Shown here: one piece after another, positions 1 through 64,000 of the stretch
How positions within the stretch are numbered: position 1 is the first letter of the stretch
How the letters are laid out: every line of letters begins with the position of its first letter
Assembly (NCBI RefSeq): GCF_900188335.1
Contig: NZ_FZOY01000001.1
Span: forward strand, 372,001 to 436,000
Origin: Tropicimonas sediminicola
GTDB taxonomy: Bacteria; Pseudomonadota; Alphaproteobacteria; Rhodobacterales; Rhodobacteraceae
Reading direction: 5' to 3'
Length of the DNA: 64,000 bases
Notes under the pieces: generated by a model
What the model saw: the letters and a program-made list of their open reading frames with translations, nothing else
What the model was told of the DNA's origin: nothing
The model's database searches: none
Program-made: the position numbers and the translations under genes

Positions 1-22
1 TTCCAATTGATAGGCTTTGATC

Positions 23-1717
23 ATGCTCAAACGGATCGAAGATTTTGCCAAGGACCACGTTTTTGAAACCGACGTCGTGATCGTGGGGGCCGGGGCGTCG
101 GGGTTGACCGTTGCGCAGGAACTGGTCGGCACCGGACGCGACATTCTTGTGCTCGAAAGTGGCCTGTTGGACCAGGACGCCACGCATTCCACGTTGAACA
201 CCGTCCGGGCGTCGGGCGTTTCGTGGTCGGATGCCGAGATAGAACGTCGCAACCGCTTCCATGGCATGAGCGGCACGATGTGGAGCCACGACGATCAGCC
301 CTACGGCCTGCGGTGCCGCGGTCTTGGCGGGTCGACGCTGACCTGGGCCGGTAAATGCGGCACCTTTGACGAGGTGGATTTCCGACCGCGATCCTGGGTT
401 CGGAACTCCGGCTGGCCGATCGGGCGCCAAGACCTTCTGCCGCATATCGAACGGGCCACAAGCATCCTCAACCTCGGCGACGACCTGAACGCTGCCGGTA
501 CGCGGCAGGTGAACGGCTATGACTTCTCCCGGTCGCCGCTGGCGCCATTCCACTGGCAGTTCGCCATGTCGTCGGTCAATCCCATCGACAGGATCCGGTT
601 TGGCAGCGAACTTGCGTGCGTCGCGGCGTCGAACCTGACCGTGCTTCTGGATGCCACGGTGACCGAGATCCTGACCAACGAGGACGGCCGGGCGGTGCGG
701 GGCGTGCGTTTCTCCGACAGCGCCGGACACCACCGCGAGGTCAAGGCAGGTTGCGTCGTGCTGGCGAGCAGCGCGATCGAGAACCCTCGGCTTCTGCTGG
801 CCTCGCGGTCGGTCAAGCCCGCCGGGCTTGGCAACGATCACGACGCCGTCGGGCGCTATCTGGTCGACCATGTCTCTGCCGTGGCCGGATCCTTCGCACC
901 GGAGGCCGTGCCGGAGGTGCAGCGCCATTTCGGCTATTTCGGGCATCGCAGCCGGGGCCGGTACACGCTCTATCAGCGCGGCTTCGTTCTGACGCCGGAG
1001 GTTCAGGAAGAGCACGGGCTGCTTCAGACGGCGGCGCATTTCATGCCCTCGCTTGCGCCGGCAGCCCCCCCGAGTGCGGAGGCAGAGCCCGCGGCCGGCG
1101 GGCGCTCGCTGACCGGGACGGCCATCGGGATGGCCAAGCAGGTCGTCACCTCGGACGCCATGCCGGTGGGCGTGAAGAGCCTGGCGGTGCAGTCGATGAT
1201 CGCGCTGGCTCCCAATTTCGCCGTGCGCCACTCCCGCCGCCGCGATGCCGCGCAATTCGGCACCACGCTCGACGTCGAGCTGATCGGCGAGCAGACGCCC
1301 GATCCGACGAACCGGGTGAAACTCTCCGACGAGGTCGACCGCTTCGGCCTGCCGCTGGCCGATGTCTCCTGGCGGGTCGATTCCGCCACCCGCAGGTCGC
1401 TCGGCTTTCTCGCCCGGTCGCTGTCGGAAACGCTCGGGAGCGTCGGTCATCCGCAGCCGGACCTCGCCGACTGGGTGGTGGACAACGCGCCGGACGACGC
1501 GGCGCTCATCGACATGGGGCATCCGATGGGAACCACCCGCATCTCGGAAACCTCGCGGGACGGGGCGGTCGACCGGAATTGCCAGGTCCATGGCACCGAC
1601 GGGCTGTTCGTGGCCGGGGCCTCGGTCTTTCCGACCGGGGGGCACTGCAACCCGACCCTGATGATCGTGTCGATGGCGGCGCGGCTCGCCGAGCACCTGC
1701 GCGGCAGGCTCGCCTGA
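23..1717 (+). CDS. GMC family FAD-dependent oxidoreductase
   Basis: The protein is about 564 residues long and has the glucose-methanol-choline oxidoreductase layout. The N-terminus carries the ADP-binding fold with DVVIVGAGASGLTVAQEL. The C-terminal GMC domain shows GHPMGTTRIS and GGHCNPTLMIVSMAARLAEHL, which in the family hold the FAD and the catalytic histidine region. Such enzymes oxidise alcohols, sugars or sterols; the substrate cannot be read from the sequence. An in-frame TTG lies two codons before the ATG used here, and the upstream context is cut off by the window edge, so the start is not certain. No partner cytochrome or small subunit gene is adjacent. Confidence 0.88.
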   Translation: MLKRIEDFAKDHVFETDVVIVGAGASGLTVAQELVGTGRDILVLESGLLDQDATHSTLNTVRASGVSWSDAEIERRNRFHGMSGTMWSHDDQPYGLRCRGLGGSTLTWAGKCGTFDEVDFRPRSWVRNSGWPIGRQDLLPHIERATSILNLGDDLNAAGTRQVNGYDFSRSPLAPFHWQFAMSSVNPIDRIRFGSELACVAASNLTVLLDATVTEILTNEDGRAVRGVRFSDSAGHHREVKAGCVVLASSAIENPRLLLASRSVKPAGLGNDHDAVGRYLVDHVSAVAGSFAPEAVPEVQRHFGYFGHRSRGRYTLYQRGFVLTPEVQEEHGLLQTAAHFMPSLAPAAPPSAEAEPAAGGRSLTGTAIGMAKQVVTSDAMPVGVKSLAVQSMIALAPNFAVRHSRRRDAAQFGTTLDVELIGEQTPDPTNRVKLSDEVDRFGLPLADVSWRVDSATRRSLGFLARSLSETLGSVGHPQPDLADWVVDNAPDDAALIDMGHPMGTTRISETSRDGAVDRNCQVHGTDGLFVAGASVFPTGGHCNPTLMIVSMAARLAEHLRGRLA

Positions 1718-1744
1718 GGCCCGCGCCGCCGGGTCAGGGCCGTC

Positions 1745-2032
1745 TCAGGTCGACCAATCGACGATGACCTCGCAAGAGGTTGCGGCGGGTATCGCTTCCA
1801 GGTGCTCGCCGAGCGCGCCCCAGAGCGCCTTCACCTTTTCCTGCACCTCCGGTGTCATTTCCGGCTCGGTGGTCAGCGCCACGACATAGCCGCTGCCGTC
1901 TGCCGCCAATACGTTGGTGAACCTCTGCATCCCCGGCAGGGCCATGATCCGCGGCTTCAACTCGTGGACGATCCTGGTCGCGGCTTCGCGCGAGCCGGGC
2001 TTCAGCTTGTAGGGCGTGATGCGTGCATACAT
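1745..2032 (-). CDS. Small ABM-like (dimeric alpha-beta barrel) protein
   Basis: The 95-residue product begins MYARITPYKLKPGSREAA and ends with a CEVIVDWST strand. The pattern of a short N-terminal strand, a long helix with LKPRIMALPG, a strand with GYVVALTTE and a second helix is that of antibiotic-biosynthesis-monooxygenase-type ferredoxin-like barrels. These proteins work as small dimeric monooxygenases or binding proteins. It converges with the GMC oxidoreductase (27 bases between the stops), and a GntR regulator gene lies upstream on the same strand. The specific reaction is unknown. Confidence 0.7.
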   Translation of the reverse strand: MYARITPYKLKPGSREAATRIVHELKPRIMALPGMQRFTNVLAADGSGYVVALTTEPEMTPEVQEKVKALWGALGEHLEAIPAATSCEVIVDWST

Positions 2033-2129
2033 GTCGGTGTCCTCCCGTTTCGATTGTCGCTCCGATCTGCGCCGGCTTCACTGCCCTTGCGTCAGCCTAG
2101 CACAATCGGTCGGGAATTTCCCGCGCGCC

Positions 2130-2897
2130 TCAGGAGTTGCTGGCGTGCTGCAATCGCTGCCGCGCGACCATCTCGTGGTGGTCGGCCCGCCGCTGGTCCA
2201 GCATCGCCTGCTGGACATAGTCCAGATGGGCCTCGACCGCGGTGCGCGCTGCGGCCGGATCACGCTGGCGGATGGCATCGTGAACGGCGCGGTGCTGGTC
2301 CAGCAGGGCGACGCGGGTCGTGCGCTGCCGGAACATCGCCTTGCGGTTGAAGAACACGCCCTCCTGCAGCAGCTGGTACATCGCCCGCATCATGTGCAGC
2401 GTCACCAGGTTGTGGCCGGCCTCGATGATCGCCATGTGGAACTCGGCGTCGAGCCGCGCCTCCTCGCTGCCGGAGCGGCCCTCGTGGGCGGTCTCCATCT
2501 GGCGGAAGATCTCGGCGATCACCGCGAGGTCGGTGTCGGAGCCGAGCCGGGCGGCGCGTTCGGCGGCCAGCCCCTCGATGTCCCGGCGAAAGGCGATGAA
2601 GTCGAAGACCGCCTCGTCATGGGCCGAGAACAGCCGGATCAGCGGCTCCGAGAAGGCCGGCCCCAGCACGTCGGCCACGAAGATCCCCGCACTGGCGCGG
2701 CGCAGGATCAGGCCGCGCTCCTCGAGCTCCGACAGCGCCTCGCGCAGGGACGGGCGCGAGACTGCGAGCCGTTCGGCGAGGTCGCGCTCCGCCGGCAGAC
2801 GCTCCCCCGGCCGCAGCACGCCGCGCAGGATCAGCAGCTCGATCTGCCGGACCACCGCCTGGCTGAGTTTCTCGGAATCGACGGGTGTGAAGGGCAT
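2130..2897 (-). CDS. FadR-subfamily GntR transcriptional regulator
   Basis: A 255-residue regulator. Residues about 8-75 form the winged helix, with LRPGERLPAERDLAERLAVS and RPSLREALSELEERGLI. Residues about 95-240 are an all-helical FCD effector domain with the usual metal-binding type pattern (DAEFHMAIIEAGHN, and a later HRAVHDAI and AVEAHLDYV). The family responds to small organic acids such as pyruvate, lactate or glycolate; PdhR and LldR are relatives. A perfect inverted repeat sits about 19 bases upstream of the start codon, which suggests autoregulation. The targets are not obvious: the ABM-like gene downstream is the nearest candidate. Confidence 0.9.
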   Translation of the reverse strand: MPFTPVDSEKLSQAVVRQIELLILRGVLRPGERLPAERDLAERLAVSRPSLREALSELEERGLILRRASAGIFVADVLGPAFSEPLIRLFSAHDEAVFDFIAFRRDIEGLAAERAARLGSDTDLAVIAEIFRQMETAHEGRSGSEEARLDAEFHMAIIEAGHNLVTLHMMRAMYQLLQEGVFFNRKAMFRQRTTRVALLDQHRAVHDAIRQRDPAAARTAVEAHLDYVQQAMLDQRRADHHEMVARQRLQHASNS

Positions 2898-2915
2898 GGG
2901 GCGGCCTGCGGAAAT

Positions 2916-2934
2916 TGGTCAAGTAAGTTGACCA
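2916..2934. promoter_or_regulatory. Operator palindrome for the FadR-type regulator
   Basis: TGGTCAAGTAAGTTGACCA is a perfect 7-bp inverted repeat (TGGTCAA / TTGACCA) around GTAAG. FadR-subfamily regulators bind sites with outer TGGT / ACCA half-sites, so this site just before the regulator's own start codon is probably its autoregulatory operator. Confidence 0.75.
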
Positions 2935-2957
2935 CCTTTCACCGGCAACGGCAAGCG

Positions 2958-2979
2958 GCCCCGCGCGAAGGCGCGGGGC
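2958..2979 (-). terminator. Terminator-like hairpin after the OmpA lipoprotein gene
   Basis: GCCCCGCGC and GCGCGGGGC form a perfect 9-bp stem around GAAG, 19 bases past the stop of the OmpA-type gene on the minus strand. No T-run follows, so intrinsic termination is uncertain; it may only protect the 3' end. Confidence 0.45.
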
Positions 2980-2998
2980 ACGTTCGTCAGGCCGGGTC

Positions 2999-3652
2999 TC
3001 AGGCGCCGGTGGGCCGGATCAGGATGTCCACGCGGCGGTTCTGCGCGCGGCCCTCTTCGGTCAGGTTGGAGGCAACGGGTGCATCCTCGCCGCGGCCGAT
3101 CGCGCTCACCCGGTAGGCGGGAACGCCATTGGCCATGACGATCCCGGCCACGGCCTGCGCACGGCGCACCGAGAGGTCCTGGTTGTACTGCGCCTCGCCG
3201 GTGTTGTCGGTGTGCCCGACGATCTCGGCGGTGGTGTCGGGATACTGGTTGAGGTTCGCGGCCAGCGCGGCCAGGTCGCCGGCCAGCGCCGGACGGACCT
3301 CGGTGCTGTCGATGTCGAACAGGATGTCCTGCGGCATGGTCACGACCAGCACGTCGCCCTGGCGGTTGATGATGATGTTCGGGTTCCCGATCGACTGGCG
3401 CAGCGCCTCGGCCTGCTTGTCGAGCTGGTTGCCGGCGATCGCACCGGCGCCGGCGCCGATCGCCGCGCCGATCGCCGCGTTCTTCACGCTTGGGCCGCCA
3501 ACGGCGAGCCCGGTCGCCGCGCCGAGGATGCCCCCGGTGAGCGCGCCCTGCTGGGTGTAGTTGGCATCGGGATTGAGTTGTGCGGGATCGGTACAGGCGG
3601 TCAGGGCCAGCGTGCCGCACAGGGCCACGGCAGTCAGACGGAGGGGGATCAT
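2999..3652 (-). CDS. OmpA family outer-membrane lipoprotein
   Basis: A 217-residue lipoprotein precursor. The signal peptide ends in a lipobox LTAC (Cys20), followed by a glycine-zipper stretch at about residues 37-75 (GGILGAATGLAVGG, AAIGAAIGAGAGAIAGN). The C-terminal OmpA-like domain at about residues 100-215 shows IVGHTDNTGEAQYNQDLSVRR and ending QNRRVDILI, the peptidoglycan-binding signature. It resembles YiaD-type proteins that tether the outer membrane to the cell wall. A T-rich tract lies shortly upstream of the start. Confidence 0.92.
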   Translation of the reverse strand: MIPLRLTAVALCGTLALTACTDPAQLNPDANYTQQGALTGGILGAATGLAVGGPSVKNAAIGAAIGAGAGAIAGNQLDKQAEALRQSIGNPNIIINRQGDVLVVTMPQDILFDIDSTEVRPALAGDLAALAANLNQYPDTTAEIVGHTDNTGEAQYNQDLSVRRAQAVAGIVMANGVPAYRVSAIGRGEDAPVASNLTEEGRAQNRRVDILIRPTGA

Positions 3653-3778
3653 GCTCTTTGCCTCGCGTTGGTTTTTTTGTCTGGCCTGATTCTATGCCAC
3701 GCGACCTGCAATTGCAGCCACTTATCGCCGAAAGAGCGGGGATTCGCGCAACGGCCCGTAGCACGGCGCGCGGTCCGG

Positions 3779-4627
3779 TCAGCGGGCGTCGGCCCGCGCC
3801 GATTCCCAGGCCAGCAGCGCGCGCTTGACCGGCAGGCCCCAGTGATAGCCGCCGAGCGCGCCGGACTTGCGGATCGCCCGGTGGCAGGGGATCAGCCATG
3901 AGATCGGGTTGCGCCCCACCGCCGTGCCGACCGCGCGCACCGCCCGCGGGTTTCCGATGGCGCCCGCGATCTCGGAATAGGTGGTCACATGGCCCGTGGG
4001 GATCGCCAGCAGCGCCTCCCAGACCTTGATCTGGAACGGCGCGCCGATCAGGAACAGCCGCGCCTCGCCGGTCGTCTCGCCAAAGGCCGCCTGCACCCAG
4101 GGGCGGATCGCCATCGGATCCTCGGTGAAGCTGGCCTCGGGCCAGCGCGAGAGCATGTCCTCCATCGCCGCCTCCGCGCCGGTCTCGGCGGCAAAGCCGA
4201 TGCCGCAGATCCCCTTTTCGGTCGCCATCACCAGCGCCGGGCCGAAGGGGCTCTCGAACCAGCCCCAGAAGATCTCCAGCCCCGCGCCGCCCTTGGCATA
4301 TTCCCCGGGGGTCATCGCCTCCCACCGCAGGAACATGTCGTGCAGCCGGCTGCTGCCCGACAGCCCCACCGCGTCCGCCGCCTCCAGCGTGGTGAACCGC
4401 TCGCGCAGCATCGCCTTGGCCTGGCCGAGCGCGAGGTATTGCTGATACCGCTTCGGAGACACGCCGACCCAGCTGCTGAACAGCCGCTGGAAATGCGCGG
4501 GACTCATCTGCATCCGTGCCGCCAGCGCGTCGAGCGACAGCGCCTCGCCGGCCTCCGCCGCCGCGTCGATCTCGTCGAGCGCCCGGCGCATGACCTGGAA
4601 ATGGTAGTTGTTGCTAGGGACGTTCAT
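3779..4627 (-). CDS. Ada-like O6-methylguanine-DNA methyltransferase with AraC-type HTH
   Basis: A 282-residue two-domain protein. Residues about 10-110 are an AraC helix-turn-helix domain (MSPAHFQRLFSSWVGVSPKR). Residues about 115-280 are the alkyltransferase domain with the acceptor cysteine in IPCHRAIR and the RAVGTAVGRNP helix. It removes O6-alkyl groups from guanine by transfer to its own cysteine. Compared with E. coli Ada it lacks the N-terminal zinc domain with the phosphotriester-accepting cysteine, so the methylation switch that turns Ada into an activator is missing. It runs divergently from nth, and both are base-damage repair genes. Confidence 0.9.
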   Translation of the reverse strand: MNVPSNNYHFQVMRRALDEIDAAAEAGEALSLDALAARMQMSPAHFQRLFSSWVGVSPKRYQQYLALGQAKAMLRERFTTLEAADAVGLSGSSRLHDMFLRWEAMTPGEYAKGGAGLEIFWGWFESPFGPALVMATEKGICGIGFAAETGAEAAMEDMLSRWPEASFTEDPMAIRPWVQAAFGETTGEARLFLIGAPFQIKVWEALLAIPTGHVTTYSEIAGAIGNPRAVRAVGTAVGRNPISWLIPCHRAIRKSGALGGYHWGLPVKRALLAWESARADAR

Positions 4628-4752
4628 CTCGGCTCCTTCCCGCTGGACCGAAACCTAGGCCGCCGCGGCGTCCCGCGCGACCCGTTTCCTGCGCCTTGCG
4701 TTGCATCTGCCGCCGATCGGGCTAAACCGGTGCGGTGGCAGCGGAGGCTCAG

Positions 4753-5394
4753 ATGGTCCGGCAACTTCCCTATTCCGCGATGCGGCAGGTCTTCGAACGG
4801 TTTCGCGAGAGCGAGCCCGAACCGAAGGGCGAGCTGGAGCACACCAATGCCTACACGCTTCTGGTGGCCGTCGCCCTCTCGGCGCAGGCGACCGACAAGG
4901 GCGTGAACCGCGCCACCCGGCCGCTCTTCGAGAAGGTCTCGACCCCGCAGCAGATGCTGGAGCTGGGCGAGGAGGCCCTGATCGAGCACATCAAGACCAT
5001 CGGGCTGTTCCGCAACAAGGCGAAGAACGTGATGAAGCTCTCCCGCATCCTCGTGGAGGAATTCGGCGGCGAGGTGCCCAATTCCCGCGCCGCGCTGGAA
5101 AGCCTGCCCGGGGTGGGCCGCAAGACGGCCAACGTGGTGCTGAACATGTGGTGGGGGATGCCGACCCAGGCGGTCGATACCCACATCTTCCGCGTCGCCA
5201 ACCGGACCGGGATCGCGCCCGGCAAGGACGTGATCGCCGTGGAGCGCGCCATCGAGGACAACGTCCCGGCCGATTTCGCCCGCCACGCGCATCACTGGTT
5301 GATCCTGCACGGCCGCTATGTTTGCAAGGCGCGAAAGCCCAATTGCGCAATCTGCGTGATCGCCGATCTCTGCCCGAAGGAAGGTGTCGAATGA
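4753..5394 (+). CDS. nth: Endonuclease III
   Basis: A 213-residue DNA glycosylase / AP lyase of base excision repair for oxidised pyrimidines. The helix-hairpin-helix is LPGVGRKTANVVLNMW with the catalytic lysine, and the catalytic aspartate follows in AVDTHIFRVANRT. A [4Fe-4S] cluster loop of the C-x6-C-x2-C-x5-C type lies at the C-terminus. I chose the ATG at 4753 because GGAGG sits five bases before it; a GTG six codons upstream is also open. The stop overlaps the start of the next gene as ATGA, so the two are translationally coupled. Confidence 0.95.
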   Translation: MVRQLPYSAMRQVFERFRESEPEPKGELEHTNAYTLLVAVALSAQATDKGVNRATRPLFEKVSTPQQMLELGEEALIEHIKTIGLFRNKAKNVMKLSRILVEEFGGEVPNSRAALESLPGVGRKTANVVLNMWWGMPTQAVDTHIFRVANRTGIAPGKDVIAVERAIEDNVPADFARHAHHWLILHGRYVCKARKPNCAICVIADLCPKEGVE

Positions 5395-6383
5395 GCCCGA
5401 GTTACAAGGTCGCCGGTATCGGCAACGCCATCGTCGACGTGCTGGCGCATTCCGACGACAGCTTCCTCGACATCATGGGTATCGGGAAGGGGATCATGCA
5501 GCTCGTGGAGCGCGAGCGGGCCGAGATCCTCTATGCCGCGATGAACGACCGCAAGCAGGCGCCGGGCGGCTCGGTGGCCAACACCCTCGCCGGCCTCGGG
5601 CATCTCGGGTTGAAGACCGCCTTCATGGGGCGCGTGCACGACGACGCGCTTGGCCGCTACTACGCGGATGCGCTCGCCGCCGGCGGCACCGATTTCGTCA
5701 ACGCGCCGGTGCCGGACGGCGAACTGCCGACCTCGCGCTCTATGATCTTCGTCTCGCCCGACGGCGAGCGGTCGATGAACACCTACCTCGGAATCTCCGC
5801 CGAGCTGGGTCCCGACGACGTGCCCGACACGGTCGCCTCCGGCGCCGAGATCCTGTTCCTCGAGGGCTACCTCTTCGACAAGGACAAGGGCAAGGACGCC
5901 TTCCTCAAGGCGGCGCAGCTCTGCAAGGCCGCGGGCGGGCAGGCGGGCATCGCGCTCTCCGACCCGTTCTGCGTCGACCGCCATCGCGACGACTTCCGCA
6001 AGCTGGTGGCCGAGCAGATGGATTACGTCATCGGCAACGTCCACGAATGGGCCTCGCTCTACCAGACCGAGGACCTCGAGACTGCCCTGGCCCACGCCGC
6101 GGCCGATTGCGGGCTCGTGGTCTGCACCCGGTCGGGGGACGACGTGATCCTGATCCGCGACGAGGAACGGGTCGAAGTGCCGGTCCACAGGGTGACCCCG
6201 GTCGATGCCACGGGCGCGGGCGACCAGTTCGCAGCGGGCTTCCTCTACGGCCTCAGCACCGGGCGCGACCTTGAAACCTGCGGGCGCATGGGCGTGATCT
6301 GCGCTGGCGAGGTGATCGGCCACATGGGCCCGCGCCCGGAGACCGATACCTACGACCTGTTCCGCCAGGCTGGCCTCGTCTGA
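5391..6383 (+). CDS. Adenosine kinase-type PfkB sugar kinase
   Basis: A 330-residue PfkB/ribokinase-family enzyme. The N-terminus has GIGNAIVDVLAHSDD, the glycine-rich substrate site is APGGSVANTLAGLGHLG, and the ATP/anion-hole signature DATGAGDQFAAGFLYG lies near residue 270. Alphaproteobacterial members of this length with FLDIMGIGKG near the start are usually called adenosine kinases, which phosphorylate adenosine to AMP. The substrate remains an inference from family resemblance. It overlaps nth by four bases. The stop is followed by GC-rich DNA with only a weak 6-bp hairpin. Confidence 0.85.
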   Translation: MSPSYKVAGIGNAIVDVLAHSDDSFLDIMGIGKGIMQLVERERAEILYAAMNDRKQAPGGSVANTLAGLGHLGLKTAFMGRVHDDALGRYYADALAAGGTDFVNAPVPDGELPTSRSMIFVSPDGERSMNTYLGISAELGPDDVPDTVASGAEILFLEGYLFDKDKGKDAFLKAAQLCKAAGGQAGIALSDPFCVDRHRDDFRKLVAEQMDYVIGNVHEWASLYQTEDLETALAHAAADCGLVVCTRSGDDVILIRDEERVEVPVHRVTPVDATGAGDQFAAGFLYGLSTGRDLETCGRMGVICAGEVIGHMGPRPETDTYDLFRQAGLV

Positions 6384-6493
6384 CGCGGGCACCCGCCACG
6401 ACGGGTGGGCGCGAGGAAACATATCCTGTACCTTGCGTAGCGTTATCGGACTTTGCGATTGATTTTCGCACCTTGAGGTGCCATTCGGCCGCA

Positions 6494-6733
6494 ATGAAGA
6501 TCGGCGAGGTGATATCCCGCGCACGTCGTGCCGCTGGATTGAAGCAGAAGGAACTGGCCGCCGCGGCCGGTGTCCATGTCCAGACCCTCAAGCGCCTCGA
6601 AGGGGGCGCCGGGGCAGGGTATTCCACTGTCCGTGCGCTGGAACGCGCCCTTGCCAGGCACGGGGCGACCTGGCGCGAGACCGACGGTGGCTACGAGCTC
6701 ACTGTCCGCCTCGGCTCCAAGGCCAAGGACTGA
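6494..6733 (+). CDS. Small XRE-type helix-turn-helix protein
   Basis: A 79-residue protein consisting almost entirely of one Cro/C1-type HTH: MKIGEVISRARRAAGLKQ, then KELAAAAGVHVQTLKRLEGG and a third part TVRALERALARHG. The C-terminal GGYELTVRLG is short and strand-like. ATG at 6494 is preferred over an upstream TTG, because the HTH begins at once. It could act alone or with a partner kinase or toxin, but no such gene is adjacent. Its target is unknown. Confidence 0.75.
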   Translation: MKIGEVISRARRAAGLKQKELAAAAGVHVQTLKRLEGGAGAGYSTVRALERALARHGATWRETDGGYELTVRLGSKAKD

Positions 6734-6969
6734 CCCGCCGGACTCAAGTGGTCCCGCGTCTTCACCCGTCCGGAAAAATCTCCGCCGGAGGCACGATCTT
6801 TCGTCCGAAAGATCGCACCGCGCGGAACGCGCGGCTCGGCCCAACGGGAGGAGCGGCATCCCCGATGCCGCGACGAGCGGCGGGAGCCTCCCGCCCCCCG
6901 GTCTGCGCGCTGACGCGCTTGCCGGGCGTTGGGGGTGGCGCCGGCCGCTGGCCGGCGCTGGCGCATCGC
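6734..6969. other. Hairpin-rich convergent intergenic region
   Basis: This space between the XRE gene and the sulfotransferase gene holds several perfect hairpins. CGATCTTTCG and CGAAAGATCG pair at 6794-6815, and a copy of an interspersed element starts at 6818. I see no coding potential. The hairpins probably serve as 3' ends for both converging genes. Confidence 0.55.
6818..6888 (+). repeat. Interspersed hairpin element, family 2, copy 1
   Basis: Arm 1 is CCGCGCG-GAA-CGCGCGG (6818-6834). A linker CTCGGCCCAACGGGAGGA follows at 6835-6852. Arm 2 is GCGGCATC-CCC-GATGCCGC (6853-6871), and the tail contains CGGGAGCC (6881-6888). The same arrangement occurs at 17810-17881 and, inverted, at 35191-35260. 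Confidence 0.8.
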
Positions 6970-7788
6970 TCAGTCGCCGAGCTTGGCGTGGACCTCGTCG
7001 AGGTCGATCTCGCTGGTCGGCATCTTGTTGTCGGGATTGTCGAAATCGTACCGGAACAGCTCGAAATCCTGCTTGTAGATCTCGTAGACCAGATGCATCG
7101 ACAGGTCGTCGAAATAGGCGCTCACCGGGTGGGCGCGCTTCGGTCCGTGCCCCTCGCTCTCGTTGAACCTCGGGATTTCGGACAGCACCACCGGGTGCGG
7201 TGTTTCCACCGAGTCGAGCACCGACTGCATTCCGTCGTTGAACCGCTCGGTCCAGAAGATCCGGTCGTAGCGGCCGCCGTTGCAGATGAAGGTGGAGATG
7301 TGGCCGGACATGGCCGACCAGTGGATGTCGGGATCCATAGGGCGGCGGAAACGGATGGTGTCGCGGGCGAACAGCAGGAACCGGCGGAAGCTGCGCACCT
7401 GGTCGAACTCGAAGCCGCTCTCCGGGTCGCCCACCTCGATCCCGTATTTCTGGATCAGCAGCGGCACCAGGTTGCCGCGATACCGGCGGCCGTTGCGCTG
7501 GATGCCGCAGATCTTGTCGAAGAACGACGACAGGATCCGCGCATAGGGGTTGCGCACGCAGGTGAAGGCGAGCGAGCGGTGCGCTTGCACGTTGGCCTCG
7601 ATCGGACCCTGGCTCTCCTCGCGCATCCACTTGTGCAGCCCATCCTGCGCGTCGTGGATGTCGCCCTCGTAAAAGCGCCCGTGGTCGGAGAAATACATGA
7701 TCTGCCCGATGGTGGAGCAGGCGCATTTCGGCACCACGCGATAGACCATGCTCTCGCTCTCGGTCATCCAGATCCCGGGAAATCCCAT
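6970..7788 (-). CDS. Sulfotransferase family 2 protein
   Basis: A 272-residue protein with the two PAPS-binding elements of carbohydrate sulfotransferases. VPKCACSTIGQIMYF resembles the 5'-phosphosulfate loop, and FTCVRNPYARILSSFFDKI the 3'-phosphate site with the RNP and serine residues. Such enzymes move sulfate from PAPS onto a sugar hydroxyl. I chose the ATG at 7788 because the PAPS loop follows the family distance; a longer start exists 22 codons upstream. It is divergent from the glycosyltransferase gene next door, which suggests both act on one surface glycan. That link is an inference. Confidence 0.83.
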   Translation of the reverse strand: MGFPGIWMTESESMVYRVVPKCACSTIGQIMYFSDHGRFYEGDIHDAQDGLHKWMREESQGPIEANVQAHRSLAFTCVRNPYARILSSFFDKICGIQRNGRRYRGNLVPLLIQKYGIEVGDPESGFEFDQVRSFRRFLLFARDTIRFRRPMDPDIHWSAMSGHISTFICNGGRYDRIFWTERFNDGMQSVLDSVETPHPVVLSEIPRFNESEGHGPKRAHPVSAYFDDLSMHLVYEIYKQDFELFRYDFDNPDNKMPTSEIDLDEVHAKLGD

Positions 7789-7926
7789 TGCGCCCGTCCT
7801 TCCCCTCGCGCCGGTCCGCGCTCGACGCGGAAATGCGCACAAAAAAGCAAACAAACCCTGTCAATTCAATCGCCGATCAAGATATCCCCTTGAACCAGCG
7901 ACAGAACTACAACGAACTAGAGCCCC

Positions 7927-9504
7927 ATGGTCCAGATCGCCTATATCCTGCTCTGTCACAAGGACCCAGACGCGGTCGTCGCGCAGGCGCGGCGGCTCAC
8001 GGCGGCGGGCGATTGCGTCTCGATCCATTTCGACGCACGGGCGCCGCGCGCGCTGGATGCGGCGATCCGAACGGAGCTCGACGACAATCCGAATGTCACC
8101 TTCGCCGCACGGCGCTACAAGTGCGGATGGGGGGAATGGTCTCTGGTGGCCGCGACGCTCGAGGCCGTCCGCGCGGCCGTCGCGGCCTTTCCGCAGGCCA
8201 GCCATTTCTACATGCTCTCGGGGGATTGCCTGCCGGTCAAGTCGGCGGAATACACCCATGCCTTCCTGGCCGCCGAGGACGTGGACTACATCGAATCCGT
8301 CGACTTTCATGACGGCGGCTGGATCAAGACCGGCTTCCGGGAAGAGCGGCTGATCTATCGCCACCTGTTCAACGAGCGCAAGCGCAAGCGGCTGTTCTAT
8401 GCCTCTCTGGAAGTGCAGAAGCGGCTGGGGCTGACCCGGGAGGTGCCGCCGGATCTGCAGGTGATGATCGGCTCGCAATGGTGGTGCCTGCGCCGGTCGA
8501 CCATCGAGGCGGTTCTGGCCTTCTGTACCGAGCGGCCCGACGTGCTGCGCTTCTTCTCCACCACCTGGATCCCGGACGAGACCTTTTTCCAGACCCTCGT
8601 GCGCCACCTCGTGCGCCGCGAGGAGATCCGCTCGCGCACCCTGACCTTCCTGATGTTCACCGACTACGGAATGCCGGTGACCTTCTACAACGACCATTAC
8701 GACCTGCTGCTCCGGCAGGACGCGCTCTTTGCCCGCAAGATCAGCCCGGAGGCCACGGAGCTGCGGCTGCGGCTGGGGCGGCTCTATGCCGAGACCGGCC
8801 GGAGCTTCGAGATCTCCGACGAGGGGCGGAACCTCTTCGCTTTCCTCACCGGACGGGGGCGTGAGGGGCGGCGCTTCGCCCCGCGGTTCTGGGAGAGCGA
8901 GGGCAGCCTCGGGCGCGACAAGGAACTGCTGCTCGTGGTCTGCAAGAAGTGGCATGTTGCCAAGCGGTTGCTCGGGCTGATCCGGCACCGAACCGGCTTG
9001 CCGGGCATCGAGTACCTGTTCAACGAGGAGAGCACGCCGCTGCCGGATCTCGGCGGCATCGAGCGCGGTCTGGAAAAGCGGATGCGGCACCGGCGGGTGC
9101 TGGTGAACATGCTGTTCGGCGCGCTCGACACCCGGCGGCTGGTGCTCTGCCTCGATCCGGCGATGCTCGACATGATGCAGGATTTCGACGCCGACCCCTC
9201 GACCACCCGGATCCTCGAGATCGACTGCGATTTCGACGACGATTACCTGCTCGGGCACGCCCGCCGGGTCGGGCTGCTGGGCCAGTCGGCGCCGCGGGAG
9301 GCGCTGGAGCAGGTGCTGCCGGCGGTGCGCAACTCGATCCGCCACGAGGCCGAGAGGATGCAGGCGGCCGGCTTCTCGCGCCACCTGCGGATACGGCAAA
9401 GCGCCTCGGTGGACGAGAACGCGATGCGGCTGGCGCAATTCCTGTCTATACCGATGGAAACGGCACGCGAGATCGCCTCTGCCGAGGACCTTTATGCGGA
9501 TTGA
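7927..9504 (+). CDS. Core-2/I-branching (GT14-like) glycosyltransferase with long C-terminal extension
   Basis: A 525-residue enzyme. The first 250 or so residues match the Core-2/I-branching beta-1,6-N-acetylglucosaminyltransferase fold: IAYILLCHKDPDAV at the start, HFYMLSGDCLPVKS at about residue 97, GSQWWCLRRSTIEAVL and IPDETFFQTL near 180-220. The remaining half is an added domain common in Rhodobacterales versions, whose role is not known. No membrane segment is seen. It probably adds a sugar branch to an exported polysaccharide or glycolipid. The gene starts 138 bases from the divergent sulfotransferase, and a HIT protein gene follows after 20 bases. Confidence 0.85.
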   Translation: MVQIAYILLCHKDPDAVVAQARRLTAAGDCVSIHFDARAPRALDAAIRTELDDNPNVTFAARRYKCGWGEWSLVAATLEAVRAAVAAFPQASHFYMLSGDCLPVKSAEYTHAFLAAEDVDYIESVDFHDGGWIKTGFREERLIYRHLFNERKRKRLFYASLEVQKRLGLTREVPPDLQVMIGSQWWCLRRSTIEAVLAFCTERPDVLRFFSTTWIPDETFFQTLVRHLVRREEIRSRTLTFLMFTDYGMPVTFYNDHYDLLLRQDALFARKISPEATELRLRLGRLYAETGRSFEISDEGRNLFAFLTGRGREGRRFAPRFWESEGSLGRDKELLLVVCKKWHVAKRLLGLIRHRTGLPGIEYLFNEESTPLPDLGGIERGLEKRMRHRRVLVNMLFGALDTRRLVLCLDPAMLDMMQDFDADPSTTRILEIDCDFDDDYLLGHARRVGLLGQSAPREALEQVLPAVRNSIRHEAERMQAAGFSRHLRIRQSASVDENAMRLAQFLSIPMETAREIASAEDLYAD

Positions 9505-9524
9505 CCAGATCGAAGGGGGCTCCC

Positions 9525-9908
9525 ATGGCCTATGTCTATGACGACCAGAATGTTTTCGCGAAGATCCTGCGCGGGGAGATCCCCAACAGGACGGTGCTGG
9601 AGACCGAGCATTCGCTGGCCTTCCACGACATCGCGCCCCAGGCGCCTGTGCATGTGCTGGTGGTCCCGAAGGGGCATTACGTCTGCTACGACCATTTCGC
9701 GCTCGAGGCTTCCGACGCGGAGATCCTCGATTTCACCCGCGCGGTCGGCAAGATCTGCAAGATGCTCGGCGTGCAGGCCGACGCGGCGGGCGACGGTTGC
9801 CGGCTGATCGCCAATGCCGGCGTCCACGGCGTGCAGGAGGTGCCGCATCTGCATGTGCACATTCTGGGCGGCCGGATGCTCGGCCGGATGCTGGCGCCGG
9901 CAGAGTAA
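9525..9908 (+). CDS. HIT family nucleotide-binding protein
   Basis: A 127-residue histidine-triad protein. The catalytic HIT motif HLHVHILGG sits near residue 110, and the conserved LRGEIPNRTVLETEHSLAF lies at the N-terminus. HIT proteins of this HINT-like type hydrolyse purine nucleoside phosphoramidates or adenylated molecules. It follows the glycosyltransferase closely and may be co-transcribed, but its function is not clearly linked to glycans. Confidence 0.93.
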   Translation: MAYVYDDQNVFAKILRGEIPNRTVLETEHSLAFHDIAPQAPVHVLVVPKGHYVCYDHFALEASDAEILDFTRAVGKICKMLGVQADAAGDGCRLIANAGVHGVQEVPHLHVHILGGRMLGRMLAPAE

Positions 9909-9999
9909 GACCCTCCGGGCCGCGGGGGGGAGAGCCGCTCGCCAGATTGCGCGCCTGCGGCGCATTCCTCCTGAGCCCTTCGGGCGGTCGGCGCCCGGC

Positions 10000-11040
10000 T
10001 CAGCCGAGGCGCGACAGGGCGGCGTGGAGCACGTCGCGGGTGCGGGCGAAATGCTCGGGGCCCTCGGCGGCGTAGAAGTCGAGCCCGGGGGAGGCGTTGA
10101 CCTCGAGGATCACAGCGCCCTCGGTGCCGGTTGCGAGATCCGGGGCGAGGATGTCGACCCCGGCAAAGGTCAGTCCGAGGCTCCGAACGGCAGCGACGGC
10201 GAGGGCTTCGGCCGCTTTGGGAAGCTGTCCGCTCAGGTCGCGGAGACGGCCACCCGTGGAGAGGTTGGCGCTGGACAGGAGCGGCAGGCACCGCCCCTCG
10301 GCAAGCACGCTCGACCCGTCCAGCCCTTCGGCGGCGAGGCGGCGCAGCAGGCGGGAATCGTCGGCGGCGACCTTGGCGCCGCGGTGGCTCGCGGCGATCC
10401 GGGCGAGCGTGTCGGCGATCAGCGCGGAGACGCTGCGCCGCCCATCGCCGGTGATCGACAGCGGCAGCCGTTCGTAGGCGATCGGCACGCGGTCCTCCAG
10501 CACCAGCAGGCGGTAATCGCGCCCGCGCACATGCGCCTCGAGGCGCAGCCTGTCGTCCTCGGCCCAGCCGGCGGCGATGTCCTGCTCCAGGTCCGCGGCA
10601 TCGGCGGCGACCCGGACCCCGCGCCCCTGCGCGCCGTCATTCGGCTTGAGCACCACCGGGAAGCCATGTGCCGCCGCGAAGGTCCGCGCGGCCTCCAGGC
10701 CGGGCAGGCGTTCGGCCACCGCGGCGTTCTTGAGCGCCATCCGGTCGCGGAAGGCGGGCGAGAAGACCAGCAGCCCCTCGGGTGCGGGCAGCCCTGCGGC
10801 GGCCAGCCAGCGCGCGGTGTAATCCTTGTCGCCGGCCAGCGCGGCGGCGGCATCGGCATTGAGACCGAGGGACCGGCCAAGAATCGGGCGCGGCGGCCGG
10901 CCGGGCGGGGTGTAGCGGCCGATGAAGGCGTGCTCCGTCTCCAGCTCGAGCCGCCCGCCAAGCGCCTCGGCGGCTTCGGACAGGGCGCGCAGGTAGGGGA
11001 CGGCGCCGGCCCGGGCGGCGTCGAGCGGGGCGAGCCGCAT
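10000..11040 (-). CDS. ATP-grasp ligase, cyanophycin synthetase/RimK-like
   Basis: A 346-residue protein with an ATP-grasp core. The ATP lysine strand is HGFPVVLKPNDGAQGRGV at about residues 125-145. The C-terminal metal-binding element is GAVILEVNASPGLDFYAAEG. The order resembles the ATP-grasp part of cyanophycin synthetase and of bifunctional glutathione synthetase, but the flanking ligase domains of those enzymes are absent. It should form an amide bond by an acyl phosphate; the substrates are unknown. Its start directly abuts the stop of the upstream ABC ATPase gene on the same strand, so the two are surely co-transcribed. Confidence 0.8.
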   Translation of the reverse strand: MRLAPLDAARAGAVPYLRALSEAAEALGGRLELETEHAFIGRYTPPGRPPRPILGRSLGLNADAAAALAGDKDYTARWLAAAGLPAPEGLLVFSPAFRDRMALKNAAVAERLPGLEAARTFAAAHGFPVVLKPNDGAQGRGVRVAADAADLEQDIAAGWAEDDRLRLEAHVRGRDYRLLVLEDRVPIAYERLPLSITGDGRRSVSALIADTLARIAASHRGAKVAADDSRLLRRLAAEGLDGSSVLAEGRCLPLLSSANLSTGGRLRDLSGQLPKAAEALAVAAVRSLGLTFAGVDILAPDLATGTEGAVILEVNASPGLDFYAAEGPEHFARTRDVLHAALSRLG

Positions 11041-11985
11041 TCAGGCCGCCTCGGTCTCGCTGCGGGTCAGCGCGAGGAACACGTCCTCGAGGTTCGGCTC
11101 CTCGGTGGCGACGTCCTGGATGCGGATGCCGGCGGCGCGCACCGCGTCGAGCACATCCTCGGCCGAGGTCCGGCCCCGGCGATAGGAGAGCGCGAGCGCG
11201 CCGTCGCCGCGGCGCTCCATCTCGACGCCCTCGGGCAGGGCCAGGCCTTCCGGCGCGGCCTCGGCTGGGTGGATCACCAGCGTCTTCGCGTCAAGCCGGC
11301 CGATCAGGCGGGAGGTCTGGTCATGGGCGATCTTGCGGCCCTGGTGGATGATGGCGATCTCGTCGCACATCTCCTCCGCCTCTTCGAGGTAATGGGTGGT
11401 CAGGATGATCGTCATGCCCTCGGCGTTCAGCCGTCGCACGTTCTGCCACAGCATCTGGCGCAGCTCGATGTCGACGCCCGCCGTCGGCTCGTCAAGCACC
11501 AGCACATGCGGCGCGTGCACCAGCGCCTTGCCCAGCAGCAGCCGCCGCCGCATACCGCCCGAGAGCGTGCGCGAATAGGCGTCAGCCTTGTCCGACAGCC
11601 CGATCATCGCGAGGATCTCGTCGGTTCGCCGCTGCGCCTTCGGCACGCCGTAAAGCCCGGCCTGCACGTCGAGCGAGGCGCGCGGCGTGAAGAACGGGTC
11701 CATGTTCAGCTCCTGCGGCATCACCCCGATGGCGGCGCGGCTCTGGCGCGGGTTCACGTCCTGGTCGAATCCCCAGATCCGCACCGTGCCGGCGGATTTG
11801 CGGACCAGCCCGGCGAGGATGTTGATCAGCGTCGACTTGCCCGCGCCGTTCGGCCCCAGCAGGCCGAAGATGCTGCCCTGCGGCACCTTGAGGTCCACCC
11901 CGTCGAGCGCCGTCTTGGGGGCCACGCCACGCTGGCCGGCGTAGGTCTTGGTGAGACCCTCGATCTCGATGGCGAACTGGCTCAT
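11041..11985 (-). CDS. ABC transporter ATP-binding protein, drug/polysaccharide exporter type
   Basis: A 314-residue ATPase. The Walker A motif is [13 protein letters not shown], the signature LSGGMRRRLLLGKALVH, the Walker [13 protein letters not shown], and the switch histidine is in LTTHYLEEAEEM. The C-terminal 90 residues are the usual extension of ABC-2 type exporters. No permease is next to it; the permease at 28411-29214 lacks an adjacent ATPase, but pairing them is only a guess. ATG at 11985 is preferred over a start nine codons upstream because the ATPase fold begins there. Confidence 0.92.
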   Translation of the reverse strand: MSQFAIEIEGLTKTYAGQRGVAPKTALDGVDLKVPQGSIFGLLGPNGAGKSTLINILAGLVRKSAGTVRIWGFDQDVNPRQSRAAIGVMPQELNMDPFFTPRASLDVQAGLYGVPKAQRRTDEILAMIGLSDKADAYSRTLSGGMRRRLLLGKALVHAPHVLVLDEPTAGVDIELRQMLWQNVRRLNAEGMTIILTTHYLEEAEEMCDEIAIIHQGRKIAHDQTSRLIGRLDAKTLVIHPAEAAPEGLALPEGVEMERRGDGALALSYRRGRTSAEDVLDAVRAAGIRIQDVATEEPNLEDVFLALTRSETEAA

Positions 11986-12100
11986 ATGTGGCGCTCCGGC
12001 ACTTGCCCGCAACCGGGCGTTCCCTATGATGCCGGGAACCTAAGACGCGCCGGCCGGCGCGACAAGCCGGCCGCCCGAAAGTTCCGCAGGAGCCTTGTTC

Positions 12101-12283
12101 ATGAGCGTGATTCCCGAGCCGCCCGAAACCGAAGTGGTCACCACGAACCGCGTCGCCTGCGACGGCGGCGAAGGCGCGCTGGGCCATCCGCGGGTCTGGC
12201 TCAGCCTCGGTGAGGACGGCGAGGTCGAGTGCCCCTATTGCGACAAGAAATTCGTGCTGGCCAAGGACGCGAAGGCGCACTGA
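12101..12283 (+). CDS. CHCC-type zinc finger protein (NDUFS6-like)
   Basis: A 60-residue protein with the zf-CHCC pattern: a cysteine in RVACDGG, a histidine in GHPRVWLSL and a cysteine pair in VECPYCDKKFVL. In mitochondria the related NDUFS6 is an accessory subunit of complex I; the alphaproteobacterial homologue is thought to have the same ancestry. It is a single gene divergent from the ABC ATPase, and its 3' end is shared with the antiporter gene through a palindrome. Confidence 0.88.
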   Translation: MSVIPEPPETEVVTTNRVACDGGEGALGHPRVWLSLGEDGEVECPYCDKKFVLAKDAKAH

Positions 12284-12292
12284 CCCGGCGGG

Positions 12293-12300
<8 letters not shown>
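12276..12300. terminator. Perfect palindrome spanning two convergent stop codons
   Basis: CGCACTGACCC at 12276-12286 pairs with GGGTCAGTGCG at 12290-12300 around a GGC loop. It holds the final His-stop codons (CAC TGA) of both the zinc-finger gene and the antiporter gene. It could act as a two-way 3' end hairpin, but no T-run follows on either strand. Confidence 0.7.
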
Positions 12301-13231
<931 letters not shown>

Positions 13232-13392
13232 CTGTCTGTCCGAGGGCCCGGTTGCTGCGTGCCGCCCGTCGGGCCCCCGGGTGCGGCACCGCTCAGATGG
13301 GCGCGCCATCGCCGCTCCGCAAGTGCCTTCCGCTGGACCGTCGCGGAAAGCCGGGGTAGGTCTGTCGGGCATTCACGAAGGAGCGCGCGGCA

Positions 13393-16188
13393 ATGGCATT
13401 CGGCAAGGGACACCACCTGCACCTGATCGACGGCTCGGCCTTCATTTTCCGCGCCTATCACGCCCTGCCGCCGCTGACGCGCAAGTCCGACGGTCTGCCG
13501 ATCGGCGCCGTGGCGGGCTTCTGCAACATGCTGCACCGCTATATCGAGGGCAACACCGGCCCCGACGCGCCGACCCATGCGGCGGTGATCTTCGACTATT
13601 CGGGCAAGTCCTTCCGCAACGAGATCTACGACCTCTACAAGGCCAACCGTCCGCCGGCGCCGGAAGACCTGGTGCCGCAGTTCCCGCTGACCCGAGAGGC
13701 GACCCGCGCCTTCAACGTGGCCTGCGAGGAGATCGAGGGATTCGAGGCCGACGACATCATCGCCACGCTCGCCTGCCAGGCCCGCGACGCCGGCGGCCGG
13801 GTCACCATCATCAGTTCGGACAAGGACCTGATGCAGCTCGTCGGCGACGGGGTGGAGATGCTCGACGCGATGAAGAACCGGCGCATCGGCATCGAGCAGG
13901 TCGAGGAAAAGTTCGGCGTCGGCCCCGACCGGGTGGTCGACGTGCAGGCGCTGGCCGGCGATTCGGTCGACAACGTGCCCGGCGCCCCCGGAATCGGCAT
14001 CAAGACCGCCGCGCAACTCATTCAGGAATATGGAGATCTCGAATCTCTGCTCGACCGCGCCGAGGAGATCAAGCAGCCCAAGCGCCGCCAGACCCTGATC
14101 GAGAAACGCGACCAGATCGAGCTGTCGAAGCGGCTGGTTCAGCTCGACTGCAACACGCCGCTCGGCTTCACGCTCGACGATCTCGAGGTCAGGGAACCCG
14201 ACCCGGAGACGCTGCTGGGCTTCCTCGCCGAGATGGAATTCCGCACTCTCTCCAAGCGCATCGCCGACCAGCTCGGCGTCGAGGCCCCGGCGATCACCGA
14301 GACCGCGCCCGCCGCCGAGACCTCCGAGGCGCCGGTGGCCAGGCCCTTCGACCACGACGCCTACGAGATCGTTCGCGATGCCGCCGCGCTGCAGGTCTGG
14401 GTCGACCGGATCAACGCCCGCGGCCATGTCGCCGTCGACACCGAGACCACCGGGCTCGACGAGATGACCGCCGGACTGGTGGGGATCTGCCTGAGCGTCG
14501 AGGCCGGGCAGGCGGCCTACATCCCGCTGGCCCACAAGGCCGGCGGCGGCGACGGGCTCTTTGCCGACGAGGCGCTGGCCGAAGGGCAGATGCCGATGGA
14601 CGAGGCGCTGGCGCTGCTCAAGCCGGTGCTCGAGGACCCGGCGGTCCTCAAGATCGGCCAGAACATGAAATACGACGCCAAGATCCTTGCCCGCCACGGC
14701 ATCGACGTGGCGCCCTTCGACGACACCATGCTGATGTCCTACGCCATGCACGCGGGCCTGCACGGTCACGGCATGGACGCGCTGTCGGAGCGCTACCTCG
14801 GCCACGTGCCGATCCCGATCAAGGAACTCATCGGCTCCGGCAAGAGCCAGATCACCTTCGACAAGGTGGAGATCGCCACGGCCGCGAAATACGCCGCCGA
14901 GGATGCCGATATCACCCTGCGCCTGTGGGAAACTTTCCGGCCGCAGCTCCACCGGGCCCGGGTCACCACCGTCTACGAGACGCTGGAGCGGCCGCTGGTG
15001 CCGGTGCTGGCGCGGATGGAGATGGCCGGCGTCAAGGTCGACCGCGACACGCTGAGCCGCATGTCCAACGCCTTCGCCCAGAAGATGGCGGCGCTGGAAT
15101 CGGAGATCCACGAGCTTGCCGGCGAGAGCTTCAACGTCGGCTCCCCGAGCCAGGTCGGCGAGATCCTGTTCGAGAAGATGGGCCTCGAAGGCGGCAAGAA
15201 GGGCAAGACCGGCAAGTATTCCACCCCCGCCGACGTGCTGGAGGATCTGGCCACCGAGCACGAACTGCCCGCCCGCGTGCTCGACTGGCGGCAGCTCTCG
15301 AAGCTCAAGTCGACCTATACCGACGCGCTTCAGGATCATATCAATCCCGATACCGGGCGGGTCCACACCTCCTACATCCAGTCCGGCGCCAACACCGGCC
15401 GCCTCGCCTCGACCGATCCGAACCTGCAGAACATCCCCGTCCGCTCCGAGGAGGGCCGGCGCATCCGCGAGGCTTTCGTCGCCGAGCCGGGCCGGGTGCT
15501 GGTCAGCCTCGACTACAGCCAGATCGAACTGCGCATCCTCGCCCATGTCGCCGGGATCGACGCGCTGAAACAGGCCTTCCGCGAGGGGCAGGACATCCAC
15601 GCCATGACCGCGTCGGAGATGTTCGACGTGCCGATGGCGGAGATGACGCCGGACATCCGCCGGCAGGCCAAGGCGATCAACTTCGGGGTGATCTACGGCA
15701 TCTCCGGCTTCGGCCTCGCGCGCAACCTGCGCATTCCGCGAGCCGAGGCGCAGGGCTTCATCGACCGATACTTCGAGCGTTTCCCGGGCATCCGCGCCTA
15801 CATGGACGACACCGTCGCCTTCGCCAAGGAACACGGCTACGTCCAGACCCTGTTCGGCCGCAAGATCCACACGCCGGAGATCAACGCCAAGGGCCCCGGT
15901 GCGGGCTTCGCCAAGCGCGCCGCGATCAACGCGCCGATCCAGGGAACCGCCGCCGACGTGATCCGTCGGGCGATGATCCGCATGGAAGACGCGATCGCCG
16001 GCCTGCCCGCGACGATGCTGCTGCAGGTCCACGACGAACTGATCTTCGAAGTGGACGCGGGCGCGGTGGATCAGGTCATCGAACGGGTTCGGACGGTGAT
16101 GGAAAGCGCATCCGAGCCGGCGGTGAAGCTCGACGTGCCGCTGGTCGTCGATGCGGGGCAGGGGGCAAACTGGGCCGAAGCCCACTGA
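13393..16188 (+). CDS. polA: DNA polymerase I
   Basis: A 931-residue three-domain polymerase. Residues 1-290 are the 5'-3' exonuclease (LIDGSAFIFRAYHALPP). Residues about 330-520 form a proofreading 3'-5' exonuclease that appears active, with DTETTGLDEM, GQNMKYDAKIL and YAAEDADITLRL. The polymerase domain shows DPNLQNIPVR, motif A SLDYSQIELRILAHV, motif B RRQAKAINFGVIYGIS and motif C LQVHDELIFEV. It completes Okazaki fragments and fills repair gaps. A long open frame runs antisense over the whole gene and is treated as a codon-bias shadow. Confidence 0.98.
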   Translation: MAFGKGHHLHLIDGSAFIFRAYHALPPLTRKSDGLPIGAVAGFCNMLHRYIEGNTGPDAPTHAAVIFDYSGKSFRNEIYDLYKANRPPAPEDLVPQFPLTREATRAFNVACEEIEGFEADDIIATLACQARDAGGRVTIISSDKDLMQLVGDGVEMLDAMKNRRIGIEQVEEKFGVGPDRVVDVQALAGDSVDNVPGAPGIGIKTAAQLIQEYGDLESLLDRAEEIKQPKRRQTLIEKRDQIELSKRLVQLDCNTPLGFTLDDLEVREPDPETLLGFLAEMEFRTLSKRIADQLGVEAPAITETAPAAETSEAPVARPFDHDAYEIVRDAAALQVWVDRINARGHVAVDTETTGLDEMTAGLVGICLSVEAGQAAYIPLAHKAGGGDGLFADEALAEGQMPMDEALALLKPVLEDPAVLKIGQNMKYDAKILARHGIDVAPFDDTMLMSYAMHAGLHGHGMDALSERYLGHVPIPIKELIGSGKSQITFDKVEIATAAKYAAEDADITLRLWETFRPQLHRARVTTVYETLERPLVPVLARMEMAGVKVDRDTLSRMSNAFAQKMAALESEIHELAGESFNVGSPSQVGEILFEKMGLEGGKKGKTGKYSTPADVLEDLATEHELPARVLDWRQLSKLKSTYTDALQDHINPDTGRVHTSYIQSGANTGRLASTDPNLQNIPVRSEEGRRIREAFVAEPGRVLVSLDYSQIELRILAHVAGIDALKQAFREGQDIHAMTASEMFDVPMAEMTPDIRRQAKAINFGVIYGISGFGLARNLRIPRAEAQGFIDRYFERFPGIRAYMDDTVAFAKEHGYVQTLFGRKIHTPEINAKGPGAGFAKRAAINAPIQGTAADVIRRAMIRMEDAIAGLPATMLLQVHDELIFEVDAGAVDQVIERVRTVMESASEPAVKLDVPLVVDAGQGANWAEAH

Positions 16189-16561
16189 CGCCAGGCGTGC
16201 CCGCCCGGCGCGGCGTCGCGGCCGGCAAGGGCGCGCGCCCCGTTTCGGCCGCCGGCGCGACCGCGTCGCTCTCTGCGGCTGCGATCTCGGCCGTGCCGGG
16301 CCGTCGCCGGGTCAGCCCCCAGTACCCGAAGGTGATGAACCCGATCTGGATCAGGAATGAGCCGAGGTTGAACGCGTCGATCAGGCTCAGAAGGACGAGC
16401 ATCGCGGCAATGATCTTGGAAACGGCATAGCCCGTTCCATTGCCGCAGACATGCTCGCATTGCACCAGGGCGAAGCCGCCAACGTAAATGACGGAACCGA
16501 TGACGCCGCAGATCTGCAACAGGAGCGGCACATGGGCGGGCAGGGAAAAATGGTCAATCAT
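16076..16561 (-). CDS. CBU_0592-like membrane protein overlapping polA
   Basis: A 161-residue protein. The first 85 residues contain about three hydrophobic segments (LLLQICGVIGSVIYVGGFAL, IIAAMLVLLSLIDAFNLGS, FLIQIGFITFGYWGLTRR) in the order of the CBU_0592-like membrane domain. The remaining tail is rich in Pro, Ala and Arg and looks unstructured. The last 113 bases lie antisense to the 3' end of polA, so the tail may be only an accident of the reading frame, or the true stop may differ in relatives. Function unknown. Confidence 0.62.
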   Translation of the reverse strand: MIDHFSLPAHVPLLLQICGVIGSVIYVGGFALVQCEHVCGNGTGYAVSKIIAAMLVLLSLIDAFNLGSFLIQIGFITFGYWGLTRRRPGTAEIAAAESDAVAPAAETGRAPLPAATPRRAGTPGVSGLRPSLPPAPHRRPAARRASPPARMRFPSPSEPVR

Positions 16562-16991
16562 AATGGTCGTCCGATAATCGATGTCTGGCCTCGCCCGAAA
16601 CGATGGGTCTGGGCCCGGGAATGAACGCGTGGTCGCAATACCTTTCCGGCGGTCTCGACCGGTGGGTCGGGGCCGTCTCGTCTGTCGGGCCTCCGGAGAG
16701 GCCCGGGCTGTGGGCTTCCGATCCTGCCCGCATGAATTTCGGGCGTTGGCCGGTCAGGAGAGTGTCATCTTCGTCAATTCAGATGCTCTAACCTAACGTA
16801 AACCTGGCATCGCGGCAGGTATGGAATTCCAGACCTGCGGGGCATTTCTTCCACGTTCCGCGGGCCGGCTCGCAGCCGGTACTGCCGCGCCGCAACGCCA
16901 AACCCGGCGCCTCCAGGTCCGCGACCCTCGGTCATGCTTGACGTGCGGGGCAAGCGTGGCGTTTCCTCGGCGGAACCCGGAGGAGAGATCG
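16562..16991. other. 430-bp intergenic region
   Basis: No convincing gene is seen. A perfect hairpin CGGGCCTC-CGGA-GAGGCCCG lies at 16686-16705. Two short overlapping open frames are low-complexity and have no family features. Toward the right end the sequence becomes less GC-rich (around 16760-16810), which could hold the promoter of the crotonase gene, but I cannot assign clear -35/-10 boxes. Confidence 0.4.
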
Positions 16992-17795
16992 ATGTCCCAA
17001 CACCATGTTCGTGTTGTCGGCCCGTCAGGGCCGGTGGCCGAGGTCTGGCTGGCCAGACCCGACAAGAAGAACGCCCTGACGCTGGAAATGCTCGACCGGC
17101 TGGTCGAGGTCGGCCGCGAGCTGGCCGCGGCGCCCGGGGTGCGGGCGGTGATCCTCGCGGGCGAGGGCGGGGATTTCTCCGCCGGTCTCGACACCGGGGT
17201 CCTCGCTGCGATGGCGGGCAAGCTCGATGCCGTGAAGGCCGAGATGCTGGCGCCGCCCGACGGCTCCGCCGCCAACCGGTTCCAGCTTCCGGCGACCATC
17301 TGGTCGGAGGTGCCGGCGCCGGTCATCGCAGCGCTGGACGGCGTCTGTTTCGGTGCCGGTCTGCAGATCGCGCTGGGCACCGATTTCCGCATCGCGCGGC
17401 CCGACAGCCGGCTGTCGATCATGGAGGGCAAATGGGGCCTGATCCCGGACATGGGCATCTCGCAGAGCCTGCCCCGCCTGGTGCGCGCGGACCGCGCCAA
17501 GGAACTGGTGATGACGGCGCGGGTGCTCAAGGGCGCCGAGGCGCAGGGCATGGGGCTGGTGACGCGTCTGTCGGACGATCCGCTGACCGAGGCGCGCGCC
17601 TTTGCCGAGGCGCTGGCGGCCCGCTCGCCCGACGCGCTGCGCGCCGCCAAGCGGCTGGTCGACCGGATGTACCAGGGCGACGCCGAGCAGGAGTTGCGGC
17701 TGGAGGCCGAGTTGCAGGCCGGCCTGATGGGCTCGCCCAACCAGCTCGAGGCGGTGATGGCCAACCTGCAGAACCGCAGCCCGTCCTACCAGTGA
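16992..17795 (+). CDS. Enoyl-CoA hydratase/isomerase family protein
   Basis: A 267-residue crotonase-fold protein. The oxyanion-hole segments are FSAGLDTGVL and DGVCFGAGLQIALGTDFRIA. A glutamate sits in SIMEGKWGLIPDMG, at the place of one catalytic acid of the family. The usual GxxP-GGxQRL segment is changed to PDMGISQSLPRL, so the second acid may be absent and the exact reaction (hydration, isomerisation or other) is open. The ATG at 16992 follows CGGAGGAGAG, a strong ribosome site; an upstream in-frame extension of 57 codons is not crotonase-like. Confidence 0.88.
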   Translation: MSQHHVRVVGPSGPVAEVWLARPDKKNALTLEMLDRLVEVGRELAAAPGVRAVILAGEGGDFSAGLDTGVLAAMAGKLDAVKAEMLAPPDGSAANRFQLPATIWSEVPAPVIAALDGVCFGAGLQIALGTDFRIARPDSRLSIMEGKWGLIPDMGISQSLPRLVRADRAKELVMTARVLKGAEAQGMGLVTRLSDDPLTEARAFAEALAARSPDALRAAKRLVDRMYQGDAEQELRLEAELQAGLMGSPNQLEAVMANLQNRSPSYQ

Positions 17796-17809
17796 AGATC
17801 GCCGGCCTG

Positions 17810-17881
17810 CCGCGCGCCTGCGCGCGGCCCGGCCCAAGGGGAGGAGCGGCATCTTCGATGCCGTGACGACGCGCGGGAGCC
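17810..17881 (+). repeat. Interspersed hairpin element, family 2, copy 2
   Basis: Arm 1 CCGCGCG-CCTG-CGCGCGG (17810-17827) is followed by the linker CCCGGCCCAAGGGGAGGA, arm 2 GCGGCATC-TTC-GATGCCGT (17846-17864) and a tail with CGGGAGCC (17874-17881). It lies just past the crotonase stop and may end its transcript. Confidence 0.8.
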
Positions 17882-17906
17882 CTCCGCCCCTGCGCGACCT
17901 TCGGAG

Positions 17907-18146
17907 CTATTCCGGGCGCGGCGCCGGTTTCACCATCCGGTGCACGATCCGCCGCGCCAGCGGGGCCACGAAGATCACCACCGGAAAGGCGATCGCCCAA
18001 GCGGCGATCCAGCTCGACAGCCAGATCGGCAGGAAGCCCTCGACAAGGCCGATGGCGCGCAGCGTCGACACGCCGGAGACGATCAGCGACATCATCCCCG
18101 AAAGGACGAGCGAGAACAGGTAATGTTCGTAACGTGCGGGAATCAT
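17907..18146 (-). CDS. DUF2798 family small membrane protein
   Basis: A 79-residue protein with two hydrophobic helices, LFSLVLSGMMSLIVSGVSTL and WLSSWIAAWAIAFPVVIFVA, and the family ending PLARRIVHRMV. Such DUF2798 proteins have two transmembrane segments and no assigned function. It is a single gene converging with the crotonase. Confidence 0.8.
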   Translation of the reverse strand: MIPARYEHYLFSLVLSGMMSLIVSGVSTLRAIGLVEGFLPIWLSSWIAAWAIAFPVVIFVAPLARRIVHRMVKPAPRPE

Positions 18147-18258
18147 TCGGGCCTCGTTTGCTCCGCCCGACCGTTACGCCGAAACCGCGCGTCCGGGAAG
18201 CCGCATCCGCGCAGGCCCGCTGTGCACCCTTGCCGGGACCATGCGGGCCCGTGCCGGC

Positions 18259-18861
18259 TCAGGGCAGTTCGGCCGCGGGAATCATCGGGAAGAACACGCC
18301 GCCCGACCACAGGCCGAACCATTCCTCGCCCCTGTGCGGATGGTGCGCGCCGCGCTCGACCAGCCGGTAGAATGTCTTGCGGTCGATCAGCGCCTCGAGA
18401 TTGACCCGCACCAGCACGTAGGGCGCGGGCTCGCCGGTCTCGGGATCGCGCACGACCCGGATCGGGTGCTCCGGCCCCGCGGTCACACTGTCGCCCACGT
18501 TGGTGGTGAAGCTGATCACCTGGCTGTCGCCCTCGCCTGCGACATTGGCGTCGACCGCCACGAAGGGCGCGTCCTCGACACGGATCCCGACCTTCTCGAC
18601 CGGCGTGACCAGGAAATAGGCGTCGCCGTCCCTGCGCAGGATCGTCGAGAAGAGCCGCACCAGCGGCGCCCTGCCGATCGGGGTGCCGTTGTAGAACCAG
18701 GTGCCGTCGCGGCGGATTTCCATATCCAGATCGCCGCAGAACGGCGGATCCCAGAGGTGCACCGGCGGCAGACCGCCGCTTTTCGCGGCCTTTCCCGAAG
18801 CGGCTGCAAGGCTTTCCGCCGTGGCTGTGGCCCGACCTGTCCCCGATCCCGTTTTTGTCAT
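18259..18861 (-). CDS. DUF1285 domain protein
   Basis: A 200-residue cytosolic protein. After a low-complexity N-terminus come [40 protein letters not shown] and [19 protein letters not shown], which are hallmarks of DUF1285. Function is unknown in the literature I can recall; structures show beta-rich folds. It is divergent from the MoxR operon with 59 bases between the starts. The same gene neighbourhood is frequent in alphaproteobacteria, so a role connected to that operon is plausible. Confidence 0.85.
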
Positions 18862-18920
18862 TTGTTCCGTCCGGAATATCTGCCTTACTGGTCCCGAGAG
18901 AAAAGCCCGAGGTTCCCGTC

Positions 18921-19924
<1,004 letters not shown>

Positions 19925-19928
<4 letters not shown>

Positions 19929-20830
19929 GCCAGCCTCCCGCCGCAACCCAGTCCGCGCAGGCCGGCCCGCAGCTTCGGACCCGGGCCGAGGGGCTCGCCT
20001 CCGCGCTGCCGCCGCTGCTGGCGCAGGCCGAACACCTCGCCTCCACGGTGCTGCTCGGCTCGCATGGCCGGCGGCGCTCGGGCATGGGAGACGAGTTCTG
20101 GCAATACCGCCCGATCGCCCAAGGCGACGAGGCCCGCGAGATCGACTGGCGCCGCTCGGCCCGGTCGGACGTGCATTTCATCCGCCAGAAGGAATGGCAG
20201 GCCGCGCAGAGCGTGGTGATCTGGGTCGACGGCTCGCGCTCCATGGGCTTCTCCGGCGACCGCAACCGCGCCGCCAAGTCCGACCGCGCCCGGCTGCTGG
20301 CGCTGGCGCTCTCGGTGCTGCTGGTGCGCGCGGGCGAGCGGGTCGGGCTGGCCAACACCGGCGCGCCGCCGCGCGGCGGACAGCTTCAGCTCGTGCGGCT
20401 CGCCGAGGCGCTGACCGGCGAGCTGTCGGAAGAGGATTACGGCACGCCCGAGACGCCGGGCCTTCCGGCCCATGCCCGCGCGGTCTTTCTCTCCGATTTC
20501 ATGGGTGATATCGCCGGCGTCGAGGCCGCGCTCGCCAAGGCCGCCGACCGCGGCGTGCGCGGCGCGCTCTTCCAGATCCTCGATCCGGTCGAGGAGACGT
20601 TCCCGTTTGACGGCCGCACCATCTTCGAGAGCATGGGCGGCACCCTCAGCCACGAAACCCTGAAGGCCGGCGAGCTGAAGGAGCGCTACCTGCAGCGCCT
20701 CGCCGAGCGCAAGGACCGGCTGGAACATCTGGCCCGCGTCTCCGGCTGGCTCTACGATTGCCATCACACCGGAGACAGCGCGCAATCGGCGCTGCTCTGG
20801 CTCTACGCTGCCCTGGAGCGCTCCCGCTGA
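19925..20830 (+). CDS. DUF58 domain protein
   Basis: A 301-residue protein. DUF58 shows FRPIAQGDEAREIDW-like residues (YRPIAQGDEAREIDWRRSAR) and an incomplete VWA fold with VIWVDGSRSMGFSG, where a MIDAS-like D-x-S-x-S is largely kept. The usual partner of MoxR ATPases. It starts at a GTG inside the stop region of moxR and ends at TGATG with the next gene, so translation is coupled at both ends. Confidence 0.9.
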
Positions 20831-23598
20831 TGTGGATGCTCGGCCCCATAGGTTTCACCGCGCCCCTGCTGCTGCTGGGGCTGATCGCGCTGCCGATCCT
20901 CTGGATCATCCTGCGGGCGGTGCCGCCGGCGCCGATCCGCCGCCGCTTTCCCGGCGTGGCGCTGTTGCTCGGCCTGACCGACGACGAGACCCAGACCGAC
21001 CGCACGCCCTGGTGGCTGCTGCTGCTCCGGATGCTGGCCGCCGCCGCGGTGATCGTCGGCTTCGCCGGCCCGGTTCTGAACCCGCAGGTCGAGGAGACGG
21101 GCAGCGGCCCGCTGCTCGCGGTGGTCGACGCCACCTGGGCCGACGCACCGGACTGGTCGCGCCGGCAGGACCGGCTCGCCGCGCTCATCGAGGAGGCCGG
21201 GCGCTCCGGCCGTCCGGTGGCGCTGGTGCAGCTGACCGACCTGCCGCCCGGCCCGCCCGAGTTCCTCTCCGCCGACCGCTGGGTCAGCCGCATCGCCGGC
21301 CTCGCGCCGCAGCCCTGGGAGCCCGACCCCGAGGCGCAGGAAGCCTGGCTCGCGGGGCTCGGCGACGCGCGGTTCGACACCGTCTGGCTCTCCGACGGGC
21401 TGGCCCGCGCCAGCCGCGCTCCGCTGCTGGAGGCGCTGGAGGCGCGCGGCGACGTCCGGGTGATCGAGGGCGGCCGCCCGGCGCTCGGCCTCGCCCCGGT
21501 GCTCTACGAGGACGGCGAGGTGAAGCTCTCGGGCCTGCGCGCGATCACCGCCAGCGAGGCGGAAGTCGCCGTCTCCGCCATCGGCCTCGACCCCGCCGGC
21601 ACCGAGCGCGCGCTTGCCGCCGCCACGCTGACCTTCGAGGCCGGCGCGGCCGGTGCCGAGACCGCGCTGGCGCTGCCGCACGAACTGCGCAACCGGGTGA
21701 CCCGGTTCGAAATCGCCGGCCATCGCTCCGCCGCCGCCGTCAGCCTCACCGACGACAGCCTGCGCCGCCGCGAGGTTGCGCTGATCGCCGGACGTGACGA
21801 CCGCGAGGGGCTGGAGCTGCTCTCGCCGTTGCACTACCTCGAACAGGCGCTGGCCCCCACCGCCGAGCTGCTGCACGGCGGGCTGACCGACATTCTGCCG
21901 GCCAATCCCGACGCCATCATTCTCGCCGATGTCGCCCAGCTCGCTCCGGCCGAGCAGGCGGCGCTGACCGAATGGGTCGAGGAGGGCGGCCTGCTGGTGC
22001 GCTTCGCCGGCCCGCGGCTCGCATCCTCCGAGGTCAGCCGTACCGAGCTCGACCCGCTGATGCCGGTGCGCCTGCGCGAAGGCGGACGCAGCGTCGGCGG
22101 CGCGATGAGCTGGGGCGAGCCACGCGCCCTGCGCCCCTTCGCCGAGGGCTCGCCCTTCTACGGGCTGGAGGTGCCGCAGGAGGTCACCGTGCAATCGCAG
22201 GTCATGGCCCAGCCGGACCCGGAACTCGGCGAGCGGGTGATCGCCGCGCTGGCCGACGGCACGCCGCTGGTCACCCGCCGCGGGATCGGAGCGGGGCAGG
22301 TGGTGCTGTTCCACGTCACCGCCAATGCCGAGTGGTCGACCCTGCCGCTCTCCGGCCTCTTCGTGCAGATGCTCGAACGTCTCGCCGTCTCCACCCGCCC
22401 GGCCAGCCCCTCGGCCGAGGATCTCGCCGGCACTACCTGGACCGCCGACGCGGTGCTCGACGGCTTCGGCGAGCTGCAACCGGCCGAGACGCTGCCCGGC
22501 GTGCCCGGCGAACGCCTCGCCTCCCGCGCCTTCGGCCCCGACATGCCGCCCGGCCTCTACACCGGCGGCGACCGCCGCATCGCGCTCAACGTGCTCGCCG
22601 CCGACGATGTGCTCGAACCCGCCGCATGGCCGGCCCGCATCCCGGTCGAGGGGCTCGCCATCGCCCGCGAGACCCGCCTTGCCGGCCCGGTCCTGGCGCT
22701 GGCGCTGCTCCTGCTCGCGGCCGACCTCGTCGCCTCGCTCTGGCTGTCCGGACGGTTGCGCGGCGGGCAGGGCGGAGCGGTCGCGCTGCTGGCGCTGGCG
22801 CTCATGGCCCCCGCGCCCCCGGCCAGCGCGCAGGAGGCCGACGAGGCCCGCGCCCTGCTGGCCACCACCGAGGTCGTGCTCGCCCACGTGGTGACCGGCG
22901 ACCAAAGTATCGACCGCCTCGCGCAGGCCGGGCTCACCGGGCTCGGAGAGGCGCTCTACACCCGCACCTCGGTCGAGCCCGCGCAGCCGATGGCGGTCAA
23001 TCTCGAGACCGACGAGCTCGCCTTCTACCCGTTCCTCTACTGGCCGGTGACCGAGGGCCAGCCGATCCCCTCCGCCGAGGCCTATTCCCGGCTCAACCGC
23101 TACCTGCGCTCGGGCGGCATGATCCTGTTCGACACCCGCGACGGCGACATCGGCGGCTTCGGCTCGGCCACGCCCACCGGGCGCAAGCTGCAGCAGCTCG
23201 CCGGCCCGCTCGACATTCCGCCGCTGGAGCCGCTGCCGCAGGACCACGTGCTCACCCGCACCTTCTACCTGCTGCAGGACTTCCCAGGCCGCTACACCTC
23301 CCGCGATGTCTGGGTCGAGGCGGCGCCGGCCGACGCCGAGAAGGTCGAGGGCATGCCCTTCCGCAACCTCAACGACGGCGTGACCCCGGTGGTGATCGGC
23401 GGCAACGACTGGGCCTCTGCCTGGGCTGTGGACGCCTCGGGCATGCCGCTCTACCCGGTGGGCCGCGGCTTCGCCGGTGAGCGGCAGCGCGAGCTTGCCC
23501 TGCGCTTCGGCGTCAACCTCGTGATGCATGTGCTGACCGGCAACTACAAATCCGACCAGGTCCACGTGCCCGCACTGCTCGACAGGCTCGGCCAATGA
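20830..23598 (+). CDS. BatA-like / DUF4159 membrane protein
   Basis: A 922-residue inner-membrane protein. The first 85 residues have two helices of the BatA aerotolerance N-terminal type (GFTAPLLLLGLIALPILWII and WWLLLLRMLAAAAVIVGFAG). The middle has a glutamine-amidotransferase-like region and another helix near residue 630 (PVLALALLLLAADLVASLWL). The C-terminal 220 residues are DUF4159 (AYSRLNRYLRSGGMILFDTR). It probably forms an envelope complex with the DUF58 and VWA-like neighbours. Its stop overlaps the next start by four bases. Confidence 0.9.
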   Translation: MWMLGPIGFTAPLLLLGLIALPILWIILRAVPPAPIRRRFPGVALLLGLTDDETQTDRTPWWLLLLRMLAAAAVIVGFAGPVLNPQVEETGSGPLLAVVDATWADAPDWSRRQDRLAALIEEAGRSGRPVALVQLTDLPPGPPEFLSADRWVSRIAGLAPQPWEPDPEAQEAWLAGLGDARFDTVWLSDGLARASRAPLLEALEARGDVRVIEGGRPALGLAPVLYEDGEVKLSGLRAITASEAEVAVSAIGLDPAGTERALAAATLTFEAGAAGAETALALPHELRNRVTRFEIAGHRSAAAVSLTDDSLRRREVALIAGRDDREGLELLSPLHYLEQALAPTAELLHGGLTDILPANPDAIILADVAQLAPAEQAALTEWVEEGGLLVRFAGPRLASSEVSRTELDPLMPVRLREGGRSVGGAMSWGEPRALRPFAEGSPFYGLEVPQEVTVQSQVMAQPDPELGERVIAALADGTPLVTRRGIGAGQVVLFHVTANAEWSTLPLSGLFVQMLERLAVSTRPASPSAEDLAGTTWTADAVLDGFGELQPAETLPGVPGERLASRAFGPDMPPGLYTGGDRRIALNVLAADDVLEPAAWPARIPVEGLAIARETRLAGPVLALALLLLAADLVASLWLSGRLRGGQGGAVALLALALMAPAPPASAQEADEARALLATTEVVLAHVVTGDQSIDRLAQAGLTGLGEALYTRTSVEPAQPMAVNLETDELAFYPFLYWPVTEGQPIPSAEAYSRLNRYLRSGGMILFDTRDGDIGGFGSATPTGRKLQQLAGPLDIPPLEPLPQDHVLTRTFYLLQDFPGRYTSRDVWVEAAPADAEKVEGMPFRNLNDGVTPVVIGGNDWASAWAVDASGMPLYPVGRGFAGERQRELALRFGVNLVMHVLTGNYKSDQVHVPALLDRLGQ

Positions 23599-25682
23599 AC
23601 GGCGCATCCGACATCCTCTTCGACCCGCTCCTGCCCTGGCCCGCCGTCTGGGCCGCCTGCGCGTTGTCGCTCGCCTTCGTGGCGCTCGGCCTCTGGCGCG
23701 GCCTGCGCGGCTGGTGGCTCCGGGCGCTCGCCGCCGCGGCGCTGCTTGTCGCCATCGCCAACCCGTCCTTCCAGGTCGAGGACCGCGCGCCGCTCACCGA
23801 CATCGTGCTGCTGGTGGTCGACCGCACCGCCAGCCAGCAGATCGCCGACCGTGCCGAGCAGACCGACGCCGCCGTGGAGCGCATCACCGCCGCCGTCGCG
23901 GCCCTGCCCGACACCGAGCTGCGCACCGTCACCCTGCGCGACGGCGCCGACAACGCCGGTTCGCTGGCGATGACCGCGCTCTCCGAGCTGCTGGCCGAGG
24001 AGCCACGCGGCCGCATCGCCGGCGCGATCCTGGTGAGCGACGGCCAGGTCCACGACGTCGAGCGCGCACCCGACCTGCCGGCGCCGCTGCACCTGCTGCT
24101 GACCGGCCACGACACCGACTGGGACCGCCGGCTGATGGTCCGCAACGCGCCCTCCTTCGCCATCGTCGGCGAACAGCTCACGCTCACCCTGCGGATCGAG
24201 GACAGCGGCGCGGTGCCCGAAGAGGTCGCCCAGTCCGGTCTTGCCCAGCTCGCCATCGCCATCGACGGCGGCGAGCCGATGCCCTTCACCGTGCCGGTGG
24301 GCCAGGATCTCGAACTGCCGCTGACACTGCCCCACGGCGGCATGAACGTGGTGCAGATCGAGGTCGCCGCCACCGAGGGCGAGCTGACCGAGCGCAACAA
24401 CGCTGCCGTGGTGCAGATCAACGGCGTGCGCGACCGCCTGCGGGTGCTGCTGGTCTCCGGCGAGCCCCATGCCGGCGAGCGCACCTGGCGCAACCTGCTG
24501 AAATCCGACAGCTCGGTCGATCTCGTCCACTTTACCATCCTGCGCCCGCCCGAGAAGCAGGATGGCGTGCCGGTGACCGAGCTCTCGCTCATCGCCTTCC
24601 CGACCCGCGAGCTGTTTCTCGAAAAGGTCGACGAGTTCGACCTGATCATCTTCGACCGCTACAAGCGCCGCGGCATCCTGCCGATGATCTACCTCGAGAA
24701 CGTCGTCTCCTATGTCGAGCGCGGCGGCGCCGTGCTGGTCGCCGCGGGTCCCGATTTCGCCGGGGCGGAGAGCATCTACCGCTCGCCGCTCGCCGAGGCG
24801 CTGCCCGCCGCGCCCTCCGCCCGCGTGCTCGAACAGGGCTACCGCCCGCAGATCACCGACACCGGCCACAAGCACCCCGTCACCGAAGGGCTCGAGGCGC
24901 TCGCCCCGCCGCCCGAGGACGGCGCCGAAGGCCCCGGCTGGGGCCGCTGGTTCCGGCTTGTCGACCTGCTGCCCGAGAGCGGCCAGACCGTGATGAGCGG
25001 CCCCGACGACCGCCCGCTGCTGATCCTCGACCGGGTCGGCGAGGGCCGGGTGGCCCTGCTCGCCTCCGATCACGCCTGGCTCTGGTCGCGCGGCTTCGAG
25101 GGGGGCGGCCCGCAGCTCGAACTGCTGCGCCGGCTGGCCCACTGGATGATGAAGGAGCCCGAGCTGGAAGAAGAGGCGCTGACCGCCAGCGCCGAGGGGC
25201 TCGACGTCACGCTGACCCGCCGCACGCTGGGCGAGGCGCCCGGCCCGGTCGAGGTCACCGCCCCCGACGGCTCCTCCCGCCTCGTGGAGCTTCGGGAAGC
25301 CAGCCCCGGCCTCTTCATGGGCCAGTTCACCGGGCCCGAGACCGGCCTCTACCGGCTGGCGCAGGACGAGCTGAGCGGCGTCGTCGCTCTCGGCCCGGCG
25401 GCCCCGCGCGAATTCGAGGAGACCATCGCCTCCGGCGCGCCGCTGGCCGATGCGGTCGACGCCCATCGCGGCGGCACCCTGCGGATCGAGGAGGGCCTGC
25501 CCGCCATCCGCCAGGTCCGCGAGGGCCGCAGCGCCGCCGGCCGCGGCTGGATCGGCATCACCCCGCGCGAGGCCTACCGCACCGCCGATGTCACCGTGAT
25601 CCCGCTGGTCGCACCGCTTCTGTTCCTGCTGATGGCCATCGGCCTGACCCTCGGCGCCTGGCTCCGCGAGGGCCGCCGCTGA
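23595..25682 (+). CDS. VWA/amidotransferase-like membrane protein of the MoxR operon
   Basis: A 695-residue membrane protein. Two helices lie at residues about 15-58. A VWA-like domain follows, with IVLLVVDRTASQQIADRAEQ in place of a canonical D-x-S-x-S, so metal binding may be lost. The central part has RLRVLLVSGEPHAGERTWRN and YVERGGAVLVAAGPDFAGAE, a class I amidotransferase-like fold without an obvious nucleophile. A last helix (VIPLVAPLLFLLMAIGLTLG) is at the C-terminus. It is the last gene of the MoxR operon and resembles sequences annotated simply as membrane proteins in Rhodobacterales. Confidence 0.8.
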   Translation: MNGASDILFDPLLPWPAVWAACALSLAFVALGLWRGLRGWWLRALAAAALLVAIANPSFQVEDRAPLTDIVLLVVDRTASQQIADRAEQTDAAVERITAAVAALPDTELRTVTLRDGADNAGSLAMTALSELLAEEPRGRIAGAILVSDGQVHDVERAPDLPAPLHLLLTGHDTDWDRRLMVRNAPSFAIVGEQLTLTLRIEDSGAVPEEVAQSGLAQLAIAIDGGEPMPFTVPVGQDLELPLTLPHGGMNVVQIEVAATEGELTERNNAAVVQINGVRDRLRVLLVSGEPHAGERTWRNLLKSDSSVDLVHFTILRPPEKQDGVPVTELSLIAFPTRELFLEKVDEFDLIIFDRYKRRGILPMIYLENVVSYVERGGAVLVAAGPDFAGAESIYRSPLAEALPAAPSARVLEQGYRPQITDTGHKHPVTEGLEALAPPPEDGAEGPGWGRWFRLVDLLPESGQTVMSGPDDRPLLILDRVGEGRVALLASDHAWLWSRGFEGGGPQLELLRRLAHWMMKEPELEEEALTASAEGLDVTLTRRTLGEAPGPVEVTAPDGSSRLVELREASPGLFMGQFTGPETGLYRLAQDELSGVVALGPAAPREFEETIASGAPLADAVDAHRGGTLRIEEGLPAIRQVREGRSAAGRGWIGITPREAYRTADVTVIPLVAPLLFLLMAIGLTLGAWLREGRR

Positions 25683-25829
25683 CGCGGTCGGGCGGCGCGC
25701 CGCCCGGAACAACTCGCGCCCGGGGCACATGACCTGTGCGCCGCCGCCCGGCTTCCCGCGCGTCGGGCGGCTTGGCGCGGCCGCCGGACAGGACTACATA
25801 GGGGGCTGCGCGACAAGGAGGCAGGGCCC

Positions 25830-26771
25830 TTGGCTCCCATCATTTCCATCACCGACCTGTCCAAGACCTACGAGGGCGGGTTCGAGGCGCTGAAGGGCGT
25901 CAGCCTCGACATCGAGGAGGGCGAGATCCTCGCCCTGCTCGGCCCGAACGGGGCCGGCAAGACCACGCTGATCTCCACGATCTGCGGCCTCGTGAGCCCC
26001 ACGCGCGGCAGCGTCACCGTCGGCGGCCACGACATCCTGCACGAGTACCGCGCCGCCCGCAGCCTCATCGGCCTGGTGCCGCAGGAGATCGCCCTCGAAC
26101 CCTTCGAGAAGGTTATCAACACCGTGCGATTCTCGCGTGGCCTCTTCGGCAAGTCCCGCGACGAGGCGCATATCGAGAAGGTGCTGCGCGCGCTGACCCT
26201 CTGGGACAAGCGCAACAACCGCAACCAGCAGCTCTCGGGCGGCATGAAGCGCCGGGTGATGATCGCCAAGGCGCTCAGCCACGAACCCCGCGTGCTGTTC
26301 CTCGACGAGCCGACCGCCGGCGTCGACGTCACCCTGCGCCGCGAGATGTGGGACCTGGTGCGCGAGCTGCGCGCCAGCGGCGTCACCATCATCCTGACCA
26401 CCCATTACATCGAGGAGGCCGAGGAAATGGCCGACCGGATCGGGGTGATCGACCGCGGCCGCCTGCTGCTGGTGGAGGAAAAGGCGCGCCTGCTGCACCA
26501 GCTCGGCCGCAAGGAACTTCGGCTGGAACTCGGCGAGCCGCTCGACGCCATCCCGGCCGCGCTGGCCGACCACAACCTCACCCTCTCCGAGGACCGGATG
26601 CACCTGAGCTACGCCTTCGATTCCCATGCCGAGCGCACCGGCATGACCCGGCTGCTGGGCGACATCGCCTCCGCCGGTCTCAGCCTGCGCGACCTCTCCA
26701 CCCGGCAGAGCTCGCTGGAGGAGGTCTTCCTGCAACTGGTCCGCGAAGGGCGGGAGGAGGAACGGGCATGA
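25830..26771 (+). CDS. ABC transporter ATP-binding protein (ABC-2 exporter)
   Basis: A 313-residue ATPase: Walker [17 protein letters not shown], signature [18 protein letters not shown], Walker [18 protein letters not shown] and [15 protein letters not shown]. It starts at TTG, supported by AAGGAGG eight bases before it and by conservation of the first strand ([14 protein letters not shown]). Its stop overlaps the permease start (ATGA). The pair should export a lipid, drug or polysaccharide; NodI/NodJ-type and YadG/YadH-type systems look alike, so the substrate is open. Confidence 0.93.
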
Positions 26772-27529
26772 ACTGGAACGCCGTCGCTGCCATCTACCGC
26801 TACGAGATGAACCGCACCTTCCGGACGATCGCGCAGTCCATCGTCTCGCCGGTTCTGTCCACCGTGCTCTACTTCGTCGTCTTCGGCGCCGCCATCGGCG
26901 CGCGGATCGACACCGTTGAAGGGGTCGACTACGGCGCCTTCATCGTGCCGGGGCTGGTGATGCTGACCCTGCTGCAGCAATCGGTCACCAACGCCTCCTT
27001 CGGGATCTATTTCCCCAAGTTCATCGGCACCATCTTCGAGCTGCTCTCGGCGCCGCTCTCCTTCATCGAGATCGTCATCGGCTATGTCGGCGCGGCGGCG
27101 TCCAAGGCGCTGATGATCGCGGTCATCATCCTGATCACCTCGACCTTCTTCGTCGACCTGCACATCGCGCACCCGGTCTGGATGGTGATCTTCCTTCTGC
27201 TCACCGCCGTCAGCTTCGCGCTCATGGGATTCATCATTGGCATCTGGGCCAAGAACTTCGAACAGCTGCAGCTGATCCCGCTCCTGGTGATCACGCCTCT
27301 GGTGTTCCTCGGCGGCGCCTTCTACTCGGTCTCGATGCTGCCGCCGGGCTGGCAGACGGTCACCTATTTCAACCCGGTGCTCTACCTGATCTCGGGCTTC
27401 CGCTGGACCTTCTTCGGCGTCGCCGACGTGCCGGTGGGCCTCTCGATTGCCGCGATCACCGTGTTCCTCGCCGCCTGCCTGGCGGTGATCTGGACCATCT
27501 TCCGCACCGGCTGGCGGATCAAACCCTGA
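26768..27529 (+). CDS. ABC-2 type transporter permease
   Basis: A 253-residue integral membrane protein with about six helices and the ABC-2 signature region [20 protein letters not shown] followed by [14 protein letters not shown]. It pairs with the ATPase just upstream, with which it overlaps by four bases. The sequence is clearly related to the second permease at 28411-29214 (both end in a basic segment plus KP), so the region holds paralogous exporters. Confidence 0.92.
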
Positions 27530-27585
27530 TCCCGGCACGCGGGCCGCGCCAGCGGAAGCCCGAAAAAGGCGCCCGGCGCAGAACG

Positions 27586-27612
27586 AAAAAGGGGCGCCCC
27601 AATGGGCGCCCC
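27586..27612 (-). terminator. Rho-independent terminator of gcrA
   Basis: On the minus strand a 9-bp stem GGGGCGCCC / GGGCGCCCC with an ATTG loop is followed directly by TTTTT, about 25 bases past the gcrA stop. This is a classical intrinsic terminator. Confidence 0.85.
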
Positions 27613-27637
27613 TCGAATGTCCAGATTCAGGATCGTG

Positions 27638-28261
27638 TCAGCGGCGCCGGTCGCGGCGCGAGGACATCGGCTGGAACGCCACGCCCACATGCGCCTCGCA
27701 ATAGGGCTTGCCCGCCTGCACCGGCAGGCCGCAGAACCAGAAATCCTCGGTCGCCGGGTCGCCGATCGGCCATTTGCAGGTCCGCTCGGTCAGCTCCATC
27801 AGCGTCAGCCGGCGCGCCTTTTTCTCGACCTCGCGCACCGAGGCCAGCGCCTCGGGGCTGATCTCGTTGGCCGAGGGCTGCGGCGGCAGCGGCTGGCCGG
27901 CGGGAATGATCTGGCGGCGGGCCGGGGAAACCGGCGCCTCGACCGGCTCGGGCTCTGCCTCGGCCACCGGCTCGGCCTTCACCTCCTCGACGGGCTCGGC
28001 CGCCACCGGCGCCTCGCGCACCGGCTTCGGACGCGGCGCCTCGGCCTTCACGGCGGGTTTCTCGGGCACTTCCACCTCGGCGGGCTTCGCCTTTTCGGCC
28101 GTGCCGCCACCGCCGTTGCGGTTCGACAGGCCGAGCCGGTGCACCTTGCCGATCACGGCGTTGCGGGTCACACCGCCAAGCTCCTTGGCGATCTGGCTGG
28201 CGCTCTGGCCTTCGCTCCACATCTTCTTGAGGGTCTCGACGCGCTCTTCGGTCCAGGACAT
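27638..28261 (-). CDS. gcrA: GcrA cell-cycle transcriptional regulator
   Basis: A 207-residue protein. The N-terminal 45 residues are the GcrA DNA-binding part (MSWTEERVETLKKMWSEGQS, then RNAVIGKVHRLGLSNR). A long Pro/Ala/Glu-rich linker follows, and the C-terminus has the cysteine-rich sigma70-binding segment CKWPIGDPATEDFWFCGLPV with PYCEAHV. In Caulobacter GcrA activates promoters bearing CcrM-methylated GANTC sites with sigma70. A sigma70-like promoter lies upstream and a terminator follows, so it is a single-gene unit. Confidence 0.96.
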   Translation of the reverse strand: MSWTEERVETLKKMWSEGQSASQIAKELGGVTRNAVIGKVHRLGLSNRNGGGGTAEKAKPAEVEVPEKPAVKAEAPRPKPVREAPVAAEPVEEVKAEPVAEAEPEPVEAPVSPARRQIIPAGQPLPPQPSANEISPEALASVREVEKKARRLTLMELTERTCKWPIGDPATEDFWFCGLPVQAGKPYCEAHVGVAFQPMSSRRDRRR

Positions 28262-28337
28262 CTGCCAGCCATCTCCAATGGAAAAAAGCGCCCCCGCGGA
28301 AACTCCACGGCGCCGCCCTTACGTTCATCTCGTCCCT

Positions 28338-28366
28338 ATATTAAGACGCGGGCCGTGGGGTTACAA
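28338..28366 (-). promoter_or_regulatory. Putative sigma70 promoter of gcrA
   Basis: On the minus strand TTGTAA (28361-28366) and TAATAT (28338-28343) are 17 bases apart, four of six matches each to consensus. A start near 28331 would leave a leader of about 70 bases before gcrA. It is also within the region upstream of the divergent permease gene. Confidence 0.6.
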
Positions 28367-28410
28367 GCGACCCCCGGCAAGAGGCGGCCAAAGGCAGGAG
28401 GACCAGGTCC

Positions 28411-29214
28411 ATGAACGAACCATCGGCAATGGGCATGCGCCGCTTCGGGCGCATCAACTGGCTGGGCATGAAAACGCTCGCGCGGCGCGAGATGCAGCGA
28501 TTCCTCAGCATCTGGATGCAGACGATCATGGCGCCGCTGGTCACCGCCGGCCTGTTCCTCGCGATCTTCTCGATCGCCATCGGGCCCGGCCGGGGCGAGG
28601 TGATGGGCTTCAGCTACCTGCATTTCATCGCGCCGGGCATCCTGACCATGACGGTGATCCAGAACGCCTTCGCCAATACCTCCTCTTCGCTGCTGGTCTC
28701 CAAGGTGCAGGGCAACATCGTCGACACGCTGATGCCGCCGCTCTCGGCCGGCGAGATCGTCGCCGGCTACATCGCCGGCGGGGTCGGGCGGGGGCTCTTC
28801 GTGGCGCTGCCGATCGGGCTGGTGATGATGCCGGTGCTCGGCATCACCGTGCAATCGCCGCTGCTGGCGCTGCTCTTCATCACGCTCGGCGCGGCGCTGA
28901 TGGCCGGGCTCGGCCTGCTGGCGGCGATCTTCGCCAACAAGTTCGACCAGGTCGCGGCGATCTCCAATTTCGTCATCACGCCGCTCTCCTTCCTCTCCGG
29001 CACCTTCTACTCGGTCGAGGCCGTGCCGCCGGTGATGGCGCACCTGCTGCACTGGAACCCGATCTTCTACCTGATCGACGGCGTGCGCTACGGCGTGCTC
29101 GGCATCTCCGACCGCTCGCCGCTGCTCGGCCTCGCGATCCTTTCCACGGTCACGGCGATCATCATCGTCTGGTGCTGGCACTGGGTGCGCCGCGGCTACC
29201 GCCTCAAGCCCTGA
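28411..29214 (+). CDS. ABC-2 type permease without adjacent ATPase
   Basis: A 267-residue membrane protein with six or so helices, and a C-terminal region with PLSFLSGTFYSVEAVPPVMA and LLHWNPIFYLIDGVRYGVLG typical of ABC-2 permeases. No ATPase gene touches it: gcrA lies on the other strand upstream and argD downstream. It may work with the ATPase at 25830-26771 or with the orphan ATPase at 11041-11985. Both suggestions are inferences. The arginine-rich leader ORF begins 47 bases after its stop. Confidence 0.9.
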   Translation: MNEPSAMGMRRFGRINWLGMKTLARREMQRFLSIWMQTIMAPLVTAGLFLAIFSIAIGPGRGEVMGFSYLHFIAPGILTMTVIQNAFANTSSSLLVSKVQGNIVDTLMPPLSAGEIVAGYIAGGVGRGLFVALPIGLVMMPVLGITVQSPLLALLFITLGAALMAGLGLLAAIFANKFDQVAAISNFVITPLSFLSGTFYSVEAVPPVMAHLLHWNPIFYLIDGVRYGVLGISDRSPLLGLAILSTVTAIIIVWCWHWVRRGYRLKP

Positions 29215-29261
29215 CCGGAAACCTCTGGTGCGGCGGCGCGTTCTGCGCTAGACGCCGCGCA

Positions 29262-29309
29262 TGACACAGACCCGGCCCCTGCTCCGACGCATCCGACGTC
29301 GCCGCTGAC
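29262..29309 (+). CDS. Putative arginine-rich leader peptide before argD
   Basis: A 15-codon frame encodes MTQTRPLLRRIRRRR, with seven arginines (CGG, CGA, CGC, CGA, CGT, CGC, CGC) and a TGA stop. It lies 135 bases before argD, the first of two arginine biosynthesis genes. Runs of the end-product's codons just before such genes are the mark of ribosome-mediated attenuation. Against it: arginine codons are common by chance in GC-rich spacer, the ribosome site is weak, and no terminator with a T-run is visible after it. Confidence 0.4.
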
Positions 29310-29444
29310 CCCGCCTCCCGCGGGCCGCCCGCCTGCGCCCGTTCTGCCGTCATTTCCCCGAGAAAAGCCCGCAAGCGCCCTGTCGCATTGACACATCTCG
29401 CGCCCGCTGGCACTCCTTCGCACTCCTGACCAAAGGTTCCGTCG

Positions 29445-30626
29445 ATGATCCCGTCCGTCCTGCCGACCTACAACCGTGCACCGCTCAACTTCACCAGGGG
29501 TGAAGGCAGCTGGCTGATCGAGCGCGACGGGCGACGCTTTCTCGACCTCGGCGCGGGCATCGCGGTCAACGCGCTCGGCCATGCCCACCCGAGCCTGGTG
29601 CAGGCACTGACGGACCAGGCCGGCGCGCTCTGGCACACCTCCAACCTCTACCAGGTGGACCGGCAGCAGGCGCTCGCCGACCGGCTGGTGGAGCTGACCT
29701 TCGCCGACACGTGCTTCTTCACCAATTCCGGCACCGAGGCCTGCGAACTGGCGGTCAAGATGGCGCGCAAGTACTGGCACGCCAAGGGCCAGCCGGAACG
29801 GGTCAAGATCCTGACCTTCGACGGCGCCTTCCACGGCCGCTCCTCCGCCGCCATCGCCGCCGCGGGGACCGAGAAGATGATCGGCGGCTTCGGCCCGGTC
29901 CTGCCTGGCTTCGTCCACCTGCCGTTCGGCGACCTCCCGGCCCTGCGCAAGGCGCTCGAGGACCCGGAAGTCGGCGCGGTGCTGATCGAGCCGATCCAGG
30001 GCGAGGGCGGCATCCGCAGCCTTGGCGACAGCGCCCTGCGCGAGGTCCGCGCTGCCTGCGACGCCGCCGGCGCGCTGCTGATCCTCGACGAGGTGCAATG
30101 CGGCGTGGCCCGCACCGGCCGCCTCTTCGCCCATGAATGGGCGGGCGTCACGCCCGACATCATGATGGTCGCCAAGGGGATCGGCGGCGGCTTCCCGATC
30201 GGCGCGGTGCTGGCCACCGAGGCCGCCGCGGCCGGCATGACCGCCGGCACCCACGGCTCCACCTACGGCGGCAACCCGCTGGGCTGCGCCGTGGCCCTGG
30301 CCGTGCTCGCCACCGTGGCAGACCCGTCGTTCCTGGCCGAGGTCAACCGCAAGGCCGCGCTGCTGCGCCAGGGGCTCGAGGGCCTCGTCGCCGCCCATCC
30401 CGACGTCTTCGACGAGGTGCGCGGCGAAGGGCTGATGCTCGGCCTCCGCTGCCGCCCCGCCGCCGCCGAGATCGTGCAGGCCGGCTATGCCGAGGAGCTC
30501 CTCGTCGTGCCCGCCGCCGAGAACACGATCCGGCTGCTGCCGGCCCTCAACATCTCCGACGAGGAGATCGCCGAGGCGCTGGCACGTCTCGACCGCATGG
30601 CGCAGCGCGCTGCCAAGGCAGCCTGA
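29445..30626 (+). CDS. argD: Acetylornithine aminotransferase
   Basis: A 393-residue class III PLP aminotransferase. Features are [20 protein letters not shown] at the cofactor phosphate site, [40 protein letters not shown] and the PLP lysine in [18 protein letters not shown]. It converts N-acetylglutamate semialdehyde to N-acetylornithine, and in many bacteria it also serves succinyl-diaminopimelate synthesis. argF follows after 109 bases, separated by an interspersed hairpin element. Confidence 0.96.
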
Positions 30627-30648
30627 GCCGCTTGCTTCTCCTGTTTCC

Positions 30649-30710
30649 AAATATCCTCGGGGGGCGCCCCGGGTAAGCCCGGGGCGATCGGGGGGCAGAC
30701 AGCCCCCCGG
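30649..30710 (+). repeat. Interspersed hairpin element, family 1, copy A (argD-argF spacer)
   Basis: AAATATCCTCGGGGGG is followed by a variable hairpin GCCCCGGG-TAAG-CCCGGGGC (30666-30685) and the constant hairpin GGGGGGCAGACAGCCCCCC (30690-30708). Similar units are at 31692-31758 (inverted), 35080-35135 and 38747-38800. It may set the ratio of argD to argF transcript. Confidence 0.85.
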
Positions 30711-30735
30711 CCTCCCGGCCCAGAAAGACCGACCG

Positions 30736-31662
30736 ATGACCCACTTCCTCGACATCCACAAGACCGCCCCCGCCGACCTCCGGGCCATGATCGACAGCGC
30801 CCGCGCCATGAAGGAGGCCCGCAACGGCCAGCCCAAGGGCACCCCGGATGCCGACCTGCCGCTTGCCAACCACATGGTGGCGCTGATCTTCGAAAAGCCC
30901 TCGACGCGGACGCGCGTGTCCTTCGACGTCGGCGTGCGCCAGCTCGGCGGCCAGACGATGGTGCTCTCGGGCAGCGACATGCAGCTCGGCCATGGCGAGA
31001 CCATCGAGGACACCGCCCGCGTGCTCTCGCGCTACGTCGACATGATCATGATCCGCACCTTCGAGGAGGCCACCCTGCTGGAGCTGGCCGAGGCCGCGAC
31101 GGTGCCGGTGATCAACGGGCTCACCAACCGCTCGCATCCCTGCCAGATCATGGCCGACATCCTGACCTTCGAGGAGCACCGCGGCCCGATCGCCGGCCGC
31201 AAGGTGGTCTGGTCGGGCGACGGCAACAACGTCTGCGCCTCGTTTCTGCACGCCGCCGGCCAGTTCGGCTTCGACTTCACCTTCACCGGCCCGCCGACGC
31301 TGGATCCCGAGCCCGAGTTCGTCGGCTTCGCCCGCGAGCAGGGCGTCTCGGTGCAGATCGAGCGCGACCCGCACAAGGCCGTCGAGGGGGCGGACCTGGT
31401 GGTCACCGACACCTGGCTGTCGATGCACGATTCCAAGTCGGCGCAGGAACGCCGCCACAACCAGCTGCGCCCCTACCAGGTGAACGAACGCCTGATGGCC
31501 GCCGCCGGCCCGCAGGCGCTCTTCATGCACTGCCTGCCCGCGCACCGCGAGGAAGAGGCGACCTCGGCGGTGATGGACGGGCCGCAATCGGTGATCTTCG
31601 ACGAGGCCGAGAACCGCCTGCACGCCCAGAAGGCGATCATGCGCTGGTGCCTCGGGGTCTGA
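30736..31662 (+). CDS. argF: Ornithine carbamoyltransferase
   Basis: A 308-residue enzyme of arginine synthesis that makes citrulline from ornithine and carbamoyl phosphate. The carbamoyl-phosphate loop is [15 protein letters not shown], followed by [12 protein letters not shown]; the ornithine-binding loop is SMHDS (a DxxxSMG variant), and the catalytic cysteine is in [12 protein letters not shown]. Length fits anabolic family members. Transcribed with argD in the same direction; the enzyme works as a cytosolic trimer. Confidence 0.97.
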
Positions 31663-31691
31663 CCCCGGCGCAGGCGCGGACCGGTTCGGTG

Positions 31692-31758
31692 GCGGGGGGC
31701 TGTCTGCCCCCCGCGCTTCCCGGACAGGTCCGGGAAGCTCCCCCCGAGGGTATTTTCA
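31692..31758 (-). repeat. Interspersed hairpin element, family 1, copy B (inverted, argF-hrpB)
   Basis: The constant hairpin GGGGGGCTGTCTGCCCCCC is extended by GC to a 9-bp stem (31692-31714). The variable hairpin is GCTTCCCGGA-CAGG-TCCGGGAAGC-type at 31715-31738, and CCCCCCGAGGGTATTTTC ends the unit. Read on the plus strand it ends in a T-rich stretch 30-96 bases past the argF stop and may act as its terminator. Confidence 0.85.
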
Positions 31759-31773
31759 CCAGGAGAGACCGGG

Positions 31774-34218
31774 TCAGGCGCCCGGTTTGCGGCGTTTTGC
31801 GCGGAGGGTCGGGTCGGCCTCCGTCGGGTCCTCCGGCCAGGGGTGCCGAGGGTAGCGCGCGCGCATGTCCTTGCGCACGTCGGCGTAGGAGCTGGCCCAG
31901 AAACCCGGCAGGTCCATCGTGGTCTGCACCGGGCGTCCGGCGGGGGAGAGCAGGGTGACCCGCAGCGGCAGGCGGCGGGGTCCGACCGTCGGGTGGATGG
32001 TCTGGCCGAACATCTCCTGCACCCGGAGCGCGATCTCCGGCGCCTCGCCCGCGTAGTCGATCGGCACCTTGCGCCCGAGCGGCGTGGTGAAGGCGCCGGG
32101 CATCTCCCGGTCCAGCCGCTGCATTGCGTCCCAGCCGATGCGGGCGCGGAGCGGCTCGGTCAGGTCGAGGCCGCGGATCTGGTCGGCACTGCGCGCGGTG
32201 CCGAGAAAGGGCAGCAGCCAGTCCTCGGCCTCGTCCAGCAGCGCCTCCTCGGACAGGTCCGCGATCTCGCCGCCCTCGGCGCGGTAGAGCAGGGCGCGCG
32301 CCTGCAGCCGCCGCGCGGCATCGCTCCACGGCAGGCCGAGCTGGCGGACCCCCTCCAGTGCCGCCTGCGCCAGCGCCTCGGCGGGGGCATCGCGCCAGAT
32401 CCGGTCGGCCAGCACCAGCGCGCCGAAGCGCTCCTGCTGCCGCGCCACCACGCGGCGCTCGCGCTTCGACCATTCGGCGACGTCGACCCAGCCGATCTGG
32501 TCGCCATATAGCCCGCGCAGCTCGCTCTCGGTGATCGGCAGGGCGAGGCGGACCCGCGCCTCGCGCGCGTCGCCGTCCAGGTCGGTGGCCACGATCAGCC
32601 GCTGGCCGGCCAGCGGATCGGCCTCGTTCATCACCGCGCCCTTGCCGCCCGACAGCAGCCAGCGCGGCGCGTCGCCGGGGCGGCGCAGGCCGATCCGGTC
32701 GGGATAGGCGAGGGCGGCGGCCTCGGCCGGCGAGACCCCGGCGTCGGTGTCCGGCGCCAGCCGGGAGAGGCGCGCGGCTTCGGTGCGGATGCGCTCCAGC
32801 GCGCCGCGGTCCGGCGGCACCGGGGCGCTCCTGGGCTCGCGCAGCGCGGCCAGCCGCAGCGACAGGTCGCAGGGCGCGCCCCGCAGCGGATCGCGCTCCG
32901 CCAGCACCGCGGCCAGCGGCGCGGCCGTGCGGCCGGCGCGCAGCAGCATATGCGCGAGCCGCGGGTGCAGCGGCAGGGCGGCCATGGCGCGGCCGTGTTC
33001 GGTGATGCGCCCCGCGGCATCCAGCGCGCCGAGGCCCGCGAGCAGCGCTTGCGCCTCGGCCAGCGCGCCCTCCGGCGGCGGGGTCAGGAACGGCAGGGAC
33101 GTACTGCCCCAGAGCGCCAGTTCGAGCGCCAGCCCCGTCAGGTCGGCAGCCTCGATCTCGGCGGGGGGGAAGGCCGCGAGCCCGCCCTCCTCGCCCTTTG
33201 TCCAGAGCCGGTAGCAGGTGCCCGGCGCAAGCCGCCCGGCGCGGCCGGCCCGCTGGGTCGCCTCGGCGCGGGTCACCCGTTCCGTCACCAGGCGCGACAT
33301 GCCGGAGCCGGGGTCGAACCGCGCCCGCCGGGCCCGGCCGGCGTCCACCACGCAGGTGATCCCCTCGATGGTCAGCGAGGTCTCGGCGATCGAGGTCGCC
33401 AGCACCACCTTGCGGCCGTCGCGGGCCGGCGCGACCGCCGCACGCTGGGCCTTGAACGGCATCGCCCCGAAGAGCGGATGCAGCGCCACGCCCTCCGGCA
33501 GGCGCGGGGCGAGCTGCGCCTCCGTGCGCCGGATCTCGCCTTCGCCGGGCAGGAAGACCAGCAGGCTGCCCCCGGTCTGGCCGAGCGCCTCCAGCACCTG
33601 CTCGGCCACCGCCTGTTCCAGCCGCGCGCGCTTGTCGAGCGGCCGCTCGAGGTGCCGGATCTCGACCGGAAAGGCGCGGCCCTCGGCGGTGACGACGGGC
33701 GCGCCGCCCATCAGCTCGGCCACCGGGGCGGCATCGAGCGTGGCCGACATCGGCAGCAGGATCAGATCGTCGCGCAGCGCCTCTCGGATCTCGAGGCAGA
33801 GCGCCAGCCCGAGATCGGCGTTCAGCGAGCGTTCGTGGAACTCGTCGAAGAGCACCGCGCCGACCCCGGAGAGCTCAGGATCGGCCTGCAGCATCCGGGT
33901 CAGGATGCCCTCGGTCACAACCTCGATACGCGTGCGCGGCCCGACCCGCGTCTCGCCGCGCATGCGGAACCCGACCGTCGCCCCGGGGGCCTCGCCCAGC
34001 TGTTCGGCCAGCCGCTCGGCCGCCGCCCGCGCCGCCAGCCGCCGCGGCTCGAGCATCAGGATCCGGCCCTCCGTCAGCCCCGCTTCCAGCAGCGCAAGCG
34101 GCACACGCGTCGTCTTGCCGGCCCCCGGCGGCGCCTGCAGAACGGCATGTCCGGCGCGTTTCAGCGCTTCCACCAGCTCTGGCAGGACGGCGTCGATCGG
34201 AAGTGGGGCAGGGGGCAT
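31774..34218 (-). CDS. hrpB: ATP-dependent RNA helicase HrpB
   Basis: An 814-residue DEAH-box helicase. Walker A is LQAPPGAGKTTRVPLALLEA, the DEAH-box variant is LFDEFHERSLNADLG, motif III is MSATLDA, and motif VI is QRAGRAGRLAPGTCYRLW. HrpB-specific helicase-associated and C-terminal domains fill the second half. It has RNA-dependent ATPase activity; the cellular role in alphaproteobacteria is unclear. It starts eight bases after the stop of the DUF3108 gene, so both are likely one transcript. Confidence 0.95.
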   Translation of the reverse strand: MPPAPLPIDAVLPELVEALKRAGHAVLQAPPGAGKTTRVPLALLEAGLTEGRILMLEPRRLAARAAAERLAEQLGEAPGATVGFRMRGETRVGPRTRIEVVTEGILTRMLQADPELSGVGAVLFDEFHERSLNADLGLALCLEIREALRDDLILLPMSATLDAAPVAELMGGAPVVTAEGRAFPVEIRHLERPLDKRARLEQAVAEQVLEALGQTGGSLLVFLPGEGEIRRTEAQLAPRLPEGVALHPLFGAMPFKAQRAAVAPARDGRKVVLATSIAETSLTIEGITCVVDAGRARRARFDPGSGMSRLVTERVTRAEATQRAGRAGRLAPGTCYRLWTKGEEGGLAAFPPAEIEAADLTGLALELALWGSTSLPFLTPPPEGALAEAQALLAGLGALDAAGRITEHGRAMAALPLHPRLAHMLLRAGRTAAPLAAVLAERDPLRGAPCDLSLRLAALREPRSAPVPPDRGALERIRTEAARLSRLAPDTDAGVSPAEAAALAYPDRIGLRRPGDAPRWLLSGGKGAVMNEADPLAGQRLIVATDLDGDAREARVRLALPITESELRGLYGDQIGWVDVAEWSKRERRVVARQQERFGALVLADRIWRDAPAEALAQAALEGVRQLGLPWSDAARRLQARALLYRAEGGEIADLSEEALLDEAEDWLLPFLGTARSADQIRGLDLTEPLRARIGWDAMQRLDREMPGAFTTPLGRKVPIDYAGEAPEIALRVQEMFGQTIHPTVGPRRLPLRVTLLSPAGRPVQTTMDLPGFWASSYADVRKDMRARYPRHPWPEDPTEADPTLRAKRRKPGA

Positions 34219-34226
34219 GGGCGGGC

Positions 34227-34955
34227 CTAGCGGCGGGAGAACACCATGCTGCCATAGCTGGTGCGGGCCCGAACCTCCACCACCGGCCAGAGATCGCCGC
34301 GCGAGGTGTCGTAGGTGACCTCGAAATTGCGGAAGCTGGTGTCGGCGAGGTCCTTGGGCTTGTAGCCGTCCACCCGGATGTACTGCGCCGGACAGACGAA
34401 ACGGTCGCCCTCCTGCCGGCCGCCCGAGAGCTTGATCCGGTGCACCTCGCGCCCGTCATAGGTCGAGATGTCGAGGTCGCAGGCCAGCCCGGCGGGCCGG
34501 CTCCGCAGCAGCGCGAAGAGCCCGGTCATCGGGTCCACGACACCGGGGTGGTCCTTGCCCTCGGCATGCCAGTCCTTGCGCTTCGTGTCGGGCGGGTCCT
34601 GGGTCACGGTGGCGATGCCGCCCGGAAAGCGGATCTGCTTGGTCTTGCTCTCGCCGCGCTCCCGGGTCGCCTCGTCATAGGCGGCGGGGGTGTAGCGGTT
34701 GCCCGACACCCGGCCCGACGACCGCGCCTCCGCCCGCAGACGGTAGATGCCGCCGACCAGCCCGCTGCTCTCGGCGACGGCGGCGGCGGTGTACTGCCCG
34801 TCGCGCTCGGCGCCGCCGATCGACAGCGTGCCGCCTCGAATGCCGGCGAAACTCACGTCGAACACCGCCTGCTCCTCCTGTGCGGCAAGCGGGCGTAGGG
34901 GCAGGATCGCAAGGGCGAGGGCAAGCGCGGGAAGAACGGCAGTCAGGCGGCGCAT
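34227..34955 (-). CDS. DUF3108 exported protein
   Basis: A 242-residue protein with an N-terminal signal peptide (LPALALALAILPLRPLAAQ, cleavage after AAQ is likely). The mature part is beta-rich and matches DUF3108: YTAAAVAESSGLVGGIYRLR, then YTPAAYDEATRERGESKTKQ. DUF3108 proteins are periplasmic with unknown function, thought to be lipoprotein-like in shape. It precedes hrpB on the same strand, with an eight-base gap. Confidence 0.87.
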   Translation of the reverse strand: MRRLTAVLPALALALAILPLRPLAAQEEQAVFDVSFAGIRGGTLSIGGAERDGQYTAAAVAESSGLVGGIYRLRAEARSSGRVSGNRYTPAAYDEATRERGESKTKQIRFPGGIATVTQDPPDTKRKDWHAEGKDHPGVVDPMTGLFALLRSRPAGLACDLDISTYDGREVHRIKLSGGRQEGDRFVCPAQYIRVDGYKPKDLADTSFRNFEVTYDTSRGDLWPVVEVRARTSYGSMVFSRR

Positions 34956-35079
34956 CGGCGTCTCCGGCTGGGGGCTGAAACGCCGCCAAAGGGCCGCAAA
35001 ACCCGCGTCAGGTCAACCGGCGGCCCAACACGAGCCGGTGAAGCAGCGCGCTCCCGCCCATGGCCTTCGCCTGTCGGGA

Positions 35080-35135
35080 GATATCCTCGGGGGGAGCCTC
35101 GGCACGGGGCGCGCGGGGGGGCAGACAGCCCCCCG
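35080..35135 (+). repeat. Interspersed hairpin element, family 1, copy C
   Basis: GATATCCTCGGGGGG is followed by a variable hairpin GCCTCG-GCA-CGGGGC (35096-35110, one G-T pair) and the constant hairpin GGGGGGCAGACAGCCCCCC (35116-35134). Confidence 0.82.
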
Positions 35136-35190
35136 TCCCACCCCTCCGGCAGCGCAACGGCCCGGATCGGCGCACCGCACCCAACCCGGG

Positions 35191-35260
35191 CGGCTCCCGC
35201 CGACGCCCTCCGCCCGCAGGGCGTCGGACGCCCGTTGGGCCGGGCGCGCCTTCGGCGCGC
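35191..35260 (-). repeat. Interspersed hairpin element, family 2, copy 3 (inverted)
   Basis: Read on the minus strand it has arm 1 GCGCGCC-GAA-GGCGCGC (35244-35260), the linker CGGCCCAACGGG, arm 2 CCGACGCCCT paired with AGGGCGTCGG (35200-35227), and the tail CGGGAGCC. The linker and tail match copies 1 and 2 while both arms differ. Confidence 0.75.
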
Positions 35261-35353
35261 AGGCCCGTGGCGGCGTCTGGACATTTCCGGCCGGGAGGAG
35301 GAAGACAGGCGCCGAGGAACCCGCCCCGAGGCAACGCGGAGGATCGCAGGCGC

Positions 35354-36337
35354 ATGGATATCGAAGACCTGGCACGCCGGGTGACAGCCGGCGAACGGCG
35401 CGCGCTCGCCCGGGCCATCACCCTGATCGAGAGCAACCGGGCCGACCACCGCGCCCTGGCGCTCCAGCTGGCCGACCGGCTCTCCGGCACCGGCAACCAG
35501 GCGCTGCGCCTCGGCCTGTCCGGCACGCCGGGCGTCGGCAAGTCGACCTTCATCGAGAGCTTCGGCAACATGCTGACCGAGCAGGGGCTGCGCGTCGCCG
35601 TGCTGGCGGTCGACCCGTCCTCGGCCCGATCGGGCGGCTCGATCCTCGGGGACAAGACCCGCATGGAGACGCTCTCGCGCAACCCCAACGCCTTCATCCG
35701 CCCCTCGCCGAGCCAGTCCGAGCTCGGCGGCGTCGCCCGGCGCACCCGCGAGGTGGTCGCGCTCTGCGAGGCGGCAGGCTTCGACGTGGTGCTGATCGAG
35801 ACCGTGGGCGTCGGCCAGTCCGAAACCATGGTCGCCCAGATGTCCGACATCTTCCTGCTGCTGCTCGCCCCGGCGGGCGGCGACGAGCTGCAGGGGGTCA
35901 AGCGCGGCATCATGGAGATCGCCGACATGATCCTCGTCAACAAGGCCGACGGCGCGCTGAAGCCGGTGGCGACCCGCACCTGCGCCGATTACGCCGGCGC
36001 CCTGCACCTGCTGCGCAAGCGCCCCGAGGACCCGGAGGGCTTCCCCAAGGCGATGACCGTCTCCGCCGTCGAAGGCGAGGGCCTGAGAACCGCCTGGGAG
36101 GAGATGCAGACCCTCGCCGCCTGGCGCCGCGAGACCGGCCACTGGCAGGCCCGCCGCGCCCGCCAGTCCCGCCACTGGTTCGAGGAGGAGGTCCGCCTCG
36201 GCCTGCTCGCCCGGCTCTCCGGCTCGCCCGAGATGCGCGCCCGCATGGAGGCGCTCGGCACCCGCGTCGCCGAGGGCGACCTCGCCCCGGCCGCCGCCGC
36301 CCACGAGATGCTCGCCCTGCTCGACGCGGCGCCCTGA
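35354..36337 (+). CDS. meaB: MeaB/ArgK family GTPase (methylmalonyl-CoA mutase chaperone)
   Basis: A 327-residue P-loop GTPase of the SIMIBI class. Walker A is LSGTPGVGKSTFIESFG, followed by VLAVDPSSARSGGSILGDKT, the switch-like IETVGVGQSE and the specificity motif VNKAD. It protects and reloads adenosylcobalamin-dependent methylmalonyl-CoA mutase. The mutase gene is not in this window. The DMT exporter gene begins one base after its stop, so the two are co-transcribed. Confidence 0.94.
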   Translation: MDIEDLARRVTAGERRALARAITLIESNRADHRALALQLADRLSGTGNQALRLGLSGTPGVGKSTFIESFGNMLTEQGLRVAVLAVDPSSARSGGSILGDKTRMETLSRNPNAFIRPSPSQSELGGVARRTREVVALCEAAGFDVVLIETVGVGQSETMVAQMSDIFLLLLAPAGGDELQGVKRGIMEIADMILVNKADGALKPVATRTCADYAGALHLLRKRPEDPEGFPKAMTVSAVEGEGLRTAWEEMQTLAAWRRETGHWQARRARQSRHWFEEEVRLGLLARLSGSPEMRARMEALGTRVAEGDLAPAAAAHEMLALLDAAP

Positions 36338-36338
36338 G

Positions 36339-37214
36339 GTGACGGCGCTGTCCGACAACCTCCGCGGCGCGCTCTTCATGACCGCCGCCATGGCCGCCTT
36401 CGCGCTCGAGGACACCTTCCTCAAGTCCGCCACCGTCACCATGGCGGTGGGGCAGGCGCTGATGCTGCTGGGCCTTTTCGGAACCGCGGGTTTCGTCCTG
36501 CTCGGCCTGGTCCGCGGCGAGCCGGTCGCCGACCGCCGCATGATCCATCCGCGGATGTGGCTCCGCGCGGCCTTCGAGGCCTGCGGCCGCATCTTCTATA
36601 CTCTCGCCATCGCCGTGGCCCCGCTCTCCAACGCCACCGCGATCCTGCAGGCGACCCCCATCGTCGTCGTCGCCGGCGCCGCGATGTTCATGGGCGAACA
36701 GGTCGGCTGGCGCCGCTGGCTGGCGATTCTCGCGGGCTTCGCCGGGGTGCTGATGATCCTGCGCCCGGGGCTCTCGGGCTTCGACAGCAGCGCGCTGCTG
36801 GCCTTTCTGGGCATGCTGGGCTTCGCGGGCCGCGACCTCGCCACCCGCGCCGCGCCGAAAGGGCTCACCAACGCCCAGATCGGGATCTGCGGCTACTCGA
36901 TCCTGGTACCCACCGGCGCGCTGCTGCTGGTCCTGACCGGCAACCCGCTCACCTTCGTGGCCTCCGGCATCGGCCATGCGGCCCTCGCCAGCCTGTGCAG
37001 CGTCGCGGCCTACACCGGGCTCACCGCCGCGATGCGCATGGGCGAGGTCTCGGCGGTCACGCCGTTCCGCTACACCCGGCTGCTGTTTGGCGTCGGCCTC
37101 GGCATGGTGGTCTTCTCCGAACGCCCCGACGCGATGACCCTTGCGGGCAGCGCTGTCATCCTCGCCGCCGGCCTCTATATCATGCTGCGCGAAAGCGGGC
37201 TGCGCCGCCGCTGA
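36339..37214 (+). CDS. DMT family (EamA) transporter
   Basis: A 291-residue inner-membrane protein with ten hydrophobic helices in two EamA repeats. Typical segments are PLSNATAILQATPIVVVAGA with the following helix, and SVAAYTGLTAAMRMGEVSAV near the end of repeat two. These carriers export amino acids, nucleobases or other metabolites. The start is a GTG one base after the meaB stop. Substrate unknown. Confidence 0.9.
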   Translation: MTALSDNLRGALFMTAAMAAFALEDTFLKSATVTMAVGQALMLLGLFGTAGFVLLGLVRGEPVADRRMIHPRMWLRAAFEACGRIFYTLAIAVAPLSNATAILQATPIVVVAGAAMFMGEQVGWRRWLAILAGFAGVLMILRPGLSGFDSSALLAFLGMLGFAGRDLATRAAPKGLTNAQIGICGYSILVPTGALLLVLTGNPLTFVASGIGHAALASLCSVAAYTGLTAAMRMGEVSAVTPFRYTRLLFGVGLGMVVFSERPDAMTLAGSAVILAAGLYIMLRESGLRRR

Positions 37215-37268
37215 TGGGCGCGCACGAGGCCGGGGCGGCGGACCGGGCAGGCAAAGGGGGGAATCGGC

Positions 37269-37297
37269 TTGACACCGGCTCCGGCATGCTCTTAAAC
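37269..37297 (+). promoter_or_regulatory. Putative promoter of rpmB
   Basis: A perfect TTGACA (37269-37274) is followed after 17 bases by TTAAAC (37292-37297). A start near 37304 would give a leader of about 80 bases before the L28 gene. The -10 match is only three of six. Confidence 0.55.
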
Positions 37298-37382
37298 GCG
37301 CGAACGGAATTCGGGGCGCCCCGGCCGGACACCCTGGCCCGGGTTGTGCCCCATTTGTCATACGAACGTCGAGGATCATCCA

Positions 37383-37670
37383 ATGTCGCGTGTCTGCGAA
37401 CTGACCGGTAAAGGTCCGATGGTTGGCAACAACGTCAGCCACGCCAACAACAAGACCAAGCGCCGCTTTCTGCCGAACCTGCAGGACGTGACGCTCATCT
37501 CCGACGCCCTCGGGCGCTCCTTCAAGCTGCGGATCTCGTCCTCCGCCCTGCGGTCGGTCGACCACCGCGGCGGCCTCGACGCGTTCCTCGCCAAGGCCAG
37601 CGACGAAGAGCTCTCCGCCAAGGCGCTGAAGATCAAGAAGGATATCGCCAAGGCCCAGGCAGCCGCCTGA
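37383..37670 (+). CDS. rpmB: 50S ribosomal protein L28
   Basis: A 95-residue protein of the large ribosomal subunit. [36 protein letters not shown] and the [20 protein letters not shown] block match bacterial L28. It lacks the CxxC pairs of zinc-binding forms, having only one cysteine near the N-terminus. A strong intrinsic terminator follows, so it is monocistronic. Confidence 0.98.
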
Positions 37671-37693
37671 TCCGGCCTCCGGCTCTTTCTGAC

Positions 37694-37727
37694 GCGGCCC
37701 TGCCATCCGGCGGGGCCGCTTTCTTTT
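37694..37727 (+). terminator. Rho-independent terminator of rpmB
   Basis: GCGGCCCTGCC pairs with GGCGGGGCCGC (one T-G pair) around ATCC, followed by TTTCTTTT. It starts 23 bases past the rpmB stop. Confidence 0.92.
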
Positions 37728-37767
37728 GTGCGTTGCGTTTCCCGGATGCCTGTCTAGTGTGCATCCG

Positions 37768-38106
37768 ATGACTGGCCGCCTGCTATCCCTCGTGCTGATC
37801 CTGAGCCTCGGACTCTCGTCCCTGGGCTTCGGCATGGCGCTCGGCAGGGCGCCGGCCGTGGGCGAAATGGTCATCTGCACCGGCTACGGCGCGGTCACGA
37901 TCTCCTTCGACGCGGACGGCAACCCGGTCGAATCGCACGGCCTTTGCCCCGACGCCGCGCTGGCCTTCTGGGCCGAACCGCCGGCGCCGCCGGCGACCAA
38001 TGCGCCGGCAGATCTCGCCCCGGCCTGGCGCGACCGGCTGCAGGACGTCGCGATCGCCCCCGCCAGGGTGCCGCACGGCCGCGGCGCCCGCGCCCCTCCC
38101 GCCTGA
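37768..38106 (+). CDS. Small exported protein before the copper chaperone (DUF2946-like)
   Basis: A 112-residue protein. The N-terminus is one hydrophobic helix (LLSLVLILSLGLSSLGFGMA) that may be a signal anchor. MVICTGYGAVTISFDADGNP and ESHGLCPDAALAF then place Cys, His and Cys as in small DUF2946-type copper-associated proteins. The rest is Pro/Ala-rich. It precedes the PCu(A)C chaperone gene by 71 bases in the same direction, so copper delivery to the cytochrome oxidase is a reasonable guess. Confidence 0.6.
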   Translation: MTGRLLSLVLILSLGLSSLGFGMALGRAPAVGEMVICTGYGAVTISFDADGNPVESHGLCPDAALAFWAEPPAPPATNAPADLAPAWRDRLQDVAIAPARVPHGRGARAPPA

Positions 38107-38177
38107 TCCCGTCCGACCGGCCCCGGCAGCCTGCCGAGGCCCCACCCAGACCAGACACAGATCAGACGGAGACCCAG

Positions 38178-38645
38178 ATGTCCCTGAAACCCCTCTTCGC
38201 GGCGGCAGCCGCGCTCGTTCTCGCCACCCCGGCCCTTGCCGATATCGAGATCGTCGACGCCTACGCCCGCGCCGCCATGGCCAATGCCAAGTCCGGTGCG
38301 GCCTTCATGGAAATCCACAACACCGGCAGCGAGGACGACCGCCTCGTCGGCGCCGCCTCCGACATCGCCGCCAGGGTCGAGCTGCACACCCACATCGGCG
38401 ACGCCAACGGCGTGATGCAGATGGTGCAGGTCGAGGAAGGCTTCCCGATCCCCGCCGGCAGCACCCACATGCTCCAGCGCGGCGGCGACCATGTCATGTT
38501 CATGGGGCTCACCGGCCCGATGAACGACGGCGAGACGGTCACGGTGACGCTGAGCTTCGAGAAGGCCGGCGACATCACCGTCGAGATCCCGGTCGACCTG
38601 CAGCGCCAGCCCGGCCAGCCGATGCAGCACGGCATGAGCAACTGA
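38178..38645 (+). CDS. Copper chaperone PCu(A)C
   Basis: A 155-residue periplasmic protein. A signal peptide ends near ATPALA. The copper site is the family H-x(n)-M-x(n)-H-x-M pattern: a histidine in ELHTHIGDANGVMQM and the later STHMLQRGGDHVMFMGL. PCu(A)C delivers Cu(I) to the CuA or CuB site of cytochrome c oxidase. A methionine/histidine C-terminus (QPMQHGMSN) may add metal contacts. It lies behind the small DUF2946-like gene. Confidence 0.93.
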   Translation: MSLKPLFAAAAALVLATPALADIEIVDAYARAAMANAKSGAAFMEIHNTGSEDDRLVGAASDIAARVELHTHIGDANGVMQMVQVEEGFPIPAGSTHMLQRGGDHVMFMGLTGPMNDGETVTVTLSFEKAGDITVEIPVDLQRQPGQPMQHGMSN

Positions 38646-38706
38646 CCGGACCATTCCGGTGGCGCCGACCCGCTCGGGCCGGCGCTGCCGGCCGTCGCGC
38701 GCCGGC

Positions 38707-38723
38707 CGGGGGCCATGCCCCCG
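38707..38723. repeat. Short palindrome CGGGGGC-CAT-GCCCCCG
   Basis: A perfect 7-bp stem with loop CAT lies in the convergent spacer. It is followed by AGCGCCCGGCC; a similar hairpin plus AGCGCCCGGCC occurs at 40345-40387, so this may be a third small repeat family. Confidence 0.5.
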
Positions 38724-38746
38724 AAGCGCCCGGCCTCTTCTGTCGG

Positions 38747-38800
38747 AAAATATCCTCGTGGGGCGCGCGGCCATGCCGCGCGGGGGGCAGACAGCCCCCC
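38747..38800 (+). repeat. Interspersed hairpin element, family 1, copy D
   Basis: AAAATATCCTCGTGGGG precedes a variable hairpin GCGCGGC-CAT-GCCGCGC (38765-38781) and the constant hairpin GGGGGGCAGACAGCCCCCC (38782-38800). Read on the minus strand it starts 22 bases past the cobB stop and ends in TATTTTCC, so it may terminate cobB. Confidence 0.85.
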
Positions 38801-38822
38801 TCCGCCCGCACCGCCGAGGCGC

Positions 38823-39533
38823 TCAGATCTGCTGACGGAGCCCGCCGGCCAGAAGCCCCTCGACCCAACCCGGCACGACCTCGGTCGCCGGCCCCTCGAA
38901 GCGCCGGTCGAACATCCCGCTCAGCTCCGACGGCTCGAGGTTCAGCTCCACCGTCTCCGCCCCGGCCGCGTTCGCGTGCATCACGAAACCGGCCGCGGGA
39001 AAGACCTGGCCGGAGGTGCCGATGGCGGCAAACAGGTCGGCGCTGATCACGTGGCGCTCGATCAGGTCCATGTCGTAGGGCATCTCGCCGAACCAGACGA
39101 TGTCCGGCCGGGTCGCCGCCTCGCCGCATTCGGGGCAGGGATCCTCGGCCCGCATCACCAGCGGCGCGGTCCAGTGGGCGCCGCATTGCGCGCAGAGCGC
39201 CCCGGTCAGCTCGCCATGCATGTGGATCACCCGCTGGTGGCCGGCGCGCTCGTGCAGGTCGTCGATGTTCTGGGTCACCAGCACGACCTCGCCCTGCCAG
39301 TCCCGCTCCAGCCGCGCCAGCGCCGCATGGGCCGCGTTCGGCTCGGCGGCCAGGGCATTGGCCCGCCGCGCGTTGTAGAAATCGTGGACGAGCGCCGGGT
39401 TGCGGGCGAAGCCCTCGGGCGTGGCGACCTCCTCCAGGTCGTATTGCGACCAGATCCCGCCGACATCCCGGAACGTTCCCAGCCCGCTTTCGGCCGAGAT
39501 CCCCGCGCCGGTCAGAATCACGATCTTGCGCAT
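38823..39533 (-). CDS. cobB: NAD-dependent protein deacylase (sirtuin)
   Basis: A 236-residue sirtuin. The NAD site is GAGISAESGLGTFRDVGGIW, then TQNIDDLHERAG, the catalytic histidine is in VIHMHGELTGALC, and a zinc site of two cysteine pairs (CAQC and CPEC) follows. IGTSGQVFPAAGFV closes the fold. The bacterial class III form has desuccinylase as well as deacetylase activity. The start at 39533 begins with the NAD-binding strand; upstream in-frame sequence is not conserved-looking. Confidence 0.95.
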   Translation of the reverse strand: MRKIVILTGAGISAESGLGTFRDVGGIWSQYDLEEVATPEGFARNPALVHDFYNARRANALAAEPNAAHAALARLERDWQGEVVLVTQNIDDLHERAGHQRVIHMHGELTGALCAQCGAHWTAPLVMRAEDPCPECGEAATRPDIVWFGEMPYDMDLIERHVISADLFAAIGTSGQVFPAAGFVMHANAAGAETVELNLEPSELSGMFDRRFEGPATEVVPGWVEGLLAGGLRQQI

Positions 39534-39848
39534 CTTTCGCTCCTTCAGACCCGGCGCCCCGGTTCGCTGTAAGGCGGGACGGGGGGCATCACTCACCCCC
39601 CGTTTCTGGAACAGGCAGCGGCCGGAGGCAACGGTCGAAGGGCCGGGACCGGAAAGCCGCCGGCGACGTCTCGCGATCCGGGATCGCTGGCGCCCGTCCG
39701 CGCCGAAATTCCGCGCGGTCCTGCCAACGGCGAGGGCAGAGGCGGCAGCCGCGGGCGCAGGCCGAAGCGGCGAATCGCCGACGCGGCGCGTCCGACCTGT
39801 CCGAATGGCAGCCTTGACCCGGCCCCGCCCCGGGCGCACCCATGGACC
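39534..39848. other. 315-bp divergent intergenic region
   Basis: This region lies between the starts of cobB and the phosphatase gene. It contains an 8-bp hairpin ACGGGGGG / CCCCCCGT with a 9-base loop (39579-39603). I see no gene and no clear promoter boxes. Confidence 0.4.
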
Positions 39849-40328
39849 ATGACCGAGCCGACCCACGCCGCCCCGCCCCGTATCCTTTTCGTCTGCCTTG
39901 GCAATATCTGTCGCTCTCCCGCCGCCGAAGGCGTGGCGCGGGAGCTGGCCACGCGCGCCGGGCAGGCGGTGGAATTCGACAGCGCCGGCACCGGCAGCTG
40001 GCACGTGGGAGAGCCCCCCGACCGGCGGATGCAGGCCACCGCGCGCGGCTCTGGCTACGACCTCTCCGGCCTCCGGGCGCGGCAGTTCGTGCCGGCGGAT
40101 TTCTCCCGCTTCGACCTGATCGTCGCGATGGACCGCCAGAACCTGGAAGATATCGAGGCGCAACGCCCGCCGGGCAACGAAACGCCCGTCCGGCTGTTCC
40201 TGGCCTATGGACCGTCGGAACGCGTCGACGTTCCCGACCCCTATTACGAGGGCGGATTCGATCTCGTTCTGCGGCTCATCGAACATGCCGCGATGGGGCT
40301 TCTGGGGGAGTTGCGCCGGCCGCGGTGA
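39849..40328 (+). CDS. Low molecular weight protein-tyrosine phosphatase
   Basis: A 159-residue phosphatase. The P-loop LFVCLGNICRSPAAEGVARE holds the catalytic cysteine and arginine, and the acid loop DPYYEGGFDLVL carries the general-acid aspartate. Such bacterial LMW-PTPs act on tyrosine kinases of polysaccharide export or on small substrates. No kinase gene is adjacent. It is divergent from cobB. Confidence 0.95.
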   Translation: MTEPTHAAPPRILFVCLGNICRSPAAEGVARELATRAGQAVEFDSAGTGSWHVGEPPDRRMQATARGSGYDLSGLRARQFVPADFSRFDLIVAMDRQNLEDIEAQRPPGNETPVRLFLAYGPSERVDVPDPYYEGGFDLVLRLIEHAAMGLLGELRRPR

Positions 40329-40344
40329 CGCGGGCCGGCGGGCA

Positions 40345-40359
40345 GGGGGCGTGGCCCCC
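40345..40359. repeat. Short palindrome GGGGGC-GTG-GCCCCC
   Basis: A perfect 6-bp stem in the convergent spacer after the LMW-PTP gene. AGCGCCCGGCC appears some 20 bases later, as near 38724, which suggests a small repeat family used as a shared 3' end. Confidence 0.45.
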
Positions 40360-40395
40360 GTGCGGACCGGCCGGAGCGCCCGGCCGGCACTGCGA

Positions 40396-40719
40396 TCAGC
40401 TGCAGACGTTGCCCGCGGTGGTGCCGAACGCCTTGTAGCGCTTCCAGAATGCCTCGTCCGAGGCCCTGTCCGACTGACGGACTTCCTGCGCACGGTGCGG
40501 GTCCTTGAAGAACTTCGCGGCCATCCGCTGGTCCCGGCGGGTCAGCATCTGGTCGGCGACGCGCTGGATGCAATCGCACAGCGGCCGGGAGGCCGCGCGG
40601 CGGTTGGAACTCATGCAGGCGCGCTCGATGGTCGAGCCGGCCTCTGCCGAGGGTGCCGAGATCATGCCAAGCGGAAGCGCAAGCGCCGCCGCCAACAGGA
40701 GTGTGGTGAGGGTTTTCAT
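40396..40719 (-). CDS. Small exported protein of unknown function
   Basis: A 107-residue protein with a clear signal peptide (TLLLAAALALPLGMISAPSAEA). The mature part has four cysteines, including the pair CDC in SRPLCDCIQRVADQML and a C-terminal one in GNVCS, which suggests disulfides in the periplasm. Similar short proteins in Rhodobacterales are sometimes labelled arginine transporter, which the sequence does not support. Single gene converging with the phosphatase. Confidence 0.7.
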   Translation of the reverse strand: MKTLTTLLLAAALALPLGMISAPSAEAGSTIERACMSSNRRAASRPLCDCIQRVADQMLTRRDQRMAAKFFKDPHRAQEVRQSDRASDEAFWKRYKAFGTTAGNVCS

Positions 40720-40870
40720 GTGCTCTGCCTCGATATTGCCTGGACCGGCCGTCTTGCCGCGGTCGATGGTCCGATCCGCTCTTCGTGCCAGAATTGTCGG
40801 GAAATATCAACGTTTGCTGAACGCCGGGCGGAAAATCCGTGCCCGTCTGTCGGGTGCCGGCCACAGGCGT

Positions 40871-41143
40871 TCATCCGCGCAGCACCCGGAAGCCGTCCGC
40901 TCCCGTCGCTCCGCGCGCTTCCCAGTCAATGCTGTCCACCCGGCCCGCCGGAGGGACGCTCCGCATCGCCTCGATCATCGCATCGACCGCCTCTCCGGGG
41001 CCCTCGAGCCACGCCGAGACCGAGCCGTCGGCCTCGTTTTGGACCCATCCGGCGAGTCCCCGCGCCGCCGCCTCGCCACGGCACCAGGCGCGGTAGCCCA
41101 CGCCCTGCACCCGTCCGCGCACCCGCACCGCGACCGCCAGCAT
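40871..41143 (-). CDS. acyP: Acylphosphatase
   Basis: A 90-residue acylphosphatase that hydrolyses carboxyl-phosphate bonds. The signature is VRGRVQGVGYRAWCRGEA, with the catalytic arginine in GVGYR, and the asparagine is in GLAGWVQNEADGSV. The start lies four bases after the stop of the VOC gene, so they are co-transcribed. Confidence 0.93.
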   Translation of the reverse strand: MLAVAVRVRGRVQGVGYRAWCRGEAAARGLAGWVQNEADGSVSAWLEGPGEAVDAMIEAMRSVPPAGRVDSIDWEARGATGADGFRVLRG

Positions 41144-41147
41144 CGCC

Positions 41148-41738
41148 TCAGCGCCCGCGATAGGGGTCGGCCGGCGCCCGGCTCTCCGAGAGCGTCTGCT
41201 GGCGCCGCTCCACCAACAGCTCGATCGCATCCGCCAGGTGCACTTCCTGGATGTTGTAATCCCCGCGCGCGACCCGGATCCGGTGCGCCTCGATCATCAC
41301 GTCGGCATGGGTGCACCCCGCCGGCGGCTCGAACCGGTAGCAGGCCAGCTCGATCAGCAACCCGAGCGGGTCGGTGAAATAGATCGAATCCATGAACCCG
41401 CGGTCCTTCGGCCCCGAATGCCGGATGCCGCGCTCGTCCAGCCGCCGCACGGTCTGGCTGAATGTCGCCCGGCTGACGTTGAACGCCAGGTGATGCACGC
41501 AGCCCGCGTCGGTCGGCGTGCGCGCCGGGTTGGGGCGCCGGTTCTCGTTGGTGAAAACGGTGATCAGCCGGCCGTCGCCGGGGTCGAAATACAGATGCCC
41601 CTCGCTGGGCCGGTCGAGGTTGGGCTGGTCGAAGACAAAGGGCATGCCGAGCACGCCCTCCCAGAAATCGATGGATGTCTTGCGATCGGCACCGGTCAGC
41701 GTGATGTGGTGCACGCCCTGTGTCTGCAATTTGCGCAT
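41148..41738 (-). CDS. VOC/glyoxalase family protein
   Basis: A 196-residue protein with two vicinal-oxygen-chelate modules. Metal-ligand candidates are the histidine in GVHHITLTGADR, the histidine in GCVHHLAFNVSR and the glutamate in LLIELACYRFEP. It resembles extradiol ring-cleavage dioxygenases and glyoxalases more than fosfomycin-resistance proteins. The start at 41738 (MRKLQTQGV) begins with the first strand. The substrate is unknown. Acylphosphatase follows in the same operon. Confidence 0.82.
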   Translation of the reverse strand: MRKLQTQGVHHITLTGADRKTSIDFWEGVLGMPFVFDQPNLDRPSEGHLYFDPGDGRLITVFTNENRRPNPARTPTDAGCVHHLAFNVSRATFSQTVRRLDERGIRHSGPKDRGFMDSIYFTDPLGLLIELACYRFEPPAGCTHADVMIEAHRIRVARGDYNIQEVHLADAIELLVERRQQTLSESRAPADPYRGR

Positions 41739-41927
41739 GCCTGTCTCCCCCGGATGACACCCAAACGTTGCAACAGCGTATAGCATTGCGGGCTTCGGTC
41801 AAATTCCGCCTTCCGTAGGGAAAGCTGGGCTTCAGGGGTTACTCCGACGCGCGGAATGTCCCATTCTTGCCGCGATTGGTTTCTAAATTGACTCCAATTT
41901 GCGAGATACCGAGAGGGTGAGGGCATC

Positions 41928-42983
41928 GTGAGCACGACATACTGGGCGAGGTTCGACAGCAATTCCGCCAACAACCCGGCGTTGAACCTGACTGGAGACC
42001 CGTCCGTCGAGATCACCTTCGTGCCCAGCGGGCCGGACGGGGACATCATTCTCGAAGGCAGCGAGGGCGTGCCCGATCCCGACACCCAGGTCGTGATCGA
42101 CGGGGTCAGCTACGACTTCAGCTTCGCGGTCCAGGGCACCCTGCCCACAACGAACAACAACGGAGCCAACCAGGTCCCGGTGGAGTTCCGTGGCGCGGAC
42201 GTGATCGTCATCACGGTCTACGACTACCCCACGCCCGGCGACACCGCGCGCCTGAGCTTCATGCCCGGCGAGGAAGCGACCGAGGCCGACATGGAGAATT
42301 TCGGCAACGGCGCGATCGACATCCAGAACGTCGACGAGACCGGGCCGGGAGAGATCTGCTTCGCCGCCGGCACCCTGCTGATGACCCCCAAGGGCCCCGT
42401 GCCGGTCGAGGACCTCGCCCCCGGTGACCTGCTGGTCACCCGCGACGGCGGGGCGCTGCCGATCCGCTGGGTCTCGTTCAGCACCCTGCGCTGGCCCGGC
42501 GCGCGGGATCTCGACCGCCCCATGCAGATCCGCGCCGACACCTTCGGTCCCGGCGCGCCCGCACGCGACCTCGTGGTCTCGCCCCAGCACCGCGTGCTGC
42601 TGGGCGGCACGGCCTGGGACGGGCGCGAGGTGCTGGCCCCGGCCCGCGGCCTGGCCGGCCTGCGCGGCGTCCGCGAGATGAAGGGCTGCCGCCGGGTGAC
42701 CTATTACCACGTGCTGCTGCCGCGCCACGCCGTGATCCTGTCCGAGGGGCTCGAGACCGAGAGCTTCCTGCCCGGCCCGATGGCCCTGCGGATGCTGACC
42801 CCGACGCAGCGCGCCGAGGTGCTGCGGCTCTTCCCGGCGCTTCTGAAGGACCCGAAACGCGGCTACGGCGCGATGGTGCGGCCCTGCGTGACGGTCGGAG
42901 AGGCGCGCGACGCGGTCCGCGCCCATCCCGAAGCCTCGGACCATCGGCCCCAGGCTCCGGGCGCGGCGCGCGACGTGGCCTGA
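41928..42983 (+). CDS. Hint-domain (Hedgehog/intein-type) protein
   Basis: A 351-residue protein. The first 140 residues are acidic and strand-rich with no signal peptide. A Hint_2 domain begins at the cysteine of ICFAAGTLLMTPKGPVPVED and continues with LAPGDLLVTRDGGALPIRWV, DLVVSPQHRVLLGG and YHVLLPRHAVILSEGLETES. In Rhodobacterales such domains sit in RTX-like secreted proteins and may self-cleave or cross-link. The start is GTG with a GAGAGGGTGAGGG ribosome site. Three RTX genes follow in the next 3.5 kb. Confidence 0.85.
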   Translation: MSTTYWARFDSNSANNPALNLTGDPSVEITFVPSGPDGDIILEGSEGVPDPDTQVVIDGVSYDFSFAVQGTLPTTNNNGANQVPVEFRGADVIVITVYDYPTPGDTARLSFMPGEEATEADMENFGNGAIDIQNVDETGPGEICFAAGTLLMTPKGPVPVEDLAPGDLLVTRDGGALPIRWVSFSTLRWPGARDLDRPMQIRADTFGPGAPARDLVVSPQHRVLLGGTAWDGREVLAPARGLAGLRGVREMKGCRRVTYYHVLLPRHAVILSEGLETESFLPGPMALRMLTPTQRAEVLRLFPALLKDPKRGYGAMVRPCVTVGEARDAVRAHPEASDHRPQAPGAARDVA

Positions 42984-43010
42984 CGGCCGGCGTCGCCCGC
43001 CGTTCGGCGG

Positions 43011-43850
43011 TCAGAGGATGGTGATGTCGTCGATCAGGTCGCTCTTGTCCTCGACCCCGCGCAGCACAATCACCTCGTCGCCGAAGTCGAAGACCACCTT
43101 GCCGGATTTCTCCTCGGCGAACTTGTTGACCACCTTGCGGCGCGTCAGATCGTTGTTCCAGAGGTCGGAATCCAGCACCAGCCGGTCCGTGTCGTCCGCG
43201 AAATCCGTGATGATGTCGCGCCCGTCGCCCTCGGCGAACAGGAAGGCGTCGGCGCCCTTGCCCCCGGTCAGCAGGTCCTTGCCCTTGCCGCCCTCGATCG
43301 TGTCGGCGCCCTTGCCGCCATTGATCGTGTCGTTGCCACCGGCGCCGAGCAGCGTGTCATTGCCCGCGCGCCCCAGCATCTTGTCGGCCCCGGCATAGCC
43401 GATGGCGGCGTCGTCGTAGCGGCTGAGGTCGAAGGTGTCGTTGCCGGCGAACATCGCCTTGAAGATCCGGACATCGTCGCCGGTCCGCTTGGTCTCCATC
43501 GCGTCGTTGACGGCCTTGGCCGAGACCTCGAAATCCTGGATCGTCCACAGGTCGATCCAGTCGCTGCCCGACCAGATGCTCAGGTGCAGGCCCTCGACCT
43601 TGCCACCGGTCATCGCGTTGTCCGAACTCGCCTCGTCGGAGCTTTCCGCCACGATCCGCTGGCCGGTGAACTGCAGCAGCAGGAAGGAGCCGTTGTCCTC
43701 GAAGTCGATCTCGAACGCGTCGCGATAGGTCGTGTCCCAGTAGTCGAAGGGCTTGTTGTTGTAATAATAGAAGAATTCCGCGCCCTTCCACGCGTCGTTC
43801 AGGTTGTAGACGAACTGGTTGAAGGAATCGACTGCGTTCACGCTCGCCAT
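43011..43850 (-). CDS. RTX calcium-binding protein 1
   Basis: A 279-residue protein. Residues 1-130 are a unique aromatic-rich domain (GAEFFYYYNNKPFDYWDTTY). Residues about 135-200 hold nonapeptide repeats such as GRAGNDTLLGAGGNDTINGG and KGADTIEGGKGKDLLTGGKG. The C-terminal 80 residues (ADAFLFAEGDGRDIITDF, LDSDLWNNDL) match RTX protein 3. No signal peptide is present, consistent with type I secretion by a C-terminal signal. Calcium should fold the repeats outside the cell. Divergent from RTX protein 2. Confidence 0.88.
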   Translation of the reverse strand: MASVNAVDSFNQFVYNLNDAWKGAEFFYYYNNKPFDYWDTTYRDAFEIDFEDNGSFLLLQFTGQRIVAESSDEASSDNAMTGGKVEGLHLSIWSGSDWIDLWTIQDFEVSAKAVNDAMETKRTGDDVRIFKAMFAGNDTFDLSRYDDAAIGYAGADKMLGRAGNDTLLGAGGNDTINGGKGADTIEGGKGKDLLTGGKGADAFLFAEGDGRDIITDFADDTDRLVLDSDLWNNDLTRRKVVNKFAEEKSGKVVFDFGDEVIVLRGVEDKSDLIDDITIL

Positions 43851-44037
43851 TGGGCTCTCCGGTCATCTGCTCTTTCCGCCCACCTTCCATGCCCCCGCGA
43901 TCCTGTCAAACCGGGCTGGCGGTTCGTTGCCGTTTCCCGCCGGTCCGGGTGACCCCACGTCCCGGATGCGCGCCGTGCCCGCCGCTTGCTAGCCTCCCGC
44001 TGGGCCCGGCCCGCTCCAACGTCCCCGCCCCCGCATC

Positions 44038-45444
44038 ATGGAGATCATCTTGCTGCGCTTCTTCCTCTTTTCGGCCTTCGATTCCCTCGACGGTGCCGAC
44101 GCCGCCGCCCTGTTCGACACCGCGCCGGTCGGCACGACGCTCAATGCAAAGACCGAGCTGAGCCGGGCCTTCCCTGCCGCCACCCTCGTCGTGGTGCCGT
44201 TCTCCGAACTGGTCGACACCCTGCGGTCAGGTGAGGTGGACTATGCGGTCCGCGGCTATCTGAGCAGCTTTCAGGAGGATGCCTCCGCGCTGGAGGCGAG
44301 CGGTGCGCTCAATTCGACGGTCTTCGCCTACGAGATCACCCCAGAGGGCGAGGTGCGCTCGGTCGATCCCGCCGCGCTTCTGCCGGATGCCCCCTCGCTG
44401 GGCCCCGACGTTCTGGTCGGAACCGACGGCGACGACATCCTGCATGCCAGCCACGGGTGGGACACGCTCTACGGCATGGCGGGCGACGATATCCTTTTCG
44501 GCGAACAGAACTCGGATGTGCTCTGGGGCGGCGATGGCAACGACAAGCTGCGCGGCGGCGCTCTCGACGACAGGCTGATCGGCGGTCCAGGCAACGATGT
44601 CCTCGACGGCGGCATCAAGATCGACGTCGCCGATTACTCCTCGCACGGGTCGGTCACGGTCGACCTCGCCATCACCTCCTACCAGCAGACCGGGGTCGGC
44701 TGGGACAAGCTGGTCCGCATCGAGAACGTGATCGGCGGCAGCGAGGCCTCGCGGCTCTTCGGGGACGAGGGCCGCAATGTCCTGACCGGCGGTGCCGGCA
44801 ACGATGCCCTGTACGGGCGCGGCTGGAGCGACGAGCTCATCGGCGGCGAGGGCGACGACCTGCTCTCCGGCGGGCGCGGTGGCGACTACCTCATCGGCGG
44901 CGAGGGCAACGACACCCTCCGCGGCGGCGTCGACAACGACACGCTGATCGACCGCGAGCATCCCTGGATACCTATTACCAGTGACGACCGCCTTTTCGGC
45001 AACCGAGGCGACGACTTTCTGGACGCCGGTTACGGCAATGACTGGCTGTCCGGCGGCAAGGGTGACGACGATCTCCGTGGTGACAGGGGCGACGACGTCC
45101 TGCGCGGCAACGGCGGCAACGACCGCCTCTATGCCGGTATGGGCGACGACATCCTGATGGGCGGCCGCGGCAACGACAGGCTCTACGGGAACTTTGGCAA
45201 GCAGACCATGACCGGGGGCAAAGGCGTCGACGAGTTCCTTTTCTACAGTTCCATCGGCCACAACGTGATCACCGATTTCCGGCCCGGGATCGAGACCATC
45301 TGGATCAGCGAGAAGTACCGGGACCTGATCATCGAGGGCGATGTGGATACAATCATCCGCGTCGACAACGACACCGAGTTCTCGATCACCCTTCTGGGGG
45401 TCTCGCCGGATGACCTGAGCCGCAGCGACTTCTTCTTTATGTGA
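44038..45444 (+). CDS. RTX calcium-binding protein 2
   Basis: A 468-residue protein with a 115-residue N-terminal domain (FDTAPVGTTLNAKTELSRAF, VDTLRSGEVDYAVRGYLSSF) not seen in its neighbours. The rest is a long set of calcium-binding repeats: GTDGDDILHASHGWDTLYG, GMAGDDILFGEQNSDVLWGG, GNDKLRGGALDDRLIGGPGN and so on, broken by a spacer near residue 205. The C-terminus ends in a hydrophobic-Ser/Asp segment with FFFM, as in type I secreted proteins. Converges with RTX protein 3. Confidence 0.87.
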   Translation: MEIILLRFFLFSAFDSLDGADAAALFDTAPVGTTLNAKTELSRAFPAATLVVVPFSELVDTLRSGEVDYAVRGYLSSFQEDASALEASGALNSTVFAYEITPEGEVRSVDPAALLPDAPSLGPDVLVGTDGDDILHASHGWDTLYGMAGDDILFGEQNSDVLWGGDGNDKLRGGALDDRLIGGPGNDVLDGGIKIDVADYSSHGSVTVDLAITSYQQTGVGWDKLVRIENVIGGSEASRLFGDEGRNVLTGGAGNDALYGRGWSDELIGGEGDDLLSGGRGGDYLIGGEGNDTLRGGVDNDTLIDREHPWIPITSDDRLFGNRGDDFLDAGYGNDWLSGGKGDDDLRGDRGDDVLRGNGGNDRLYAGMGDDILMGGRGNDRLYGNFGKQTMTGGKGVDEFLFYSSIGHNVITDFRPGIETIWISEKYRDLIIEGDVDTIIRVDNDTEFSITLLGVSPDDLSRSDFFFM

Positions 45445-45510
45445 ACGCGCGCCAGTGGCGGGTGGCCGCGAGGGCAGGGCGCTCCCGCCCCCGGCCGAGA
45501 CCCGCCGCGT

Positions 45511-46413
45511 TTACAGCAGGGTCAGATCGTCAGCCAGGTCGAACTTGTCCGCTACGCCCTTCACCAGCAGCATATCGTCGCCGAACGCCAGCACCACGTC
45601 GTCGCCCGTGTCGGTGGCAAACCGCTTGAGCACCTGCCGGGCGGTCAGGTCGTTGTTCCACAGCCCGCTGTCGAGCTCGATCCCGTCGATGTCATTCTCG
45701 AAATCGGCGATCACGTCGCGGCCGTTTCCGGCGGAGAACACGAAGCTGTCCGCCCCCGCGCCGCCCGTCATCTGATCCGCCCCGCGCCCGCCGTTCAGCC
45801 GGTCGTCGCCCGCGCCGCCGTCGAGCCGATCCCGTCCGGCCTCGCCGAACAGCCGGTCGGCCCCGTTGTCGCCATAGAGCCGGTCGGCCCCCCGGCCGCC
45901 CTTGATCACGTCCCGGCCGCCGCCGCCGCCCAGCGTGTCGTCGCCGGCCCTGCCGAGCATCCGGTCGCCGCCGTCGAACCCGTTCATCCGGTCGTCGCCC
46001 GCTCCGAGCCGGATCACGTCCCGCCCGCTCAGCGCGGCCTCGATCAGCGCCAGGTCGTCGGAGGTGTCTTCGGTCAGGATCGCGGCCAGGAGCTCCGCCG
46101 CTTCGAGCGGGGCGTCGACCATGTCGATCCCCCATGAAGAGCCGTCCGACTGCTCATCGACCTCAAGGACCATCTCCACCGTGCCGGCAACGAGCTGCCC
46201 CTTGCGGTTGACCTCGAAACCGCTGCCGAGAAACACCGTCAGGTATTCCCGTCCGCCCAGCAGCCAGTTGGTGAAATAGAGATCCTCCAGCGTCCGCGTC
46301 CCGGCTTCGATGAAAACGTCGTCCTCCAGGCCGGACTCGCGCAACCCATCGGACAGCCGGTGGAAATCCAGGTTCCGGATGCTGAAATCGCCCGTGGTCT
46401 CGAAACGCGCCAT
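45511..46413 (-). CDS. RTX calcium-binding protein 3
   Basis: A 300-residue protein. The N-terminal 135 residues form a domain different from RTX protein 1, starting [20 protein letters not shown]. Repeats such as [20 protein letters not shown] and [20 protein letters not shown] follow. The C-terminal part ([38 protein letters not shown], ending DLADDLTLL) is paralogous to that of RTX protein 1. Expected to be secreted by a type I system. The start at 46413 is chosen because the preceding in-frame residues are low-complexity. Confidence 0.86.
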
Positions 46414-46622
46414 GCACTCGTCCTCGCGGCCCGCACCAGGTTCGTCCCAGGACCGCCAGCCGCGCGCCGCCCCGCCGTGTGGGCCCGTGCCGGGCCGCAT
46501 GCCCACCGCTATGCCATTCCCGCACCTCCGGCAATCCCGATCCGTGCCGATCCCTGTTTCCCTTTTCCCCGCGGCGTTCTATCGTGCTTGACCGCTGCAC
46601 GGATTCTCCTCATATGCCGCCC

Positions 46623-48425
<1,803 letters not shown>

Positions 48426-48434
48426 CCCCCGGTC

Positions 48435-48767
48435 TCACGTTTTCAGCGGTGTTGCCCCTGTCTCGACGCGGCTGATCTTGCCGCCGTCGAGCGAGCAGGC
48501 CATCAGCACCGCCTCGCGCGTGCCGTCCGGATAGTCGTTGACCGAGTGGATGACGAGAATGTCGTCGTTCTCGTAGATCTTGCGGCGTGGCCCCATGACC
48601 ATGGCGTCCGAGGCCATCATCTTGCGGATCAGCGCGTCGAACTCCGCCTTGTTCATGGTGGTCCCGCTCTGGTGGCGCACGAAGACCGCATCATCGGCGT
48701 ATAGCCCGAGGTAGGCGTCGGCGTCATTGTTCTGAACGGCCGCATTCATCACGTCGAAAATCGCCAT
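48435..48767 (-). CDS. SnoaL/NTF2-like small protein
   Basis: A 110-residue protein with the cone-shaped NTF2-like layout: an N-terminal helix MAIFDVMNAAVQNNDADAYL, GLYADDAVFVRHQSG, and strands KIYENDDILVIHSVNDYPDG and AVLMACSLDGGKISRVETG. Such proteins are isomerases, ligand carriers or nonenzymatic. The start at 48767 follows GAGAGAGAC; the longer frame upstream is GC-rich noise. It converges with lepA. Confidence 0.82.
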   Translation of the reverse strand: MAIFDVMNAAVQNNDADAYLGLYADDAVFVRHQSGTTMNKAEFDALIRKMMASDAMVMGPRRKIYENDDILVIHSVNDYPDGTREAVLMACSLDGGKISRVETGATPLKT

Positions 48768-49155
48768 GTCTCTCTCCCTTTTCTGAAATGATCCTGAACG
48801 GATGGGAAAGAATGCGCCCGTCATTGACGTTGCGGCAAGGATTCTTTGCTCGGGCCTCAGTCCCGGCGCTCCCCGGTCATCCGACGCACAAAGGGCCGCG
48901 TCCGACCCTGGGTGGGCGCGCCCCAACGCCTGTGGTCTCCCCTTTATCCCAAAGCCCCGACCGCGCTCCGAGCGGCCACCGGTACCGCCAAAGCGCCCTC
49001 CCGGGGGGAGGGTCGGGCGCAGCAAGACCGTTTCACATTGCGGCCGCAAAGGCCCGTAGACAAGCTGAAGGATATGGCTATCAATAGGAATTGACGTTTA
49101 ATCGAGGGATAGAGTTTTTAGTTGTCATATTGGCTTAATGAAGTTGGATTGATTC
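48768..49155. other. Composition boundary before the AT-richer island
   Basis: From 48768 to about 49060 the DNA is GC-rich with no credible gene; three overlapping open frames are low-complexity. From about 49060 the base use changes to AT-rich. A TTGACG lies at 49091-49096 and a TTGTCA at 49122-49127, but no good -10 is spaced correctly from either. The promoter of the unknown gene should be here. Confidence 0.45.
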
Positions 49156-50157
49156 ATGGAAATTAGGAAAGAGGTTCAGCAGAACGCAGTGGCTGGCGAG
49201 GTTCCGGCGATCACTGCGGTGGTGCGGCCGATCTTAGGGGCGCTGCTGTATTCATTGAAAAGTGAAGTCGTTAATGACTACGGCGGTTATCAGAACGTCC
49301 TTTTGCGGCAGCTGTCTCGGAACAGGGCCAAGCATGATGGCGAATCTGGCGTTTGCTTCGAGTACGCCGTTCACGATGCGATCATTAACAACGACCCGAT
49401 GGTCCTTGATCGGATAGACACAGCTTTGAAACGCCACTGCAAGATTGCTGGGGGTGACGTGAACTCACTGCTGTTTGGCGTTGAAAAGACCGGGAAGATC
49501 AATCTCATCGAAAGCGTTAGGGATAATTTAACTAATGATTCCAGACTTTTGGCGGGAAGCCGTGGCCAGCCGATCAAGCTAAAAAAACGCGTGGACCAGT
49601 TGGCTGCAGCCTTCCGTAAGGCATCAGAGCGGAAGAACCTTCCGACATCCATTTCAGGCCTTTGGAAGGCCGATCTCTTTGTTGGGCGGCCAAGCACTGA
49701 TCAATGGGTAGGCACAACTGTGAAGATCAACCAGCGCCATCTGGAAGCTGCACGTGGATTGCGGCTTGCTATTGTTCCTGCTGACCAAGGAAAATCTGAT
49801 ACCGTTCGTCTAGAAGAAACAAAGAACCTCATTGTCGTCCCCGTACCGTATGACGGGGCATTCATGGAAGTATTTTGGTGTGCTTGGGAGACAGTTTTGC
49901 AGGTTTTAGCTGCAGACTGCCGGGTCCCTAAACCTGCTAACCTTCCGCGTCCCGCGCAACGAGAGGTCGCTCGACTACTGGCTGATCGGAGAGAGTTCTC
50001 GGTTCTGGAGGTGATCGAAGCATTGGATCCATTGTCGCAACCCTACTTGCTTCAAACTCGACCGGAACAACTAGAACTGGACTTGTTTCGATCTGGTCTG
50101 GATACGCAAGTTAATTCGTTGGTGTCGCCTTTCGCACGACGAACAGATGGCGAATAG
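49156..50157 (+). CDS. Unknown protein on an AT-richer segment (possible nuclease-like fold)
   Basis: A 333-residue soluble protein I do not recognise. Its base and codon use is clearly less GC-rich than every neighbour, with codons such as AAT, TTA and AGA that are rare elsewhere in the window. The sequence has a helical N-terminus, then FEYAVHDAIINN (Glu69), WKADLFVG (Asp173) and QWVGTTVKINQRHL (Lys190), followed by GLRLAIVPADQ and NLIVVPVPYDGAFMEVF strands. The order Glu - Asp - Thr-x-Lys resembles a degenerate PD-(D/E)XK nuclease core, but this is only a pattern. No partner gene, integrase or tRNA flanks it. Confidence 0.7.
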   Translation: MEIRKEVQQNAVAGEVPAITAVVRPILGALLYSLKSEVVNDYGGYQNVLLRQLSRNRAKHDGESGVCFEYAVHDAIINNDPMVLDRIDTALKRHCKIAGGDVNSLLFGVEKTGKINLIESVRDNLTNDSRLLAGSRGQPIKLKKRVDQLAAAFRKASERKNLPTSISGLWKADLFVGRPSTDQWVGTTVKINQRHLEAARGLRLAIVPADQGKSDTVRLEETKNLIVVPVPYDGAFMEVFWCAWETVLQVLAADCRVPKPANLPRPAQREVARLLADRREFSVLEVIEALDPLSQPYLLQTRPEQLELDLFRSGLDTQVNSLVSPFARRTDGE

Positions 50158-50312
50158 AGTGCCTTTGCTTTCTCGGACGTGCAATTCTCTAGTTGTTTGA
50201 TCATCGGGAAAAAGGACACGCTGGATATTGCTTGGATGAAAATCTCACAGGCCCAGCGTACAACGGTCCTATTGTACCGCGCTTCCTCCACTCCCACCCC
50301 ACCAAAACGACT

Positions 50313-50333
50313 GACTGGGCCCGGGGCCCGGTC
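50313..50333 (-). terminator. Possible 3' end hairpin of the CBS gene
   Basis: GACTGGGC and GCCCGGTC pair (one G-T pair) around CCGGG, five bases past the CBS gene stop on the minus strand. A short T-run lies several bases further on, so termination is uncertain. Confidence 0.4.
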
Positions 50334-50338
50334 ACCCT

Positions 50339-50767
50339 TCAGCGGCTCACGTATTTGACGAGTTCGTCCAGGTGGAACTTGTGCTCGTCGATCACCGTCT
50401 TCATCAGGTCGCCGATGGAGACCATGCCCACGAGCCGCTCGCCCTCCATAACCGGCAGGTGACGGATGTGCTTCTCGCTCATCAGCGCCATGCATTCGTC
50501 CACCGTGTCCTGTGGCGTGACGAAGATCACGTCCGGCTCCATCACCTCGCGCACCGGCGTGCTCGGCGCGGCGCGTCCCATCAGGAACACCCGCCGGGCG
50601 TATTGCCGCTCGGTGAAGATCCCGGCGACCGTCTCGCCGTCCATCACCATCACCGAGCCGACGTTCGCCTCCGCCATCAGCTTCAGCGCGTCCAGCACCA
50701 TCGCGTCCGTGCCCACCTGGTGAACCGTGCGCCCCTTTGATTCAAGGATCTGTCCTACCGTCGTCAT
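50339..50767 (-). CDS. CBS domain-pair protein
   Basis: A 142-residue protein made of two CBS motifs: TVHQVGTDAMVLDALKLMAE with VGSVMVMDGETVAGIFTERQ, and VIFVTPQDTVDECMALMSEK with HIRHLPVMEGERLVGMVSIG. Such standalone pairs bind adenine nucleotides and may regulate partner enzymes. A weak FNR-like box lies about 108 bases before its start. It is divergent from the GYD protein gene. Confidence 0.93.
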   Translation of the reverse strand: MTTVGQILESKGRTVHQVGTDAMVLDALKLMAEANVGSVMVMDGETVAGIFTERQYARRVFLMGRAAPSTPVREVMEPDVIFVTPQDTVDECMALMSEKHIRHLPVMEGERLVGMVSIGDLMKTVIDEHKFHLDELVKYVSR

Positions 50768-50868
50768 CGCGTCTCCTCCAAGGTCCTGAAGTGCCGATGA
50801 CCCGGCCGCCCCTTCGCGCCCGGGCCGGCTCCTGTCTCCAGCAGACCCCATTCCCGCCCGCCCGGTCC

Positions 50869-50882
50869 ATGACATGGGTCAA
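50869..50882. promoter_or_regulatory. Degenerate FNR-like box between CBS and GYD genes
   Basis: ATGACATGGGTCAA matches nine of ten defined positions of TTGAC-N4-GTCAA. Its distance to both start codons is larger than for the three good sites at 53-56 kb, and no -10 sits at class II spacing on either side. Confidence 0.35.
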
Positions 50883-51006
50883 GCCGCGCCCGGTTTCTTT
50901 CCCTAAGGTCAAGTAATTGTGATACCATCCCCCGATGGGGCCGCGGGCGGGAAACGATCCGCGCAACGCGGACGGGTGCCGGCGCCCCGTTCAGGGAGGA
51001 CAGACG

Positions 51007-51336
51007 ATGCCACGTTTCATCGTAACCGGATGCTACACCCAGGCCGCCATGAAGGGCATGATCGCCAGCCCCAGTGACCGCGAGGCCGCCTCGGGCGCGC
51101 TCGTCAAGGCCGCGGGCGGCACGCAGGAGGCGTTCTACGTCACCACCGGCGACACCGACTTCATGCTCATCGTCACCATCGACGACGTCGCCAAGCTGCT
51201 CGCCGGGCTGATGGTCGCCGGGGCCTCCGGCGCCGCGTCCAACCTGCGGACCCAGCGGGCCTTCTCCTCCGCCGAGCTGACCGAGATGCAGAAGGAGGCG
51301 GGCAAGATCGCCTCCGCCTACGCGCCGCCCGGCTGA
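51007..51336 (+). CDS. GYD domain protein
   Basis: A 109-residue protein starting MPRFIVTGCYTQAAMKGMIA, with EAFYVTTGDTDFMLIVTIDD in the middle and RTQRAFSSAELTEMQKEAG near the end. This is the GYD-domain ferredoxin-like fold, found in small cytosolic proteins without known function. A GGGAGGA ribosome site precedes it. It is divergent from the CBS gene. Confidence 0.85.
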   Translation: MPRFIVTGCYTQAAMKGMIASPSDREAASGALVKAAGGTQEAFYVTTGDTDFMLIVTIDDVAKLLAGLMVAGASGAASNLRTQRAFSSAELTEMQKEAGKIASAYAPPG

Positions 51337-51444
51337 CCGGCCCCGGCGCCTTTCCGCCCCGCTCACGCGGCCGTGAAGGCGCCGGATGCAGACGGGGCGC
51401 ATTTCCGGGCTATCCTCCGTCTCGAACCGCGACAGGAGATTCCC

Positions 51445-51990
51445 ATGCGCCCCAGCCTGCCCATCCTCGCCGCCGCCTTCACCCTCGCCCTGCCTTTCGC
51501 CGCCTTCGCGGCCGGCAGCGACGACACCTCCGCCCCCAAGCCCACCGAAACCACCCAGAGCTGCGACAAGGGCATGGTCTGGGACGCCAAGTCCGGCAAA
51601 TGCGTCAACCCGCAGAGCGGCAGCCTCGACGACGAGACGCTGCACGGCGCGGTGCGCGAGTTCGCCTATGCCGGGCAGTACCGCCACGCCCTCGACGCGC
51701 TCGACGCCATCGAAGACCAGCAGGACGACCGCGTCGCCACCTACCGCGGCTTCGTCGCCCGTACGATGGGCGACGTGGAGGGCGGCATGGCCTTCTACCG
51801 CGCCGCGCTGGACGCCAACCCCGACAACCTGCTTGCCCGGTCCTACATGGGCCAGGCCTTCGTGGAGCAGGGCGACACGGCCGCCGCCCGCGCGCAACTG
51901 ACCGAGATCCGCGCCCGTGGCGGCGAAGGCAGCTGGGCCGAGGCCTCGCTCTTCTCCGCCATCGTGCGCGGCACCACCTACAGCTACTGA
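51445..51990 (+). CDS. Exported TPR-like protein
   Basis: A 181-residue protein with a signal peptide (ILAAAFTLALPFAAFAAGS). A short Lys/Thr/Ser-rich segment with two cysteines (QSCDKGMVWDAKSGKCVNPQ) leads to tetratricopeptide-like helices: FAYAGQYRHALDALDAIEDQ, FVARTMGDVEGGMAFYRAAL and PDNLLARSYMGQAFVEQGD. It probably sits in the periplasm and binds partner proteins. The upstream in-frame 24 codons are not part of the signal peptide. Confidence 0.82.
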   Translation: MRPSLPILAAAFTLALPFAAFAAGSDDTSAPKPTETTQSCDKGMVWDAKSGKCVNPQSGSLDDETLHGAVREFAYAGQYRHALDALDAIEDQQDDRVATYRGFVARTMGDVEGGMAFYRAALDANPDNLLARSYMGQAFVEQGDTAAARAQLTEIRARGGEGSWAEASLFSAIVRGTTYSY

Positions 51991-52088
51991 CCGGCGGCGC
52001 CACGGGGCAGCCCCCCCGTGGCGTATTGCGCCTTTACCGGCCGATCCGGCTGGCGGATACTCCCGCCTGAGCAACAGGGGAGGATGCC

Positions 52089-52346
52089 ATGCTCGATCTT
52101 CTCGGAACCATCGCCGCAAACATTCTCAGCCTGCCGGGGATCCTCGGCTTCGCGGCAGGGATGATGACGCGCAACCTCGCCATCGCGGCGGTGGCCGGTG
52201 TCCTGATCGGCGCGATCGAGACCCTGGTCTTCGCGGGCTTCTCCATGGCCGCGGTCGAACCCCTGGAACTGGTGATCGGCATCTGCGTCGGCGCGGCCTT
52301 CGCCGTGCTGGGCAGCCTCGTCCGGATCCGCGGCGCCACCGTCTGA
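52089..52346 (+). CDS. Small membrane protein
   Basis: An 85-residue protein with two or three hydrophobic segments, LSLPGILGFAAGMMTRNLAI and AAVAGVLIGAIETLVFAGFS, then ELVIGICVGAAFAVLGSLVR. No family is recognised. An AGGGGAGGA ribosome site precedes the ATG. Function unknown. Confidence 0.68.
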   Translation: MLDLLGTIAANILSLPGILGFAAGMMTRNLAIAAVAGVLIGAIETLVFAGFSMAAVEPLELVIGICVGAAFAVLGSLVRIRGATV

Positions 52347-52553
52347 CCGGTCGCCGCGACAGATCTCTTACGTCCAGACACGATCGGCAAAACACCGCCG
52401 GTCGCGGCCTGAAAAGGCCGTCCCCAGGGCCGGCGGATGCCGCGATAAGCAGCAAACCGGTTCCGTTCGCCGGATAATTCGCTAGAAATTGAAAGGGGTC
52501 TGTCCACGGACGAAACCCGACCAATGCGAACCAAAGTGCCGAAAGGGCTACCC

Positions 52554-52928
52554 ATGCGTCGTCTCAAGAATCTTTCCGCCATTCCGCTCATCTGCATCGT
52601 TGCTGCCTGCGCGAATACCGGGTCCAGCTACCAGCCGGTGATTGATGGTCCGATCGGGCCCAACTACGCCAATGATCTGGCGGCCTGCCAGTCGATCGCC
52701 GCCCAGCAGGGCGCCTTCGACAACAACACCGCCGCCGCCGCCGCGACCGGCGCCGCGCTGGCCGGTGGCACCACGGCCGTCTTCAACAACCGTGGCACCA
52801 ACGCCCGCGACGCCGCGCTGATCGGTGCTGCGGCCGGTGTGGCCGGTGGCGCGCTGCAGCAGCAGCAGAACAAGGAAGCGATCATCCGCAACTGCATGCG
52901 CGGCCGCGGCTACAACGTCGTCGGCTGA
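52554..52928 (+). CDS. Glycine-zipper lipoprotein
   Basis: A 124-residue lipoprotein precursor. The lipobox VAAC follows LSAIPLICI. The mature part has PNYANDLAACQSIAAQQGA, then alternating small residues (ATGAALAGGTTAVFNN, LIGAAAGVAGGALQQQ) typical of glycine zippers that insert in or line membranes, and ends in a CMRGRGYNVVG pattern seen in many such proteins. Outer-membrane location is likely. Role unknown. Confidence 0.83.
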   Translation: MRRLKNLSAIPLICIVAACANTGSSYQPVIDGPIGPNYANDLAACQSIAAQQGAFDNNTAAAAATGAALAGGTTAVFNNRGTNARDAALIGAAAGVAGGALQQQQNKEAIIRNCMRGRGYNVVG

Positions 52929-53024
52929 CGCCAGCTTCGCGCGGCCGCCTGTCCCCCCGGGGACGGTGGCCGCGCCTCCTTGCCCGCGTTGTGCCGGCAA
53001 GGCGCGCGCCCCGCGCGAACGGGC

Positions 53025-53228
53025 CTAGCGGCCGCCCCGGCGCTTGCCGCCACGTGGCATCCAGGGGAACCAGAACGCCATCCACATCTCCACCGCCTGT
53101 TCGGTCCAGGCGTCGGTCATCGCCTTCTGCTGGCGGCTCATCTCGGCTGCGAACAGGCCGCGGCTCGCGCTTGCCGCCTTGTTCGCTTCGCTCAGCCACC
53201 AGCTCATGTAGGGGTTCTTGCCGGCCAT
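53025..53228 (-). CDS. Small basic/aromatic protein, unknown
   Basis: A 67-residue protein: MAGKNPYMSWWLSEANKAAS, a helix SRGLFAAEMSRQQKAMTDAW, then MWMAFWFPWMPRGGKRRGGR. The amphipathic helix and tryptophan-rich end suggest interaction with a membrane or polyester granule, as for short phasin-like proteins, but I cannot assign it. The start is chosen by the AGAGCACCGATGG context on the minus strand. Confidence 0.6.
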   Translation of the reverse strand: MAGKNPYMSWWLSEANKAASASRGLFAAEMSRQQKAMTDAWTEQAVEMWMAFWFPWMPRGGKRRGGR

Positions 53229-53336
53229 CGGTGCTCTCCGTCCGTCCGAAACTGGCGCCAGCCTACGCTGCAGCGCGGCGCGGGCAAAGCGCCGAGTGCC
53301 GGCAGGGGAGGCATCGGCGTTCCGCCGCCGCACCGC

Positions 53337-53350
53337 TTGACCTGAATCAA
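53337..53350 (+). promoter_or_regulatory. FNR-type box before the 58-residue membrane protein gene
   Basis: TTGACCTGAATCAA fits TTGAY-N4-RTCAA. Its centre lies 41.5 bases before a start placed at 53385, and the -10 slot at 53373-53378 reads TATCGC. The box is 75 bases from the start codon. Confidence 0.7.
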
Positions 53351-53424
53351 GGACGATAAGGCGTATCACAAATATCGCTTTTACGCAGCACGTCCCCGTT
53401 CACAGGCACAGGCCCGGAGGTCCC

Positions 53425-53601
53425 ATGTTTCGTCTTGCCATGCTTCTCTTCGTCGTGATCGGCGCCTCGATGGCCGGCATCTTCATCGTTGCGGCCCTCG
53501 TCGCCGGGCTCGACACCCAAACACCGATCCTCGTGGCCGCCGCCGCGGGCTTTTTCGCCGCGGTGCCGGTCAGCTACCTCGTTGCGCGGCAGCTGGTCTG
53601 A
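53425..53601 (+). CDS. 58-residue membrane protein (paralogue 1)
   Basis: A short gene: MFRLAMLLFVVIGASMAGIF then IVAALVAGLDTQTPILVAAA, ending AGFFAAVPVSYLVARQLV. Two hydrophobic helices are joined by a short polar turn. The product at 55947-56129 has the same plan (M-x-R-L, G-x-x-IVA, a central IL, and P-x-x-x-L-x-A near the end). Similar tiny proteins in Rhodobacterales have been labelled CTP synthetase in error. An FNR-type box precedes it; a GGAGGTCCC ribosome site is present. Confidence 0.8.
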   Translation: MFRLAMLLFVVIGASMAGIFIVAALVAGLDTQTPILVAAAAGFFAAVPVSYLVARQLV

Positions 53602-53605
53602 GGGC

Positions 53606-53740
53606 CTAGAGCTTCTGCTGGACCGAGCGGGCACTGTCGGAGACGAAATCGCCGGCTTTGGACAGGTCTTGTCCCGCCCCGTCGACGGTGGCGCAGGCCC
53701 CGAGCGTCAGAAGCAGCAGCGGCAGGATCAGGCGTTTCAT
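53606..53740 (-). CDS. Entericidin-type small lipoprotein
   Basis: A 44-residue lipoprotein precursor: MKRLILPLLLLTLGACATVD with the lipobox LGAC, then DGAGQDLSKAGDFVSDSARS. This matches the entericidin A/B family, small envelope lipoproteins. It is convergent with the 58-residue membrane protein gene, only four bases between their stops. I start at the internal Met because the longer frame has no lipobox spacing. Confidence 0.85.
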   Translation of the reverse strand: MKRLILPLLLLTLGACATVDGAGQDLSKAGDFVSDSARSVQQKL

Positions 53741-53806
53741 GCGAGGTCTCCGGTCTTGGTCTCGGCGGCGCAATTTATGGCCGCTTGCGAACCAGCGCAA
53801 CCGTTC

Positions 53807-54106
53807 TCAAAGGCTCCGCAGCCCCGGCCCGGGCGGACGTTCGCCGGCCTCCTGCGCGGCGGCGAAACGGCAGGCGATGTCGTCCTGTTCCCGCCGAAGG
53901 CTGGCCAGCGAATGCCCGTCGAACCGTTCGACCATCTCCAGGTCGCGGATCGAGACGACGGCGCAATAGGGCCGGCCATGCCGGGTCAGCAGCAGCCGCG
54001 ACGGGATGTTCACCACCTGCGGCAGCAGCATCGCGATGTTGGTCCGGAAGTTGGTGACCGAGATCATCTCGGTCCGGATGTAGGGGGCGGGGATCATGCG
54101 GGTCAT
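53807..54106 (-). CDS. Orphan Phd/YefM-like antitoxin protein
   Basis: A 99-residue protein. The part starting MISVTNFRTNIAMLLPQVVN and continuing RLLLTRHGRPYCAVVSIRDL matches the Phd/YefM DNA-binding and dimer fold; the remainder (MVERFDGHSLASLRREQDDI) is helical, as in antitoxin C-termini. No toxin gene is adjacent. Translation may start at the Met before ISVTNF (54067) rather than at 54106. An array of repeated motifs is found 72-184 bases upstream and could be its operator. Confidence 0.72.
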   Translation of the reverse strand: MTRMIPAPYIRTEMISVTNFRTNIAMLLPQVVNIPSRLLLTRHGRPYCAVVSIRDLEMVERFDGHSLASLRREQDDIACRFAAAQEAGERPPGPGLRSL

Positions 54107-54177
54107 GGCGCCATTCCACCAGCATCCGGTTAACGCGCCGAAAGCGCGGCGTGCGGTGGGTGTTGCGCCGATTTCCG

Positions 54178-54290
54178 GTCGTTCGCGGCGGTCGTTTCGG
54201 TCGTTTCCCGCGATTTCGTGCCGGGAGGGCAGGGGCCGCAGCGGAAATGACCGGAAGGCGCTGGCAAACGACCGCGGGTTTGGTCGTTTC
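54178..54290. repeat. Array of GGTCGTTTC motifs
   Basis: GGTCGTTC at 54178-54185, GGTCGTTTC at 54190-54198, 54199-54207 (tandem) and 54282-54290, and inverted copies at 54266-54273 (AAACGACC) and 54244-54252 (GAAATGACC). Six copies in 113 bases, within the non-coding space upstream of the antitoxin-like gene. A repressor operator array is the simplest reading. Confidence 0.65.
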
Positions 54291-54326
54291 GCGGCCCGGA
54301 TTGTGCGTTTCGACCGGTTCCCGGGC

Positions 54327-54701
54327 TCAGACGCGGCCGGTCCAGACCAGCCAGGTGATGAAGGCCGCGGCGATCAGCAACAGGTTGAAGGCAAGCGGCG
54401 CCACCACCCCCAGGATCCACCCGATCCGCCGGTCGCGCGGGTCGATCGCCTCGAGGTGCCGCCGCAGGTTGGCGCTCGCCTCGCTCACCCGCGCGCTGTC
54501 GATCTGCCGCCGAAGCTTCGGGTTGTCGTAGAGTTTCTCCATGTCCACCAAGTACTTGGCGTCCTTCCGGAGCGCCCTTGGCAACAGCCCGCCGGCCCGC
54601 CGGAGTTTCACCTCCAGCCGGTCCGCGCCCCGCACGCCCAGCTTCTCCCGCATCAGCAGGGCAAGAGCGGCATTGGTTTCCGGCAGCGAGTTCTCCATCA
54701 T
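54327..54701 (-). CDS. Coiled-coil protein with C-terminal membrane helix
   Basis: A 124-residue protein. Residues 1-90 are charged and helical (REKLGVRGADRLEVKLRRAG, MEKLYDNPKLRRQIDSARVS). One hydrophobic helix (GWILGVVAPLAFNLLLIAAA) near the end anchors it in the membrane. No family recognised. Two adjacent ATGs make the exact start uncertain by one codon. The next gene on the other strand is a hydrolase. Confidence 0.68.
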   Translation of the reverse strand: MMENSLPETNAALALLMREKLGVRGADRLEVKLRRAGGLLPRALRKDAKYLVDMEKLYDNPKLRRQIDSARVSEASANLRRHLEAIDPRDRRIGWILGVVAPLAFNLLLIAAAFITWLVWTGRV

Positions 54702-54783
54702 GGCGCTTTCTACCCCGTTGCCCACCCGCCGGAAACAGGGAATCAACAACAGGCCCAACCATCAGGATTCGTTCGGAAAAACC

Positions 54784-55545
54784 ATGCTGACCACCTACCG
54801 CCACGGCCCCGAGGAGGGCCTGCCGCTGCTCATCGTCCACGGCCTGTTCGGCTCCGCCCGCAACTGGGGCGTCGTCGCCAAACGGCTCAGCGTCGACCGG
54901 CCCGTGCTGACGGTGGACATGCGCAACCACGGCGACAGCTTCCGTGCCGAGGCCAACGGCTATCGCGATATGGCGGATGATCTCGCGCAGGTCATTGAAA
55001 AGAATGGAGGAATGGTCGACATCGTCGGGCATTCCATGGGCGGCAAATCGGCGATGATGCTGGCGCTCACCCGCCCGGACCTGCTCCGCCGCCTGGTCGT
55101 CGCCGACATCGCCCCCGTTGCCTACAGCCACACCCAGCTCCACCTTGTCGAAGCCATGCAGGAACTCGACCTCGATGGCCTGACCCGCCGCAGCGAGGCC
55201 GACCGCGACCTCCAGCGCATCGTCCCCGACAGCCAGACCCGCGCCTTCCTGCTGCAGTCGCTCGACCTCAAGTCCACCCCGCCGCGCTGGAAGCTCAACC
55301 TCGACGTGCTTGCCCAGGAGATGGACAAGATCCTCGGCTGGCCCGCTCCCGACGGCCGCTTCGACGGACCCACCCTGTTCCTCTCGGGCGGCGCCTCCGA
55401 CTACGTTCTTCCGGAATACAGATCTGATATCAAAAGGCTTTTCCCACAGGCACGCTTCGCCAAGATCCCCGGTGCCGGCCACTGGCTACACGCCGAAAAG
55501 CCCCGCGAGTTCGAAGCCACGATCGCCGCCTTCCTCGCCGGGTGA
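54784..55545 (+). CDS. Alpha/beta hydrolase (YbfF/esterase type)
   Basis: A 253-residue hydrolase. The oxyanion region is LLIVHGLFGSARNWGVVAKR, the strand-turn is VDMRNHGDS, the nucleophile elbow is VDIVGHSMGGKSAMMLAL, and the catalytic histidine is in KIPGAGHWLHAEKP. It is like the YbfF family of short-chain acyl esterases. Single gene; an FNR-type box lies immediately after its stop. Confidence 0.9.
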   Translation: MLTTYRHGPEEGLPLLIVHGLFGSARNWGVVAKRLSVDRPVLTVDMRNHGDSFRAEANGYRDMADDLAQVIEKNGGMVDIVGHSMGGKSAMMLALTRPDLLRRLVVADIAPVAYSHTQLHLVEAMQELDLDGLTRRSEADRDLQRIVPDSQTRAFLLQSLDLKSTPPRWKLNLDVLAQEMDKILGWPAPDGRFDGPTLFLSGGASDYVLPEYRSDIKRLFPQARFAKIPGAGHWLHAEKPREFEATIAAFLAG

Positions 55546-55549
55546 CCGC

Positions 55550-55563
55550 TTGATCGGAATCAA
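55550..55563 (+). promoter_or_regulatory. FNR-type box, class II promoter of the 91-residue protein gene
   Basis: TTGATCGGAATCAA is a perfect consensus box. With its centre 41.5 bases before the start, the -10 slot falls exactly on TAGAAA at 55586-55591, preceded by TGC (an extended -10). The leader to the ATG at 55627 would be about 29 bases. Strongest regulatory site in the window. Confidence 0.85.
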
Positions 55564-55626
55564 TGACGCAGCGGAAACTGCGTGCTAGAAAGGTCTCAGG
55601 TGGGTCAGCCGAAAGGGGAGGATAGG

Positions 55627-55902
55627 ATGATCACACTCGACGACATCGAGGATATGAACTGCCTGACGCGGGCGGAGATCGCCGCGCTAGCCGAGCATGA
55701 GCACATCGGGGAATTCGATGCCGCCATGCTGGCGGAGTACCTCATGCATCTGCCCAAGGGGCCGCAGAAGGTACACCAGATGATCTGCGATGACATGCGT
55801 GTCGCCATGCATCGCGACGACGTGAGTCATGCCAAGGAACTTTTCCGCACGCTGCAGCATTTCATCAAGGTTCATCCCGAGGCCGCGCGCGGATCCGCAT
55901 GA
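55627..55902 (+). CDS. Small acidic helical protein behind an FNR box
   Basis: A 91-residue soluble protein: MITLDDIEDMNCLTRAEIAA, LAEHEHIGEFDAAMLAEYLM, then QKVHQMICDDMRVAMHRDDV and helices to the end. No family recognised; the many histidines with Asp/Glu might bind a metal. GGGGAGGATAGG gives a good ribosome site, which selects the ATG at 55627. Expression under low oxygen is predicted from the upstream box. Confidence 0.75.
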   Translation: MITLDDIEDMNCLTRAEIAALAEHEHIGEFDAAMLAEYLMHLPKGPQKVHQMICDDMRVAMHRDDVSHAKELFRTLQHFIKVHPEAARGSA

Positions 55903-55946
55903 CCCACCAGATCAGGTTGTTTTCCAATACCCCGCTCGCGGGCGAG

Positions 55947-56129
55947 TCATCCCTCGCCCAGTTTCTTCGCAATCAGCCACGCCAAAGGGAAGCCGAGCAC
56001 AATCCCGGCCAGCACGCAGGCCAGGATCGCCACGCCCGACACAAAGCCCATCACCAGCACCGCCACGATCCCGGTGCCCATGATGACGGTGGAGGTGATC
56101 GCGTGAAGCAACAGCGTCAGGCGGAGCAT
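55947..56129 (-). CDS. 60-residue membrane protein (paralogue 2)
   Basis: MLRLTLLLHAITSTVIMGTG, then IVAVLVMGFVSGVAILACVL and AGIVLGFPLAWLIAKKLGEG. Two hydrophobic helices with the same M-x-R-L, IVA-x-LV, IL and P-x-x-x-L-x-A pattern as the 58-residue protein at 53425-53601. The start is chosen by that match; an upstream in-frame Met is possible. An FNR-type box lies 64-77 bases before the start on the minus strand. Confidence 0.8.
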   Translation of the reverse strand: MLRLTLLLHAITSTVIMGTGIVAVLVMGFVSGVAILACVLAGIVLGFPLAWLIAKKLGEG

Positions 56130-56192
56130 GAGAGGTCCTTTCGCACAGGGGGCGCACGCGGTTCCGGATAGTCGTGGAACCGCTGGCATTCC

Positions 56193-56206
56193 TTGATACC
56201 GATCAA
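56193..56206 (-). promoter_or_regulatory. FNR-type box before the 60-residue membrane protein gene
   Basis: TTGATACCGATCAA is a perfect consensus box. Read on the minus strand, a class II start falls at 56158 and the -10 slot at 56165-56170 reads TATCCG. The box is also 135 bases before the 86-residue protein gene on the plus strand, with no fitting -10 in that direction. Confidence 0.75.
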
Positions 56207-56340
56207 GGCCGGGCAGGTCCTTGGACGTGCCCGGCCTTTTCCATGCGTTTTGCCTCTACGTCAGCCCGGTGTCGCGCTGTCGCACGCTCTTGAGGCGGGC
56301 GCGCGGCCATGCCTAGATATCGGGCAAGGAGGAGCGAGCA

Positions 56341-56601
56341 ATGACACTCAACGCGATCGCGCATCAGGCGCTGGAAGAGATCAAGGCGATCGAGGGCACG
56401 GGCGTTACCGAAGGCCACGAAGCCGAGATCCTGGCCGCCATCGACAAGGCCATGCACGCGGCCATGGAGGTCTGCTGCAAGGAGAACGCCGCCGTGGTCG
56501 AACAGCACCTGACCCATGCCACGGGCGTCGCCGAACAGATCAACGAGGAGACGGATCGGCGCCGGACCCTGCTGGTCGCAAACCTGTCCGCCCTGCGCTG
56601 A
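56341..56601 (+). CDS. Small helical protein, unknown
   Basis: An 86-residue soluble protein predicted to be nearly all helix: MTLNAIAHQALEEIKAIEG, GHEAEILAAIDKAMHAAME, VCCKENAAVVEQHLTHATGV and EETDRRRTLLVANLSALR. A CC pair is present. A GGAGGAGCG ribosome site precedes the ATG. No family recognised. Confidence 0.7.
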   Translation: MTLNAIAHQALEEIKAIEGTGVTEGHEAEILAAIDKAMHAAMEVCCKENAAVVEQHLTHATGVAEQINEETDRRRTLLVANLSALR

Positions 56602-56637
56602 TCTCCCTTTTCGAAGCCTGATCCCGGTCTGCGCCGG

Positions 56638-57726
56638 TCAGGCCGGGAACAGGATCACGTTGCGGCGGGCGCCGCCGGTGCGGGTGTCGGCGATGGCCTC
56701 GTTGATCTGCGCCAGGGACCAGCGGCCGGAGACCAGCTCGTCGAGCTTCAGCCGGCCCTGCTGGTAGAGGTCGATCATCCAGGGGATGTCGCGCGCGAGC
56801 ACCGTGTCGCCCATCTTGGAGCCGATGATGCCCTGTCCGAGCGCGGCGAGGATCACCGGCTCGTAGGAACTCATCTGCCCCGAATGCGGCATCCCCACGA
56901 GCACGGCACGGCCGCGCCGCCCGAGGTGGCGCAGGGCGCTCTCGTAGGCGGCGATGGCCCCGGTGCAGACCAGCACGGCATCGGCGCCGCGATGGGCGAT
57001 CCGGCGGAGTGCGGCGGCCGCATCGGGATCGCTGGCGAGAATGCCGTCGGTCGCGCCGAAGTCCCGGGCGGCGGCGAGTTTCTCCTCCGACATGTCGATG
57101 GCGATGACCCGCGCGGCACCGGCGATCCGCGCACCCTGGATCGCGTTGAGCCCGACCCCGCCGGCCCCGATCACCACGGCCGTCTGGCCCGGACGAAGCC
57201 CCGCGGTGTTGATCGCCGCGCCGACGCCGGTGATCACCCCGCAGGCGAGCAGGCAGGCGCTCTCGGCGGGGATCTCGTCGGGGATCGGCACGAGCTGGCT
57301 GTGGTGGACAGTGACCGCCTCGGCAAAGGCGCCGCAGTTCATCGCGTTCAACACGTGGCCGTCATCGGCGTCGCGGAGCGGGCCGGCAGCCGGGTCTGTT
57401 GCGGTCTCGCAATGGGCCGGGTGGCCGGTGGCGCAGCTCGGGCAATGGTGGCAGGCGCGGATCAGCGTCACCAGCACCCGGTCGCCCACATGCAGCCCGT
57501 GCACCTCCGCCCCGATCGCGGTAACGCGCCCGACGCCCTCGTGGCCATAGACCGCCGGCAACTGCCCCTGCCAGCCACCGTCGATGAAGGAGATATCGGA
57601 ATGGCAGACCGCGACCGCCTCCATGCGCACCTGCGCCTCGGCGGGGCCGGGGGCGGCGAGGGTGAGCGTCTCGATCTCGAGTGGGGTGCCGAAGGCGCGG
57701 CAGACGGCAGCTTGGATCCGGGTCAT
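56638..57726 (-). CDS. Zinc-dependent alcohol dehydrogenase family protein
   Basis: A 362-residue medium-chain dehydrogenase. The catalytic zinc set is AVAVCHSDISF and YGHEGVGRVTAIGAEV. The structural zinc loop is ACHHCPSCATGHPAHCETAT. The Rossmann segment is AVVIGAGGVGLNAIQGARIA, then VIAIDMSEEKLAAA with an acidic residue favouring NAD. Class III / mycothiol-type alcohol dehydrogenases look alike. It is the last gene of a minus-strand set, 31 bases after the MFS gene. Confidence 0.9.
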   Translation of the reverse strand: MTRIQAAVCRAFGTPLEIETLTLAAPGPAEAQVRMEAVAVCHSDISFIDGGWQGQLPAVYGHEGVGRVTAIGAEVHGLHVGDRVLVTLIRACHHCPSCATGHPAHCETATDPAAGPLRDADDGHVLNAMNCGAFAEAVTVHHSQLVPIPDEIPAESACLLACGVITGVGAAINTAGLRPGQTAVVIGAGGVGLNAIQGARIAGAARVIAIDMSEEKLAAARDFGATDGILASDPDAAAALRRIAHRGADAVLVCTGAIAAYESALRHLGRRGRAVLVGMPHSGQMSSYEPVILAALGQGIIGSKMGDTVLARDIPWMIDLYQQGRLKLDELVSGRWSLAQINEAIADTRTGGARRNVILFPA

Positions 57727-57757
57727 GGGTGGCTCCGCAAGGTGTTTCGCGGCAGCT

Positions 57758-59008
57758 TCAGCGAGGAACCCGCGCCCGTTCTTGTGCTCCGGCGACATAG
57801 ATCAGCACACAGACGACCATCAACGCTGCGGCAAGCAGGAAGGCGGCGCCGGGATGGTGGAAGCCGGCGTTCTCACGGGTGGTGAAGTAGAACACCTGCG
57901 TCATGAGCAGCGGCGCGAGAAGGGTGGCGAGCGAGATGGTCGAGGTGATCACGCCCTGCAGCTCTCCCTGCGCGTCCTCGCCGACTTCGCGCGACATTCG
58001 CCCCTGCAGCGCCGGTACCGCAACCGAGCCGATGGCCGAAACCGGCGTCAGGATCATCGCCACCGTGCCGGAGGTGATGAAGCCGAGCGTGGTCAGCAGC
58101 ACGACCTCGAAGCTCAGGCCGAACAGGATCGTCCCGTGCTCGCCGAGGGTCTTCAGGATCGGTCGGATCAACCCGGCCTGCACGATGGTGTATCCGATGC
58201 CGAAGGCGCCGAGCGAGACGCCGACCAGCGCCGTGTCCCAGCCGAAGCGGACCGGGGTGAAATAGGCCCAGATCGCCGGGTAGACGTAGAGCGCGAACTC
58301 GTAGATGGCGAGCACCGCCAGCAGGCGACCGACGCCGGGCAGGCGGCTGATGTGGCCGATCGCGCCGAACGGATTGGCGCGCCTCCAGGTGAAGCGGCGG
58401 CGCATGCGGTCGGTCACGGTTTCCGGCAGCACGAAGATCCCGAGCACGAGGTTGAGCAGCGCCAGAGCCGCCGCGGCGAAGAACGGCGCCCTCGGCCCAA
58501 AGGTGCCAAGCATCCCGCCGATCAGCGGCCCGAGCACGAAGCCCACGCCATAGGCGGCATGGGTCAGGGCGAAGCGGGCGGATTTCTCGTCCGGGCGGGA
58601 GATGTCGGCGACGAAGGCCATGGCGGTGGCATGGGTGGCCGCGAGGATGCCGCCAACGACGCGCGCGGCGAGCAGCACCCAGATCGAATGGGTGAAGGCC
58701 ATCAGAAGGTAGTCGAGCACCATGACGGCCAGGGAGATCAGCAGCACCGGACGGCGTCCCCAGGCATCGGAAAGCGAGCCGAGCACGGGGCCGAAGAGGA
58801 ACTGCATGGCGGCAAAGGCGGTGGCGAGGATCCCGCCCCAGACCGCCGCCTGCGCGAGCGAGCCGCCGTTCACCTCGCGGATCAGCTCCGGCATGACCGG
58901 CAGGATCAGCCCGATCCCCATGGCGTCGATCACCAGCGTCATCAGGACGAAGGTGAGCGGAAGCCGGTGGCGTCCGGACGCTGGGAGGGGCTCGGCTGTC
59001 TCGGTCAT
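57758..59008 (-). CDS. MFS transporter, TetA-like (12-TM)
   Basis: A 416-residue carrier with 12 hydrophobic helices. The cytoplasmic loop 2-3 has GSLSDAWGRRPVLLIS, the MFS signature, and the second half repeats a related turn. It resembles the tetracycline efflux branch of the DHA1 group, but chromosomal members carry diverse small molecules and the location between catabolic genes suggests a metabolite. Confidence in the substrate is low. Confidence 0.88.
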   Translation of the reverse strand: MTETAEPLPASGRHRLPLTFVLMTLVIDAMGIGLILPVMPELIREVNGGSLAQAAVWGGILATAFAAMQFLFGPVLGSLSDAWGRRPVLLISLAVMVLDYLLMAFTHSIWVLLAARVVGGILAATHATAMAFVADISRPDEKSARFALTHAAYGVGFVLGPLIGGMLGTFGPRAPFFAAAALALLNLVLGIFVLPETVTDRMRRRFTWRRANPFGAIGHISRLPGVGRLLAVLAIYEFALYVYPAIWAYFTPVRFGWDTALVGVSLGAFGIGYTIVQAGLIRPILKTLGEHGTILFGLSFEVVLLTTLGFITSGTVAMILTPVSAIGSVAVPALQGRMSREVGEDAQGELQGVITSTISLATLLAPLLMTQVFYFTTRENAGFHHPGAAFLLAAALMVVCVLIYVAGAQERARVPR

Positions 59009-59061
59009 CTGGACCTGCTGTTGGCGGCCAGCCTGGCGCGCTGGCCCCGGGAGGGCGCCGG

Positions 59062-59847
59062 TCAGTGGCCGATGGCGGTGAGGAACTCCGTCAGGCGGCC
59101 GGCATATTCGTCCGGCGCCTCGACGCAGGGGATGTGCCCGGCGTTGCGGATCAGCTGGAACTCCGAGCCTTTCACCAGCTCGGCGGTCTCGCGCACCAGA
59201 TCCGGCGGCGTGGAGCCGTCATGGGAGCAGGCGATGGCGAGCGTCGGCAGGCCGAGCCCGGAGGTCGGGGTGTAGAAATCGGTGCCCGCGATGGCGTGGC
59301 AGGTGCCGATATAGCCCTCGAGCGGCGAGCGGGTGACCATGTTACGCCAGCCGGCCAATTCGGCGGTGGCGCGGAAGGCGGGGGTGAACCACTTTTCCAT
59401 GATGCCGTCGGCGAGGCTCTCGATGCCGCCCGAGCGGACCGCGGCAATGCGGTCGTCCCAGGTCTGCTTGGTGCCGATCTTGGCGGCGGTGTTCGAGAGC
59501 ACCATCGCCCGCACCTGGTCCAGCCGCTTCACGGCGAGCCCTTGCGCCACCATGCCGCCGACCGAGAGGCCGACGAAGACCGCGTCGCGAACCTCGAGCA
59601 GGTCCAGCAGCCGCTCGGCGTCGCGCACAAGCGCGCCCATCGCATAGGGCGCGGGCGGGCAGTCGGACAGGCCATGGCCGCGCATGTCGTAGCGGATGAT
59701 CCGGTAGGTCTGCGGCAGGCGGGCGACCACCTTGTCCCAGACCCTCAGGTCGGTGCCGAGCGAATTGGCAAAGACGATCGCCGGGCCGTCCGCCGTGCCG
59801 TCCTCGCGCCAGTGAAGCTTGATGTCGCCGAGATCTGCGATCTGCAT
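59062..59847 (-). CDS. Alpha/beta hydrolase, 3-oxoadipate enol-lactonase-like
   Basis: A 261-residue hydrolase. IVFANSLGTDLRVWDKVVAR and YDMRGHGLSDCPPAPYAMG are typical of PcaD enol-lactonases; the nucleophile is in FVGLSVGGMVAQGLAV and the histidine in RNAGHIPCVEAP. PcaD opens 3-oxoadipate enol-lactone in protocatechuate degradation, but none of the other pca genes is here, so a related lactone or ester is possible. Same strand as its neighbours, 22 bases after the dehydratase gene. Confidence 0.85.
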   Translation of the reverse strand: MQIADLGDIKLHWREDGTADGPAIVFANSLGTDLRVWDKVVARLPQTYRIIRYDMRGHGLSDCPPAPYAMGALVRDAERLLDLLEVRDAVFVGLSVGGMVAQGLAVKRLDQVRAMVLSNTAAKIGTKQTWDDRIAAVRSGGIESLADGIMEKWFTPAFRATAELAGWRNMVTRSPLEGYIGTCHAIAGTDFYTPTSGLGLPTLAIACSHDGSTPPDLVRETAELVKGSEFQLIRNAGHIPCVEAPDEYAGRLTEFLTAIGH

Positions 59848-59869
59848 CTGGTGGTCTCCGTTGGGCTGG

Positions 59870-60841
59870 TCAGGCGTCGCCGTAGCGTTCGAGGGCGGTG
59901 CGGAACAGCTCCGCGTCGACATTGCCGCCCGAAGCGGTGCAGATCACCGGGCCGTCGTCGAGGTCGTCGCTCCGGAACAGCGCCGCCGCAAGCGCCACCG
60001 CGCCGCCCGGCTCGATCACGATCTTGAGCCGCAGGAAGGCGAGCACCATGGCCCGCAGGCATTCCTCGTCGCTCACCACGAGGCCGGGACCGCAGAGCCG
60101 CTTCATGATCGGGAAGGTGAGCCTCCCCGGCGAGGGCGTGACGATCGCGTCGCAGATCGAGCCGGTCATCGCCGGGTTGGTCTCGATCTGGCCCGAGGCG
60201 AGCGAGCGGGCGGTGTCGTCGAAGCCCTCGGGCTCGACCGTGCGCACCTTCATCCGCGGCGCCCGGGCTTCCAGCGCCAGCGCGATCCCCGAGGTCAGCC
60301 CGCCGCCGCCGCAGCAGGTCAGCACGGTCGCCTTGTCGATCCCCAGGTCAGCCGCCTGGCCGGCGATCTCCAGCCCGCAGGTGCCTTGCCCCGCGATCAC
60401 GCGCGGGTCGTCGAAGGGGCGGATCAGGGCCAGCCCGCGTTCGGCGGCCAGCGCCTCGCCGAGCGCGTCGCGGTCTTCCGTGGCGCGGTCGTAGGTGACG
60501 ACCTCGGCGCCGAGCGCGGCGGTGTTCTCGCGTTTCAGGCGGGGCGCGTCGGCAGGCATCACGATCACCGCCGGCAGCCCGCGCAGCCGCGCCGCCATCG
60601 CCACGCCCTGGGCATGGTTGCCGGAGGAGAAGGCGAGCACGCCGCTGGTGTCTTCGGGCAGCGTCGAGACCGCCGACCAGGCGCCGCGAAACTTGAAGCT
60701 GCCGGTGTGCTGCAGGCATTCCGCCTTCACCAGAACCTGTCTGCCCGCGATCTCGTCGAGGAAGGGCGACCCGAGCAGCGGCGTGCGCCGCGCCCGACCT
60801 TCCAGGCGCTGCGCGGCAGCTTCGATTTCACCGATGTTCAT
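59870..60841 (-). CDS. PLP-dependent serine/threonine dehydratase-like enzyme
   Basis: A 323-residue fold type II PLP enzyme. The PLP lysine is in LQHTGSFKFRGAWSAV, the phosphate cup is TCCGGGGLTSGIALALEA, and the substrate loop is AFSSGNHAQGVAMAARL. It matches biosynthetic-type threonine dehydratases without the regulatory ACT domain, including hydroxyectoine-pathway EutB and serine/threonine racemase-dehydratase forms. The substrate is uncertain. Its start overlaps the stop of the hydrolase upstream by four bases. Confidence 0.88.
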   Translation of the reverse strand: MNIGEIEAAAQRLEGRARRTPLLGSPFLDEIAGRQVLVKAECLQHTGSFKFRGAWSAVSTLPEDTSGVLAFSSGNHAQGVAMAARLRGLPAVIVMPADAPRLKRENTAALGAEVVTYDRATEDRDALGEALAAERGLALIRPFDDPRVIAGQGTCGLEIAGQAADLGIDKATVLTCCGGGGLTSGIALALEARAPRMKVRTVEPEGFDDTARSLASGQIETNPAMTGSICDAIVTPSPGRLTFPIMKRLCGPGLVVSDEECLRAMVLAFLRLKIVIEPGGAVALAAALFRSDDLDDGPVICTASGGNVDAELFRTALERYGDA

Positions 60842-61674
60842 GTGGCACGCTCCAGGTAGGTTTCGATCGCCGATACCGCTTCGGGCTCGTCGAGGAAGGG
60901 CACGTGGCCGCGGTCCGGGACATCGGCAAAGATCATGTCGGGCTGTCGGCGGACCATCTCGTCCGCGGTCTCGCGCGACAGCAGGTTCGAGTTGGCGCCG
61001 CGGATCAACGCGGTGGGCAGGGGTTGCAACGCGTCGAAGAGGGGCCAGAGGTCGGGCATGTCGCCGGTGGCGGAGTGCTCGAGCACCGCCTGGCGCAGCG
61101 CCGCATCGTAGCGCAGGTCGAGCCCGTCGGGGGCCTCGGTCCAGACGCGACGGGCAAAGTCCCGCCACTGCGAGCGGGAGGCGTTCCGGAACTGGGTTGC
61201 CATGATCTCGGGCAGCTTGTCCGCCGCCTCATCGTAGTCGCGAAAGCCGGGCCGGAAGCCGAGATAGCCCATGATCTGGGACATGCCGTCCGGCTCGATC
61301 ACCGGGCCGATGTCATTGAGCACCACGCCGGTCAGCCGGTCAGGGTGACCGACCGCCAGCCCCATCGCGATCAGCCCGCCGCGGGAGGTGCCAAGGATGC
61401 TCGCCTTGTCGAGGCCGAGGTGATCGAGCAGCGCAACCGCGTCCTGCGCCTCGCGGACGAGGTTGTAATTGGTGAAATCCGGATCGTGGTCCGAGAGGCC
61501 GCGGCCGCGGCTGTCGAGCCGGATGATGCGGGCGCGGTCTGCGAAACGCTCCACCACCGGCTCGAAATCCGCCATGTTCCGCGTGAGCCCGGCGAGGCAC
61601 AGGAGCGGATGGCCGCTGCCTTGGTCGTCATAGGCGAGCCGCAGGCCGTCGTCGGTCTGGAAGTACTCCGTCAT
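60838..61674 (-). CDS. Alpha/beta hydrolase
   Basis: A 278-residue hydrolase. It has LLCLAGLTRNMADFEPVVER, RLDSRGRGLSDHDPDFTNYN, the nucleophile elbow ILGTSRGGLIAMGLAV and the histidine in VPDRGHVPFLDEPE. The elbow GTSRGG departs from G-x-S-x-G only in the flanking residues. Substrate unknown. It overlaps its neighbours at both ends by four bases, which shows it is translated in one operon. Confidence 0.9.
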   Translation of the reverse strand: MTEYFQTDDGLRLAYDDQGSGHPLLCLAGLTRNMADFEPVVERFADRARIIRLDSRGRGLSDHDPDFTNYNLVREAQDAVALLDHLGLDKASILGTSRGGLIAMGLAVGHPDRLTGVVLNDIGPVIEPDGMSQIMGYLGFRPGFRDYDEAADKLPEIMATQFRNASRSQWRDFARRVWTEAPDGLDLRYDAALRQAVLEHSATGDMPDLWPLFDALQPLPTALIRGANSNLLSRETADEMVRRQPDMIFADVPDRGHVPFLDEPEAVSAIETYLERAT

Positions 61675-62360
61675 GTGCCGGTCGCCAGGTCGGGGATCGG
61701 GGTGAGGTCCGCGAGCACGTGCTGCGGCGTCCAGGGCAGGCGCTCCATCGGCAGCCCCATGCGGTTCACCCAGGCCGTGGTGAAGCCGTATCCCGACGCG
61801 CCGGCGGCGTCCCAGCCGTTCGAGGAGACGAAGAGCACCTCTGCCCGGTCGCCGGGGAAATGCTTGCCCACGAGGTCATAGACCCGCGCGTCGGGTTTGA
61901 AGACCCCGACCTCCTCGACCGAAAGCACCGCGTCCAGGCTGTCACCGATGCCGGCCGAGTTCACCGCGTCGGCCAGCATCCCGGGCGCGCCGTTCGACAG
62001 GATCGCCGTCTGCATCCCGGCCTCGCGCAGCCGCGCCAGCATCTCCGGCACCTCGGGATAGGCGTCGAGTTCGCGGTAGAGCGCCAGCAGCCGGTCGCGC
62101 AGCGCCGCGTTGCCGAGCAGGCCGGTCGCCTCGAGCGCGTAGTCGAGCGAATCGCAGGTCACCTGCCAGAAATCCGTGTGCGCCCCCGTGATCGCTCGGT
62201 GCCAGGTGTATTGCACCTGCTTGTCGCGCCAGATCGCGGCCAGCGACTGCCAGTGCTCCGCGAGTGCGGCGCCCCCGGGCTCGGCCGCGGCGCGGCGGGC
62301 GGCGGCTGCAACGTCGAAAAGCGTGCCGTAGGCGTCGAATACAGCGATGCGAATGGTCAT
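61671..62360 (-). CDS. Haloacid dehalogenase type II-like HAD hydrolase
   Basis: A 229-residue HAD-superfamily enzyme: motif I FDAYGTLFDVAAAARRAAAE with the nucleophile aspartate, motif II ILSNGAPGMLADAVNSAG, motif III lysine in GVFKPDARVYDLV, motif IV FVSSNGWDAAGASGYG. The FDAYGTLFDV and SSNGWD elements are characteristic of L-2-haloacid dehalogenases, which release halide by an ester intermediate. A phosphatase role is less likely. First gene of the operon running to the alcohol dehydrogenase. Confidence 0.88.
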   Translation of the reverse strand: MTIRIAVFDAYGTLFDVAAAARRAAAEPGGAALAEHWQSLAAIWRDKQVQYTWHRAITGAHTDFWQVTCDSLDYALEATGLLGNAALRDRLLALYRELDAYPEVPEMLARLREAGMQTAILSNGAPGMLADAVNSAGIGDSLDAVLSVEEVGVFKPDARVYDLVGKHFPGDRAEVLFVSSNGWDAAGASGYGFTTAWVNRMGLPMERLPWTPQHVLADLTPIPDLATGT

Positions 62361-62527
62361 GGAGGGCCTCCTACGGCGGCGACACTGGCATAACGACCGG
62401 CGGATGGAAATGGCCGATCCGGATGCCGCCCTGCGCCCCGGCGTCCAATGTCCCGACGCGGGCCGACGCGGTATCATGGGGCGCGCGAAGAGGGAGGTTG
62501 GAGCGACATTCAGGGAGGAATATCGGC

Positions 62528-62983
62528 ATGAGCCTGAATCATGGAGCGATCTGGTGGAGCGAGTTGATGACCCGCGACCTGCCGGGCTCGGTGAAATACT
62601 ACGCGGACGTCTGCGGCTGGAGTTTCGAGGAACTGCCGGCGGGCGAGGAGGACTACCGTGTCGCGGTCGCGCATGGGCGTCCGGTGGCCGGGATCCGGGA
62701 CGTGACCGGGCTCGAGGAGTTCGAAGGCGCCGACCCGCACTGGTTCACCTATATCGCGGTGGATGACGTCGACGCGGCGCTTGAGCGCACGCGCTTTGCC
62801 GGCGGGCGTGTGGTTCAAGCGCCGATGGACGTGGCGGGCGTCGGGCGCATCGCGCTGGTGAGCGACGCGGGCGGGGCGCCGCTGGGGCTTCTGACGCCGG
62901 TCTTCCCGACCGACGATCTCGTCGCGGAGGACAGGCGCCACGTGACCGAGGCGGAGCTGGACGAGGACAATTTCCCGGTCTGA
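62528..62983 (+). CDS. VOC family protein (glyoxalase-like)
   Basis: A 151-residue protein. MSLNHGAIWWSELMTRDLPG and VKYYADVCGWSFEELPA are typical of glyoxalase-like proteins of the VOC superfamily; HWFTYIAVDDVDAALERTRF and VQAPMDVAGVGRIALVSDAG complete the fold. The metal-binding residues look incomplete. Gene is divergent from the HAD operon, and converges with fabI. Confidence 0.82.
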   Translation: MSLNHGAIWWSELMTRDLPGSVKYYADVCGWSFEELPAGEEDYRVAVAHGRPVAGIRDVTGLEEFEGADPHWFTYIAVDDVDAALERTRFAGGRVVQAPMDVAGVGRIALVSDAGGAPLGLLTPVFPTDDLVAEDRRHVTEAELDEDNFPV

Positions 62984-63022
62984 TTTCGGATTGGTGCGAC
63001 GCGCCGCTCGTGGCGCGTCGGC

Positions 63023-63811
63023 TCAGATGTTTTCCGGCTGCGGCATGCCGAGGACGTGGTAGCCGCCGTCGACGTGGATGATCTCGCCGGTGGTGCAGGC
63101 GCCGGCCTCGGAGGCGAGGTATACGGCAGTGCCGCCGACGGCGTCGAGCGTCGCGTTGGCCCGCAGCGGCGCGTTGGCCTCGGTCAGGCGGAAGGTCTTG
63201 CGCGCCCCGCTGATCGCGGCGCCGGCGAGCGTCTTCATCGGGCCCGGCGAGATCGCGTTGACGCGAATGCCGTCGGGGCCGAGATCGTTGGCGAGGTAGC
63301 GCACGGTGGATTCCAGCGCCGCCTTGGCCACGCCCATGACGTTGTAATACGGCGTCACGCGGTTGGAGCCCTGGTAGGTCAGCGTCAGGATCGTGCCGCC
63401 GCCCTGCATCAGCGGCGCCGCGCGGCGCGCGACGTCGATCAGCGAATAGCAGGAGATGGTCAGCGAGGTGCGGAAGTTCTCCCGCGTGGTGTTGATGAAC
63501 CGGCCGCCGAGTTCGTTCTTGTCGGAATAGGCGATGGCATGGACCACGAAGTCCAGCTTGCCCCATTGCTCCTTGAGCAGGTTGAAGCCGGCGTCGAGCG
63601 ACTCGTCGTCGGTCACGTCGATGTCGACAAGGATGTCTGAGCCGAGGCTCTCGGCCAGCGGCTCCACCCGCTTGCCGAAGGCCTCGCCCTGGTAGGAGAA
63701 GGCCAGCTCGGCGCCCGCGCCTGCCATTGCCTTGGCGATGCCCCAGGCGATGGAGCGATCGTTCGCCACGCCCATGATCAGGCCGCGCTTGCCGGTCATC
63801 AGTTCAGCCAT
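63023..63811 (-). CDS. fabI: Enoyl-[acyl-carrier-protein] reductase (NADH)
   Basis: A 262-residue short-chain reductase of fatty acid synthesis. GVANDRSIAWGIAKAMAGAG binds NAD, and YNVMGVAKAALESTVRYLAN holds the Tyr-x6-Lys pair; GPDGIRVNAISPGPMKTLAG follows. It reduces the enoyl-ACP double bond and is the triclosan target family. The start lies six bases after the fabB stop, so it is cotranscribed with fabB (fabA is the expected first gene outside the window). Confidence 0.96.
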   Translation of the reverse strand: MAELMTGKRGLIMGVANDRSIAWGIAKAMAGAGAELAFSYQGEAFGKRVEPLAESLGSDILVDIDVTDDESLDAGFNLLKEQWGKLDFVVHAIAYSDKNELGGRFINTTRENFRTSLTISCYSLIDVARRAAPLMQGGGTILTLTYQGSNRVTPYYNVMGVAKAALESTVRYLANDLGPDGIRVNAISPGPMKTLAGAAISGARKTFRLTEANAPLRANATLDAVGGTAVYLASEAGACTTGEIIHVDGGYHVLGMPQPENI

Positions 63812-63817
63812 CTGGTG

Positions 63818-64000
63818 TTACCCGCCGAATTTGGAGAGGAGCATGGAGCCGTTGGTGCCGCCAAAGCCGAAGCTGTTGGTCATCACCGTGTCGAGTCCTG
63901 CGTTCTCGACGAGCTTGGTGGCGATCTCATCCGGCTTCAGGGCCGGGTCGAGTTCGGTCACGTTGATGGAGGGCGCGATGAAATCGTCCTTCAGCATCAG
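63818..64000 (-). CDS. fabB: 3-oxoacyl-ACP synthase, C-terminal part (partial)
   Basis: The last 60 codons of a ketoacyl-ACP synthase are present: LMLKDDFIAPSINVTELDPA, KPDEIATKLVENAGLDTVMT and NSFGFGGTNGSMLLSKFGG. The FGFGGTNGS motif near the C-terminus is diagnostic of KAS enzymes. Position in front of fabI suggests FabB, acting with FabA in unsaturated fatty acid synthesis. The gene continues past the window end. Confidence 0.9.
   Translation of the reverse strand: MMLKDDFIAPSINVTELDPALKPDEIATKLVENAGLDTVMTNSFGFGGTNGSMLLSKFGG

What the first reader, a model, noticed from the sequence alone, without database searches (positions are those of the whole stretch)
53337..56206. Two paralogous tiny membrane proteins, each behind an FNR-type box
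The 58-residue product at 53425-53601 and the 60-residue product at 55947-56129 share one plan (M-x-R-L start, IVA-x-LV, central IL, P-x-x-x-L-x-A end). Each has a TTGA(T/C)-N4-ATCAA box centred 70-81 bases before the start codon, and in both the -10 slot predicted by class II FNR spacing begins with TATC. Two small genes in a 3-kb stretch with the same box and same -10 start are unlikely by chance. This points to a pair of oxygen-controlled, undescribed membrane microproteins, possibly subunits or regulators of a respiratory complex.
Basis: partly seen in the sequence, partly recalled or inferred. Interest (0 to 1): 0.82.

Follow-up and report, generated by a model that had tools for sequence, protein, structure and literature searches.

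The report
Low-oxygen two-helix membrane microprotein family
The two tiny genes belong to a widespread, unnamed family of two-helix membrane proteins in relatives of Rhodobacter that is nearly always placed behind the binding site of the low-oxygen switch FnrL and often sits beside a cytochrome b561 gene, so it probably belongs to the cell's low-oxygen electron-transport kit.

Summary
P1 and P2 are paralogues (34% identical). Their family of 57-64-residue, two-helix membrane proteins has no Pfam or NCBIfam model and was found in 207 of 394 sampled genomes of the same taxonomic family. Of 112 members checked, 110 carry the box 67-90 bp before the start codon (about 3% expected by shuffling), with a -10 element at class II spacing. 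204 of the 207 carriers have an FnrL match. Such a b561 lies beside a family gene in 37 genomes, always on the same strand, in either order. I infer a small accessory partner of low-oxygen membrane electron transport, b561 being the leading candidate partner. This is unproven: the window's genome lacks that b561 group.

The parts
53337..53350 (+). FNR/FnrL box TTGACCTGAATCAA of P1
   Evidence: exact match; conserved ahead of orthologues
53373..53378 (+). -10 element TATCGC at class II spacing
   Evidence: family-wide T/A peak at this spacing
53425..53601 (+). P1, 58-aa two-helix membrane microprotein
   Evidence: dN/dS about 0.08 against the Tropicimonas orthologue
55550..55563 (+). third FNR box TTGATCGGAATCAA
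   Evidence: exact match
55586..55591 (+). -10 element TAGAAA of the 91-aa gene
55627..55902 (+). p91, 91-aa protein of a second FNR-box family
   Evidence: 19 of 149 genomes; box (<=2 mismatches) at -66 to -89 in 17 of 19, within 150 bp in all 19
55947..56129 (-). P2, 60-aa two-helix membrane microprotein; the copy convergent with the hydrolase of the conserved neighbourhood
   Evidence: AlphaFold hairpin, helices 2-26 and 32-58
56165..56170 (-). -10 element TATCCG of P2
56193..56206 (-). FNR box of P2 (TTGATCGGTATCAA on the minus strand)
   Evidence: exact match; the plus side reads GCCCGG in the -10 slot
54784..55545 (+). alpha/beta hydrolase, the most constant neighbour (convergent with P2)
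   Evidence: 58 of 108 loci; PF00561
46479..48425 (+). lepA (elongation factor 4; name from recall), upstream marker of the conserved neighbourhood
   Evidence: 29 of 108 loci, 28 copies upstream

Best explanation
P1 and P2 are paralogous members of a family of FnrL-activated two-helix membrane microproteins. Promoter anatomy (shown): a box and a -10 element at the spacing of a class II FNR promoter. Inferred from it: when oxygen runs low, FnrL binds the box near -41.5, recruits RNA polymerase, and a 57-64-residue protein is made. Inferred: the protein inserts as a helical hairpin with both ends in the cytoplasm and a short neutral or acidic loop in the periplasm. Inferred: it packs against a partner of the low-oxygen electron-transport membrane, most likely the quinone-linked cytochrome b561 beside which it is often encoded, and stabilises or tunes it. 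In genomes such as the window's, which lack that b561 group, it would act on a related b-type cytochrome or another redox complex. Estimated odds: FnrL regulation about 0.93; membrane hairpin about 0.95; accessory partner of a redox complex about 0.5; partner specifically cytochrome b561 about 0.35.
For: Box in 110 of 112 members, with a -10 'TA' peak exactly at class II spacing; divergent longer relatives ('B') have it in 0 of 10 copies. FnrL match in 204 of 207 carriers; one of the three exceptions holds only a boxless B gene. Own FnrL with an N-terminal cysteine cluster and its own box. R. sphaeroides FnrL ChIP site 83 bp ahead of the family ATG, next ORF cytochrome b561 29 bp after its stop. 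b561 within 1.5 kb in 37 genomes, 37 of 37 on the same strand, 23 after and 14 before the family gene; on a tree of 19 linked b561 proteins the order must have changed at least five times, with moderate support values. Purifying selection. Two confident helices.
Against: The window's genome has no match to the linked b561 group at E<=1e-35, although it has four PF01292 proteins. Only 93 of 207 carriers have that b561 group, and 48 genomes have it without the family. Of the 98 b561 places I compared, 61 were not beside a family gene. Where b561 lies upstream (6 loci) it has no box of its own. A paper lists FnrL control of b561 as unique to R. sphaeroides, not shared by R. capsulatus RCC00426. 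No co-purification, mutant or expression data for the microprotein itself were found. The structure search gave nothing significant (best E 1.5).
Confidence: 0.55

Rival explanations
1. A general low-oxygen membrane or envelope adaptation microprotein without a fixed partner (lipid packing, protein quality control, local curvature); the b561 linkage reflects co-regulation in a conserved neighbourhood.
For: Present without the linked b561 group in 114 of 207 carriers and in the window's genome. No conserved Cys or His (9 of 110 members have a Cys; His at position 9 in 23 of 110).
Against: Same-strand linkage to b561 in 37 of 37 adjacent cases, in both orders, with repeated order changes, is more than a passive neighbourhood predicts.
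Confidence: 0.25
2. Small subunit or assembly factor of a terminal oxidase (cbb3 or bd) that FnrL induces at the same time.
For: Exact boxes lie at ccoN/uspA-like, ccoG-like and cydA-like genes of the same genome (names by my reading of translations). A copper-chaperone-like gene is a neighbour in 10 of 108 loci (name by my reading). CydX and CcoQ/CcoM are precedents (recalled).
Against: I recognised no cco or cyd gene among the recurrent neighbours listed.
Confidence: 0.15
3. The promoters respond mainly to another Crp/Fnr regulator (CrpK- or Dnr-like) that reads the same motif.
For: In R. sphaeroides CrpK binds this site too and shares binding determinants with FnrL (PMC4263372 passages).
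Against: FnrL binding and activation reported for the same site; co-occurrence with FnrL.
Confidence: 0.1
4. The box drives a small RNA and the ORFs are incidental.
For: None found; the transcription unit would be short.
Against: dN/dS 0.08-0.29 in five pairs, protein profile conserved across genera, ribosome-binding-like motif in 105 of 110.
Confidence: 0.03
5. The boxes are chance matches.
For: None beyond the shortness of the motif.
Against:: 110 of 112 against about 3% by shuffling and 31 of 534 control ORFs.
Confidence: 0.01

Closest known systems
R. sphaeroides FnrL/CrpK/PrrA target published as RSP_0820 (cytochrome b561), operon RSP_0820-RSP_6134
   Same: The same promoter: FnrL site TTGATgcggATCAA, with a family member as the first ORF after it in the genome I identify as that strain.
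   Different: In the passages I read the papers speak of cytochrome b561 only; the microprotein is not discussed. RSP_6134 may be it; not verified.
R. capsulatus FnrL targets RCC00424 / RCC00435 (hypothetical proteins)
   Same: FnrL ChIP peaks with boxes of the type seen in this family; RCC00424 is numbered close to RCC00426, listed as the RSP0820 counterpart.
Superoxide oxidase CybB and other prokaryotic cytochrome b561 (PF01292)
   Same: The linked partner gene is PF01292; superoxide oxidase is a four-helix membrane protein (PMC11869295, start of abstract seen; its kinship with b561 is recalled).
   Different: The microprotein is not a b561: two helices, no conserved histidine. Whether the linked b561 oxidises superoxide was not tested.
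CydX, CcoQ, CcoM and similar small oxidase subunits (recalled)
   Same: Tiny membrane proteins made with a respiratory enzyme.
   Different: Those are single-helix and linked to oxidase operons (recalled); no Pfam or NCBIfam model claims the present family.

Membership tests
FnrL regulon | FNR-type palindrome ahead of the gene | tested here: met
FnrL regulon | Class II spacing of box and -10 | tested here: met
   family; window
FnrL regulon | FnrL encoded in the same genome | tested here: met
FnrL regulon | FnrL bound in vivo and gene activated | not testable with these tools
   not for the window; published for the promoter of the R. sphaeroides member
Pfam DUF4229 | score above the curated cut-off | tested here: not met
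   P1 14.3 bits against a cut-off of 27, P2 not listed; 17 of 34 members match at E<=0.1, best 1.7e-4, bit scores not shown
Any NCBIfam family | score above the curated cut-off | tested here: not met
   34 members scanned; best E 0.0039, in one member only; bit score against cut-off shown only for the first member
Small accessory subunit of a respiratory enzyme (CydX/CcoQ-like role) | Encoded with the enzyme | tested here: inconclusive
   with cytochrome b561 in 37 genomes; not in the window's genome
Small accessory subunit of a respiratory enzyme (CydX/CcoQ-like role) | Found in the purified complex | not testable with these tools
   needs the bench

The most novel reading that the evidence does not exclude
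A previously unrecognised core FnrL-regulon module of the Rhodobacter group: two-helix microproteins (often duplicated) that serve as the small subunit or gate of a quinone-linked cytochrome b561 (superoxide-oxidase-like), with the 91-aa protein as a soluble third member, hidden in published ChIP data because only the cytochrome gene was discussed.
Probability: 0.25. Interest if true: 0.75.

Novelty: new member of a known kind. Interest (0 to 1): 0.6.

Why it matters
The FnrL regulon of this group has been mapped by ChIP in more than one species, yet one of its most constant members (box in 110 of 112 copies checked) is a 60-residue protein with no family model, apparently passed over behind a neighbouring cytochrome gene. 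It gives a direct handle on what small membrane proteins do when these bacteria shift to low oxygen, in organisms already used in the laboratory.

Tried and rejected
Sequence families: Pfam, NCBIfam and PDB sequence searches of the family, and a PHROGs search of P1, P2 and p91, gave no usable relative. Structure search of the hairpin model gave only E>=1.5 matches (some are two-helix subunits of complex I and photosystem I; not evidence). Wider taxa: in a class-wide sample of 289 genomes the strong hits (E<=2.3e-18) were all in the window's own family (4 genomes); three weak ones lay elsewhere, the best of which, G688, encodes a hairpin-like protein with a one-mismatch box at -78 and may be a distant homologue. 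In the order-wide sample every listed row was of the same family, so it says nothing on sister families. Plasmid records carried no annotation at the hits, and two plasmid searches found nothing. A recalled 'CTP synthetase' label on such short proteins in public records could not be checked (none of the 20 papers listed held the term). R. capsulatus and D. shibae locus tags could not be tied to sequences. An obligate cytochrome b561 subunit was considered and lowered, because the window's genome lacks that b561 group.

Limits of the counts. The 112 members come from hits fetched after (best-scoring hits first; 123 loci), not from all 207 carriers. Eight weaker members (E above 1e-17) of the 120 found were left out of the box count; several are B-type or tandem copies, and one (L109 at 4262) does carry a box at -74. 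The two misses among the 112 are L023 (no box) and a second tandem copy in L073 (box at -48). The shuffles were of single bases. Genome searches use a first-look filter, so absence is soft. The FnrL threshold (E<=1e-40) lets in a few borderline proteins. Fisher p-values ignore phylogeny. The cytochrome alignment A3 (12 copies) was built from b561 genes found near the family, which favours that group. The first b561 tree contained four sequences of the window's genome that were badly cut out, at least two in a wrong frame; I replaced it by a tree without them. Gene names are my reading of translations.
Full report
What is there. The window lies in a 5.17-Mb genome whose nearest named relatives in the one named search are Tropicimonas and Aliiruegeria. 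P1 (53425-53601, +) and P2 (56129-55947, -) are intact ORFs of 58 and 60 codons. Each stands behind an exact TTGAY-N4-RTCAA box, centred 81.5 and 70.5 bp ahead of the ATG. A third exact box at 55550 stands 77 bp ahead of a 91-aa ORF (p91, 55627-55902). These are the only exact matches in the window; the genome holds 27, against 2 for the reversed control pattern. At class II spacing the -10 slots read TATCGC, TATCCG and TAGAAA; the opposite orientations of the P1 and P2 boxes read ATGCCT and GCCCGG, not -10-like.

The box is FnrL's. The genome encodes an FNR protein with an N-terminal cysteine cluster, with its own box shared with a divergent hemN-like gene. Other exact boxes in the genome lie ahead of genes that read as cbb3 oxidase and universal stress protein, ccoG-like, cydA-like and P-type ATPase genes (names by my reading of the translations). 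This resembles the FnrL regulon described for R. sphaeroides and R. capsulatus (PMC2908626 section 11; PMC4634722 section 5 part 1). The R. capsulatus ChIP motif (T/C/A)TGA-N6-TCAA also fits the CTGA and ATGA variants seen in this family; the GTGA variant is outside it.

The family. A profile of 34 members (A1) finds a match at E<=1e-3 in 207 of 394 genomes of the same taxonomic family, and strong matches nowhere else in a class-wide sample of 289. The 110 boxed members are 57-64 residues; 109 of 110 show two hydrophobic peaks, 102 a positive N-terminus, 106 a neutral or negative loop and 88 a positive C-terminus. That fits a hairpin with both ends in the cytoplasm. AlphaFold gives helices 2-26 and 32-58, mean pLDDT 88.5 for the best of five models (the others 83.1 to 71.3), pTM 0.64, from a six-sequence alignment. 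dN/dS is 0.08-0.29 in five ortholog pairs. No Pfam, NCBIfam, PHROGs or PDB sequence family claims them. Tropicimonas has orthologues of both P1 and P2, and so does the same-genus genome G007, each with its box, so the duplication is older than the genus.

Is the box conserved? Of 112 distinct members with E<1e-17 in the fetched loci, 110 have the box (36 exact, 65 with one mismatch, 9 with two) starting 67-90 bp before the ATG. Shuffled upstream regions reach two mismatches or fewer in about 3%, and 31 of 534 long control ORFs in the same loci do so. Aligned on the box, the clearest signal outside the box and its edge is T (50%) and A (74%) at +29.5 and +30.5 from its centre, which is where -12 and -11 of a class II promoter must be. 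Two Paracoccus plasmid records and a Pseudorhodobacter one, which are named, show the box at -68 to -70 (two exact, one with one mismatch). Ten longer relatives ('B', mostly about 84 aa, grouped by me from length and tail) have no box of two mismatches or fewer in that interval.

Link to FnrL and to experiment. 204 of 207 carriers have an FnrL match at E<=1e-40, and 44 of 47 genomes without one lack the family. Of the three exceptions, G094 holds only a boxless B gene, G098 is 84% complete, and G390 was not examined. The converse is loose: 143 genomes have FnrL without a detected family gene. Genome G051 has a 3,188,524-bp contig in which 9 of 10 published R. sphaeroides 2.4.1 FnrL site positions that I checked are found with the identical 14 bases, 5-117 bp from the published coordinate; the tenth (ATGATgtcgATCAA) was found 1.3 kb away. 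I take it to be that strain. The FnrL site published at 2,566,094, with an FnrL ChIP-chip and a sigma-70 peak and marked as activated, assigned to RSP0820, lies 83 bp before the ATG of a family member of 58 aa; cytochrome b561 follows 29 bp after its stop codon. The 2014 study lists the same promoter among CrpK sites (13-fold in the table of its CrpK section, which I take to be CrpK's) and among PrrA sites, the operon there being RSP_0820-RSP_6134 (PMC4263372 passages). So at least one member very probably sits in an FnrL-activated transcription unit by experiment, though the papers, in the passages I read, speak only of the cytochrome.

Partner. The most constant neighbours are a convergent alpha/beta hydrolase (58 of 108 loci), a 125-residue membrane protein (34), lepA upstream (29) and glyA (19) (names by my reading, the hydrolase by Pfam); P2 is the copy beside the hydrolase in the convergent layout. 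The one redox gene that I saw recur immediately beside the family is a PF01292 cytochrome b561. With the b561 profile A3 I found it within 1.5 kb of a family gene in 37 genomes, on the same strand in all 37, after it in 23 and before it in 14; 61 other b561 places in family-carrying genomes were not adjacent. On a tree of 19 linked b561 proteins the order changes at least five times by parsimony, with support of about 0.9 for the mixed pairs, so adjacency seems to outlive rearrangement. Against a strict partnership: the window's genome lacks this b561 group, only 93 of 207 carriers have it (odds ratio 2.4), 48 genomes have it without the family, the upstream b561 genes carry no box, and FnrL control of b561 is reported as not shared by R. 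capsulatus. I therefore hold the partner claim at about one in three and the wider claim, accessory factor of low-oxygen membrane electron transport, at about one in two.

A second FNR-box family. p91 relatives occur in 19 of 149 genomes; 17 of 19 have the box (two mismatches or fewer) at -66 to -89 and the other two within 150 bp. By my reading of the listed coordinates, at least 9 of the 19 lie within 1.3 kb of a microprotein gene. It may be part of the same module.

Prior art. Searches for the locus tags of the R. capsulatus and D. shibae candidates found four papers, for RCC00435 two, and for RSP_0820/RSP_6134 three. In searches on small proteins with FNR or FnrL and with cytochrome b561 no listed title or abstract start describes this family. 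I read passages of five papers (PMC5398030, PMC4634722, PMC2908626, PMC4263372, PMC5359404) and one section each of the first three, none whole; supplements were not readable.

Noticed in passing
55550-55902 (+): Third exact FNR box and class II -10 ahead of a 91-aa protein; its relatives carry the box at -66 to -89 in 17 of 19 cases.
   Followed up: yes
50869-50882: Box-like ATGACATGGGTCAA between a CBS-domain gene (minus strand) and a GYD-domain gene (plus strand); it fits the R. capsulatus FnrL motif.
   Followed up: no
L109, L191, L192, L197: Runs of three to four family copies, mixing boxed short (A) and boxless long (B) forms.
   Followed up: partly
L183 (G688, another alphaproteobacterial family): Weak relative (E 7e-7) with a one-mismatch FNR-like box at -78, possibly a distant homologue outside the window's family.
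   Followed up: partly
53606-53740 (-): Entericidin-like small lipoprotein ORF (PF08085) next to P1; similar ORFs in 8 of 108 family loci.
   Followed up: partly
56341-56601 (+): 86-aa ORF divergent from P2; an exact box lies 148 bp ahead in the window and 157 bp ahead in Tropicimonas, absent or weak in the other three relatives found.
   Followed up: partly
L201, L202, L203 (G051, probably R. sphaeroides): Published FnrL sites near 403,983, 792,528 and 2,193,494 have no assigned target gene; small ORFs there were not examined beyond the lack of a family hit.
   Followed up: no
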